From Acidobacteriota bacterium (lineage in GTDB: Bacteria > Actinomycetota > Acidimicrobiia > Acidimicrobiales > RAAP-2): a DNA stretch of 41,828 bases. The notes below the pieces were generated by a model. It searched no databases. It was not told the DNA's origin and saw nothing but the letters and a program-made list of their open reading frames with translations. Below, in pieces: positions 1 to 41,828 of the stretch (its first letter is position 1; each line of letters begins with the position of its first letter). The translations under genes were made by a program, and so were the position numbers. The stretch is from the NCBI GenBank assembly GCA_028873575.1, contig JAGWHY010000010.1, positions 1 to 41,828 of the forward strand, read 5' to 3'.

Positions 1-488
1 CCACAGGTCTGACGCGCCCGGTTCAGCACCGCGAGGGAGTGCTCGGGGCTCCAGTCCGCGACCTCGAGGTCGCCGATGAGCGGGCGCACGTAGAGGCGCA
101 TCAGGCTCTCGTTCTTCTCGATGGTCCCGCGCTCGCGCCCCTTGCTAGACAGTTCCTCGAGGCGTCGGTCGCACAGCGCGTTCATCGTGCGCTCGCCCCG
201 CCGCGCCGGGCTCGTCTGGTGCTTGGCCCAGCGCACCATCTGGTCGAAGAGCTCGTCGGCCTCGCGACGTGCTCGGGCTGTCTCCGGGTCGAGGCCGCGG
301 CCGGTGAACTTGGCGGCCTCACTCGCGGCGAGGTGCTCGCGCGGCACGGGCGCGCTCGTGCGCTCGACCTGGCCGACCGCGACGACGCGGAAGTAGGGCT
401 TCGCCATCGTGGGCGCGTAGAGTTTGACGCCGCGGTCGCTGCGCAGCGGCGGGCGCCGCGTGGTGCCGGTAGATCCTTTGGCCGGCAT
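1..488 (-). CDS. Tyrosine recombinase / phage-type integrase, N-terminal part (truncated by window edge)
   Basis: The minus-strand frame opens with ATG at 488 and runs off the left edge of the window, giving about 162 residues without a stop. The first ~60 residues are basic and rich in R, K and T. The stretch that follows (EADELFDQMVRWAK, then ERTMNALCDRRLEEL, then IEKNESLMRLYVRPLIGDLE) has the pattern of the SAM-like core-binding domain of tyrosine recombinases, ending in the usual 'Y-x-RPLIGDLEVADW' type segment. The catalytic R-H-R-Y domain would lie outside the window, so activity cannot be judged. The ATG overlaps the stop of the upstream Xis-like gene (ATGA at 485-488 on the minus strand), so the two are translationally coupled. 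The position next to the 3' end of a tRNA gene is classic for an integrative element. Family assignment is by pattern only. Confidence 0.75.
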   Translation of the reverse strand, partial: MPAKGSTGTTRRPPLRSDRGVKLYAPTMAKPYFRVVAVGQVERTSAPVPREHLAASEAAKFTGRGLDPETARARREADELFDQMVRWAKHQTSPARRGERTMNALCDRRLEELSSKGRERGTIEKNESLMRLYVRPLIGDLEVADWSPEHSLAVLNRARQTC

Positions 489-808
489 CAGCGGGCCCTC
501 CGGCGGGGCTGGGCGCGCTTGGCCGGCGGCAGGGTGTCCGGGGCGTCCTCGTCAGGCTCGGAGTCGAGCTCGAGCTCGCTCGCGTGCACCATGTGGGCCT
601 CCTCGAAGGCCCGGATGTCGGCTTCGCGATATCCCATGGACCGCGCCTGGCCGTTGGCTTGGCGCAGCAGGACCAGGGCCCGCGGGAAGTCGGGGCTCTT
701 TAAGAGCGCGTAGGTCGAGTTGCGCCCGATCGGCCAGCGCTCGATGAGCTCTGACACCGTGAGGAACCGGTCGGGACCGGCGTGGCTGGTGGTGGCTGTC
801 GTGTTCAT
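488..808 (-). CDS. Xis/AlpA-like winged-helix DNA-binding protein
   Basis: This 106-residue protein starts at ATG 808. A longer in-frame reading from 931 is possible but its first 41 residues look like translated intergenic DNA with a 12-bp repeat in it. Residues ~15-50 (RFLTVSELIERWPIGRNSTY, then ALLKSPDFPRALVL) match the MerR-like helix-turn-helix of AlpA/excisionase proteins, which bind DNA near attachment sites and set the direction of recombination or activate integrase. The pattern is 'T-x-x-E-L-x-x-R-W-x-x-x-x-x-T-x-Y-x-L-x-x-x-x-x-FP'. The C-terminus is acidic and then basic (DSEPDEDAP, KRAQPRRRAR). It overlaps the integrase start by 4 nt, so it is probably the directionality factor or regulator of that integrase. 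It could instead be a transcriptional regulator of the element. Confidence 0.7.
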   Translation of the reverse strand: MNTTATTSHAGPDRFLTVSELIERWPIGRNSTYALLKSPDFPRALVLLRQANGQARSMGYREADIRAFEEAHMVHASELELDSEPDEDAPDTLPPAKRAQPRRRAR

Positions 809-971
809 GGACGGGATGGGTTCCCGCCCGACAGTCGCGTGCACTCGCCGCAAGAAAGGGACGTCCTGGGACGCCCCGGGCACGCCACAGTTATGGAAGG
901 AGTTATGGAAGTGGTCGCTGGGGCCCGACACGTTCGCAGAGATACGTGCTCTGACCAGGAAAGAAGGAGAG
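809..971. other. Intergenic region between Xis-like gene and tRNA-Glu: candidate attachment/regulatory region
   Basis: This gap lies between the Xis-like start and the 3' end of tRNA-Glu. It holds a tandem 12-bp repeat (889-912). A 7-bp inverted repeat, GTGCTCT at 946-952 and AGAGCAC at 968-974, has its second arm reaching into the last bases of the tRNA gene. Tyrosine recombinases commonly integrate into tRNA 3' ends, so this is where one end of the element (attL or attR) is expected. The inverted repeat could be a tRNA terminator (no U-tract seen) or recombinase core sites. No second att copy is visible; it would lie left of the window. Confidence 0.45.
889..912. repeat. Tandem 12-bp direct repeat near integrase/xis
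   Basis: AGTTATGGAAGG (889-900) is followed immediately by AGTTATGGAAGT (901-912), with 11 of 12 positions identical. It lies about 80 bp upstream of the Xis-like start and about 60 bp from the tRNA-Glu 3' end. Short tandem repeats in this position are typical of arm-type integrase sites or Xis sites. That role is inference. Confidence 0.5.
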
Positions 972-1044
972 CACCCCCAACGGGATTCGAACCCGTGCCG
1001 CCACCTTGAAAGGGTGGTGTCCTAGGCCGCTAGACGATGGGGGC
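972..1044 (-). tRNA. tRNA-Glu (anticodon TTC)
   Basis: A 73-nt cloverleaf reads on the minus strand. The acceptor arm is GCCCCCA paired with TGGGGGT (one G-U at the first pair). The D-arm follows, then the anticodon stem CCACC/GGTGG with loop CTTTCAA giving anticodon TTC, then the T-arm CGGGT-TCGAATC-CCGTT. Discriminator base is G. The genome does not encode CCA here; the next bases are CTCTCC. It lies 32 bp downstream of tRNA-Pro on the same strand and was probably transcribed with it. Its 3' end faces the integrase module, which makes it the likely integration target. Confidence 0.95.
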
Positions 1045-1076
1045 CTAATGTTTCGCACCGTACAACTATGTGGTGG

Positions 1077-1150
<74 letters not shown>

Positions 1151-1200
1151 CGGCGAGTTACCCCGCAGCCAGAAAATCCTAGCCGCTGACGGGCCCCCCT

Positions 1201-2040
1201 CTACAAAGGCCCAAGGTCGTCCTCATCGATTGGGAGGGGTTCGTGACGCTCAACGACGAGTTCGCTAATGCGACGCCGTTCGAGTGACTGAACCCGAAAC
1301 GACCAGTTTTCGTACTGGTACGTCGACCCCTCGCTCGGAATCTCGCCCGCTAAGTCGAGCACGAAACCCGCGACGGTGACGTACTCCCCTTCGGGAATGA
1401 CGAGGCCAATCTCTTCCTCGACGCGGTCGACGTGGGTCTGACCGTCGACGAGCCAGCGGTCGTTACGAATCTTGACGATGGTGGCTTCGTCTTCTTCGTC
1501 GAACTCGTCGTTGAGATCGCCGACGAGCTGTTCGAGGATGTCACGGATTGATATCACGCCGGCCACGCCGCCGTGTTCGTCGAGCACTAGGGCGAAGGTG
1601 CGATGCTGGCGACGCATTTCGCCCAAGCTCTCCAAGAGATCCAGCGTCTCGGGCAGCATGAGGGGGCGGCGCATTTTGCGCGCGATCTCGTCGGCGGCCG
1701 GCAGTGAGACGCCGATGGCGCGCTTGAGCGTGGAGCTGCGAAAGAGATCGTTGACGTAGAGCACGCCCAACACGTCGTCGAGATCGTCTTCAACGACGGG
1801 GAAGCACGAGTGACCCGTGTCGCGCACCGCGTCGGCGACCGCTTCGGGCGTGACCGGCACCGTGAGGTAGGCCACGTCGACGCGCGGCGTCATGACGTCG
1901 CGCAGCTCCAAGGTTGATAGTTGATCGACGCGCTGGTGGATGGCGGCCGCCTCGGGAGCGGTTTGGCGACGTTCGTCTCGGCGCGTCAGGTGCACGTGCA
2001 GCCGGCGGCGTCGCGACGGCGGCGAGTTCGATTCACTCAT
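1201..2040 (-). CDS. CorC/HlyC-type CBS-pair protein with transporter-associated domain, no membrane domain
   Basis: A 279-residue soluble protein. After a basic N-terminus there is a tandem CBS pair. The first CBS repeat begins around residue 48 (RDVMTPRVDVAYL) and contains CFPVVEDDLDDVLGVLYVNDL. The second follows around residues 120-175 (RRPLMLPETLDLLE, then TFALVLDEHGGVAGVISIRD). The C-terminal ~85 residues are the CorC_HlyC domain (WLVDGQTHVDRVEEEIGLVI, then YVTVAGFVLDLAGEIP). In CorC/MpfA-type proteins these domains regulate Mg2+/Co2+ homeostasis and normally follow a DUF21 membrane domain, which is absent here. This is therefore the short CorC form, whose membrane partner would be elsewhere. 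The start overlaps the stop of the upstream receiver gene (ATGA, 2037-2040), so the two are coupled. Family is clear; the physiological ion is not. Confidence 0.88.
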   Translation of the reverse strand: MSESNSPPSRRRRLHVHLTRRDERRQTAPEAAAIHQRVDQLSTLELRDVMTPRVDVAYLTVPVTPEAVADAVRDTGHSCFPVVEDDLDDVLGVLYVNDLFRSSTLKRAIGVSLPAADEIARKMRRPLMLPETLDLLESLGEMRRQHRTFALVLDEHGGVAGVISIRDILEQLVGDLNDEFDEEDEATIVKIRNDRWLVDGQTHVDRVEEEIGLVIPEGEYVTVAGFVLDLAGEIPSEGSTYQYENWSFRVQSLERRRISELVVERHEPLPIDEDDLGPL

Positions 2041-2468
2041 TCAGAGTCGGGCGCGCCGACGCGAACGGTCGCGGGGCGCCACGCGTCGTCGTCGAAGGAT
2101 TCGCCGCGAAGAAGGGTGCGCACGGCCAAGCGCACCTTTAGTGGGTCGAGCGGCTTGACGACGAAACCTTCGGCGGTGGAGCGTCGCGCGAGGAACACGT
2201 CGGCGCGACGGTCGAGGAGCATCAGAACCGCGACCGGCTCACTGGCGCCGTAGGACTCCTCGTGGCGTAACTCTAAGCACAGCGCGACGGCGCCCATCGC
2301 GCCAATCTGGAGGTCGGCAATTACTAAGTCGACGCCGCCCTCGCGGACCCGGCCCAACGCGGCGGGGGCGCTGTCGGTCTCTTCAATGATCAGTTCGGGA
2401 TCTTCCAGCATGTCGCGCAACTCTCGCCGGAGCGCGGCGAGGTCGCTGACGAGCAGAACGGTGGCCAC
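2037..2468 (-). CDS. Stand-alone response-regulator receiver-like protein
   Basis: 143 residues: one CheY-like receiver domain and a short tail, with no output domain. It has the beta-1 strand ATVLLVSD with a single acidic residue (D9), the phospho-acceptor candidate D52 in LVIADLQIGAMG, and the conserved lysine K105 in FVVKPLDP. Usual receivers carry two acidic residues after beta-1; only one is seen. The threonine/serine site is replaced around LMLLDRR. Phosphorylation is therefore plausible but uncertain. No kinase gene is nearby. The stop overlaps the start of the CorC-like gene by 4 nt, so this receiver could modulate or be co-expressed with the CBS protein. That link is inference. Confidence 0.75.
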   Translation of the reverse strand: MATVLLVSDLAALRRELRDMLEDPELIIEETDSAPAALGRVREGGVDLVIADLQIGAMGAVALCLELRHEESYGASEPVAVLMLLDRRADVFLARRSTAEGFVVKPLDPLKVRLAVRTLLRGESFDDDAWRPATVRVGAPDSE

Positions 2469-2535
2469 GAACTTCAGCGTAGCGGAGGAGAAAAGGCGGT
2501 GAAAACTAGGGTTTTGTGGGGACTCGAAAGTTTCC

Positions 2536-2565
2536 TTGTGTCCGCGCGGAGCCCGTCGGTAGTGT
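2536..2565 (+). promoter_or_regulatory. Possible promoter of whiB
   Basis: A -35-like TTGTGT (2536-2541) is followed after 18 nt by a -10-like TAGTGT (2560-2565), placing transcription start near 2572 and leaving a ~20-nt leader with GGGGGG before the GTG at 2594. Found by eye only; hexamers are degenerate. Confidence 0.35.
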
Positions 2566-2593
2566 GCGAATCACGACGTCAGTTGGGGGGTCC

Positions 2594-2842
2594 GTGACGA
2601 ACGCGCAAGTGGAGTGGACGCACGCGGCGGCCTGTCGCGGGGTGGATCGCGCGATCTTCTACTCCCTTGATCTCAACGAGTCACGCGACGAACGTCTCGA
2701 GCGCGAGCGTGGCGCGAAACGAATCTGCGCCGGGTGCGCGGTACGCGATCAGTGTCTGCAACGAGCCCTCGACCAGCACGAGAGCTACGGCATTTGGGGC
2801 GGACTTAACGAGATCGAACGTCGCGCCTTGCGACGCGGCTGA
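2594..2842 (+). CDS. WhiB-family iron-sulfur transcriptional regulator
   Basis: With the GTG at 2594 this is an 82-residue WhiB protein. A longer frame from 2516 adds 26 residues that match nothing in the family. Four cysteines occur in the WhiB arrangement: C14 (AACRG), C45 and C48 (ICAGC) and C54 (RDQC). They ligate a [4Fe-4S] cluster. The following GIWGG turn (YGIWGGLNEIERRALRRG) and the basic C-terminus complete the fold. WhiB proteins are actinobacterial and bind region 4 of the primary sigma factor to regulate transcription in response to redox or NO. The short length and lack of an AT-hook or extended tail do not allow a subclass (WhiB1, 2, 3 and so on) to be assigned. It is divergent from the receiver-corC pair and convergent with the DUF929 gene. 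Confidence 0.93.
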   Translation: MTNAQVEWTHAAACRGVDRAIFYSLDLNESRDERLERERGAKRICAGCAVRDQCLQRALDQHESYGIWGGLNEIERRALRRG

Positions 2843-2849
2843 CGCGTCG

Positions 2850-3767
2850 CTACTTGATGCCCATCACCTTCTTCGCGGCCTTCACGCCCGCGCTCTGACA
2901 CACGGTGCTCGGACGATTATTCGTCAGTGAGCAGATCGCCGCCGTTTGGTAGTTCGCCGAGGCGATGATCGCGACCGTTACGGGACTCGAGGTCGAACTG
3001 AGGCCCGAGGCGATTTGATTACGCGACAGGCCCGCCAGCGCCGCGGGGGTGTAGCTCGCGCCCGCCACGAAGTACTTGTTCGCGAAGGAGAAGAAGGGAA
3101 TCGAACCATTGCTCGCGCCCTTGATGTACGTCGCGTTGTCGTACTTGGCGACGAGCTTCTGCTCCGCCTTGGTGGGGACTTGGAGCAGCTGGTACTGACC
3201 GGTCGCCGGGTCAATGGCGTCGGCGTAGGCCTCCACGCTCTTAAAGGCCACGTACTTTGAGGTGAAGTGGGCTTTCACGAAGGTGAAGGTTGGCGTGTTC
3301 GGGTAGACGTCACCGGAATAACTCGACATATTGCCGAGTCCACTCCAGGTGCCGAAACGACTGAGCGCAATAATCGTGGTCCAGCGTTGCGCCGCGCAGA
3401 AGGGGCAGTACTCGCCACCTTCGTAGAATATTTCGGGCAAGGTCTTGCCGTTGACGGTGGTCGTGAGGCTTGGCTGCCCCTTCACCAACGACGGGGGCGT
3501 TACCGCGACGACCGACGAGTTCACCCCGACGGCGTTAAACGTGCTCGTGGGAATCGAGGTCAGCTCACTCACCACGGAGGGGTCGGCGGCTTGAAAGTTG
3601 GTCGCGGTCGGCGACGAGGAGCCACTGGCGACTTTGATGATGACCAGTGCCGCGACGACGACGATCACCAGTCCGACGGCGACCCACGTGAAGAGTCCCG
3701 CGGGACGGCCACCTCGGGCCGCGGCCTTGGGCGCGGGGCGCTTGGTGGGAGCTGAAGATTTCGCCAC
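2850..3767 (-). CDS. Membrane-anchored DUF929 thioredoxin-like protein
   Basis: 305 residues with a GTG start preceded by AAAGGAG. A lysine/proline/alanine-rich cytoplasmic N-terminus (1-24) leads into one transmembrane helix at about 25-47. The rest should be extracellular. The core has a CxxC motif, C121-P-F-C124, in the segment [18 protein letters not shown] followed by [10 protein letters not shown], which is the hallmark of DUF929, a family with a thioredoxin-like active site. Further likely features are a conserved [11 protein letters not shown] segment (cis-Pro region) and a C-terminal cysteine pair (AAICSLTNN and STVCQSAG). It probably takes part in thiol-disulfide exchange at the cell surface, but the substrate is unknown. 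Nothing adjacent (no DsbD/VKOR) points to a redox partner. Confidence 0.85.
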
Positions 3768-3839
3768 GGGACTCCTTTAGGGCAGGGAACACCAATTTAG
3801 TGGACGCCCCGGGGGCGAGGGCGTGCGCCGTGGAGTCAG

Positions 3840-3845
3840 TAGTTT
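3840..3845 (+). promoter_or_regulatory. -10-like box for a leaderless Nudix transcript
   Basis: TAGTTT lies 6 nt before the ATG at 3852, the spacing expected when transcription starts on the start codon. No Shine-Dalgarno sequence is visible, which agrees. No clear -35 box. Confidence 0.35.
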
Positions 3846-3851
3846 GCAGGT

Positions 3852-4643
3852 ATGGCCGATTCCGCCCCGCCGCGACCCGCCGCCACGATTCTGGTACTGC
3901 GCGATCGCGACCAGGGCTTTGAGGTGTTGATGTTGCGGCGCAACCTGCGCAGTGACTTCGTGGGTGGCGCGTACGTTTTTCCAGGTGGCGGGGTCGACCC
4001 CGGTGACGCGTCGCCCAGAACACACGCCCGGATTTTGGGATTGAGTGACGCGCAAGCGTCGCGCCGACTGGGACTGGTGAGTGGGGGTCTCGCCTACTAC
4101 GTCGCGAGTGTGCGCGAGCTCTTCGAAGAAGCGGGTCTCCTATTGGCCTGTGACGCGTCGGGTCAGAGTGTGGCGACGAGTACGGCGCTCGCCCGCGCGT
4201 TAAGCCACGAACGCGAGGCTCTGAACGCCGGCGACCTCGAATTCGTCGATCTGTTGGAGCGCGAGGATCTCTACGTGGACGCCACGGCGCTGCGGTACCT
4301 CGCCCATTGGGTAACGCCCGTGGGGCCTCCGCGTCGCTACGACACGCGATTTTTCGTCGCCCGAGCGCCAGCCGATCAAGTGGCCGCCCACGACCAAGGT
4401 GAGACCGTGGCGCACCGGTGGCTCCGCCCGCGCGACGCGCTCGAGGCGCACCGGCGTGGCGAGTTCGAGATGATCTTTCCGACGGTTCGAAATTTGGAGG
4501 CTCTGATTCAGTTTTCCCGGGTCGATCAGGTGCTGGAGTACGCGGAGGGACTGGACGCGATTCCTCGAATCGAGCCTCAACTCGTTGAACGTGGCGGCGT
4601 CGTCGTCCCCGTCATCGAGGGCGAAGAAGGTCCCTCGTCCTAG
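3852..4643 (+). CDS. Nudix hydrolase (NUDT19/CoA-pyrophosphatase-like)
   Basis: 263 residues. The N-terminus RPAATILVLRD and EVLMLRRNLRSDFVGGAYVF leads to the Nudix region: FPGGGVDPGD at 43-52 and, after an insertion of about 35 residues, RELFEEAG at 88-95, the metal-binding REx2EExG helix. A long insertion between the two halves of the Nudix box is known in the NUDT7/NUDT19 branch, some of whose members hydrolyse CoA or acyl-CoA. Later segments (WVTPVGPPRRYDTRFFVARA, then WLRPRDALEAHRRGEFEMIF) also match that branch. The substrate cannot be fixed from sequence. It appears to be a single gene with its own start region and is followed after 68 bp by erpA. Confidence 0.85.
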   Translation: MADSAPPRPAATILVLRDRDQGFEVLMLRRNLRSDFVGGAYVFPGGGVDPGDASPRTHARILGLSDAQASRRLGLVSGGLAYYVASVRELFEEAGLLLACDASGQSVATSTALARALSHEREALNAGDLEFVDLLEREDLYVDATALRYLAHWVTPVGPPRRYDTRFFVARAPADQVAAHDQGETVAHRWLRPRDALEAHRRGEFEMIFPTVRNLEALIQFSRVDQVLEYAEGLDAIPRIEPQLVERGGVVVPVIEGEEGPSS

Positions 4644-4711
4644 GGGCGGGGTCGTGATTTAACCCTCGTTCGCTACGATGGGACGAGAAGTTCGTAAAGG
4701 AGCTGACCACG

Positions 4712-5077
4712 ATGAGCACTACCGACGTCCAAATGAGCCAGAAAGTCACCGAGCCCATTGTCCTCACGGAACAGGCCGTCACCAAGGTCGCCGAATTGAT
4801 CGCCGACGCCGGCGTGGATGAAGAGTTGGCGCTGCGCGTGGCCGTGAAGCCCGGCGGTTGCTCGGGCTTTAACTACGACATGTACTTCGACTCGGAGTTC
4901 GCGAACGACGACGTCGTGCGGGAGTTCTCGGGCGTGAAGGTGGTCGTCGACCCCTCGAGCGCCGAACTACTGAACGGTTCCACCCTCGACTTCACCGACG
5001 GACTTCAGGGCGCGGGCTTTCACATTACGAACCCCAACGCGACGCGCACCTGCGGTTGCGGCAACTCCTTTAGCTAG
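4712..5077 (+). CDS. erpA: Iron-sulfur cluster insertion protein (ErpA/IscA, HesB family)
   Basis: 121 residues with ATG at 4712 and a Shine-Dalgarno sequence AAAGGAG 9 nt upstream. The three cluster-ligating cysteines of A-type carriers are in place: C50 in KPGGCSGFNY and C114/C116 in TCGCGNSFS. The rest follows the family (VAELIADAGVDEELALRVAV, then STLDFTDGLQGAGFHI). A-type carriers receive [Fe-S] clusters from the scaffold system and hand them to apo-proteins; in actinobacteria the single ErpA is usually essential. A -10-like TACGAT at 4674-4679 is in reach. The gene for RidA follows 5 bp later, suggesting co-transcription. Confidence 0.93.
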   Translation: MSTTDVQMSQKVTEPIVLTEQAVTKVAELIADAGVDEELALRVAVKPGGCSGFNYDMYFDSEFANDDVVREFSGVKVVVDPSSAELLNGSTLDFTDGLQGAGFHITNPNATRTCGCGNSFS

Positions 5078-5082
5078 GCGCC

Positions 5083-5448
5083 GTGAGCGCGCCGGTCGGT
5101 CCCTACTCGCCATGGCGTCGCGCCGGTGAGTGGGTGATTCTCTCGGGACAGATCGGCTTAGTCGCGGACGCGACCTCGCCGACGCTGATTGAGGGGGGCG
5201 CCGCCGCTCAGTTACGTCAGGCCCTCGCGAACGCCAAGGTGCTGTTGCGTGAGGCGGGCACGGACTTTGACGCCGTCGTCAAGGCGACGCTCTATCTGGT
5301 CGACATGGACGACTTCGCCGCGTGTAATGAGGTGTGGGTGGAGAGTTTCGCGCCGCCGCGACCGACGCGCTCGACGGTCGCCGTGAAGCAGTTACCGCTG
5401 GGCGCGCGCGCCGAGGCCGAACTGTGGGCCTACGCGCCGTCGGCGTAG
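5083..5448 (+). CDS. ridA: RidA family enamine/imine deaminase
   Basis: 121 residues, start GTG at 5083, five bases after the erpA stop. RidA-family marks are GPYSPWRRAGEWVILSGQIG near the N-terminus, the KATLYLVDMDDFAACNEV segment, and the catalytic arginine in RPTRSTVAVKQLP followed by the glutamate of AEAELWA. RidA hydrolyses reactive 2-aminoacrylate and related imines made by PLP enzymes such as serine/threonine dehydratase, protecting those enzymes. It is shorter at the N-terminus than many homologues (about 125-130 residues) but appears complete. Its 3' end overlaps the convergent glnR-like gene by 19 bp. Confidence 0.88.
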   Translation: MSAPVGPYSPWRRAGEWVILSGQIGLVADATSPTLIEGGAAAQLRQALANAKVLLREAGTDFDAVVKATLYLVDMDDFAACNEVWVESFAPPRPTRSTVAVKQLPLGARAEAELWAYAPSA

Positions 5449-6131
5449 TCGTTGCTGATCCCGAACTTGTAGCCGACCGAACGGACCGTTTGGATTAAGT
5501 GGGCGTACTCTTCGCCCAGTTTCGCGCGCAGCCGTCGTACGTGAACGTCGACCGTGCGCGCGCCACCGTAGTACTCGTAGCCCCACACGCGAGAGAGCAA
5601 CGTCGCGCGGGTAAAGACGCGATTGGGATTGGTCGCGAGGAAGCGCAGTAGTTCGTACTCCATGTACGTCAGGTCCATGACGCGACCGGCAATCGTCGCT
5701 TGATAGGTTTCGAGATTCATCGAGAGTTCACCGTGTTCGAGTCGCGGCGCGACATTCTCATTGCCCGCGCGACGCAGTCGGTGACGCAGACGCGTCGCGA
5801 GCTCGCTGACGTCGAAGGGGCCGACCACGAAGTCGTCGAAGAGGTCCTCGCGGAACGTCAACTCGTCAAGTTGGTAGTGATCGAGCAGCAAAATCACTGG
5901 CCCCACGCCTCGCTCGCGCGCGCGCAGTTGACGACAGAGATTCATCGCGTCGTTGAAGGGAATGGCGGCGGCGTTGATCACCGCGCCGGCGAAGCCGTCG
6001 CTTGGTTCGAGCGCGGTGATTTCGTTGAGGCGCCCGGTGGCCGCCACCGCCGGCGTTACGCCCGTGACGTCGAAGGCCTTGCGCACGGGCCCGTCGCACG
6101 ACGGCACGCACAACACGACGTCGATACTCAC
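5430..6131 (-). CDS. OmpR-family winged-helix regulator, GlnR-like, with degenerate receiver
   Basis: 233 residues starting at GTG 6131, which overlaps the TGA of the glutamine synthetase upstream (GTGA, 6128-6131). A longer frame to 6218 lies wholly inside that gene. The C-terminal DNA-binding domain (LDLTYMEYELLRFLATNPN in the family form; here MDLTYMEYELLRF, FTRATLLSRVWGYEYYGGAR, TVDVHVRRLRAKLG, IQTVRSVGYKFG) is close to actinobacterial GlnR, the global nitrogen regulator. The receiver is atypical: the acidic pair after beta-1 is replaced (VVLCVPS), the phospho-Asp position is N53 (AVINAAA) and the lysine before PF is glycine (VVGPFD). Phosphorelay control is therefore unlikely. The genetic coupling to two glutamine synthetases strengthens a nitrogen role. 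It could be a GlnR paralogue rather than the orthologue. Confidence 0.82.
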   Translation of the reverse strand: MSIDVVLCVPSCDGPVRKAFDVTGVTPAVAATGRLNEITALEPSDGFAGAVINAAAIPFNDAMNLCRQLRARERGVGPVILLLDHYQLDELTFREDLFDDFVVGPFDVSELATRLRHRLRRAGNENVAPRLEHGELSMNLETYQATIAGRVMDLTYMEYELLRFLATNPNRVFTRATLLSRVWGYEYYGGARTVDVHVRRLRAKLGEEYAHLIQTVRSVGYKFGISNDYADGA

Positions 6132-7426
6132 AAGAGGGGGAGGTAGCGCTCGAGCTCGAAGGGGGTCACCTGGCCGCGGTAGGCGTTCCACTCCGCGCGC
6201 TTGTTGCGGAGGAACCATTCGACCAGGTGACTGCCCAAGGTCTCTTGGAGCAGGGTGGAGTGTTCCATCAGATCGACGGCCTCGCCGAGTGACTGGGGGA
6301 GGCCCGCCTTAGCGACGCCCTCCTTGGGCAACGGGTAGTTGCCCGCGACGCCACGAAGTCCGGCGGCCAAGATGACCGCGAACGCTAGGTAGGGGTTGGC
6401 GGCCGGGTCGGGTGCGCGGTACTCCAAACGAGTCGAGTCGATGCGACCGGGCTTGACCGTCGGTACGCGTACCAGCGCGGCGGAGTCGAAGCGGGCCCAC
6501 GTCGCGTTGACCGGCGCCTCGCCACCGGGAATCAGGCGTTTGTAGGAGTTCACCCACTGGTTCGTAATCGCCGTGATTTCGGGCGCGTGCGCCACCAGTC
6601 CCGCGATGAACTTTGACGCGACCTCACTGAGTCCGTAGGTCTTCTCACCGATGAAGGCGTTCTTCTCATCACGCCACAGTGAGAGGTGGGTGTGCATACC
6701 TGAGCCCTGAACGTTCGCGAGCGGCTTGGGCATGAAGCTCGCCGTCACGTTCGATTGGCGAGCCAACTCTTTGACGACGTGACGCACCGACATCACGGTG
6801 TCGGCCATGGTGAGTGCGTCGGTGTAACGCAGGTCAATCTCGTGCTGACCGGGGGCGTCTTCGTGCTGGGCGTGTTCTACGCCTATGCCCATCTCTTCGA
6901 GGGTGAGCACGGTGCGACGGCGAAGTTGGCTACCGGTGTCGTCGGGTAAAAGGTCGAAGTAACTTCCACGATCAATGGGACGAGGATCGGTCGTCACGTC
7001 GAGGCCTTGGAAGTAGAAGAACTCAATCTCGGGCGCGACGAAGAAGGTGTAGCCCTGTTGGCGCGAGGTGTCGAGCACCCGACGGAGCTGCTGACGGGGG
7101 CAGCCCTCAAAGGGGGTGCCGTCAATGTTGACGATGTCGCAAAAAACGCGCGCCACGCCGGCTCCCTCTTCATACCAGGGGAGCAGCTGGAAAGTCGTGA
7201 GATCCGGTCGAGCCAGGACGTCGGACTCCTGCACGCGCGAGAAACCGTCGATCGCGCTGCCGTCAAAGGTCATTCCCTGGTCGAGCGCGTCCTCGAGCTC
7301 GGCGGGCGTGACGTGAAAGGCCTTGTGGCGACCGAGCACGTCGGTGAACCAGAGCTGGACGAAACGTACCCCACGTTCTTCGACGGTGCGAAGGACGTAC
7401 TGGGCCTGGCTCTGCATGGGGGACAT
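6128..7426 (-). CDS. glnA: Glutamine synthetase type I (GSI-alpha / GlnA2-like)
   Basis: 432 residues from ATG 7426, which has GGGAAGG upstream. The frame is open back to 7888 but that part lies in the GSII gene. N-terminal beta-grasp domain: RFVQLWFTDVLGRHKAFHVT and the FDGSAIDGF loop. Catalytic domain: APEIEFFYF, APGQHEIDLRYTDAL, GSGMHTHLSLW, NQWVNSYKRLIPGGEAP and EYRAPDPAANPYL, together the ATP, metal and glutamate sites. The length, and the C-terminus ending soon after FFLRNKRAEW, fit the short GSI-alpha group. The adenylylation loop of GSI-beta is not evident, so control by GlnE is not expected. It makes glutamine from glutamate, ammonia and ATP. In Streptomyces similar GlnA2-like paralogues can act on polyamines, so the substrate is not certain. 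Confidence 0.92.
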   Translation of the reverse strand: MSPMQSQAQYVLRTVEERGVRFVQLWFTDVLGRHKAFHVTPAELEDALDQGMTFDGSAIDGFSRVQESDVLARPDLTTFQLLPWYEEGAGVARVFCDIVNIDGTPFEGCPRQQLRRVLDTSRQQGYTFFVAPEIEFFYFQGLDVTTDPRPIDRGSYFDLLPDDTGSQLRRRTVLTLEEMGIGVEHAQHEDAPGQHEIDLRYTDALTMADTVMSVRHVVKELARQSNVTASFMPKPLANVQGSGMHTHLSLWRDEKNAFIGEKTYGLSEVASKFIAGLVAHAPEITAITNQWVNSYKRLIPGGEAPVNATWARFDSAALVRVPTVKPGRIDSTRLEYRAPDPAANPYLAFAVILAAGLRGVAGNYPLPKEGVAKAGLPQSLGEAVDLMEHSTLLQETLGSHLVEWFLRNKRAEWNAYRGQVTPFELERYLPLL

Positions 7427-7470
7427 TCTCGCACCTTCCCGGCGCCTCGCGCGAAGGCCCCTGCTCAAGC

Positions 7471-7504
7471 ACGAAGCCCCGCCGCCGCAGCGGCGGGGCT
7501 TCGT
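7471..7504 (-). terminator. 15-bp perfect stem-loop between GSII and GSI genes
   Basis: A perfect 15-bp G+C-rich stem (ACGAAGCCCCGCCGC at 7471-7485 against 7490-7504) closes a 4-nt loop, CGCA. It begins 8 nt after the GSII stop and ends 44 nt before the GSI start. There is no U-tract on the minus strand. Actinobacterial terminators often lack U-tracts, so this may be a terminator or an attenuator/RNA-stability element setting the GSII:GSI ratio. Confidence 0.75.
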
Positions 7505-7512
7505 GGCGAGGT

Positions 7513-8607
7513 CTAGCGGCGAGCGGCCTTCTTGGCCGGCGCCTTCTTCGCGACCTTTTTGGCCGCCGTCTTCTTCGCCGGCGCCTTCTTGGCCGCGGCC
7601 GGCTTGGCCGCGGCGCCACAGATGGTCTCGGTGATCAATCGGGTAACGACGTAGGGGTCCATGTTGGCGTTGGGACGACGGTCCTCGAGGTAGCCCTTCT
7701 TGTCGCGGGCGACACCGCCGGGAATACGAATCGACGAACCGCGGTCCGAGACGCCGTAGGAGAACTTCGACCAGTGCGCCGTCTCGTGCGCGCCGGTGAG
7801 GCGCTCTTCGATGCCCACGCCGTAGTTCTTGATGTGCTCGTCGACGCGCGTGCCCAACGCCTCGCAACCCGCGATGATCGCGCTCCATCCACCGTTCGCC
7901 CGCATGGCTTTGGTTGAGAAGTTGGTGTGCGCGCCCGCGCCGTTCCAGTCGCCCTTGACGGGCTTGGCGTCGAAGCTCACTTCAACTTCAAACTCTTCGG
8001 CAATGCGCTCAAGCAGCCAACGAGCCGTCCACATCTGGTCGCCCATCATCACCGGGCTCAACACGCCCAGTTGGAACTCCCACTGACCCATCATGACCTC
8101 GGCGTTGGTGCCCTCAATGGCGAGGCCGGCGCGCAGGCACGCGAGCGTGTGGGCTTCGACGATGTCGCGACCCGGCATCTTCGAGCCGCCGACGCCGCAG
8201 TAGTACGGGCCCTGGGGGGCGGGAAAGCCCACCTCAGGCCATCCGTAGGGACGACCGTCCTTGAAGAAGGTGTACTCCTGCTCGATGCCGAACATGGGCT
8301 CTTGACTCGCGTACTTCTTCTGCGCTTCCACGGCCGCGGCGCGCGTGTTCGTCGCGTGCGGGGTCATGTCGGGGTTCAACACCTCGCACATAACCAGAAC
8401 GTCGTTGGGTCCGCGCAGCGGGTCCGGGCACGTGAAGACCGGCATTAACACGCAGTCCGAAAAGTGACCGGTGGCCTGGTTCGTACTCGAGCCGTCGAAG
8501 CCCCACACGGGCGGCTTCTTGCCGTCGCCGACGATCTTGGTCTTGCTACGCAGCTTGCGCGTCGGCTCGGTTCCGTCAATCCAGATGTACTCAGCCTGAT
8601 ACGACAA
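7513..8607 (-). CDS. glnII: Glutamine synthetase type II (eukaryotic-type) with lysine/alanine-rich C-terminal tail
   Basis: 364 residues from ATG 8607. Type II marks: AEYIWIDGTEPTRKLRSKTK, WGFDGSSTNQATGHFSDCVL, FGIEQEYTFF, GWPEVGFPAPQGPYYCGVGG, WEFQLGVLSP, GDWNGAGAHTNFSTKAMR and DRRPNANMDPYVVTRLITET. These build the decameric GSII active site, which makes glutamine and is not adenylylated. The catalytic part ends near residue 331. The last ~33 residues are almost only A, K, P, R and T (AKKAPAKKTAAKKVAKKAPA type), like histone H1 tails. Bacterial GSII proteins normally lack this. The tail reads in the same frame without a break, and codon use is like the neighbours. A GlnR-like box lies about 85 bp upstream. 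Downstream come a stem-loop, the GSI gene and the glnR-like gene. Confidence 0.93.
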   Translation of the reverse strand: MSYQAEYIWIDGTEPTRKLRSKTKIVGDGKKPPVWGFDGSSTNQATGHFSDCVLMPVFTCPDPLRGPNDVLVMCEVLNPDMTPHATNTRAAAVEAQKKYASQEPMFGIEQEYTFFKDGRPYGWPEVGFPAPQGPYYCGVGGSKMPGRDIVEAHTLACLRAGLAIEGTNAEVMMGQWEFQLGVLSPVMMGDQMWTARWLLERIAEEFEVEVSFDAKPVKGDWNGAGAHTNFSTKAMRANGGWSAIIAGCEALGTRVDEHIKNYGVGIEERLTGAHETAHWSKFSYGVSDRGSSIRIPGGVARDKKGYLEDRRPNANMDPYVVTRLITETICGAAAKPAAAKKAPAKKTAAKKVAKKAPAKKAARR

Positions 8608-8691
8608 TGGTGCTCCTTACAAAAATGGCGCCGCGACCATTCGCGGCCCACTCCAGTTTGCACGGTGGGCTTGGCGCGAACTCGGGGTTCT

Positions 8692-8707
8692 GTTAACCCC
8701 GTGTAAA
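8692..8707 (-). promoter_or_regulatory. Candidate GlnR-type operator upstream of GSII
   Basis: On the minus strand the site reads TTTAC-n6-TTAAC, close to the actinobacterial GlnR half-site pattern GTnAC-n6-GAAAC (consensus from established knowledge). It lies about 85 bp upstream of the GSII start, a suitable activator distance, and about 45 bp upstream of nadE on the other strand. Mismatches at the leading G positions and the small motif make chance occurrence possible. Confidence 0.3.
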
Positions 8708-8740
8708 AGGTTTCCCCGGAGAGCGCCCACACGGCGCCGG

Positions 8741-8746
8741 TAGGCT
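8741..8746 (+). promoter_or_regulatory. -10-like box for a leaderless nadE transcript
   Basis: TAGGCT lies 6 nt before the GTG at 8753, and no Shine-Dalgarno sequence is evident. This matches the TAnnnT spacing of leaderless actinobacterial genes. Confidence 0.35.
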
Positions 8747-8752
8747 CATCGT

Positions 8753-10525
8753 GTGGCCACCCTTCGTCTCGCGCTCGCGCAGATGAACGCGGTGGTCGGC
8801 GGGCTAAACCAGAACGTGGAGACGCTGCGTCGATTTCGCACGCAGGCGAGCGCGTCGGGGGCTGATCTCCTGGTCACGCCGGAACTTTCGCTCATGGGCT
8901 ACCCGCCTGAGGATCTCTTGCTGAAAGAAGGATTTATTGAGTCGGGTGGATTCGCCCTGGCTGAGTTAGCCCTCGAACGCAATAAGGTCCCGATGCTGGT
9001 CGGCGCGGCGCTCGCCGAAGGCGCGTACGGTACGCGACTGGCGCCGGCGAGCGATTCGCGCGACGCCGGCGCCGGCGGGCCCGGTGACACCCGGCCGCGG
9101 ATCGCGAACGCCTTGGTCGCGCTCGGTGACGGTGACGTGGTGGCGGTCGCGACGAAACGACTCTTGCCGAACTACGACGTCTTTGACGAGCGTCGATACT
9201 TTCACCCGGGTCTCGGCGACCACGCCGTCGTCAACGTCAACGGCGTCGCGGTGGGGATGCTGATCTGCGAAGACGTGTGGATGAGCGACGGACCCGCCGC
9301 CCGTCTAGCCGCGCAGGGCGCGACGTTGCTCGTGGTCGCGAACGCCTCGCCCTTCGCGCGGGGCCGACGCGACGAGCGAGAGGCGATGCTGCGCGCGCGC
9401 GCACGCGAGACGAACTGCGCGATCGCCTACGTCAATCTCGTTGGTGGTCAAGACGAGCTGGTCTTCGACGGCCAGAGCGTGGTGGTGAACGAGCACGGTG
9501 ACGTGCTCGCGCGCGCCAGCGCGTTCAGCGAAGAGCTTCTGGTGTGCGACGTCGACGCCCGGGCGTCGCGCGTCGGCGTGACGCTAAAGGCGAACTATCC
9601 CCGCGACGAACGTCGCGCGCGCGCCGCGACCGCGAACCACGTCAGTGAGCCGCTCGACGACGTCGAGGAGATCTACGAAGCCCTGGTGATGGGTACGCGG
9701 GACTACCTGCGCAAGAACGGATTTCGCACGGCCATCATTGGACTTTCCGGCGGCGTGGACTCCTCACTGGTCGCGGCGATCGCCGTGGACGCGGTAGGCG
9801 CGCGGGCGGTGCGGGGCCTGGCGCTCCCGAGTCGCTACTCGTCGGACCACTCACTTGACGACGCGCGTGATCTCGCGCGTCGACTCGACGTGGAGCTCAA
9901 CGTGGTGCCGATTGAACCGGCGCACGCCGCGTTCGCGCAGATGCTGTCCGACGTGCTCGGGGGCGCGCCCGAAGGATTGACCGACGAGAATCTCCAGTCG
10001 CGCACGCGCGGCGTGCTGTGGATGGCGGTGTCGAACGCGACGGGGGCGATCGTGCTCACGACGGGCAATAAGTCCGAATTGGCGACGGGCTACTACACGA
10101 TCTACGGCGACTCGGCCGGTGGGTTCGCGGTGATTAAGGACGTACCTAAAACACTCGTGTACGAACTGTGCCGCTACCGCAACGAACGCGCGCGGCGCGA
10201 CGGTGACCCCGAACCCATTGCCGAGAGCGTGCTCGTCAAACCACCTTCGGCCGAACTGCGCCTCGATCAGCGCGACGACCAGTCGCTGCCGCCCTACGAA
10301 GAACTCGACCCCCTGCTCGAGCTCTACGTGGAAGACGACGCGACGGCCGACGAGATGATCGCGCTCGGCCACGATCCCGCGCTGGTTCGCCGTATTACGC
10401 GACTGGTCGACAACTCGGAGTACAAGCGTCGCCAAATGCCGCCCGGCGTTCGTATCTCGAAGAAGGCCTTCGGGCGCGATCGTCGCATGCCCATCACGAA
10501 CGCCTTTCGCGTGGAGGACCAGTGA
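8753..10525 (+). CDS. nadE: Glutamine-dependent NAD+ synthetase
   Basis: 590 residues, two domains. The N-terminal nitrilase-type glutaminase (1-270) carries the triad E44 (VTPELSLMGYPPED), K135 (VATKRLLPNYDVFDE) and C172 (GMLICEDVW), which releases ammonia from glutamine. The C-terminal ATP-pyrophosphatase domain has the P-loop SGGVDS at 332-337 and the family segments LALPSRYSSDHS, TTGNKSELATGYYT, YGDSAGGFAVIKDVPKTLVY and RQMPPGVRISKKAFGRDRRM. It converts nicotinic acid adenine dinucleotide to NAD+ with glutamine as nitrogen donor. It is divergent from the glutamine synthetase genes, so production and use of glutamine nitrogen meet at one intergenic region. The stop overlaps the next gene's GTG (GTGA). 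Confidence 0.96.
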   Translation: MATLRLALAQMNAVVGGLNQNVETLRRFRTQASASGADLLVTPELSLMGYPPEDLLLKEGFIESGGFALAELALERNKVPMLVGAALAEGAYGTRLAPASDSRDAGAGGPGDTRPRIANALVALGDGDVVAVATKRLLPNYDVFDERRYFHPGLGDHAVVNVNGVAVGMLICEDVWMSDGPAARLAAQGATLLVVANASPFARGRRDEREAMLRARARETNCAIAYVNLVGGQDELVFDGQSVVVNEHGDVLARASAFSEELLVCDVDARASRVGVTLKANYPRDERRARAATANHVSEPLDDVEEIYEALVMGTRDYLRKNGFRTAIIGLSGGVDSSLVAAIAVDAVGARAVRGLALPSRYSSDHSLDDARDLARRLDVELNVVPIEPAHAAFAQMLSDVLGGAPEGLTDENLQSRTRGVLWMAVSNATGAIVLTTGNKSELATGYYTIYGDSAGGFAVIKDVPKTLVYELCRYRNERARRDGDPEPIAESVLVKPPSAELRLDQRDDQSLPPYEELDPLLELYVEDDATADEMIALGHDPALVRRITRLVDNSEYKRRQMPPGVRISKKAFGRDRRMPITNAFRVEDQ

Positions 10526-11031
10526 GCGACGTCGAGCGCGCGCTCGCGCGCCATCTGCACGCCTGCGTCGCCGCCGTCTATCACCAGGTGGGAAGTTCGG
10601 CGTCGCGATTCACGAATGACGGGTACGCGGTGTGCGCCTACGAATGCGCGCGTCACTTTGGCGCACTCGCCTTCTCCTGGCGCGCGTTGCTCGACGGGGA
10701 GGCCCCCGGCGACGTGGCGCTCCTCGAAGAGGTGCTGACGCGCGCCACGAGCGACGAGACGGGCGCGACGACGCTCTACGCCGTGGCGATCGTGGTGGGA
10801 CCGCGCCTCTTGGTGAGCGCCCGCGACGCCCTCGAGGTCGTGACGACCCCTGAGTTCGCCCGCACGGCGAGCGCGACCCTCGACGTGACCCTGGCCGCCA
10901 TGCGCCGGGTGGAGGCGGCGTTCGCCCGTGCGGTCCCCGAGGTGGACGAGGCGTGGCGCCGCCAGGCCCGCGACCTCGTCGACCTGCTCGAGGCGGGCGG
11001 AATGGCCGAAAGTCTGGGTCTGGGCGTCTAG
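10522..11031 (+). CDS. Unknown alpha-helical protein coupled to nadE
   Basis: 169 residues, GTG start at 10522 overlapping the nadE TGA. I do not recognise the family. The composition is rich in A, R, V, E and L with a pattern suggesting several amphipathic helices. There are no signal peptide, membrane segments or metal motifs. Two cysteines lie close together (VCAYECARHFGALAFSW, residues ~35-50). Codon use matches the neighbouring genes, with strong G/C at third positions, and the tight overlap with nadE supports a real gene. It ends 63 bp before the sigma-factor gene. No function is proposed. Confidence 0.7.
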   Translation: MSDVERALARHLHACVAAVYHQVGSSASRFTNDGYAVCAYECARHFGALAFSWRALLDGEAPGDVALLEEVLTRATSDETGATTLYAVAIVVGPRLLVSARDALEVVTTPEFARTASATLDVTLAAMRRVEAAFARAVPEVDEAWRRQARDLVDLLEAGGMAESLGLGV

Positions 11032-11045
11032 GTTGCGCGCCACCG

Positions 11046-11051
11046 TATAAC
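11046..11051 (+). promoter_or_regulatory. Possible -10 element of the sigma-factor gene
   Basis: TATAAC (in GTATAACTA) lies 43 nt upstream of the ATG at 11095, in an otherwise very G+C-rich stretch. The leader ends with GAAGGGG, a good Shine-Dalgarno sequence 4 nt before ATG. No clear -35. Confidence 0.35.
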
Positions 11052-11094
11052 TACGGGTGCCGGGGAAGCGCCGGCGCGTAGCCGAAGGGGCATC

Positions 11095-12044
<950 letters not shown>

Positions 12045-12048
<4 letters not shown>

Positions 12049-12812
12049 TGGCGAGTGAGGCGCGCGCGGCCGAAGAGGGCCGCGACGCTGAGCACTAGGG
12101 CACTCACCACGAAAGGCGTGTGCGACCGCGTGCGGCGCTTGGCGGTGACGGGGTGGGTGAAGCTCAACTGGGGCCACTCGTTTTCTTGCGCCAGTTTGGC
12201 GAGCTGACGATCGGGATTCACGGCGTAGGCGTGGCCGACGGCGTGCAGCATGGGCGCGTCGGTCTCGGAATCGGAGTAGGCGTAGGACGCGGTGAGGTCG
12301 ATGTCGCGCTCCAGAGCGAGCGCGCGCATGGCGACGGCCTTATTCTCCCCCTGATTAAAGAAGTCCATTTCGCCCGTGAACTTCCCCTGGTCGTCGATCG
12401 TCGCGCGCGAGGCAATGGCGCCGTTCAGACCCAAGAGATCGGCGAAGGGTTGCACAATCTCCTCGGGCGCCGACGAGACGAGCCAGATTTCGTGTCCTTG
12501 TTGACGGTGGTGGTCAATGAGGTCGAGCGCCTCTTGGTAGATCAGCGGCTCAATCACCTGGTTAATAGTCTCGTCGACCAGTCGGCGCACTTCGTCGCGG
12601 TCCCAGCCCTTGGTAATTTTGAGCACAGATTCGCGAATCTGTTGCATGCGCGCCTCGTTCGCGCCGAAGCGTTGGAACAGCAGGTGGCTGATGGCCGCTC
12701 GGTAGAGGGTGCGTCGATGGAGCAGCCCTCGCGCGTGCAACTCCGGGCCGAGCGCGACCATTGATGATTTAGCGATGACGGTCTTGTCGAGATCGAAGAA
12801 GGCCGCCTGCAC
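12045..12812 (-). CDS. HAD-IB family phosphatase with C-terminal membrane anchor
   Basis: 255 residues, start GTG at 12812. HAD motif I is FFDLDKTVI with nucleophile D7 and general acid D9. Motif II is WLVSSAPEEI. Motif III/IV is the lysine in QGENKAVAMR and the acidic ASYAYSDSETDAPML. The family (phosphoserine phosphatase-like, subfamily IB) includes SerB-like and phospholipid-linked phosphatases. The C-terminus adds a basic stretch (TAKRRTRS) and one hydrophobic segment at about 232-248 (FVVSALVLSVAALFG), suggesting a membrane-tethered enzyme. That form is common in actinobacteria and its substrate is unknown. The gene stands alone between the trkA pair and the sigma factor. Confidence 0.85.
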
Positions 12813-12855
12813 GAGACCATGCTAGGTCCGACGGGTAAGAATTTCTTAACGCCGG

Positions 12856-13524
12856 TTAACCAATGAACGCGCTGGCGCAGTCGTGCGTCGCGTCCTCGCG
12901 GGCGAGCACGATGACGTGATCGTGCTCGAGGAAGTGCATATCGGGTAGCGGCGTCATGGGTTGGTCACTTCGCACGACCGCCACCACGCGTACCGCGTCG
13001 CCGAGGTCGAGCTCGTCGAGCGTCAGGTTCCGCGCGACGGCCGGCGCGTCGGCGGCGAGCGTTACCTCGATCAACTTGACGCGTCCGTGGGCGAGGTCCA
13101 TCAATTTCACGATGGAACCAACTTCGACCGCCTCGTCGACCAGTGACGTGATCAACGCCGGCGTTGAAACCGACACGTCGACGCCCCAGCTCTGATTGAA
13201 CAGCCACTCGTTGCGCGAATTATTGATACGCGACACCACGCGCGGGACGCCGAACTCCTGTTTGGCGAGCCAACTCACGACGAGATTGTCCTCGTCGTCG
13301 CCGGTCGCGGCGATGACGACGTCGACGGAACGTACGTCGGCCGCCACCAAACTCGCGTACTCGCACGCGTCCGCGGCCAGGACGTTGACGCCGGGCAGCA
13401 TGGTCTTGAGCTTCTCCGCCGTCGCGCCCACTTGCTCGAGCAACGTGACGTCGTGGTGTCGGTCGAGCAGGTCGAGCGCGATCGCGGTACCCACCGAGCC
13501 CCCGCCGGCAATCATGATTCTCAC
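12856..13524 (-). CDS. trkA: TrkA-family K+ uptake regulatory protein (second of a tandem pair)
   Basis: 222 residues, GTG start at 13524 overlapping the TGA of the upstream trkA paralogue (13521-13524). The N-terminal RCK_N Rossmann fold binds NAD(H) (MIAGGGSVGTAIALDLLD, then DVTLLEQ), with DVVIAATGDDEDNLVVSWLA in its core. The C-terminal ~80 residues form an RCK_C domain (SIVKLMDLAHGRVKLIEVTL to FLEHDHVIVLARED). TrkA/KtrA-type proteins gate Trk/Ktr potassium transporters. A tandem pair is typical of actinobacteria (CeoB/CeoC). No TrkH/KtrB channel gene lies in the window. The ORF is complete and codon use is normal. Confidence 0.93.
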   Translation of the reverse strand: MRIMIAGGGSVGTAIALDLLDRHHDVTLLEQVGATAEKLKTMLPGVNVLAADACEYASLVAADVRSVDVVIAATGDDEDNLVVSWLAKQEFGVPRVVSRINNSRNEWLFNQSWGVDVSVSTPALITSLVDEAVEVGSIVKLMDLAHGRVKLIEVTLAADAPAVARNLTLDELDLGDAVRVVAVVRSDQPMTPLPDMHFLEHDHVIVLAREDATHDCASAFIG

Positions 13525-14171
13525 GGGGTACCCTCCAAGAACGTGGCGAGCTCCGTCGCGCCCGTCGCCGTCACCAGGAACTCCAAGACGTCGTCTTCTT
13601 GCGCGAAGAGCCCTTCAATATTGACGCGACCCTGACCGGCGCGCACGATACCCACCACGCGGACGTTCACGCCGAGATTGAAGTCGCTAATCGGTCGGCC
13701 CGCCAATCGGTCGGGCAGGATGCGCTCGACCAGGTGCAAGGTGCCGGTGCCGTCGGTCCACTCGACCGATTCGTCGCTCGGCAGCATCCATCGCTTGACC
13801 TGTTGGGTCGTCCACAGTGACGTGGCTACGGTGGGAATGCCGAGCTTCATGTAGATGTCGGCGCGCTGGGGGTCGTAGATGCGCGCGACGACGTTTTTGA
13901 TGGCGTAGTTGTCGCGCGCGATGCGCGCGCAGAGAATATTGGTGTTGTCGCCGCTGGTGACGGCGGCGAGCGCGTCGGCGTGACTCGCGTCGGCCTGAAA
14001 GAGCACGTCGCGGTCGAAGCCCGAGCCGATGAGCGTCTTGCCGTGAAACCGGGTGAGGCGCCGGAAGGCCTCACGATTTTTGTCGATCACGACGACGGAA
14101 TGGCCCTCTTCGGAGAGCTGCATGGCCAGTTCGGACCCCACACGGCCGCAGCCGACCACGATGATGTCCAC
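13521..14171 (-). CDS. trkA: TrkA-family K+ uptake regulatory protein (first of a tandem pair)
   Basis: 216 residues from GTG 14171, with TAGGGA just upstream. An alternative frame to 14255 adds a basic stretch unlike the family. The Rossmann motif is DIIVVGCGRVGSELAMQLSE with the adenosine-binding D of VVVIDKNREA. Then come DRDVLFQADASHADALAAVT and SGDNTNILCARIARDNY, and a C-terminal RCK_C domain (GRPISDFNLGVNVRVVGIVR to EDDVLEFLVTA). It should form a heteromer or homomer with the following TrkA protein on the cytoplasmic face of a K+ transporter. It is divergent from topA across 209 bp. Confidence 0.93.
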   Translation of the reverse strand: MDIIVVGCGRVGSELAMQLSEEGHSVVVIDKNREAFRRLTRFHGKTLIGSGFDRDVLFQADASHADALAAVTSGDNTNILCARIARDNYAIKNVVARIYDPQRADIYMKLGIPTVATSLWTTQQVKRWMLPSDESVEWTDGTGTLHLVERILPDRLAGRPISDFNLGVNVRVVGIVRAGQGRVNIEGLFAQEDDVLEFLVTATGATELATFLEGTP

Positions 14172-14389
14172 GTCCCTATCTGACCACAATCGTGAAAGAG
14201 GGTGCAAGTGCGCCGCGCCGCGACGCGCGCGCGAGAGCCACCGGGACGTCGCCACGACGGAGCCAAGAAGCCTTGGGGCGACTGGTGATGGTGCCTCATG
14301 ACCCGAGGCGGGTCTCGCGCGTGTCTATTTTGTAGGGCGACAGCGCGGCGCCCCTCGGTGCCGCGCGCGAGTTCCGAGAGGTGGTGATC
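14172..14389. other. Divergent intergenic region trkA/topA
   Basis: No ORF with family-like sequence is seen. It is G+C-rich except around GTCTATTTTGTAG (14322-14334), which is the most promoter-like stretch for topA; no convincing -35/-10 pair can be assigned. A purine-rich GAGAGG (14375-14380) precedes the topA start. Confidence 0.5.
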
Positions 14390-17191
14390 GTGTCGCGGGT
14401 TCTCGTCATCGTTGAATCGGTCGCGAAGGCGACGCGCATCCAAGGGATGCTGGGGTCGGACTACATCGTGAAACCCTCCGTCGGCCACATTCGCGACCTT
14501 CCTCAGAGCGCGTCGGAGATCCCGCCCTCGGTCAAGGGCGAGAAGTGGGCGCGACTGGGCATCAACGTCGACGACCACTTCAAGCCCGTCTACGTCGTGT
14601 CGAGTGATCGCAAGAAAGTCGTCGCGGAGTTGCGCGACGCGCTCAAGCAGGTTGACGAGCTCTATCTCGCCACCGACGAAGACCGCGAGGGCGAGGCGAT
14701 CGCCTGGCACCTCCAAGAGGTGCTCAACCCTAAGGTCCCCGTGAAGCGCATGGTCTTTCACGAGATCACGCCCGCCGCGATCGCCAAGGCCGTCTCGGAG
14801 ACCCGCGACCTCGACCTGCGCTTAGTCGACGCGCAAGAAGGTCGGCGCTTTCTCGACCGTCTCGTGGGCTACGAAGTCTCGCCGGTGCTCTGGCGCGCCG
14901 TCGATAAGGCGCGCTCGGCCGGACGCGTGCAGTCGGTCGCGATTCGACTGGTCTGCGAGCGCGAGCGCGAGCGCATGGCCTTTCGATCGGCCACCTGGTT
15001 CGACGTGACCGCGACGCTGCGCGCCGGCGACGCCACCTTTGACGCCACCGTCGAAACGCTCAACGGCGCCGCCCTGGCCGCGTCGAAGCACTTCAACTCG
15101 TTGGGCCAGCTCGAGAGCAAGACGCCCGTGGAGACCCTGAGCGAAGTGAGCGCCGCGTCCTTGAGCGAGCGACTTCGTGGGGCGAGCGTGCGGGTCACGT
15201 CGGTCAGTTCGACGGCGCGCACGCAACGTCCCCAGCCACCCTTTATGACCTCGTCGTTGCAGATAGAGGCGAGCCGCAAACTCCGCTTTGACCCCGAGCG
15301 CACGATGCGCGCCGCCCAGCGTCTCTACGAGCAGGGGTGGATTACCTACATGCGTACGGACTCCACGACGTTGAGCGACGAGGCGATCTCGGCGGCGCGC
15401 GCCCAGGCCGCCGCGATGTTCGGTGACGACTACGTCGCCGACGGGCCACGCCGTTACGACCGCAAGGTTAAAAACGCCCAAGAGGCGCACGAAGCGATTC
15501 GTCCCGCGGGCGAGAGTTTCCGCACGCTGGACGAAGCGAGTGGTTCCCTCGGCGGCGACGAACTCGCGGTCTACGAACTCGTCTGGAAGCGCACCATCGC
15601 CTCGCAAATGGTCGACGCTCGACTCACCCAAGACAAGGTCACGCTCGCCGTCACGCTCGACGAGGTCGCCGGGTACGGCGACGGCGTTGCGGTTGGCCTC
15701 GCGGCCAGCGGGCTGCGGATTGAGTTTCCGGGCTTTCGTCGGGCCTACGTCGAGGGTACCGACGACCCCGAGGCCGAGCTCGCCGATCAAGAACGGCTCT
15801 TGCCGACGCTGCACGAAAACGACGAGCTACCGGTCGACGGCGCGCAGGCGAAGGGCCACGACACCCAGCCGCCCGATCGTTACTCCGAGGCGACGTTGAT
15901 CAAGAAGCTCGAGGACCTGGGGATTGGTCGTCCGTCGACGTACGCGTCGGTGATGAAGACGATCGATCGACGGGGCTACGTCTGGAAGAAGGGTAAGGCG
16001 CTGGTCCCGGCCTTTCGCGCCTTCGCCGTCGTCAATCTGCTCGAGCAGTACTTCGCCGACCTCGTCGACTACCGCTTCACCGCGGCAATGGAGGACCAAC
16101 TCGACGAAATCGCCCAGGGTCGCCAGGACTTAGAGCCGTGGCTACGGCGCTTCTACTTCGGCGACGACGGCGCCACCAGCGATTTCGCGCGTCTTGGTCT
16201 ACGCCGCGCCACCCACGAACAGATTGAGTTCGACTTCGCCGCCATTAATTCGTTGCCGCTCGGTACCGCGCCCGACGGTCTGCCGGTGGCGGTGCGCTCG
16301 GGGCGCTACGGCCCCTACCTCGTGCACGGCGAGGATCGGGCGTCGATCCCCGAGGCGACCGAGCCCGATTCACTCACCGTCGAGCGCGCGCTCGAGCTCT
16401 TGGCGGCGCCGAGCAACGACCGCGCGTTGGGCGTCGACGAGGCGACCGGTGAGGTCATCCACCTCAAGGCCGGTCGCTACGGTCCCTACGTACAGGTCGG
16501 CGAGATGACCGACCCCAAACAAAAGCCGCGCACGGCTTCCCTCTTTTCCACCATGTCGCCGGAGACCCTGACCCTCGACGACGCGAAGCGACTGCTGAGC
16601 CTGCCTCGCACGGTGGGCGTGCACCCCGACGACGGCGAAGCGATCTTGGCGCAGAACGGTCGCTACGGTCCCTACCTCACGTGGGGCAAAGAGACGCGTT
16701 CGCTCGAGACCGAAGACGAGATTTTTACCGTCGACCTCGAGCGCGCGTTGGCGCTCCTTCGTGAGCCCAAGGCTCGAGGGCGACGCGCGGCGGCCGGTCC
16801 GCTGCGCGACCTCGGTGAGGACCCGGTCACCGGTAAGCGTGTCGTGGTGCGCAGCGGACGCTTCGGGCTCTACGTAACTGACGGCGAGGTCAACGCGACG
16901 CTGCGCCTGGGCGACGCCCCCGAGACCTTGACACTGGACCGCGCGGGCGAACTACTCGCCGAGCGACGTAACGCGGAGCCGCGCACGAGCCCGCGCGCCG
17001 CGAAGAAGGCCACGAAGCGCGCCACCGCCGCCGCGAAGAAGAGCTCGTCCACCGCGACTAAGAAGACCACGGCCAAGAAATCCGCCGCGAAGAAGGCCCC
17101 GGCGAAGGCCAGTGCCGCCGACAAGCGCGGCGCACTGGCCCAAGGTCAGCAGGCGAACGCCGCGTTGGCGGCGCGTCTTCACGACGAGTGA
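14390..17191 (+). CDS. topA: DNA topoisomerase I with lysine-rich C-terminal tail
   Basis: 933 residues from GTG 14390, chosen because GAGAGG lies 9 nt upstream; GTG codons at 14381 and 14384 are alternatives. TOPRIM domain: RVLVIVESVAKATRIQGMLG with the catalytic glutamate, and TDEDREGEAIAWHL with the metal-binding acids. The active tyrosine is Y320 in WITYMRTDSTTLS. The gate domain continues to PSTYASVMKTIDRRGYV. The C-terminal half has four topoisomerase repeats marked by SGRYGPYLVHGED, AGRYGPYVQVGEM, NGRYGPYLTWGKE and SGRFGLYVTDGEV instead of zinc fingers. The end is a ~70-residue K/A/T-rich tail. Such tails are known in mycobacterial and Streptomyces TopA, where they increase processivity. 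It relaxes negative supercoils. The stop overlaps the tmk GTG. Confidence 0.96.
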   Translation: MSRVLVIVESVAKATRIQGMLGSDYIVKPSVGHIRDLPQSASEIPPSVKGEKWARLGINVDDHFKPVYVVSSDRKKVVAELRDALKQVDELYLATDEDREGEAIAWHLQEVLNPKVPVKRMVFHEITPAAIAKAVSETRDLDLRLVDAQEGRRFLDRLVGYEVSPVLWRAVDKARSAGRVQSVAIRLVCERERERMAFRSATWFDVTATLRAGDATFDATVETLNGAALAASKHFNSLGQLESKTPVETLSEVSAASLSERLRGASVRVTSVSSTARTQRPQPPFMTSSLQIEASRKLRFDPERTMRAAQRLYEQGWITYMRTDSTTLSDEAISAARAQAAAMFGDDYVADGPRRYDRKVKNAQEAHEAIRPAGESFRTLDEASGSLGGDELAVYELVWKRTIASQMVDARLTQDKVTLAVTLDEVAGYGDGVAVGLAASGLRIEFPGFRRAYVEGTDDPEAELADQERLLPTLHENDELPVDGAQAKGHDTQPPDRYSEATLIKKLEDLGIGRPSTYASVMKTIDRRGYVWKKGKALVPAFRAFAVVNLLEQYFADLVDYRFTAAMEDQLDEIAQGRQDLEPWLRRFYFGDDGATSDFARLGLRRATHEQIEFDFAAINSLPLGTAPDGLPVAVRSGRYGPYLVHGEDRASIPEATEPDSLTVERALELLAAPSNDRALGVDEATGEVIHLKAGRYGPYVQVGEMTDPKQKPRTASLFSTMSPETLTLDDAKRLLSLPRTVGVHPDDGEAILAQNGRYGPYLTWGKETRSLETEDEIFTVDLERALALLREPKARGRRAAAGPLRDLGEDPVTGKRVVVRSGRFGLYVTDGEVNATLRLGDAPETLTLDRAGELLAERRNAEPRTSPRAAKKATKRATAAAKKSSSTATKKTTAKKSAAKKAPAKASAADKRGALAQGQQANAALAARLHDE

Positions 17192-17799
17192 GCGTCCGAG
17201 GGGTCTTCGTCGCCTTCGAGGGCGTCGACGCCAGCGGTAAGAGCACGCAGGCGCGCCGTGTCGCGGCGCGCCACGACGCCCTCTTCACCTTCGAACCCGG
17301 CGACTCCGTACTCGGCGTCGAACTTCGACGTTGGCTCCTCGACGCGGCGATCCCGATGGATCCGGAGACCGAGGCGCTCCTCATGCTCTCGGACCGTTCG
17401 CACCACGCGAGACGGGTCATCGCGCCGGCCCTGGCGCAGGGACGTAGTGTCGTGACCGACCGCTACTACCCTTCGTCACTCGCGTACCAGGGTTACGGCC
17501 GCGGCGTGGACCTCGCGCGACTGCGCGCGGCCACCGAGCTCGCGATCGACGGTTGCCTGCCCGACCTCGTGGTACTGCTCGACGTGTCGCTCGAGGTCGC
17601 CAACGAGCGACGAGCCCGTGACCACGAGGACCGCTTTGAGTCGGCCGACCTCGCGTTCCACGAACGCGTTCGCGCGGGCTACCTCGAGTTGGCCGCGCAC
17701 GACGTCGTGCCGTGGGTCGTCGTGGACGCGAACCTGGAGCAAACCGACTTAGACGCGCGCGTCGATGACGCGCTCGCCGCCCTTCCGTGGACCGCGTGA
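17188..17799 (+). CDS. tmk: Thymidylate kinase
   Basis: 203 residues, GTG at 17188 overlapping the topA TGA. P-loop FEGVDASGKSTQARR (K18), the dTMP-binding DRYYPSSLAYQG segment, VVLLDVSLEVANERRARD and a short LID with arginines (DHEDRFE). It phosphorylates dTMP to dTDP for DNA synthesis. The arrangement topA-tmk-holB is common in actinobacteria and related phyla. It is slightly shorter than the usual 205-215 residues but all motifs are present. The following holB GTG overlaps its TGA (GTGA, 17796-17799), so the three genes form a coupled unit. Confidence 0.95.
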   Translation: MSVRGVFVAFEGVDASGKSTQARRVAARHDALFTFEPGDSVLGVELRRWLLDAAIPMDPETEALLMLSDRSHHARRVIAPALAQGRSVVTDRYYPSSLAYQGYGRGVDLARLRAATELAIDGCLPDLVVLLDVSLEVANERRARDHEDRFESADLAFHERVRAGYLELAAHDVVPWVVVDANLEQTDLDARVDDALAALPWTA

Positions 17800-18884
17800 G
17801 CGACGTCTTCGATCGCCTGGTGGGTCAGGACCACGCCGTCGAGGCGTTGCGCCAGTACGCCCTTTCGCCAGTGCACGCCTACCTCTTCACCGGACCCCTT
17901 GGTACCAGCGTGCACGACGCCTTGGTCTGTTTCGCCGCGGCGTTGCAGTGTCACGACCACGGGTGTGGGGAGTGCGCGACGTGTCGCCGGGTGCTGCGCG
18001 AACAAGACGCGGACGTGCACGTGGCGGAGCGATCGGGTTTGACGTGGCGCGTCGATGAACTGCGCGAACTCGAGCGTGTCGCGCGACGTCGACCGCTCGG
18101 TGACGGCTACCAGATCATCCTCATTGACGACGTCGAGTTAACCGTGAGTGGTCCGAGTCCGAGCGCCGCGGCGCTGCTCAAGTCGCTCGAAGAGCCACCC
18201 GAGCGCACGATTTACCTACTGGGCGCGAGCGAGGTGCCCGCGGCGTTAGCCACCATCGCGTCACGTTGCGTGGAGGTGAAGCTGCGAGCCCTCGACGCGC
18301 CCGCCCTGGCGACGATTCTTTCGGCTGAAGGCGTCGAGGCTGAGCTCGCCGCGAGCGCGGCCTCGGCCGCGGGCGGCAATCTTCGCCGCGCGCGCGTGTT
18401 GGCGCGCGATCCGGCACTGGGCTCGCGGGTGGCCGCGTGGCGCGCGATTCCTGATCGCCTCAAGGGAACGCCCGCGTCGTCGAGCGAGGTGGCGCGCGAG
18501 GTCGTGGCCTCGCTCGACGACGCGGTGGCACCCCTCAGCGCGCTCCAAGACGACGAGTGGACGCGTCGCGTGGACGAGGCCCGCGAGTTCGGGCAACGAG
18601 TTCTAGGCGGTCGGCGTGAGATGGACGCTCGTTTCAAACGTGAACAACGTCGCTTTCGCGTCGACGAGACGCGTTTTGGTCTGAGCGCTCTCACGGACGT
18701 CTATCGCGCGCGACTCGTGGAGAGCCTGGAGGCCGAGCGCGCCGGCGACGCGCGGGCGCGGGCCCGGGTCGCCAGTGCGTTGGGTGCCCTCGACGCGCTC
18801 GCCGAGGCTAACGCGCGTCTGGCGTCAAACCTTGACGAGTCCTTGCTGCTGCACGACCTCATGCTGCGCCTGGCGGAACTTTAA
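17796..18884 (+). CDS. holB: DNA polymerase III subunit delta' (clamp-loader)
   Basis: 362 residues from GTG 17796, overlapping the tmk stop; an in-frame GTG at 17787 would add 3 residues. The start VSDVFDRLVGQDHAVEALRQ is typical. The Walker A position is degenerate (FTGPLGTSVHDAL), as in delta' subunits that do not bind ATP. A zinc module has C52, C57, C60 and C63 (CHDHGCGECATC). The segment LLKSLEEPPERTIYLLGAS and the SRC motif (IASRCVEVKL), the arginine finger, follow. The C-terminal ~120 residues are helical and poorly conserved, with one possible coiled region (RREMDARFKREQRRFRVDE). It works with DnaX and HolA to load the beta clamp. Confidence 0.9.
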   Translation: MSDVFDRLVGQDHAVEALRQYALSPVHAYLFTGPLGTSVHDALVCFAAALQCHDHGCGECATCRRVLREQDADVHVAERSGLTWRVDELRELERVARRRPLGDGYQIILIDDVELTVSGPSPSAAALLKSLEEPPERTIYLLGASEVPAALATIASRCVEVKLRALDAPALATILSAEGVEAELAASAASAAGGNLRRARVLARDPALGSRVAAWRAIPDRLKGTPASSSEVAREVVASLDDAVAPLSALQDDEWTRRVDEAREFGQRVLGGRREMDARFKREQRRFRVDETRFGLSALTDVYRARLVESLEAERAGDARARARVASALGALDALAEANARLASNLDESLLLHDLMLRLAEL

Positions 18885-18909
18885 GAAATGCCCCTCGGCC
18901 GAGGTCGGC

Positions 18910-18915
18910 TAATCT
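18910..18915 (+). promoter_or_regulatory. Possible -10 box for tRNA-Thr
   Basis: TAATCT lies 10 nt before the mature 5' end of tRNA-Thr. Just upstream is a perfect 12-bp palindrome, CCTCGGCCGAGG (18893-18904), which may end the holB transcript. Both by eye. Confidence 0.35.
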
Positions 18916-18925
18916 TGCTCTCTGC

Positions 18926-18998
<73 letters not shown>

Positions 18999-19003
18999 CC
19001 AAC

Positions 19004-20284
19004 TCACCCCGCGTCACGCGCCGCGCGCGCGAAGTCGCGCGAACGTTCCTCCCAATTGGCGTAGCGGTCGAAACTGGGCGCGGCCGGTGAGAAGAGCACG
19101 ACGCCGCCGCGCGGTAGTGCGCCGCGGGCGAGCGTGACCGCCTCGTCCATCGTGGTCGCGTGACGCGCCGCGACGAGCGCGCCCAATCGTTCACCCGCCG
19201 GACCCATCGTGACGACGTGGGTCTCACTCGGTCTTGCGCGCAGGGCGTTCGCCAACGGTGCGTAGTCCACGCCGCGGTCGAATCCGCCGGCGATCAGCGC
19301 GAGTGGCTCGTCGTCGAAGACGTCGAGGGCCGCGAGTGTGGGTAGTGGCGCCGTCGCGAGCCCGTCGTCCACGAAGCGCACCGCGCCCTCGGGCGTGTGG
19401 AGGACGTGGATCAACGTGAGGCGACCCGCGAGCGACACGTAGTTCGTCGCGTTCGCGCGCATCGCGTCACGGACGACGTCGCGCGGGTGACCCGTCGCGA
19501 CCGCGACCACGTGGAGTGCCAGCGCGACGTTGCGCGCGTTGTGCGCCCCAAGGAGACCGAGATCGCGCGCCAGCGCGGGCTCCGCGTCGTCGATCCACCG
19601 AATCTCCCCGCCGATGCGCGCGTGGTTGGCGCGCGGCGTCGGTCCGTCGGCGACGAACGTCACGTGCGCGCCGTCGGCGCGCGTGAGGGTCAGCTTGTCG
19701 TCGTGGTACTGCTCGAGCGAGCCGTGCCAATCGAGGTGATCTTCCCCGAGCGAGGTCACGACGACGAAGGCCGGCGCGTGCGTGACGTCGACGCTTTGAA
19801 AGCTCGACACCTCCAGGACCAGCCACTCGTCACCGATCTCGACGGCGGGGTCGTACGGCGGCTGTCCGAGGTTGCCGAGTGCGCGCGCGCGTTGGCCGAG
19901 GCTGCGAAAGGCGAACTCGATCAACGTCGTGGTGGTTGATTTGCCCTTGGTACCGGTCACCGCGACGACGCGATCGCGTGGCGCGTCGGCGAGCCAGAGG
20001 TTGAGCGCCGAGGTGACCGTGACGCCGCGGGCCTCGAGCTCGAGAACGTCGGCACGACGTCGCGCGATACCGGGGCTCTTTAAAACGACGTCGCACGTGG
20101 CTAACGCGTCGAACCCACCTTGGCTCGTCACCAGCACGGGCGCGCCGAGTCCGTCGCGGTCGTCCACCACGACCAGGTCGGCGACGTCGCGCAGTCGCGC
20201 GACGGTGGCCCGTCCCTCGACGCCGAAGCCGAAGACGCCGACGCGACGCCCCCGCAGGTCAGCGAAGCCAGTGGGCCGGAACAC
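19004..20284 (-). CDS. murD: UDP-N-acetylmuramoyl-L-alanine--glutamate ligase (MurD; MurD2-like by context)
   Basis: 426 residues from GTG 20284, with GGAGAGA close upstream, overlapping the previous gene by 26 bp. The domain-1 nucleotide fold RRVGVFGFGVEGRATVARL is followed by LKSPGIARRR. The central ATPase has GTKGKS at 111-116, then EVSSFQSVDVTHAPAFVVVT and HLDWHGSLEQYHDDK. The C-terminal ligase domain has FVDDGLATAPLPTLAAL (the usual 'DSKATN' position) and LIAGGFDRGVDYAPL. MurD adds glutamate to UDP-MurNAc-L-Ala in cytoplasmic peptidoglycan synthesis. It lies outside a dcw cluster and directly behind a probable murL gene, whose product acts on the L-Glu-containing product. It may therefore be the L-Glu-specific MurD2 type. 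The DDGLATA sequence in place of DSKATN is also unusual. Specificity is inference. Confidence 0.88.
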   Translation of the reverse strand: MFRPTGFADLRGRRVGVFGFGVEGRATVARLRDVADLVVVDDRDGLGAPVLVTSQGGFDALATCDVVLKSPGIARRRADVLELEARGVTVTSALNLWLADAPRDRVVAVTGTKGKSTTTTLIEFAFRSLGQRARALGNLGQPPYDPAVEIGDEWLVLEVSSFQSVDVTHAPAFVVVTSLGEDHLDWHGSLEQYHDDKLTLTRADGAHVTFVADGPTPRANHARIGGEIRWIDDAEPALARDLGLLGAHNARNVALALHVVAVATGHPRDVVRDAMRANATNYVSLAGRLTLIHVLHTPEGAVRFVDDGLATAPLPTLAALDVFDDEPLALIAGGFDRGVDYAPLANALRARPSETHVVTMGPAGERLGALVAARHATTMDEAVTLARGALPRGGVVLFSPAAPSFDRYANWEERSRDFARAARDAG

Positions 20285-21569
20285 GACTCTCTCCAAGGGG
20301 GGCGAGAAGAACGTTGAGCGGTGGCGTGGGCGCGAGTCGCGACGCGATCTCGCGCAAGTGCGGGACGTCGCGCCACTCGTCACGGGCCGCGACGATTGAC
20401 AGCGCGCTCGCGCACTCCCCGGGATCGCCGACACACTCGAAGGGTTTGTGGTCAAGACCGAGTCCGACCAACGTCTCGAGCGCGCTCGCCAGCGCGTGGT
20501 CGGCCAAGGGTTCGCTTTGGAAGACGTCGCGCAACGCCGCGCGCGAGAGGAAGGGCGCGAGGACGAGATTGATGAACAGACACTTGTCGCACTCGCCGCA
20601 CCACTGCGTCGCGCGTCGCGCGACGTCTTGTCGAAAGGCCCGGTTACAACTGCGAAAGACGTGGTGGTACTGCGGTAGCTGCGCGAACACGCTGGCGACC
20701 CACAGTTCGGAACGGTCGCGCAGGAAGCTCGCGACGCGCAACGCCTCACCGAGCTGTTCGCCGACGGCTTGACCGAGCGCCACTTCCGCCGCGAAGGACT
20801 TCGACCACTGGTGATTCACGCCACGACCACGCCACTGCACGTTGTCCACCGACGCCGAGTGTTCGTTACTCATGACGACCCCGCCGCGTCCGGTTGCCAC
20901 GGCGGCGACGCTCGCGAGCAACGTCACCATGGCGGTCACGGGTACGTGTCCTTGGAAGAAGCGATCTTTCGCCGCGGTGATCATCGGGTCCAGTGTGCGT
21001 CGCGCGCGCACGATCTCGAGACCCGTGACGGCGGCGGTCTCCTCGAGCGGCCCGAAGCGTCCACTCGCGGGGCTCACGACGAAGAGCGCGCGCTCGAGCC
21101 CGGGATTGAGCGACTCGGTGGTGACCACCGAGTCGATGCCGCCGCCGAAGGGCACCAGCACGCGCTGGCGATCAAGCGGCACGTGCGGTTGCGCGTGGGA
21201 CGTGCCCAGGGCCGACCCGACGAACGTCAGGTCGGTCAGATCAAGGTCGTTGCGGTAGGCGTACTCGCCCAGCCCGTCGAGGTAGGCCGCCTGGACGAAG
21301 GCGAGCGCCCGTGGCCCGAGGGCGGTCTCCGCGAAGTCGACCTCGCGCGCCGCGCCCGCTTTGTAGTACGAAAGACCGGCGATCACGTACCACAGCGTGG
21401 CGACCGCGCGCGTGGCGGCGCCCTCGAGTAAGGCGACGTGATCGAAGTCCACGCGTTCGCGGAACTCGAGATCGTCGAGGCGGTAGTGGCCCACGAGCGA
21501 CGATCCCTGAATCTCGAGGCCGAGGTAGGTAAATCGAGCGGCTCGTTCGCGCGGGACCGGAACACTCAT
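20259..21569 (-). CDS. murL: Probable UDP-MurNAc-L-Ala-L-Glu epimerase (MurL)
   Basis: 436 residues from ATG 21569. There is a PP-loop-like motif, VLVPFGGGIDSVVTTESL (GGGIDS at 142-147), a segment MSNEHSASVDNVQWRGRG followed by VNHQWSKSFAAE (235-262), and a cysteine cluster WCGECDKCLFINLVLAPFL with C324, C327 and C330. As I recall the MurL family of Xanthomonas, this order of motifs (GGGxDS, SNE.SA..NV.W.G..VNHQ.SKS, CGxCxKC.F) is characteristic. MurL uses ATP and Mg2+ to invert the terminal L-Glu of UDP-MurNAc-L-Ala-L-Glu to D-Glu, replacing MurI racemase plus ordinary MurD. It overlaps murD by 26 bp, which supports the pairing. GGGKDS is the form I expect; isoleucine for lysine is a difference. 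Confidence 0.85.
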   Translation of the reverse strand: MSVPVPRERAARFTYLGLEIQGSSLVGHYRLDDLEFRERVDFDHVALLEGAATRAVATLWYVIAGLSYYKAGAAREVDFAETALGPRALAFVQAAYLDGLGEYAYRNDLDLTDLTFVGSALGTSHAQPHVPLDRQRVLVPFGGGIDSVVTTESLNPGLERALFVVSPASGRFGPLEETAAVTGLEIVRARRTLDPMITAAKDRFFQGHVPVTAMVTLLASVAAVATGRGGVVMSNEHSASVDNVQWRGRGVNHQWSKSFAAEVALGQAVGEQLGEALRVASFLRDRSELWVASVFAQLPQYHHVFRSCNRAFRQDVARRATQWCGECDKCLFINLVLAPFLSRAALRDVFQSEPLADHALASALETLVGLGLDHKPFECVGDPGECASALSIVAARDEWRDVPHLREIASRLAPTPPLNVLLAPLGESRVPAHWLR

Positions 21570-21581
21570 CGTGGGCTCATG

Positions 21582-22343
21582 CTAGGACGCACGCTTCGCG
21601 ACGAGGGCGAATCGACCGCAGGGGCGGCGCGCGCGGTCGCTGAAATAGCGTTCGCCACTGTCGGTGACCTCGACGCTCTGCTCGATTGCGTCGTCGTCGA
21701 CGCCGAGTTCACGTAGTTGCCGCACGGCGACGGCGCGAAGATCGAGTCGCGAGCGGTCGTCGACGTCGTCGTGCAGCGCCCCGGGGACGTCGGCGAAGTG
21801 TTGCGCGACCTCGGGCCCAATTTGGTAGACCGCGGGCGAGACGCACGGACCGACGAAGGCGTACGTCGACGATCCGGCGCCGAGCGCGTCCACGCTCGCG
21901 CGAAGTATCCCCGCCGCGAGGCCCCGCCATCCGGCGTGCACGACGGCGAAGCCGCGAGTTCGTTGGTCGACGAGCAGTATCGGCACGCAGTCCGCGACGA
22001 GGACGGCGACCGCGTGGTCCTCGTCACCGATGAGTGCGTCCGCGTGGGTCGTCGCGTCGACGTCACGGGCGTGGACGACGTTCGTTTCGTGTACTTGGCG
22101 GGCGACGCGCAGATCGCGGGGTGCGACGCCGAGGGCTCTCGCCAGTCGGTCGCGATTCTCGCGAACGTGTCGTGGATCGTCACCGACGTGGTCGCCGAGA
22201 TTGAGCGTGTCAAAGGGTGCAAGTGACACGCCACCACGACGTTCGCTCACCCACGCGTCGACGCCGAAGCGCCGCGCCCCCTCCACGCGCGCGAGCCAGA
22301 CGTCGCCGACGCGCTGCGCGTTCAGCGTGACGTCGCGCGGCAC
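21582..22343 (-). CDS. pgeF: Peptidoglycan editing factor PgeF (YfiH/laccase-domain, multicopper oxidoreductase-like)
   Basis: 253 residues using the GTG at 22343, which has GGAG 8 nt upstream and overlaps the zur gene by 22 bp; the true start is uncertain because no ATG is available. The catalytic zinc/copper ligands of the family are present: H85 (RQVHETNVVHARD), C119 (VLVADCVPILLVD) and H136 (AVVHAGWRGLAAG). YfiH proteins have been described as purine nucleoside phosphorylase/adenosine deaminase-like and, in E. coli, as PgeF, which removes L-Ser wrongly added to UDP-MurNAc in place of L-Ala. Its location directly upstream of murL-murD supports the peptidoglycan-editing role. It lies 12 bp from murL on the same strand. 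Confidence 0.87.
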   Translation of the reverse strand: MPRDVTLNAQRVGDVWLARVEGARRFGVDAWVSERRGGVSLAPFDTLNLGDHVGDDPRHVRENRDRLARALGVAPRDLRVARQVHETNVVHARDVDATTHADALIGDEDHAVAVLVADCVPILLVDQRTRGFAVVHAGWRGLAAGILRASVDALGAGSSTYAFVGPCVSPAVYQIGPEVAQHFADVPGALHDDVDDRSRLDLRAVAVRQLRELGVDDDAIEQSVEVTDSGERYFSDRARRPCGRFALVAKRAS

Positions 22344-22717
22344 GCGGCGCACACTCCGTTCAGCTCGAGCACGTGGTGCAGATCGTCGTAACCGTGGAGG
22401 GCGCCGACCTCGTTCGCCCACTGCTCAAGTTCGGGCGCGTCAACCTCGACCGCGGCACCGCACTCACGACAAGCGAGGTGGTGATGGTGGCGGTCAACCA
22501 CGCAGCGTCGGTAGAGCGCCTCGCCACGATCGGTCATGACGACGTCTACCTCGTCACTGGCGACGAGTCTTTTGAGCTGGGCGTAGACGGTGGCCAGGGC
22601 AATCTGACCACCGTTGCGCACGATCAGCGTGTGAAGTTCTTGGGCGCTCACGAATCCCTGCACCACACCAAGGACGCTAAGGATCTCACGGCGCTGGGCC
22701 GTCACGCGCGTACTCAC
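22322..22717 (-). CDS. zur: Fur-family regulator, probable zinc uptake repressor Zur
   Basis: 131 residues, GTG start at 22717. An N-terminal winged helix (TAQRREILSVLGVVQGFVSA, then QIALATVYAQLKRLVASDEV, where LATVYAQLKRL is the recognition helix) is followed by the dimerisation domain. Metal-site residues: HHHH at 77-80, the first cysteine pair C83/C86 (CREC) and the second C123/C126 (CAAC), which together make the structural Zn site. Fur and Zur cannot be separated by motif alone, but the gene is divergent from znuACB and tandem palindromic sites lie between them. It likely represses the transporter when zinc is sufficient. It overlaps pgeF at its 3' end, so regulator and peptidoglycan genes may be co-transcribed. 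Confidence 0.88.
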   Translation of the reverse strand: MSTRVTAQRREILSVLGVVQGFVSAQELHTLIVRNGGQIALATVYAQLKRLVASDEVDVVMTDRGEALYRRCVVDRHHHHLACRECGAAVEVDAPELEQWANEVGALHGYDDLHHVLELNGVCAACRATSR

Positions 22718-22741
22718 GCCCCCAGCGTAGTGGCGAATGAG

Positions 22742-22770
22742 TTGCTTTCTGGAATGATTCCAACTATGAT
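22742..22770 (+). promoter_or_regulatory. znuA promoter (leaderless)
   Basis: -35-like TTGCTT (22742-22747), 17-nt spacer, -10 TATGAT (22765-22770, one mismatch to TATAAT). The ATG at 22778 is 7 nt beyond, where transcription should begin, so the mRNA should be leaderless. The two Zur-like sites flank the -10 box. Confidence 0.6.
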
Positions 22771-22785
22771 AACTGGAATGATTCT
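22749..22785. promoter_or_regulatory. Two tandem Zur-like operator sites
   Basis: CTGGAATGATTC occurs twice exactly, at 22749-22760 and 22773-22784, 24 bp apart. The first includes the perfect palindrome GGAATGATTCC (22751-22761); the second is GGAATGATTCT. AATGATT-centred palindromes resemble Fur/Zur sites. The first site covers the spacer, the second the transcription start. Binding here would block the znuA promoter. Confidence 0.6.
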
Positions 22786-23662
22786 GCGTAGCCTCTTAGT
22801 GAGTGCGGTGATCGCGACGAGCGCGACGAGCGCGACGAGCGTTGCCGCGGCGTCATCGAGTCGGCGACCACTCGTCGTCGTGGGGGTGAGCGAGTGGGGA
22901 GCACTCGCGCAGCAACTGGTTGGGCAACGCGCGCGAGTCGTCACGTTGCTCACCGATCCCAACGCCGATCCCCACGAGCACGAGGCCACCGTTCACGACG
23001 CGGGCGAGGTCGCGCTCGCGTCAATGGTCGTCGAGAACGGCGCCGGCTACGACGCGTGGCTCAACAAACTCGTCGCGGTGTCGAATCCGCACGTGCCGGT
23101 GGTGAACGTGGCGGCGTTGGCGCACGTACGCGACGGCGAAAATCCACACCTGTTTTACAGCCCCGTGCTCGCGGCGCGATTCGTGGCGGTACTTGCGTCG
23201 CGCCTCGACGGCCTCGATCCCGTACTAAGGCTTCAGGCCCGCGCTCGTCAACTCGAGCGCGCCCTGGGGGCGAGCGCGCGACGACTCGCGGCGCTCAAGG
23301 AACGTTGCGGCGGGGTGCGCGTCGCGGCGACCGAAGACGTCGCGACGCGACTGCTGACGTTGGCCGGTCTTCGCGTGGTGACCCCTGAGTCGTTACGACT
23401 CGCCGTCAGTAACGGCGTTGATCCGAGCGTGCTTCCCCTCGCGCTCGCGTTGCGCCAACTCGGCGAGCGACCCGCCTTCCTCTTGAATAACACCCAAACC
23501 GCGACGCCGCTCACCCAAGCGCTCACCGCGCGTGCGCGCGTCGATCACGTGCCCCTGGTCAACGTCACCGAAACAATGACCGGTCACGATTACCTATCTT
23601 TCCTGAACGCGGTGATCGCGCGGATACGAAGCGCGTTGGTTCGCCAAGGATGTGCGGCGTGA
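22778..23662 (+). CDS. znuA: Zinc ABC transporter, substrate-binding protein
   Basis: 294 residues from ATG 22778, selected because a -10 box ends 7 nt upstream and no Shine-Dalgarno sequence is present; ATGs at 22754 and 22766 lie in the operator. A signal peptide (MILRSLLVSAVIATSAT, ending near AAASS) contains a triplicated ATS coded by GCGACGAGC repeats. The mature part has the cluster A-I metal-binding pattern, with a histidine-containing loop (DPNADPHEHEATVHDAGEVA) and later AALAHVRDGENPHLFYSP, an Asp/Glu and a C-terminal NVTETMTGHDYLSF. It should capture Zn2+ (possibly Mn2+) outside the membrane for ZnuBC. Zur-type control upstream favours zinc. It lacks the usual lipobox cysteine. Confidence 0.88.
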   Translation: MILRSLLVSAVIATSATSATSVAAASSSRRPLVVVGVSEWGALAQQLVGQRARVVTLLTDPNADPHEHEATVHDAGEVALASMVVENGAGYDAWLNKLVAVSNPHVPVVNVAALAHVRDGENPHLFYSPVLAARFVAVLASRLDGLDPVLRLQARARQLERALGASARRLAALKERCGGVRVAATEDVATRLLTLAGLRVVTPESLRLAVSNGVDPSVLPLALALRQLGERPAFLLNNTQTATPLTQALTARARVDHVPLVNVTETMTGHDYLSFLNAVIARIRSALVRQGCAA

Positions 23663-24552
23663 GCGTCATCGACTTTCGTGACGCCTCAGTGGCGCGGGGC
23701 GGGCGGCTGATCTGGCGCGAGGCCAACCTCACCGTCGAGCCCGGATCGATCAGCGTGGTGCTCGGACCCAACGGCGCGGGAAAGTCGACGCTGCTCGAAG
23801 CGGTCTTGGGGTTAGTGCCACTGAGTCACGGCTCGTTGCGGGTGTTCGACGAGCCGCCCGCGCGGGGCAACGCGCGCGTGGGCTACCTCCCCCAGACGCG
23901 GCGCGACCACGATCTTCGAATTTCGGCGCGCGAGTACGTGGGTCTCGGTTTTGACGGCACGCGATTTGGGTGGGGACGCGACACGAGCACGAAGACCAGG
24001 GCCGTGCGCGACGCGCTCGCGCTCGCCGGCGCGACGGCCTTCGCCGATCGACCCCTGTACGCACTCTCGGGTGGTCAGCGTCAGCGTGTGGCGCTCGCGC
24101 ACGCGAGTGTCTTTCGCCCCGCCCTGCTCTTACTGGATGAGCCACTCGCCGCACTCGACCTCGCGGCGCAAGGGGAGATCGTTGACCTCATTAATCTCTT
24201 TCGCGACACCACCGGCGCGGCGGTCGTGGTCGTGGCGCACGACCTCAACCCCCTCGCGCCCATCGTCGACCAGGTGCTGTGGATCGCGCGGCGCCAGGTG
24301 CGCAGCGGACCCCTCGACGACGTGGTGAACGAAGCGGTCCTGAGTGAGCTCTACGGCCACGCGATCGAAATCGTGGTGACCCCGCGAGGGCGGCGCGTCA
24401 TTGTGGGACTCGAAGAAGAGTTCGCGCACCCGCACCCGCACCCGCACCCGCCCACGGGTTCGCGCGCGCGAACGACCGCGGGGCGCGTCGGCGACCACGC
24501 CGACGAAGAGGCCCACGCGCACTTCGCCGAGTACTTCGAGGGGGACGCGTGA
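23659..24552 (+). CDS. znuC: Zinc ABC transporter, ATP-binding protein with His-rich tail
   Basis: 297 residues from GTG 23659, overlapping the znuA TGA (GTGA); an ATG at 23650 adds 3 residues. Walker A GPNGAGKST (36-44), signature LSGGQ (136-140), Walker B LLLLDEPLAALD (D160, E161) and H-loop VVVVAHDL (H194) are all intact. Beyond the ATPase core, residues ~257-288 are histidine-rich (AHPHPHPHPP, then DHADEEAHAHFAEYF), coded partly by a run of GCACCC repeats. Such tails in zinc transporters are thought to bind zinc and may sense or buffer cytoplasmic metal. The stop overlaps the znuB GTG. Confidence 0.93.
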   Translation: MSVIDFRDASVARGGRLIWREANLTVEPGSISVVLGPNGAGKSTLLEAVLGLVPLSHGSLRVFDEPPARGNARVGYLPQTRRDHDLRISAREYVGLGFDGTRFGWGRDTSTKTRAVRDALALAGATAFADRPLYALSGGQRQRVALAHASVFRPALLLLDEPLAALDLAAQGEIVDLINLFRDTTGAAVVVVAHDLNPLAPIVDQVLWIARRQVRSGPLDDVVNEAVLSELYGHAIEIVVTPRGRRVIVGLEEEFAHPHPHPHPPTGSRARTTAGRVGDHADEEAHAHFAEYFEGDA

Positions 24553-25379
24553 GTCTGTCGTTCTTGCTTTCGCTCGCCTTCGTGCAACACGCCTTCTACG
24601 CCGTGACGGCGGTCTCGATCGCGTCCGGCGCCGTGGGCTACTTCGTCGTGCTACGTCGTCAAGCCTTCGCGGCGCACGCCATCGGTCACGTCGGCTTCGC
24701 CGGCGCCGCCGGCGCGGTCCTGTTGGGCCTGTCGCCGGTGGTCGGTCTGCTCGGCTTTTGTCTCCTCGCCGGCGTCCTCATCGGACTCGGGGGCGCGACG
24801 TTGAGTGATCGCGACGCGGTCGTGGGCGTGACCCTGACCGCGGCGCTCGGACTGGGCGTCCTATTCATCTCGCTCTACAGCGGGTACGCCGACGCCACCT
24901 ACTCCATTCTCTTCGGCCAGATTCTCGGCGTGACGTGGGGCGACGTGATCCTGGTCGCAGGGGTCTCGCTTGTGGTCGTCGCGGCGCTCTCGCTGATCTA
25001 CCGACCCTTGTTATTCGTGTCGGTCGATCCGTCGTCGGCGCAGGCGCGGGGACTCTCTGAACGGACGCTGTCGCTAATCTTCATGTCGCTCTTGGCGCTC
25101 ACGACAGTCGTGGCGATTCAGATCGTGGGCGTGCTGCTGGTGTTTTCGCTCCTGGTGGCTCCGGCCGCGGCGGCCGAACAGTTAACCAATCGCCCGTGGC
25201 GGGCGCTCGCGCTCTCGGGCGCGATCGCGCTCGTGAGCTCGTGGCTCGGCCTCTTCTTCGCCGTGTGGTGGGGTGGACCGGTGAGTTTTTGGATCACCGC
25301 CCTCGTGTCGGGCACTTACGTGGGCGCTAGAGGCCGCGACGCGTGGCGCGCTCGTCAACGCGCGACGCGCGTTGCGTAG
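24549..25379 (+). CDS. znuB: Zinc ABC transporter, permease
   Basis: 276 residues, GTG at 24549 overlapping the znuC stop. It belongs to the ABC-3 family with about 7-8 hydrophobic segments, beginning FLLSLAFVQHAFYAVTAVSI. It contains FVVLRRQAFAAHAIGHVGFA (the typical cytoplasmic loop contacting the ATPase), TYSILFGQILGVTWGD, IVGVLLVFSLLVAPAAAAE (a highly conserved permease stretch) and a short basic C-terminus. It forms the membrane channel for ZnuA-delivered zinc. The last codons include the TAGATT that could serve as the -10 box of tilS. Confidence 0.94.
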   Translation: MSLSFLLSLAFVQHAFYAVTAVSIASGAVGYFVVLRRQAFAAHAIGHVGFAGAAGAVLLGLSPVVGLLGFCLLAGVLIGLGGATLSDRDAVVGVTLTAALGLGVLFISLYSGYADATYSILFGQILGVTWGDVILVAGVSLVVVAALSLIYRPLLFVSVDPSSAQARGLSERTLSLIFMSLLALTTVVAIQIVGVLLVFSLLVAPAAAAEQLTNRPWRALALSGAIALVSSWLGLFFAVWWGGPVSFWITALVSGTYVGARGRDAWRARQRATRVA

Positions 25380-25382
25380 ATT
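25377..25382 (+). promoter_or_regulatory. -10-like box for a leaderless tilS transcript
   Basis: TAGATT, which begins in the znuB stop codon, ends 6 nt before the tilS GTG at 25389. No Shine-Dalgarno sequence is seen. Confidence 0.35.
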
Positions 25383-25388
25383 ACGGAC

Positions 25389-26306
25389 GTGAGCGACGCC
25401 GACGCCCTGCTGGCGATCTGCACCTTCCCGGTGCCGGGGAGTGCGGTGGATCTCGCGGTGTCGGGTGGGCCGGACTCGATGGGTCTGCTCCTCCTCGCCC
25501 GCGCGCGCGAGCTTTCGATCACGGTCCACCACGTCAATCACCACGCGCGTCACGAGGCCGACGAGGACGCGAGCTTCGTGGCGGACTACGCGCGCGCTCA
25601 CGGTTTGGCCTACGTGGGCCACGACGTGTACGTCGAACCGGGGCCGAACTTCGAAGCCCGGGCGCGCCAGGCTCGTCGCGGCGCGCTGCCCGCCGGCGCC
25701 CTCACCGGCCACACGATGGACGACCTGGTGGAGACCATCGTCTTGAACCTCCTGCGTGGCGCCGGCGTCGACGGACTCACCCCAATGATTGGTGACGCCA
25801 CCAAACCACTACTCGGCGTGCGCCGTGCGGCGTTGCACGACTTCGTGCGCGCCCGGGGCGTGCAGGCGCGTCACGACGCCACGAACGACGACGTCCACTT
25901 TCGACGCAATCGGGTGCGCCACGAACTCCTCGCGGTCATGAACGAGGTTGCCGAGCGCGACGTGGTGCCGGTCGTGGCGCGTGGCGCGGCGATGATGCAC
26001 GACGAGCGGCGGTGGCTCGACGCGCTGACCGAGATCGACGCGCGTCGCGCGCTCGAGGAGGTTGACTGTCGCGAGCTCGCCACGTGGCCTCTGGCGCGAC
26101 TTCGGCGTTGGCTGCGCGGGCAACTCGCCGCCGACGAGGCGTGGGGCGACCGCTATCCCCCGAGCGCCGACGAGGTCGCCCGCGCCCTCGACGTGGTCTT
26201 CGGGCGAGTGACCGCGACCGAGCTGCGCGGTGGGCGACGACTCGCGCGTCGGTCGCAGCACCTGCGACTCGAAGAGGCCTCCACTACGCTGACCAGCCAT
26301 GGGTAA
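25389..26306 (+). CDS. tilS: tRNA(Ile)-lysidine synthetase
   Basis: 305 residues, GTG at 25389. ATP-pyrophosphatase PP-loop LAVSGGPDSMGLLLLARA (S25-S30), followed by VHHVNHHARHEADEDASFV, LTGHTMDDLVETIVLNLLRG and RNRVRHELLAVMNE, the standard TilS core. It modifies C34 of the minor tRNA-Ile (CAU) to lysidine so that it reads AUA. The C-terminal RNA-binding domain is short (about 100 residues with RRWLRGQLAADEAWG), as in many actinobacteria. A fully conserved gene order tilS-hpt-folate follows; the 3' end overlaps hpt by 8 bp. Confidence 0.93.
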   Translation: MSDADALLAICTFPVPGSAVDLAVSGGPDSMGLLLLARARELSITVHHVNHHARHEADEDASFVADYARAHGLAYVGHDVYVEPGPNFEARARQARRGALPAGALTGHTMDDLVETIVLNLLRGAGVDGLTPMIGDATKPLLGVRRAALHDFVRARGVQARHDATNDDVHFRRNRVRHELLAVMNEVAERDVVPVVARGAAMMHDERRWLDALTEIDARRALEEVDCRELATWPLARLRRWLRGQLAADEAWGDRYPPSADEVARALDVVFGRVTATELRGGRRLARRSQHLRLEEASTTLTSHG

Positions 26307-26868
26307 CTACTCACCGGACGACTTCACCGCGCACTGGGCGCGCCGCGACCTCGGCGAGGTGGTCGTCTCGGCCAAAGAAGTCCACGATCGCGTTCTCGAA
26401 CTGGGACGTCAGATCACGCTCGACTACGCCGACAACCCGCCGCTACTGGTGTGCGTCTTGAAGGGCGCGATCAATTTCATGAGTGACCTCATGCGGGCCG
26501 TTGAGCTGCCGGTGGAGGTTGACTTTATGGCCGTGTCGTCCTACGGCGCCGCGACCAAGACGTCGGGCGTCGTGCGCATCGTGAAGGACCTCGACGTTGA
26601 TTTGGCCGGACGCGACGTGCTAATCGTCGAAGACGTGGTCGACTCTGGACTGACCCTGAACTACCTGCGCCAGTACCTGGGCGCGCGCAATCCGGCGTCG
26701 CTCGAGGTCTGCGCGCTCCTCTTGAAAGAGGGCGAACAGCGGGTCCAGCAGTCGCTTCGGTACGTCGGCTTCGCCATCCCGGCCGATTTCGTCGTGGGGT
26801 ACGGTCTCGACGTGAACGAGAAGTACCGCAATCTCGACGCCATCTACACCTACGTCGGTGGGGCGTAA
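26299..26868 (+). CDS. hpt: Hypoxanthine phosphoribosyltransferase
   Basis: 189 residues from ATG 26299, overlapping the tilS end. The PRPP-binding loop is [17 protein letters not shown] (109-121). Other marks are [19 protein letters not shown] near the N-terminus, [20 protein letters not shown] and the C-terminal [20 protein letters not shown]. It salvages hypoxanthine (and guanine) to IMP (GMP). A TACGCT box (26284-26289), 9 nt before the ATG, may add an internal promoter. folE follows after only 2 bp. Confidence 0.95.
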
Positions 26869-26870
26869 CG

Positions 26871-27452
26871 GTGGTTGATCGCGATCGCGTGCAGTCTCTG
26901 GTGCGCGAGTTGCTCGAAGCCATCGGTGAGGACCCGACGCGACCTGGTCTGGTGGAGACGCCGCGACGCGTCGCCGACATGTACGTCGAACTCTTCGAAG
27001 GACTCGAGCGCGACCCCGGGGAGCACCTGCGGGTGACCTTCGACGAGGGGTACGACGAGATGGTGATGGTGCGCGACATCCCCTTCACCTCACTGTGCGA
27101 GCACCACCTGGTGCCCTTCGTGGGACTGGCCCACGTGGCCTACCTTCCCGGCGCCGACGGTCGCATTACGGGTCTGTCGAAGCTGGCCCGGTTGGTCGAG
27201 GGCTTCGCGCGCCGCCTCCAGGTGCAGGAACGACTGACGACGGAAATCGTGGAGGCGATGGAGCGCGAGCTCACGCCGCGCGGCTCGATCGTGGTGGTCG
27301 AGGCCGAGCACTTTTGCATGTCGATGCGCGGCGTGAAAAAGCCCGGCGCGACGACCGTGACCTCCGCCGTGCGGGGCGTCTTTCGCGACGACGCGTCGTA
27401 CCGCGCCGAGGCGCTGCAGTACATCCACCAGCGTCGCTCCACGTGGCACTAG
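26871..27452 (+). CDS. folE: GTP cyclohydrolase I
   Basis: 193 residues, GTG start at 26871. Zinc ligands C76 and H79 ([20 protein letters not shown]) and C149 ([11 protein letters not shown]) are present, with [20 protein letters not shown] and [16 protein letters not shown] completing the active site. It converts GTP to 7,8-dihydroneopterin triphosphate, the first step in folate synthesis. It overlaps folP by 10 bp. In most actinobacteria ftsH stands between hpt and folE; here the two are adjacent. Confidence 0.96.
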
Positions 27453-28243
27453 CCCCCATGATCATGGGGATCGTGAACGCGACCCCCGACTCATTCTTCC
27501 CCGACTCGCGCACGTTCGAACGTGACGACGCCGTGCAGCGGGGACGCGCCTTCTTCGCGGCCGGTGCCGACGTGGTGGACGTCGGGGGCGAGTCGACGCG
27601 ACCGGGCGCGCTCGACGTGGACGCGGACGAGGAGCTGCGTCGGGTCCTCGAGGTCACGCGTCTACTCGCGCGCGACGGCGTGGTCTCCATCGACACGCAA
27701 AAAGAGCGTGTCGCTCGCGAAGCCGTCGCCGCGGGCGCGCGCGTCGTCAACGACGTCTCGGGTACCTTGGCCGAGGTGGCCGGTTCGTTAGGCGTGGACT
27801 ACGTCGCGATGCATCGCCAGGGCACGGCGCGCACCATGCAAGCGGATCCGCACTACGACGACGTCGTCGTGGAGGTTGGTGCCACGCTTGAAGTACTCGC
27901 GCGACGCGCGCGACGCGCCGGAGTCGGGGCACTCTGGCTCGATCCGGGTATCGGTTTTGGTAAGAGCGTCGCGCACAACGTGACTCTGCTCGCGAATCTC
28001 GACTACTTCGTCGCGCTCGCCGCCCGCTACGACGCGCAGGTCCTCGTCGGGACGAGCCGCAAGCGTTTCTTAGAGGTTCTCGGGGGACGTGACGACGCCG
28101 TCGAGAGCCGCCTCGAGGCGTCGTTGGCGACGGCGGCGTGGGCGATGCTCGATGGTGTCAGGATGGTGCGCGTGCACGACGTCGCGGCTACGGTCGCTCT
28201 CCGCGAACTCATCGCGCGCTCTCTCGATTCGGTGGGCGCGTGA
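27443..28243 (+). CDS. folP: Dihydropteroate synthase
   Basis: 266 residues from GTG 27443, giving [19 protein letters not shown], comparable in length to mycobacterial FolP1. The ATG at 27458 would remove five residues and is an alternative. Loops: [12 protein letters not shown] (loop 1), [11 protein letters not shown] (loop 2), then [74 protein letters not shown] and VRMVRVHDV. It joins 6-hydroxymethyl-dihydropterin pyrophosphate with p-aminobenzoate, and is the sulfonamide target. The stop overlaps the next gene's GTG. Confidence 0.95.
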
Positions 28244-28743
28244 AGGGTCGGTGGGCGTCGGGGATTGAGCCGCGAGGCTTCACCTGGGTCTACCGCGGCG
28301 CCTTCGCCATCTCCGAGCGACCAGGGGGCTCCACCGCGGTGCATCGCAAGGTGCGCCGCGACGAGGAACTGCTCTGGCTGAAGCAGCAGGGCTTTTCGCG
28401 CGTCGTGTCGATCTTGCCGGTTAGCCAGAACCTCTCGGACTACGTCGAGCACGGTTTGTCGGCGAGTCACTACGTGCTCCGTGGCGGACCCCAGCAGCGT
28501 GAGGTGCTCGAGGCGTGTTTTCGTGACTTGAGTAACTGTCACGACGTGGGCGTGACCGTGCTGCTGCACGGTGACGACGTCTCGGACCGACTACTCGGCG
28601 TGGTGGCGGGCTACCTGGTGTGGTCCAAGCGCGTGCCGACGGTACCGGCGTCGGTGGCGCTGGTCGAACGGCTGGTGCGCCGATCGGTCGGCCCCGACGG
28701 GCGTTCGCTCCTACTCGACCTCCCCGAGACGCCCCGTGACTGA
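28240..28743 (+). CDS. Inactive dual-specificity-phosphatase-like protein in the folate operon
   Basis: 167 residues from GTG 28240, overlapping the folP TGA (GTGA). The organisation resembles small tyrosine/dual-specificity phosphatases: FTWVYRGAFAISERP at the start, ELLWLKQQGFSRVVSILP, then the P-loop region VTVLLHGDDVSDRLLGVV and AGYLVWSKRVPT. The signature HCx5R is changed to H110-G111-DDVSD-R117: the histidine and arginine remain but the nucleophilic cysteine is glycine (codon GGT, one base from TGT). Catalysis by the normal mechanism is impossible. It overlaps folB by 8 bp and sits within an otherwise standard folE-folP-folB-folK series. It may bind a phosphorylated pterin or another phospho-compound; that is speculation. 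The fold assignment is by motif similarity. Confidence 0.65.
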   Translation: MKGRWASGIEPRGFTWVYRGAFAISERPGGSTAVHRKVRRDEELLWLKQQGFSRVVSILPVSQNLSDYVEHGLSASHYVLRGGPQQREVLEACFRDLSNCHDVGVTVLLHGDDVSDRLLGVVAGYLVWSKRVPTVPASVALVERLVRRSVGPDGRSLLLDLPETPRD

Positions 28744-29101
28744 CGTGATTGAACTGCGCGACCTTCGCGTGAGCGCGGTGATCGGCGTGCTACGCGAAGA
28801 GCGCGACCGCGCGCAGCCGTTGAGTTTTGATCTCGACCTCGAGCGACCCTTTGAGGCGGCGGCGATCAACGACGACCTCGCCGTGACGACGAACTACGCC
28901 GAGGTGCTCGCGCTGACCGCGCGCGTGGCGCGTGAGGGCTCGTTCTTCTTACTCGAAACATTGGCCTACCGCGTGGCGCACGAGATCCTCGCGGTTGACG
29001 CGGCGATTGAGGCCGTGACGGTCGCGGTGCGCAAACTCCGCCCACCCGTCCCCGAGGACGTCGCCACGGTGGGGGTGCGCTGCACCTTGCGCCGCGCGTG
29101 A
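28736..29101 (+). CDS. folB: Dihydroneopterin aldolase
   Basis: 121 residues from GTG 28736, overlapping the previous gene by 8 bp. The sequence DVIELRDLRVSAVIGVLREE is the FolB start (IxLxxLxxxxxIGVxxxE), followed by FDLDLERPFEAAAINDDLAV, TTNYAEVLALTARVA and SFFLLETLAYRVAHEIL. It cleaves 7,8-dihydroneopterin to 6-hydroxymethyl-7,8-dihydropterin and glycolaldehyde. The stop overlaps the folK GTG by 4 bp. Confidence 0.93.
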   Translation: MTDVIELRDLRVSAVIGVLREERDRAQPLSFDLDLERPFEAAAINDDLAVTTNYAEVLALTARVAREGSFFLLETLAYRVAHEILAVDAAIEAVTVAVRKLRPPVPEDVATVGVRCTLRRA

Positions 29102-29565
29102 GACCGGCGTACTTCTCCCTCGGTTCGAACCTCGGTGATCGCGGGGCTCATCTGGCGCTCGGCGTCGAGGTGACGTCGGCCGGCGAGCCCCATCGCGTCT
29201 CGCGCGTTTACGAGACCGAGCCGGTCGGTGGCGTCGCGCAGGACGACTTTTGGAATCTCGTGTTGGAGGTCACGACCAGTGCCACGCCCGAGGATCTGCT
29301 GGCGCGTGCGCGCGAGGCGGAAACGCGCGCGGAACGCGTCCGCCGTCAACGTTGGGGCCCGCGGACCCTCGACGTCGACGTGTTACTCGTCGGCGACGAG
29401 CGTCGCGCCAGTGACGAACTGACGATCCCGCACCCGCGGCTCTACGAACGCGCTTTCGTGCTCGCGCCCCTGCGTGAATTGGCGCCCAATCTCGTGACCG
29501 ACGAGCAGTTGGCCCGCGGCGCCGGGCGGGTTGTCGCGCTCGGTACACTCGAGTCGTTGCGCTAA
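29098..29565 (+). CDS. folK: 6-hydroxymethyl-7,8-dihydropterin pyrophosphokinase
   Basis: 155 residues, GTG at 29098. PAYFSLGSNLGDRGAHLAL, VSRVYETEPVGGVAQDDFWN, RQRWGPRTLDVDVLLVGD and LTIPHPRLYERAFVLAPLRE cover the pterin and ATP sites, including the two aspartates (LDVDVL) for Mg2+. It pyrophosphorylates 6-hydroxymethyl-dihydropterin, supplying FolP. It is the last gene of the folate operon; a 42-bp gap follows. Confidence 0.95.
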   Translation: MRPAYFSLGSNLGDRGAHLALGVEVTSAGEPHRVSRVYETEPVGGVAQDDFWNLVLEVTTSATPEDLLARAREAETRAERVRRQRWGPRTLDVDVLLVGDERRASDELTIPHPRLYERAFVLAPLRELAPNLVTDEQLARGAGRVVALGTLESLR

Positions 29566-29607
29566 CACCGAACGGCACCCTCGGGGCCGGAACGGATCGG
29601 AGCCGAA

Positions 29608-30321
29608 ATGAATATCACCGTGGTGGGGACCGGGCGCGCGGGCGCGTCGTTCGAGTTGGCGCTGCGTCGCGCGGGTCACGAGGTGCGCGTCGCGCACCAC
29701 GACGAAATCGTCGACACGCGCGGCGTCGACCTGGTGCTCTTGTGCGTACCCGACGACGCGATTAGCGAAACCGCGCGGTCGCTCGCGCCGGGCAACTTTG
29801 TGCTGGCGCACGTGGCGGGCTCGCGCGGTCTGGGCGAGTTAGCGCCGCATCGACGCGTCGGCTCCCTCCACCCCCTCGCGGCGTTACCGTCGGGCGCGCT
29901 CGGCGCGCGCCGGCTTGTCGGGGCGACCTACTGCGTCGCCGGCGATCCCTTGGTCCGTGACGTCGTCGCGTCCCTGGGTGGACGAGCGCGCGTCGTCGAC
30001 GACGCGCACCGCACCCTCTATCACGCGACCGCGGCCGTCGCGGCCAATCACCTCGTGGCGCTGATGGGTTACGTCGGTGAGCTTGCGGACTCGGCGGGCT
30101 TGACGTTGGACGATTTTCTCCCCCTGGCGCACCAGGCTCTCGAGGACGTGGCGCGCGTGGGCCCCGTCGACGCGTTGACCGGTCCGGCGTCGCGGGGCGA
30201 CGCGGCGACGATTGAGGCGCACCTCGACGCCCTCGACGACGCCCACCGTCCGGCCTACGTCGCGTTGGCGCACGTCGCGTTCGAACTCGCGGAGCGCCGC
30301 CGGTCTCAGTTACCGGCCTGA
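29608..30321 (+). CDS. Rossmann-fold DUF2520 protein
   Basis: 237 residues from ATG 29608, with GGAG 6 nt upstream. The N-terminal NAD(P)-binding motif is NITVVGTGRAGASFELAL (GTGRAG at 7-12). Then come DLVLLCVPDDAISETARSL, VLAHVAGSRGLGELAPHRRV and GSLHPLAALPSG, features of the Rossmann-like/DUF2520 family. The C-terminal half is helical (LYHATAAVAANHLVALMGYV, LTDDFLPLA-type and LTGPASRGDAATIEAHL). The fold recalls 6-phosphogluconate dehydrogenase-type enzymes such as ketopantoate reductase. It lies 1 bp before panC, so a role in pantothenate synthesis, perhaps as a reductase, is a reasonable inference but not shown. Confidence 0.82.
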   Translation: MNITVVGTGRAGASFELALRRAGHEVRVAHHDEIVDTRGVDLVLLCVPDDAISETARSLAPGNFVLAHVAGSRGLGELAPHRRVGSLHPLAALPSGALGARRLVGATYCVAGDPLVRDVVASLGGRARVVDDAHRTLYHATAAVAANHLVALMGYVGELADSAGLTLDDFLPLAHQALEDVARVGPVDALTGPASRGDAATIEAHLDALDDAHRPAYVALAHVAFELAERRRSQLPA

Positions 30322-30322
30322 C

Positions 30323-31177
30323 GTGGAGGTCGTGCACGACCTCGGTCGTTGGCGTGACGCGGCCCGGGCCACGCGCGCGCGTGAGCGCACCGTCGGACTG
30401 GTGCCCACTATGGGGGCGTTGCACGCGGGACACCTCTCGCTCGTTCGCGCGGCGCGTGAGCGCGGCGACGTGGTCTTCCTCACGATTTTTGTGAACCCGC
30501 GCCAATTCGGCGACGCCGCGGACTTGGCGCGCTACCCACGGACACTCGACGTTGACCAACGCCTCGCCGAGTCCGCGGGCGTCGACGTACTGGTCGTACC
30601 CACGCTCGACGAGATGTGGCCGGACTACCCTCGCGACACCATGACGAGCGTCCACGTGGCCGGTCTGGGCGACGTGCTCGAGGGTGAGGGTCGGCCGGGG
30701 CACTTCACGGGCGTCGCGAGCGTCGTGGCGAAGCTCTTCGCGGTGACCGGACCGTGCCGGGCGTACTTCGGGCAGAAGGACTTCCAACAGGTGGCGGTCG
30801 TTCGTCAGATGGTGCGTGACTTGGCGCTGCCCGTCGAGGTACTCGACGCGCCGGTGGTGCGTGACGCGGACGGTCTGGCGCTGTCGAGTCGTAACGAGCG
30901 CCTCTCGAGCGAAGGTCGAGCGAACGCCTTGGCGCTGTCGCGCGCGATTCACGCCGCCGCGCGCACTCGGGGTCCGGCGTCGGTACTGCGCGACGTGCTG
31001 CGCGCCGAGCTCGCGCGCGCCAAGGTTGAGGTGGCCTACGCCGAGATTGTTGACCCGATGACGCTGCGGCCACTGGGGGACGACGCGCGCGGCGTGGCGC
31101 GCGCGCTCGTGGCGGGCGTCGTCGAGGGCGTTCGACTCATCGATAATGGTCCCGTGACGTTGGACCAGGGGGAGTAA
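30323..31177 (+). CDS. panC: Pantoate--beta-alanine ligase (pantothenate synthetase)
   Basis: 284 residues from GTG 30323; a frame extending to 30212 lies in the upstream gene. VGLVPTMGALHAGHLSLVR with HAGH at 34-37 is the adenylate-forming HIGH-like motif. FLTIFVNPRQFGDAADLARY, YFGQKDFQQVAVVRQMVRDL and GLALSSRNERLS (KMSKS-like) complete the site. It condenses pantoate and beta-alanine using ATP. There is no panB or panD in the window. coaX follows after 2 bp. Confidence 0.95.
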   Translation: MEVVHDLGRWRDAARATRARERTVGLVPTMGALHAGHLSLVRAARERGDVVFLTIFVNPRQFGDAADLARYPRTLDVDQRLAESAGVDVLVVPTLDEMWPDYPRDTMTSVHVAGLGDVLEGEGRPGHFTGVASVVAKLFAVTGPCRAYFGQKDFQQVAVVRQMVRDLALPVEVLDAPVVRDADGLALSSRNERLSSEGRANALALSRAIHAAARTRGPASVLRDVLRAELARAKVEVAYAEIVDPMTLRPLGDDARGVARALVAGVVEGVRLIDNGPVTLDQGE

Positions 31178-31179
31178 GC

Positions 31180-32013
31180 ATGCTGCTCGCGATGGACGTG
31201 GGTAACACCGAGACGGTTATCGGCCTCTTCGGCGACGTGCGTCGCGACGCGCCCGACGCGATGGGCTTCGCGCGCGCCAGCGGCGAACACGGCCTCGCGT
31301 TTCACTGGCGAATTTCGACGGTGGCCGAGCGCACGCCCGACGAACACGCCATGGTCCTGACCCAACTACTGGACCTAGAGGGCCTCGACCTGCGTGAGAG
31401 CGTGAGCGCCATGGCCATCTCCTCGTCGGCGCCGAGCGTGACCACGCAACTGCGTCGGATGGCGAATCGCTGGTTCTCCGACCTGGACCTGACGGTGATC
31501 GGTCCGGGCACCAAATCGGGCATGCCCATTCTCTACGACAACCCTCGCGACGTCGGGGCCGACCGGATCGCCGACGCCGTCGGCGCCTACGACCTCTACC
31601 CGGGCGCGTCGATCGTGGTGGACATGGGCACCGCGACCGTCTTTGACGTGGTGAGCGCCAAGGGTGAGTACCTCGGCGGGGCGATCGCGCCGGGGGTCGC
31701 CATCTCACTCGAGGCGCTCTACGCGCAGGCCTCGGCGCTGCGCTCGGTGGAGCTCGTCGCGCCGCGTTCGGTCATCGGGCGCTCGACGGTGGAGTCCATT
31801 CAGTCGGGCGTCCTCTACGGCTTCGCCGCGCAGGTGGACGGCGTGGTTGATCGGATTCTCGACGAACTCGGCGAGGCGACGGTCATCGCGACGGGGGGGC
31901 TGGCCGGGCTCATCGCGCCCCACACGCGTCGCGTCCAGCACGTCGAGCCGTGGCTCACCCTGCACGGATTGCGTATCGTGCATGAAAGGAATTATTCGAA
32001 AGAGACGACGTGA
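31180..32013 (+). CDS. coaX: Type III pantothenate kinase
   Basis: 277 residues from ATG 31180, with GGGGGAG upstream. LLAMDVGNTETVIGLFGD (phosphate loop), FHWRISTVAERTPDEHAMVL, NPRDVGADRIADAVGAYDLY, SIVVDMGTATVFDVVSAKGE and YLGGAIAPGVAISLEALYAQ, then VIATGGLAGLIAPHT. It phosphorylates pantothenate in the first step of CoA synthesis; the type III enzyme is not feedback-inhibited by CoA. An insert after the first strand (FGDVRRDAPDAMGFARASGE) is slightly longer than usual. The 3' end overlaps the lysS GTG. Confidence 0.95.
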   Translation: MLLAMDVGNTETVIGLFGDVRRDAPDAMGFARASGEHGLAFHWRISTVAERTPDEHAMVLTQLLDLEGLDLRESVSAMAISSSAPSVTTQLRRMANRWFSDLDLTVIGPGTKSGMPILYDNPRDVGADRIADAVGAYDLYPGASIVVDMGTATVFDVVSAKGEYLGGAIAPGVAISLEALYAQASALRSVELVAPRSVIGRSTVESIQSGVLYGFAAQVDGVVDRILDELGEATVIATGGLAGLIAPHTRRVQHVEPWLTLHGLRIVHERNYSKETT

Positions 32014-33413
32014 CCAGTAGCTACCAGTTCGACCACAACGCCTTCGCCGCGGACCTGCAGTCGAACTACGCCGCGCTGAGCGACGGGGAAGAGTCGGGCG
32101 TTCAGGTACGCGTCGCCGGTCGCTTGATGTTGCTACGACGTCAAGGCAAGTTGGCGTTCGCGACGATGCGCGACTCCAGCGGCGAGGTGCAACTCTTCGC
32201 GCTGAGCCAGGTGACCGAAGAGTTTGAGGCGTTTTCCAAACTGCACCTCGGTGACTGGGTCGGGGTCGAGGGAGAGGTCGTGCGCACGAAGCGCGGCGAG
32301 CTCTCGGTCAAGGTCGCGACCTGGGTGCGCCTGGCGGAGGCGCTGCACAACTTTGGTGACAAGTGGGCCGGTATCGCCGACTTCGACCTGCGCTATCGCC
32401 ACCGCGAAGCGGACCTGTGGGCCAACGACGTCTCACGGCGTTCACTGCTGCGTCGCAGTCACGTCGTGCGCGCGGTGCGCGAGCGCTGCTGGGCGCAGGG
32501 TTTCGTCGAGGTGGAAACGCCGATTCTCAACCCCATCCCCACCGGCGCGGCGGCGCGACCCTTCAAGACGCACCACAACGCGCTCGACGCTGAGTTCTTC
32601 TTGCGCATCGCGCCCGAGTTGTGGCTCAAGCGACTCGTGGTCGGTGGCTTCGAACGCGTCTTTGAGATTGGGCGACTCTTTCGCAACGAGGGGGTTAGCC
32701 CCCGACACAACCCCGAGTTCACGTCGCTCGAGCTCTACGCGGCGTATTGGAACTACGAGGACATGATGACCTTCACCGAGGAGCTCGTCGCGGGCGTCGC
32801 CCTCGACGTGTTGGGGACCACCGAGATCGAGTACCAGGGTCGCCAGCTCTCCCTCTCGACGCCCTGGGCGCGACGCTCGATGACCGAGCTCGCCTCGGAG
32901 GGCGTCGGTGAAGAGATCTCGGTCCACACGCCGCGCGAGCACCTGGTAAAACTCTTGGCCGACCGCGACGTGGTCGCGCACGCGTCGTGGGGGCCGGGCC
33001 GGTGCTTGGAGGAGCTCTTTGGCGCGACGATGGAGGCCACCCTGTGGGACGCCGTCTTCGTGACGGGACACCCGGTCGAGATCTCGCCACTCGCGCGTCG
33101 CGACCCCGACGACGAACTGCTGACGCAGCGCTTCGAGTCCTACGCCGCGGGGCGAGAACTCTCGAACGGCTTTAGCGAGCTCATCGACCCCGTGGAGCAG
33201 CGCGCGCGCTTTGAGGATCAGGCCCGACTCGCGGCCGCCGGCGACGACGAGGCCATGGTGATCGACGAGGACTACCTCCGCGCCCTCGAGTGGGGGCTCC
33301 CCCCGACCGCGGGACTCGGGGTGGGACTGGACCGCCTCGCGATGCTGATCGCCGACGAGTCCAATATCCGTGAGGTCATCGCCTTCCCGACGCTCAAGCC
33401 ACTGCGCGACTAG
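32010..33413 (+). CDS. lysS: Lysyl-tRNA synthetase, class II
   Basis: 467 residues from GTG 32010, overlapping the coaX TGA (GTGA). The N-terminal OB-fold anticodon domain has VQVRVAGRLMLLRRQGKLAF and SGEVQLFALSQ. Class II motifs: motif 1 FVEVETPILNPIPTGAAARP, motif 2 FEIGRLFRNEGVSPRHNPEF and motif 3 GLGVGLDRLAMLIADE. It also has HPVEISPLARRDPDDELLTQ and ELSNGFSELIDPVEQRARFE. It charges tRNA-Lys. It is somewhat short for the family (about 490-500) but no motif is missing. Its stop lies in a palindrome shared with the convergent polyprenyl synthase gene. Confidence 0.95.
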   Translation: MTSSYQFDHNAFAADLQSNYAALSDGEESGVQVRVAGRLMLLRRQGKLAFATMRDSSGEVQLFALSQVTEEFEAFSKLHLGDWVGVEGEVVRTKRGELSVKVATWVRLAEALHNFGDKWAGIADFDLRYRHREADLWANDVSRRSLLRRSHVVRAVRERCWAQGFVEVETPILNPIPTGAAARPFKTHHNALDAEFFLRIAPELWLKRLVVGGFERVFEIGRLFRNEGVSPRHNPEFTSLELYAAYWNYEDMMTFTEELVAGVALDVLGTTEIEYQGRQLSLSTPWARRSMTELASEGVGEEISVHTPREHLVKLLADRDVVAHASWGPGRCLEELFGATMEATLWDAVFVTGHPVEISPLARRDPDDELLTQRFESYAAGRELSNGFSELIDPVEQRARFEDQARLAAAGDDEAMVIDEDYLRALEWGLPPTAGLGVGLDRLAMLIADESNIREVIAFPTLKPLRD

Positions 33414-33425
33414 CGCGCTAGTCGC
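33406..33425. repeat. 20-bp perfect palindrome spanning two convergent stop codons
   Basis: GCGACTAGCG followed by its exact reverse complement CGCTAGTCGC covers both the lysS TAG and the stop of the polyprenyl synthase gene. As RNA it can form an 8-bp stem with a CGCG loop in either direction, so it may act as a bidirectional terminator; there is no U-tract. Confidence 0.55.
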
Positions 33426-34392
33426 CGAGGTTTTCGAGCAGGCTTTCGGTCAGTGAGGCGAAGCCCTCGCGCAACGGCGCGCTGGGCACCACGTCGAGCG
33501 AGGCGCGCGCGAGGTCGAGGTACGACCTCGCCGCGGCGATGGTGCGCTCGACGCCGTCCGTCGCCACGACGAGTTTGCGGGCCTGCTCGCGCTCGTCGTC
33601 ACTCAGTGGTCTGCCTAAGAGCGCGTGGAGTTCGTCGCCGACCTTGTCGTCGGCGAGGGCGAAGAGCGTGGGGAGGTTGTAGATACCCTCGGCGAGGTCT
33701 TGACCGGCCGGCTTACCGAGTTGGTTGTCGGTCGCGGTGAGGTCGAGCACGTCGTCACGAAGTTGGTAGATCATGCCAAAGCAGCGACCGAACTCGGTGA
33801 GGGCGTCGCGCTGCGCGTCGGGCAGGCGCGCGGTCATCGCGCCCACGCGACAACTCGACGCCATGAGCGACGCGGTCTTGCCCTCGATCGCTTCGTAGTA
33901 GTCGGCCTCGGTGCGGGCCGTTGAGTACGCGGTACGCACTTCGGAGACCTGTCCACGGGTGAGCCACGCGAGCGTACGCGCGAGCAGGCCGGCGACGTCG
34001 GTGCCGAGGTCGGCGGCGATAGCCGCTGAGCGCGCCATGAGATAGTCCCCGGCCACGATCGCGATGAGATTGCCGTAGCGCGCGTTGACGCTGTCGACGT
34101 TTCGGCGAACCACGGCCTCGTCCATGACGTCGTCGTGATAGAGCGACGCGAGATGCATGAGTTCCAACGCGACGCCGCCCAACAGGTCCTCGCGCGTGGC
34201 CGCACGCTCACCACCGGTCGCCGAGGCGACCGCGAGCAGGGGACGAAGGCGCTTGCCACCGGCGAAAATAAGGTGAGTCGTCACCGAGTCGAGGTAGGCG
34301 TCGCCGATAACGACCGATTCCGCGAGGAGCGTTTCGAGTTGGCTCAAATCGGCTTCGACTAGGGACAGGCGGAGCCGTTCGTGCGGATTCAC
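33418..34392 (-). CDS. Polyprenyl diphosphate synthase (long-chain, trans type)
   Basis: 324 residues, GTG start at 34392. The first aspartate-rich motif is LYHDDVMD within ELMHLASLYHDDVMDEAVVR. The second is MIYQLRDDVLDLTATDNQLGK. FAGGKRLRPLLAVAS and GNLIAIVAGDYLMARS are also characteristic. The residue five positions before the first aspartate is alanine and the next is serine, not bulky, which usually permits long products such as octa- or nonaprenyl diphosphate. The likely role is the side chain of menaquinone. Specific chain length cannot be read. It is divergent from clpC across 100 bp. Confidence 0.92.
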   Translation of the reverse strand: MNPHERLRLSLVEADLSQLETLLAESVVIGDAYLDSVTTHLIFAGGKRLRPLLAVASATGGERAATREDLLGGVALELMHLASLYHDDVMDEAVVRRNVDSVNARYGNLIAIVAGDYLMARSAAIAADLGTDVAGLLARTLAWLTRGQVSEVRTAYSTARTEADYYEAIEGKTASLMASSCRVGAMTARLPDAQRDALTEFGRCFGMIYQLRDDVLDLTATDNQLGKPAGQDLAEGIYNLPTLFALADDKVGDELHALLGRPLSDDEREQARKLVVATDGVERTIAAARSYLDLARASLDVVPSAPLREGFASLTESLLENLGD

Positions 34393-34492
34393 CTCCCCAC
34401 CTTAGAGGAGGGGCATACGGCGTCACCGGGGCTGGAGTCCGTTTCACTGGCGCCACCGGTACACTGCAATCACAGAGACCAAAGGACGAACC

Positions 34493-36997
<2,505 letters not shown>

Positions 36998-37038
36998 TTC
37001 GACCACGTCACGTCACAGTCCCTACGTAAGTTGGGGCG

Positions 37039-38361
37039 ATGAAAGAACACTCGCTTTTCGTCTGCCGTGACTGCGGCGCGCACGCGCCGCGGTGGATTGG
37101 ACGCTGCACGAGTTGCGGTGCCTGGGGATCCTTAGAGAGCGCGAAGGGCCACAATTCGAGGTCCACGAGCGTGCTCGTCGATCTCAACGTCGTGACCGAC
37201 GACGCGGCGATGACCGCGACCGGGGTGGAGGAGTTCGATCGCGTCGTGGGCGGAGGACTGGTCGCCGGTTCGACCACCCTGCTCTTTGGCGAGCCCGGCG
37301 TGGGTAAGTCAACTCTCGCACTGGCGCTGCTCACGTCGATGGCGCGGGCCGGTCACGAGGTGGCGCTCGCGTCGGCGGAGGAGTCACTCGCCCAGGTCGC
37401 CCGACGCGCCCGTCGTCTCGGTGAGGTACCCCCCGGTCTCGAGGCGGCGGCGGTGACCTCGGTCGATCAGGTTGACGCGCTCTTCACGACCTCGCGGGTG
37501 CTGGTGGTCGTTGACTCGGTGTCCACGCTACGTGACGACGACGGCACTTCGACCGTGGGGTCCGTCGCGCAGGTGCGCCGGGTGGCCGAACGACTGTGCG
37601 CCCGAGCCAAGGAGACGGGGGTGGCGCTGCTCATGATTGGTCACGTCACGAAGGACGGTGAGTTGGCCGGTCCACGCGCGCTCGAGCATCTCGTGGACAC
37701 CGTGGTGCGCGTCGAGGGTGATCGGCGCGGCACGCTACGCACGCTGCGCGCGCTGAAACACCGCTTCGCCGCGACCGGCGAAGTGGGGCTCTTCGAGATG
37801 GTGGGTGAAGGTCTACGCGCGTGGGACCCCACGTCGGTGCCCGGTGGCGCGGACGTCGCCGTGCCCGGGGTCGTCACGACCATGACGAGTGACGGCTCAA
37901 GGTCATTTCTCGTGGAGCTCCAGGCGTTGGTCGCCACGTCCAGCGGTCCGTCGCGACGCGTGGCCCACCAGGTCTCGAGCCAGCGGCTCTCGCTCATGCT
38001 GGCCGTGCTCGAGGCGCGAGGGGGCCTCGATCTGGCCGGCCTCGACGTCTACGCCGCCACGGCCGCCGGGCTGAGCGCGGTGGAACCGGCCGCCGACGCG
38101 GCGCTCGCGCTCGCGGTCGCCTCGGCGAGAGGGAACTTCGTCGTCGAACGCGACCTCGTCGTGATCGGCGAGGTCGGTCTCGCCGGGGAGCTTCGCGCCG
38201 TGAGTGATCTCGAGCGGCGCCTGCGCGAAGCCCAGCGCCGTGGGGCCAGGCGCGCGCTGGTGCCCCGGGTCGGCGACGAGGTGACGGTGGAGGGCCTCGC
38301 GATTACCCGGTGCGCGTCCTTGGGCGACGTGTTGGCCGCGGCGCAACCCGGCACGCTTTAG
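37039..38361 (+). CDS. radA: DNA repair protein RadA (Sms)
   Basis: 440 residues from ATG 37039, with GGGGCG just upstream. The zinc finger has C9, C12, C23 and C26 (FVCRDCGAHAPRWIGRCTSC). The RecA-like ATPase has Walker A GEPGVGKST (84-92), ALASAEESLAQVARRA and LVVVDSVSTLRDD (Walker B). The RadA signature, usually KNRFG, reads KHRFA here (240-244). The C-terminal Lon-protease-like domain (VATSSGPSRRVAHQV, then LDLAGLDVYAATAAGLS and IGEVGLAGELRAVSDLERRL) is complete. RadA promotes branch migration in recombination. carD follows with its own promoter-like sequence. Confidence 0.94.
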   Translation: MKEHSLFVCRDCGAHAPRWIGRCTSCGAWGSLESAKGHNSRSTSVLVDLNVVTDDAAMTATGVEEFDRVVGGGLVAGSTTLLFGEPGVGKSTLALALLTSMARAGHEVALASAEESLAQVARRARRLGEVPPGLEAAAVTSVDQVDALFTTSRVLVVVDSVSTLRDDDGTSTVGSVAQVRRVAERLCARAKETGVALLMIGHVTKDGELAGPRALEHLVDTVVRVEGDRRGTLRTLRALKHRFAATGEVGLFEMVGEGLRAWDPTSVPGGADVAVPGVVTTMTSDGSRSFLVELQALVATSSGPSRRVAHQVSSQRLSLMLAVLEARGGLDLAGLDVYAATAAGLSAVEPAADAALALAVASARGNFVVERDLVVIGEVGLAGELRAVSDLERRLREAQRRGARRALVPRVGDEVTVEGLAITRCASLGDVLAAAQPGTL

Positions 38362-38369
38362 GCCAGGTC

Positions 38370-38378
38370 TGGTAGAAT
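38370..38378 (+). promoter_or_regulatory. Extended -10 promoter of carD
   Basis: TGGTAGAAT matches the extended -10 form TGnTAnAAT, 54 nt upstream of the carD ATG. The leader contains CCCCTAA (38387-38393) that can pair imperfectly with TTTTGGGG (38401-38407), perhaps the radA terminator. Confidence 0.5.
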
Positions 38379-38432
38379 TGCTAATCCCCTAAGCCACCGT
38401 TTTGGGGGAGTCCTCGAGGAGTGACCACCGTA

Positions 38433-38921
38433 ATGACGGCTCGTAAGTACAAAAAGGGTGACCGTCTCGTCTACCCCCACCACGGCGCCTGCACCGTGGA
38501 AAAGATCGAGAAAATGACGGCTTTTGACGTCAAACAGGACTACCTAAAGCTCAAAGTGGCCTACACCGACCTGGTGCTCATGGTGCCGGTCGCCAACGCC
38601 GAGGCCGTTGGACTGCGCGACGTCATCAACGACGAAGAGGTTGAAGAGGTCTTCGCGGTGTTGCGCAAGAAGGAAGCGCGCATGCCGACGAACTGGTCGC
38701 GGCGTTTCAAGAACCACTCCGAGAAGCTTCGTTCCGGAGATATCTACCAGGTCGCCGAAGTCGTGCGAAACCTCTCCATTCGTGACAAGGACAAGGGACT
38801 CAGCGCGGGCGAGAAGCGCATGCTCACGCGCGCCCGTCAGATTCTGGTGTCGGAGTTGACCTTCGCGCTCAACGTTGACACGGAGGCGGCCGAGGAGAAG
38901 CTCGCCTCGGTACTGCCGTAG
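38433..38921 (+). CDS. carD: CarD/CdnL-type RNA polymerase-binding transcription regulator
   Basis: 162 residues from ATG 38433, preceded by GAGGAG; this length equals M. tuberculosis CarD. A GTG at 38421 would add four residues. The N-terminal RNA polymerase-interacting Tudor-like domain is KKGDRLVYPHHGACTVEKIE to KLKVAYTDLVLMVPVANAEA. The helical C-terminal domain that contacts the promoter fork includes MPTNWSRRFKNHSEKLRSGD, with the conserved tryptophan, and LSAGEKRMLTRARQILVSEL. It stabilises open complexes at rRNA and many other promoters. In actinobacteria it is usually essential. ispD begins 2 bp after the stop. Confidence 0.95.
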   Translation: MTARKYKKGDRLVYPHHGACTVEKIEKMTAFDVKQDYLKLKVAYTDLVLMVPVANAEAVGLRDVINDEEVEEVFAVLRKKEARMPTNWSRRFKNHSEKLRSGDIYQVAEVVRNLSIRDKDKGLSAGEKRMLTRARQILVSELTFALNVDTEAAEEKLASVLP

Positions 38922-38923
38922 CC

Positions 38924-39568
38924 ATGCGGGTGGCGGCCGTGGTCGTGGCCGCTGGTCGCGGAGTTCGCTTTGGCGATCGTAAGCAGTTCGCCGTGCTCGG
39001 CGACGAGACTCTCGCGTCACGCGCGGTACGCGCGGCGCGCTGTGTCGCGTCGCGCGTGATCGTGGTCGTGCCCGAGGACTACCAGGGCGCGGGCGAAGGT
39101 GCCGACGCGGTCGCGACGGGCGGCGCGACGCGCTCGGCGTCGGTGCGCGCGGGTCTGGCGCTGGTGGGCGACGCCGAGGTGGTCGTCGTCCACGACGCGG
39201 CGCGACCTCTCGCGAGTGAGCAACTGTTTCGCGACGTCGTCGCCGCGGTGCGCGACGGCGCGGACGCCGCGGTCCCGGGATTGACGCCGACCGACACCGT
39301 CAAGCGCGTGCGTCGTGACGGTGATCGTGTGCTGGTGGCGTCGACGTTGAATCGCGACGATCTCGTCGTGGTCCAAACGCCCCAAGCGTTTCGTCGCGCG
39401 GCGCTCGACGCCGCGCACGTTGGCGCGCCCGACGCCAGCGACGACGCCGCGCTCGTGGAACAGTGGGGCGGTCGCGTCGAAATCGTGACGGGTGACCCCG
39501 AGAACTTCAAGGTCACGCACCCGTCGGACGTCGCGCGACTGCGCGACGTGGTGGGGGAACGCGCGTGA
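38924..39568 (+). CDS. ispD: 2-C-methyl-D-erythritol 4-phosphate cytidylyltransferase
   Basis: 214 residues from ATG 38924, 2 bp behind carD. VAAVVVAAGRGVRFGDRKQF is the CTP-binding loop. ATGGATRSASVRAGLALVGD, VVVHDAARPLASEQL, DTVKRV, LVVVQTPQAFRRAALDAAHV and the final VEIVTGDPENFKVTHPSDVA follow the family exactly. It makes CDP-ME in the MEP isoprenoid pathway. It overlaps ispF by 4 bp. The isoprenoid precursors would feed the polyprenyl synthase encoded in this window. Confidence 0.95.
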   Translation: MRVAAVVVAAGRGVRFGDRKQFAVLGDETLASRAVRAARCVASRVIVVVPEDYQGAGEGADAVATGGATRSASVRAGLALVGDAEVVVVHDAARPLASEQLFRDVVAAVRDGADAAVPGLTPTDTVKRVRRDGDRVLVASTLNRDDLVVVQTPQAFRRAALDAAHVGAPDASDDAALVEQWGGRVEIVTGDPENFKVTHPSDVARLRDVVGERA

Positions 39569-40035
39569 GAATCGGTCAGGGCGTGGACGTGCATCGCTTC
39601 AGTGACGCGCCGCGCGCGCTGTGGCTCGGGCTGGTGGAGATTCCCGACGCCCCGGGTCTCGAGGGGCACTCCGACGCCGACGTCGCCACGCACGCGCTCT
39701 GTGACGCGCTGCTCGGCGCGGCCAATCTGGGCGACCTCGGTCGCCACTTCTCTGACCGCGATCCGGCCTACAAGGACGTGTCGTCGCGCGAGCTGCTCTC
39801 GTCGACACTGACCCTGATTCGCGACGCCGGTTGGACGTTGACCTCGGGCGACGTCACGATTCTCTGCGAACGACCCCGTCTCGCGCTCTACCTCCCGGCG
39901 ATGAGCCACGAACTTTCCACACTCGCCGGCGCGGTGGTCTCCGTCAAAGCCACGACCCTCGAGGGCTTGGGAGCACTCGGTCGTGGTGAAGGCATCGGCG
40001 CGACGGCCGTCGTTTTGCTCGAGGCACGCTCGTGA
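39565..40035 (+). CDS. ispF: 2-C-methyl-D-erythritol 2,4-cyclodiphosphate synthase
   Basis: 156 residues from GTG 39565, overlapping the ispD TGA. Zinc ligands D8 and H10 (RIGQGVDVHRFSDA) and the second-site EGHSDADVATHALCDALLGA are present, followed by DLGRHFSDRDPAYKDVSSRE and VSVKATTLEGLGALGRGEGI. It cyclises CDP-ME 2-phosphate. The gene order ispD-ispF is standard; the cysS often found next in actinobacteria is absent and rlmB follows directly. Confidence 0.95.
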   Translation: MRIGQGVDVHRFSDAPRALWLGLVEIPDAPGLEGHSDADVATHALCDALLGAANLGDLGRHFSDRDPAYKDVSSRELLSSTLTLIRDAGWTLTSGDVTILCERPRLALYLPAMSHELSTLAGAVVSVKATTLEGLGALGRGEGIGATAVVLLEARS

Positions 40036-40868
40036 GTCCGCGCCCCGCCCCACGTCGTGGTCCAGCCGGACGCCCGCCGCGCGGCGCGAACCGTTCGAAC
40101 GCTGAGCACCGCGCGCCCAAGCGCGAGGGATTAGGCGGTGAACAGGTCGAAGGCCGCCACGCCGTTTTGGAGCTCTTAAAGGCGCGTCGTCGAACAATAA
40201 GTCGGATCTTTATCGCGGACGCCCAAGACGCGGCCGACACCCTCGACGCGATTGAGTTTGAGGCGCGCCGTCAACGCGTCCCGGTGCAAATAGTCTCGAT
40301 GGCGCGGCTCGATCGCGAGGCCCGTACCGAGGGCCACCAAGGCGTCATGGCGTTAGCGTCGCGACTCGAGGGCGTCAACCTCGAACGTCTCCTCGAAGTG
40401 AAGAACCCCTTCTTGCTCGTCTGTGACGGCGTGACCGATCCGAGGAATTTAGGCTCAATGTTGCGCAGCGCTGAAGGCGCGGGCGTGACGGGGGTGGTTC
40501 TGCCGCGCCATCGTTCAGCCCGCGTCACCCCGACGGTAACGAAGACCGCCGCCGGCGCGGTGGAGTACTTGACGTTTTGTGACGTCGGTGGCATCCCCAC
40601 GGCGATCGATCAACTCAATCGCGCCAACGTGCTTACCGTTGGCTTGGCCGGCGAGTCCACCGACTCGCTCTACGACCTAGACCTTGGCGCAGGTCCCGTC
40701 GCACTCATCGTCGGTGGTGAAGAAAAAGGAATGGCACCGTTGACGCGCAAACGGTGCGCGGCCGTGGTATCGATTCCACAACTCGGCAAGATCTCTTCAC
40801 TGAACGCGGGCGTCGCGGTGTCCATCGCGGCCTTTGAGGTAGCGCGTCAACGACGTCTTCCGCGTTAA
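40032..40868 (+). CDS. rlmB: 23S rRNA (guanosine-2'-O)-methyltransferase, RlmB/TrmH family
   Basis: 278 residues from GTG 40032, overlapping the ispF stop. A basic unstructured N-terminus (about 30 residues, rich in R, P and G) precedes the RNA-binding domain (EQVEGRHAVLELLKARRRTI). The SPOUT domain has three motifs: LVCDGVTDPRNLGSMLRSAE, LIVGGEEKGMAPLTRKRC and VSIPQLGKISSLNAGVAVSI. It uses S-adenosylmethionine to methylate a ribose in rRNA; G2251 of 23S is the expected target by family, but other TrmH-family substrates cannot be excluded. It is the last gene before the AT-rich region. Confidence 0.92.
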   Translation: MSPRPAPRRGPAGRPPRGANRSNAEHRAPKREGLGGEQVEGRHAVLELLKARRRTISRIFIADAQDAADTLDAIEFEARRQRVPVQIVSMARLDREARTEGHQGVMALASRLEGVNLERLLEVKNPFLLVCDGVTDPRNLGSMLRSAEGAGVTGVVLPRHRSARVTPTVTKTAAGAVEYLTFCDVGGIPTAIDQLNRANVLTVGLAGESTDSLYDLDLGAGPVALIVGGEEKGMAPLTRKRCAAVVSIPQLGKISSLNAGVAVSIAAFEVARQRRLPR

Positions 40869-41035
40869 CCGCGATTCTGGTGCGCGTGCACTAGTAACGG
40901 ATAACTCGTTTGGTGACGACTATTTGATGTATTTCCCTGATGACGAGGCAACTCACCACTATTTAGCCTCTCCGAAAAAGTTGCAATCAACCGTTGGGTG
41001 ATCGCAGAACTTCAAGCGGGAAGGTGAACAAAGTA
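40869..41035. other. AT-richer intergenic stretch
   Basis: No gene is recognised. The composition falls sharply right after rlmB; for example, GACGACTATTTGATGTATTT (40914-40933) is unlike anything upstream. No terminator with a U-tract, tRNA or inverted repeat was found. It contains weak -10-like sequences (TATTTG, TATTTA). It marks the boundary between the housekeeping block and a region of different origin. Confidence 0.55.
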
Positions 41036-41242
41036 ATGAAGAGGTCAATTTCTTTCGAAGCTGATGCGGTTGAGGTCACTGCGACCACCTCTGCAATCGC
41101 CCGCTCAACGGTTTTCCCATTAGGTGTCCTCAAGGCAAATATTCGAATGAGTGGAACAGGAAAATCTCGACCAAGGCGAAAGTCATCGCGCGCCTTAAGC
41201 GCTAGTCAAATCCTCACTCATTGCAAAGGTGAAGGTTTCTGA
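41036..41242 (+). CDS. Doubtful small ORF upstream of the InlB-repeat gene
   Basis: 68 residues from ATG 41036, with GGAAGG about 11 nt upstream; TTG 40994 and GTG 41024 give longer versions. The sequence is polar and basic (SGTGKSRPRRKSSRALSA) without a recognisable domain or signal peptide. It ends 2 bp before the ATG of the secreted protein, which is compatible with an operon, but codon use is mixed and it may be a chance ORF. Confidence 0.25.
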   Translation: MKRSISFEADAVEVTATTSAIARSTVFPLGVLKANIRMSGTGKSRPRRKSSRALSASQILTHCKGEGF

Positions 41243-41244
41243 AA

Positions 41245-41828
41245 ATGAAAAATCGCATCCCTCTGATTTTGAAATTCTTTTTAACAGCAAGTTTGATTGG
41301 CTGGGTTCTAATTATTGCGCCTCCGTCTGACGCACTAGTACCAACGACGTATACCGTCACATTTTTTGAGAACGCTAATTCGACAGATTCGGTAAGCACT
41401 TATGAAGCTGCGTCTGCGCCTCAAAATTTGACGCTTTTTTCAAACTTGTCTCCATCATTTTCTAACGCTGGCCATAACTTTGCCGGCTGGAATACGAGTC
41501 CAAGCGGCGGGGGAGTTGCGTACGCAGATGGGGCAAGTTATTCCTTCAGCAGCGATCTCAACCTTTACGCGCAATGGACGTCAATTCCGATTTTCAATCT
41601 GTACCTGAATGCCAACGGTGGGAGTGGAACGGTGAACGTAGAGACGACGCAGTCCGGAGGGACAGTCCTCGTTCCCTCGGCAAGCGCTCTCTCTCGGCAG
41701 GGTTACACGTTCGAAGGGTGGAATAATCGGGCCGACGGAACCGGTAGCGCGTTCGCGCCTGGCGCCCCGGTCGTTCTCGCTGGCGATCTCACGCTGTACG
41801 CAATCTGGCTGCCCGATACGTACACAAT
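41245..41828 (+). CDS. Secreted InlB B-repeat (Listeria-Bacteroides repeat) protein, N-terminal part
   Basis: The frame from ATG 41245, with AAAGGTGAAGG upstream, runs open to the window edge: 194 residues. Residues 1-30 look like a signal peptide (MKNRIPLILKFFLTASLIGW, then a small-residue region SDALVP). Two repeats follow. Each begins with a beta-strand (YTVTFFENAN at 36; FNLYLNANGG at 117), has a G-W pair after F (HNFAGWNTSPSGGG; YTFEGWNNRADGTG) and ends with LNLYAQW (residue 111) or LTLYAIW (188). That is the Flg_new/InlB B-repeat pattern of about 70-75 residues. Such repeats form rods on cell-surface adhesins. Codon use is more AT-rich than in the rest of the window, suggesting a distinct origin. 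The C-terminus and anchoring mode are unknown. Confidence 0.85.
   Translation, partial: MKNRIPLILKFFLTASLIGWVLIIAPPSDALVPTTYTVTFFENANSTDSVSTYEAASAPQNLTLFSNLSPSFSNAGHNFAGWNTSPSGGGVAYADGASYSFSSDLNLYAQWTSIPIFNLYLNANGGSGTVNVETTQSGGTVLVPSASALSRQGYTFEGWNNRADGTGSAFAPGAPVVLAGDLTLYAIWLPDTYT

Follow-up and report, generated by a model that had tools for sequence, protein, structure and literature searches.

Two glutamine synthetases of different types and a GlnR-like regulator are encoded one behind the other in this actinobacterial locus, which raises the questions of whether the enzymes and the regulator form one self-regulating unit and of what purpose is served by a histone-like tail on one of the enzymes. 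The window, i.e. the whole stretch of DNA analyzed (41 828 nucleotides), carries on its minus strand, in this order, a glnII-like gene for a type II glutamine synthetase (GSII; positions 7513–8607, TTG start, 364 residues), a GC-rich hairpin (7470–7505), a gene for a type I glutamine synthetase (GSI; 6128–7426, 432 residues) and a gene for a GlnR-like atypical OmpR-family regulator (5430–6131, 233 residues), the GTG start of which (at 6131) overlaps the GSI stop codon by 4 nt (GTGA). The row lies between two plus-strand genes that are frequent neighbors in relatives: nadE (8753–10525), encoding an NAD+ synthase with a glutaminase-type CN-hydrolase domain, which diverges from GSII and has its upstream region in common with it, and a RidA-type gene (5083–5448), which is convergent with the regulator gene and overlaps its 3′ end. 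A first-pass annotation had described this order, including the stem-loop and the overlapping GTG codon, and all of its parts are present; that annotation was silent on the lysine-rich tail of GSII (7611–7516) and on a GlnR-box-like element upstream of it (8707–8692).

Conservation of the gene row

Comparison of gene order among 80 relatives finds the tandem GSII–GSI–regulator arrangement in 66, of which 55 offer a start codon for the 4 nt GSI/regulator overlap. In 11 relatives the row is interrupted by contig ends, and three (L085, L090 and L109) have neither GSI nor the regulator within 6 kb of GSII. These counts include some genomes present under two identifiers (L083 and L150 are identical and L197 is the same as L146). 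Within the class, the GSI gene is followed by the GlnR-like gene in all 12 genomes with both matches. Across the phylum this adjacency occurs in 26 of 94 genomes (14 of 82 with both matches outside the class), the order is reversed in 15 and the two genes are not within 450 bp of each other in 53. The GSI–glnR pair also occurs in other families, with GSII there divergent or absent. Judged by gene order, the enzymes and regulator form a single conserved row. The earlier proposal that they constitute one unit is thus supported by conservation, but the linkage of GSI and regulator is not peculiar to this genome, being usual in the class and found elsewhere in the phylum.

Identity of the two synthetases

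GSII scores 593 bits against the NCBIfam GlnII model (NF041605; cut-off 500) and so passes the equivalog score. Its best solved-structure match is 4bax, with which it shares a type II core over residues 1–335; unlike the 344-residue 4bax chain, it continues into an extra tail rich in lysine, alanine and proline. GSI contains both the Gln-synt_N and Gln-synt_C domains (361 bits for Pfam Gln-synt_C) and falls below the NCBIfam GlnA cut-off (TIGR00653; 410.5 versus 429.15 bits), suggesting either a divergent or a short member of the GlnA type. The genome (96.55% complete) contains no match to the GlnE family, indicating that there is no adenylylation system, as in the alpha subtype. A third glutamine synthetase of the genome (C8), 31% identical to the GSI of the window, was considered as a second assimilatory GSI and set aside as probably catabolic, judging from its neighboring genes read by eye.

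The lysine-rich tail of GSII

The most unusual part of the locus is the C-terminal tail of GSII, the last 32 residues of which are encoded at 7516–7611 on the minus strand. In the predicted structure residues 337–364 have pLDDT values below 50 (about 35), consistent with disorder. Of the 78 GSIIs whose end is visible, 65 have a disordered histone H1-like Lys/Ala/Pro tail. Two of these (L056 and L068), in which the frame is lost after an assembly N, were left out, giving 63 clean cases with tails of 27–85 residues that vary widely in length and exact sequence. The 63 tails contain five acidic residues among 2437, have net charges of +8 to +30 and include the motif APAKK 83 times. The reading frame is kept in every clean case, with 31 and 21 stop codons in the other two frames, and an assembly or frame artefact was rejected. 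Thirteen non-Acidimicrobiia GSIIs that were examined lack the tail (three tailed loci of the genus read beside them have the tails of L076, L092 and L112), as do lineages closely related to the tailed ones. The tail has been gained or lost several times.

Similar lysine repeats occur near the end of the TopA encoded in the same window and make up a 99-residue H1-like protein of the same genome. A genome search for the tail returned GSII and the H1-like protein and missed the TopA stretch; the search is therefore not exhaustive, and confinement of the tail to GSII was discarded. Lysine-repeat tails have been described on actinobacterial TopA, Ku, HupB/HupS and HrdB, and those of TopA, Ku and HupB are reported, in the sections of the source available, to tether these proteins to nucleic acid (PMC7398561). 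The repeats of GSII are likewise lysine-rich and close to the C-terminus; the difference is that the host is a metabolic enzyme and not a known DNA-binding protein. A literature search on lysine-tailed glutamine synthetases found nothing.

By analogy with these proteins, the disordered polycationic tails could tether the oligomeric GSII to polyanions, of which DNA or RNA are the likeliest, in a manner perhaps tunable through lysine acetylation. This assignment is tentative, with somewhat less than an even chance of being correct. A comparably plausible explanation is that the tail has another role or little role at all, whether in stability or solubility, in sequestering GSII at polyphosphate or membranes, in binding acidic partners such as PII, as a site of acetylation or pupylation, or as a neutral extension grown by slippage. 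The variability of the tail in length and sequence, its encoding by a tandem-repeat tract and the existence of close lineages that manage without it are what such an explanation would predict, but it accounts less readily for the basic composition of all 63 clean tails, for the absence of frame loss despite the stops in the other frames, for several separate gains or losses and for the like repeats on TopA and the H1-like protein.

If the tail does act as a tether, GSII would be an example, open to testing, of the recruitment of a biosynthetic enzyme to the nucleoid, and would provide a structural handle on the communication between glutamine synthetase and GlnR in Actinomycetota. In Saccharopolyspora, acetylated GlnA1 is reported to enhance the action of GlnR (You et al., 2016, as cited in PMC10704036 and PMC8007912). 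That case resembles a conceivable modification of GSII in involving lysines of a glutamine synthetase; however, the enzyme is GlnA1, and the passages available from these articles mention no lysine tail. A role of the tail as a partner of the adjacent GlnR is weakened by L085, which keeps the tail without a neighboring GSI–GlnR pair, so the tail is not tied to that GlnR. A further-reaching and unlikely extension of the tether reading is that GSII is a multivalent nucleic acid-bound protein, the many H1-like tails of the oligomer holding it on the nucleoid, RNA or ribosomes and physically linking glutamine synthesis with nitrogen state and chromosome or GlnR activity, switchable by lysine acetylation; evolution would then have made a nucleoid-associated protein out of a metabolic enzyme, and seemingly on more than one occasion. 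Whatever its function, a type of tail familiar from DNA-binding proteins is borne here, unexpectedly, by a central metabolic enzyme.

The GSII promoter and the intergenic hairpin

The GlnR-box-like element TTTAC-n6-TTAAC (8692–8707, minus strand) lies 100 to 85 bp upstream of the GSII start codon. Of the 77 loci that include 200 bp of upstream sequence, 66 have an equivalent element about 100 bp upstream of GSII, compared with an expectation of about 0.01 per 200 bp. It lies at −82 to −104 in 64 of the 65 loci not known to be tailless. Among 12 tailless relatives, most of which keep GSI and the regulator, a strict box occurs in only two, at about −181. The amtB promoters of the genus carry fuller boxes with four half-sites (23 of 23). 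Both patterns were defined after viewing the alignments and related promoters are not independent, which qualifies these counts. No strict box is present in the GSII end and GSII–GSI spacer in any of 72 loci, and in relatives with divergent order a relaxed pattern is found in two of eight GSII/GSI spacers. When the genome itself was scanned for the GSII box, allowing one mismatch at most, the GSII promoter was the sole match; this pattern is too narrow, since the array at the amtB promoter is different and fuller. L085, without GSI and the regulator beside GSII, has neither a strict nor a relaxed box upstream of GSII, and G019, probably the same genome, contains no AmtB match.

Direct autoregulation had been suggested in the first-pass annotation. 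With a box before GSII, none found before GSI and boxes at the amtB promoters as well, the locus is most simply read as autoregulated through the GSII promoter. Such control is likely, the support for it coming from sequence.

The stem-loop in the GSII–GSI spacer, annotated as a perfect 15 bp stem (7504–7471), in fact extends to 16 bp (7505–7470) and has the loop TGCG. In an alignment of 44 spacers (43 distinct), nine of 12 stem pairs have changes on both sides, and the covariation score is 0.410 versus 0.186 (s.d. 0.014) in shuffles; the spacers of L067 (88 nt) and L097 (89 nt), in which GSI matches in two pieces, also hold a hairpin and lie outside this alignment. By this covariation, the hairpin is an RNA element under selection. 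As a candidate intrinsic terminator or attenuator it has a GC-rich stem and a short loop, and no U-run follows the stem in the window, so termination is not assured; many relatives have short T-rich stretches after it, and the available part of PMC8269248 describes stem-only 'I-shaped' transcript ends for GC-rich genomes.

The row could alternatively consist of two transcription units, with a full terminator at the hairpin ending a transcript of GSII alone and with GSI–glnR transcribed from a constitutive promoter of its own, located within the 3′ end of GSII or in the spacer, which would place the regulator outside its own control. Such an arrangement is favored by the strong conservation and covariation of the hairpin and by the existence, in other families, of a GSI–glnR pair from which GSII diverges or is missing, as well as by highly conserved spacer positions beside the GSI start (GAAGGTGCGAGAATG), which could hold a promoter as well as ribosome-binding signals. 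It is nonetheless improbable, with perhaps one chance in a few, because the spacer measures 28–47 nt in 13 of the 61 tailed loci that contain GSI, leaving little room for a GSI promoter, and because of the absence of a strict box from the GSII end and spacer. Ten of these 13 also lack a perfect stem of at least 8 bp, which marks the stem-loop as dispensable; setting the ratio of GSII to GSI/GlnR, as the first-pass annotation suggested, would be a candidate function for it.

The preferred reading is a single operon. The encoded GlnR would bind the GSII box under nitrogen limitation and activate the GSII promoter; RNA polymerase would partly stop at the hairpin, or the RNA would be processed there, making GSII mRNA abundant; and read-through would yield GSI–glnR at lower, coupled levels and close the feedback loop. 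The locus is thus proposed, with reasonable though not high confidence from the sequence comparisons, to be the operon for core ammonium assimilation in an Acidimicrobiaceae-like bacterium, autoregulated by GlnR with a partial terminator. Among the uncultured environmental bacteria of this family, the GlnR circuit for nitrogen would take a compact form, in which the enzymes, a candidate attenuator and the regulator are lined up together; a literature search for GlnR together with Acidimicrobi gave a sole match, which concerns glutaminyl-tRNA synthetase.

Identity of the regulator

The C-terminal half of the regulator is an OmpR-type winged helix (PF00486, E = 5 × 10−26), and its best solved-structure matches are 8hig and 8hih, which we take to be GlnR structures. 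The N-terminal half gives no match to the Pfam receiver domain and is therefore not recognized as anything. Alignments with GlnR set Asp50 opposite Ala53 (numbering of a 232-residue reading) and a one-residue shift sets it opposite Asn52, so neither candidate residue is an aspartate; across 58 sequences these columns hold Ala in 58 and Asn, Asp and Ser in 49, five and four, respectively. The receiver is thus degenerate, without a usable phospho-acceptor, as expected of GlnR, and the structural Asp50 is absent. Since the role of Asp50 is reported in the accessible part of PMC10704036 to be structural, in dimerization, its absence lowers the claim to GlnR membership without settling function.

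That the protein is instead an ordinary OmpR-type response regulator which merely adjoins GSI is very improbable: the best 25 of 38 NCBIfam matches are all below cut-off with MtrA and PhoB on top and the receiver half has no Pfam receiver-domain match, but the closest solved structures, the GlnR-like boxes upstream of both GSII and amtB and the invariable adjacency to GSI in the class all point to GlnR, and the seven other OmpR-type matches of the genome, inspected for a canonical glnR elsewhere, are just 30–37% identical, leaving no second candidate.

In Bacillus, GlnR and GlnA share an operon and the enzyme feeds back on the regulator. The pairing of regulator and glutamine synthetase is alike in the present locus, but the Bacillus GlnR belongs to the MerR family (PMC10704036, in part) and is unrelated to the OmpR-type regulator of the window. 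A further likeness is to the actinobacterial GlnR regulon of Streptomyces and Mycobacterium, which, in the portion of that review available, also has an OmpR-type regulator, both GSI and GSII, and a/b half-site boxes with an 11 bp period before GS and amtB–glnK. The published boxes include gTnAC-n6-GaAAC, with which the amtB boxes of the genus agree (PMC10704036, same portion). The present locus differs in that the regulator gene immediately follows GSII and GSI as part of the same row, in lacking an Asp at the Asp50 position and in a GSII box that is a single a–b pair, usually with TTAAC in place of GAAAC; the canonical GAAAC second half is found in seven tailed loci (L078, L079, L084, L086, L093, L094 and L096).

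Organization and conservation of the locus

The window corresponds to contig C87 in a genome of 1.80 Mb and 95 contigs (96.55% complete). Its closest named relatives are metagenome-assembled genomes titled mostly Acidimicrobiaceae, Acidimicrobiales or Actinomycetes, and many of them carry isolate names of the palsa, bog and fen type. On the minus strand, GSII (8607–7513) is followed by a hairpin (7505–7470), GSI (7426–6128) and the GlnR-like regulator (6131–5430), whose GTG start overlaps the GSI stop, as the first-pass annotation had described. The nadE gene lies upstream of GSII and is divergent, while ridA and erpA lie downstream of the regulator and are convergent. The parts of the operon are known, but their arrangement is new. 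In the open-licence literature, a search for GlnR with Acidimicrobi matched a single paper, on glutaminyl-tRNA synthetase, and none of the matches listed by a wider search names Acidimicrobiales.

The comparison of gene order suggested in that annotation, made on the best 80 of 587 confirmed GSII relatives fetched with their flanks, shows the GSII, GSI and regulator tandem on one strand in 66 of the 80; the locus is cut by contig ends in 11, and in three (L085, L090 and L109) about 6 kb after GSII contains neither GSI nor regulator. An in-frame start codon would allow the 4-nt GSI/regulator overlap in 55 of the 66 tandem relatives. The GSII–GSI gap is about 1.4 kb in L108 and L112, compared with less than 130 nt otherwise. 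In L090 and L109 GSII is tailless and the nadE match is also absent. The GSI of L012, L067 and L097 (L012 and L097 being probably the same contig) matches as two pieces with 28–45 residues missing between them, from either a deletion or an assembly fault. Four records (L047, L055, L060 and L104) are titled Saccharibacteria or Acidobacteria; the first three are placed deep within the Acidimicrobiaceae GSII tree and are therefore probably mislabelled or misbinned contigs, and the tree leaves out L104 because of its short length.

Elsewhere in the order or class, in other families, eight loci (L128, L129, L130, L131, L132, L133, L137 and L155) have GSII divergent from GSI and the regulator behind GSI, and the genes are tandem in L135 and L146, both of family f7; L134 shows GSII alone and L136 shows GSII and the regulator without GSI. 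A second GSI-like gene (34–35% identical) lies near the GSI–regulator pair in the order relatives L128 and L138–L141, and in L138–L141 it is divergent from GSI, with no GSII matched there. Of 139 genomes searched across the phylum, 94 gave both regulator and GSI matches at the thresholds used, though the remoter regulator matches may in part be other OmpR-type proteins. In 26 of the 94 the regulator follows GSI at a distance of no more than 450 bp, and these 26 include all 12 class members, the source genome of the window counted in; the order is reversed in 15 and neither order is found in 53.

The source genome has one PII gene, directly behind amtB. A family search of this 96.55% complete assembly found no GlnE, suggesting that GSI is probably not adenylylated. 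A divergent third GS-like gene (L126, on contig C8, 3131–4489) has neighbours that by eye are aldehyde dehydrogenase-, P450- and permease-like ORFs, and possibly functions in amine catabolism.

Regulator and regulatory DNA

The C-terminal domain of the regulator is OmpR-type; no Pfam receiver domain was detected at an E-value of 0.001, and none of the 25 best NCBIfam matches listed reached its cut-off. Elsewhere in the genome, seven further OmpR-type proteins matched at 30–37% identity. The best relatives of solved structure are 8hig and 8hih, named 'DNA-binding response OmpR family regulator' or 'Transcriptional regulatory protein' and nothing more specific, which we take to be GlnR structures. 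Asp50 of GlnR aligns with Ala53 of the regulator (232-residue reading), or with Asn52 if shifted by one residue; over 58 sequences, the window's included, the former column is Ala in all 58 and the latter is Asn in 49, Asp in five and Ser in four. According to the available text of PMC10704036, Asp50 of GlnR is reportedly unphosphorylated and serves dimerisation.

An alignment of 62 upstream regions contains a conserved block before GSII. Two patterns, both composed after the alignments had been viewed, were counted: one around TTYAC-n6-TTAAC or -GAAAC is present at 66 of 77 GSII loci, the window included (four loci with short flanks left out), against a rate of about 0.01 per 200 bp over all loci and both strands with true sites counted in, and one of four half-sites with an 11-bp period is present in 23/23 amtB upstream regions of the genus (drawn from 24 of 28 fetched loci, L179 having been dropped for a truncated match). 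Both agree with the GlnR boxes gTnAC-n6-GaAAC and t/gTAAC-n6-Gc/aAAC in the available text of PMC10704036. The 11 loci without a box are ten tailless relatives and L085. The strict box is absent from all 72 stretches covering the GSII end and spacer. A relaxed pattern occurs in two of eight GSII/GSI spacers of the divergent relatives; the box before GSII therefore characterises the lineage of the window and not the order as a whole.

The spacer hairpin

A perfect stem of at least 9 bp occurs in 37 of 69 spacers examined. For 44 spacers of 60–130 nt from tailed loci, aligned without a structural reference, RNAalifold predicted 12 pairs, nine of which show changes on both sides, with 92.8% of cells pairing. 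The covariation score of 0.410 exceeds that of shuffles (0.186, s.d. 0.014) and of a slid-partner control (at most 0.134), so it is the RNA structure that is conserved, beyond the DNA letters alone. Spacers of only 28–47 nt are nevertheless found in 13 of 61 tailed loci with GSI, ten of them lacking any perfect stem of at least 8 bp, which indicates that the hairpin is dispensable. The window hairpin has no U-run; the available part of PMC8269248 describes ends formed by a stem alone in GC-rich genomes. The hairpin is read as a candidate partial terminator or processing end.

The C-terminal extension of GSII

GSII itself is a known enzyme and its tailed version is new; no paper on a lysine-tailed glutamine synthetase was found in the open-licence literature. 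The last 32 residues of the window GSII are mainly Lys, Ala and Pro. Among 81 loci (the window and the best 80 of 587 relatives), at least 12 residues extend beyond the core in 65, GSII stops right after the core in 13 and contig ends cut three. The 63 clean tails are 27–85 residues long, contain 27.6% Lys, 38.7% Ala and 8.1% Pro with five acidic residues in 2437, carry a net charge of +8 to +30 and have APAKK as their most frequent five-letter motif; a few tails (e.g. L072 and L074) are Arg-rich instead of Lys-rich. In the AlphaFold model, 262 of 364 residues have a pLDDT of at least 70, with some weak core loops, and tail residues 337–364 are below 50.

In a tree built from 96 GSII cores, 95 of them distinct, a single supported clade unites 67 tailed rows. 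Tails occur in four further places, two of them long branches and less sure, and five gains or losses are forced; the four places are L148 with L149, L147 of the same family, L146 (family f7) and L027 (short tail). In a phylum search, four of 28 loci read have a long tail, apparently in genomes counted before, and in the other 24 GSII extends no more than 14 residues past the core.

According to the available text of PMC7398561, TopA, Ku, HupS/HupB and HrdB of actinobacteria contain lysine repeats, and Ku and HupB reportedly require their tails for DNA interaction. The window TopA (DNA topoisomerase I, 14381–17191, plus strand), about 6 kb away, has a lysine-repeat stretch near its C-terminus resembling the GSII tail. 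A 99-residue protein of mostly Lys/Ala/Pro repeats encoded in the same genome (L145, on contig C21, 4318–4617, minus strand) weakly resembles a histone H1-like family (23.4 bits, under the cut-off of 80). From these likenesses we infer that the GSII tail may act as a polyanion tether.

Acetylated GlnA1 of Saccharopolyspora reportedly enhances GlnR action, according to PMC10704036 and PMC8007912, which makes a link between the tail and GlnR attractive. L085 counts against it: GSI and the regulator are absent beside its GSII and replaced by other ORFs (region 4500–7700), and no box is found before GSII by pattern, with a TTTCAC half still there; the GSII tail is nonetheless retained. A search of G019, probably the genome of L085, found no AmtB.
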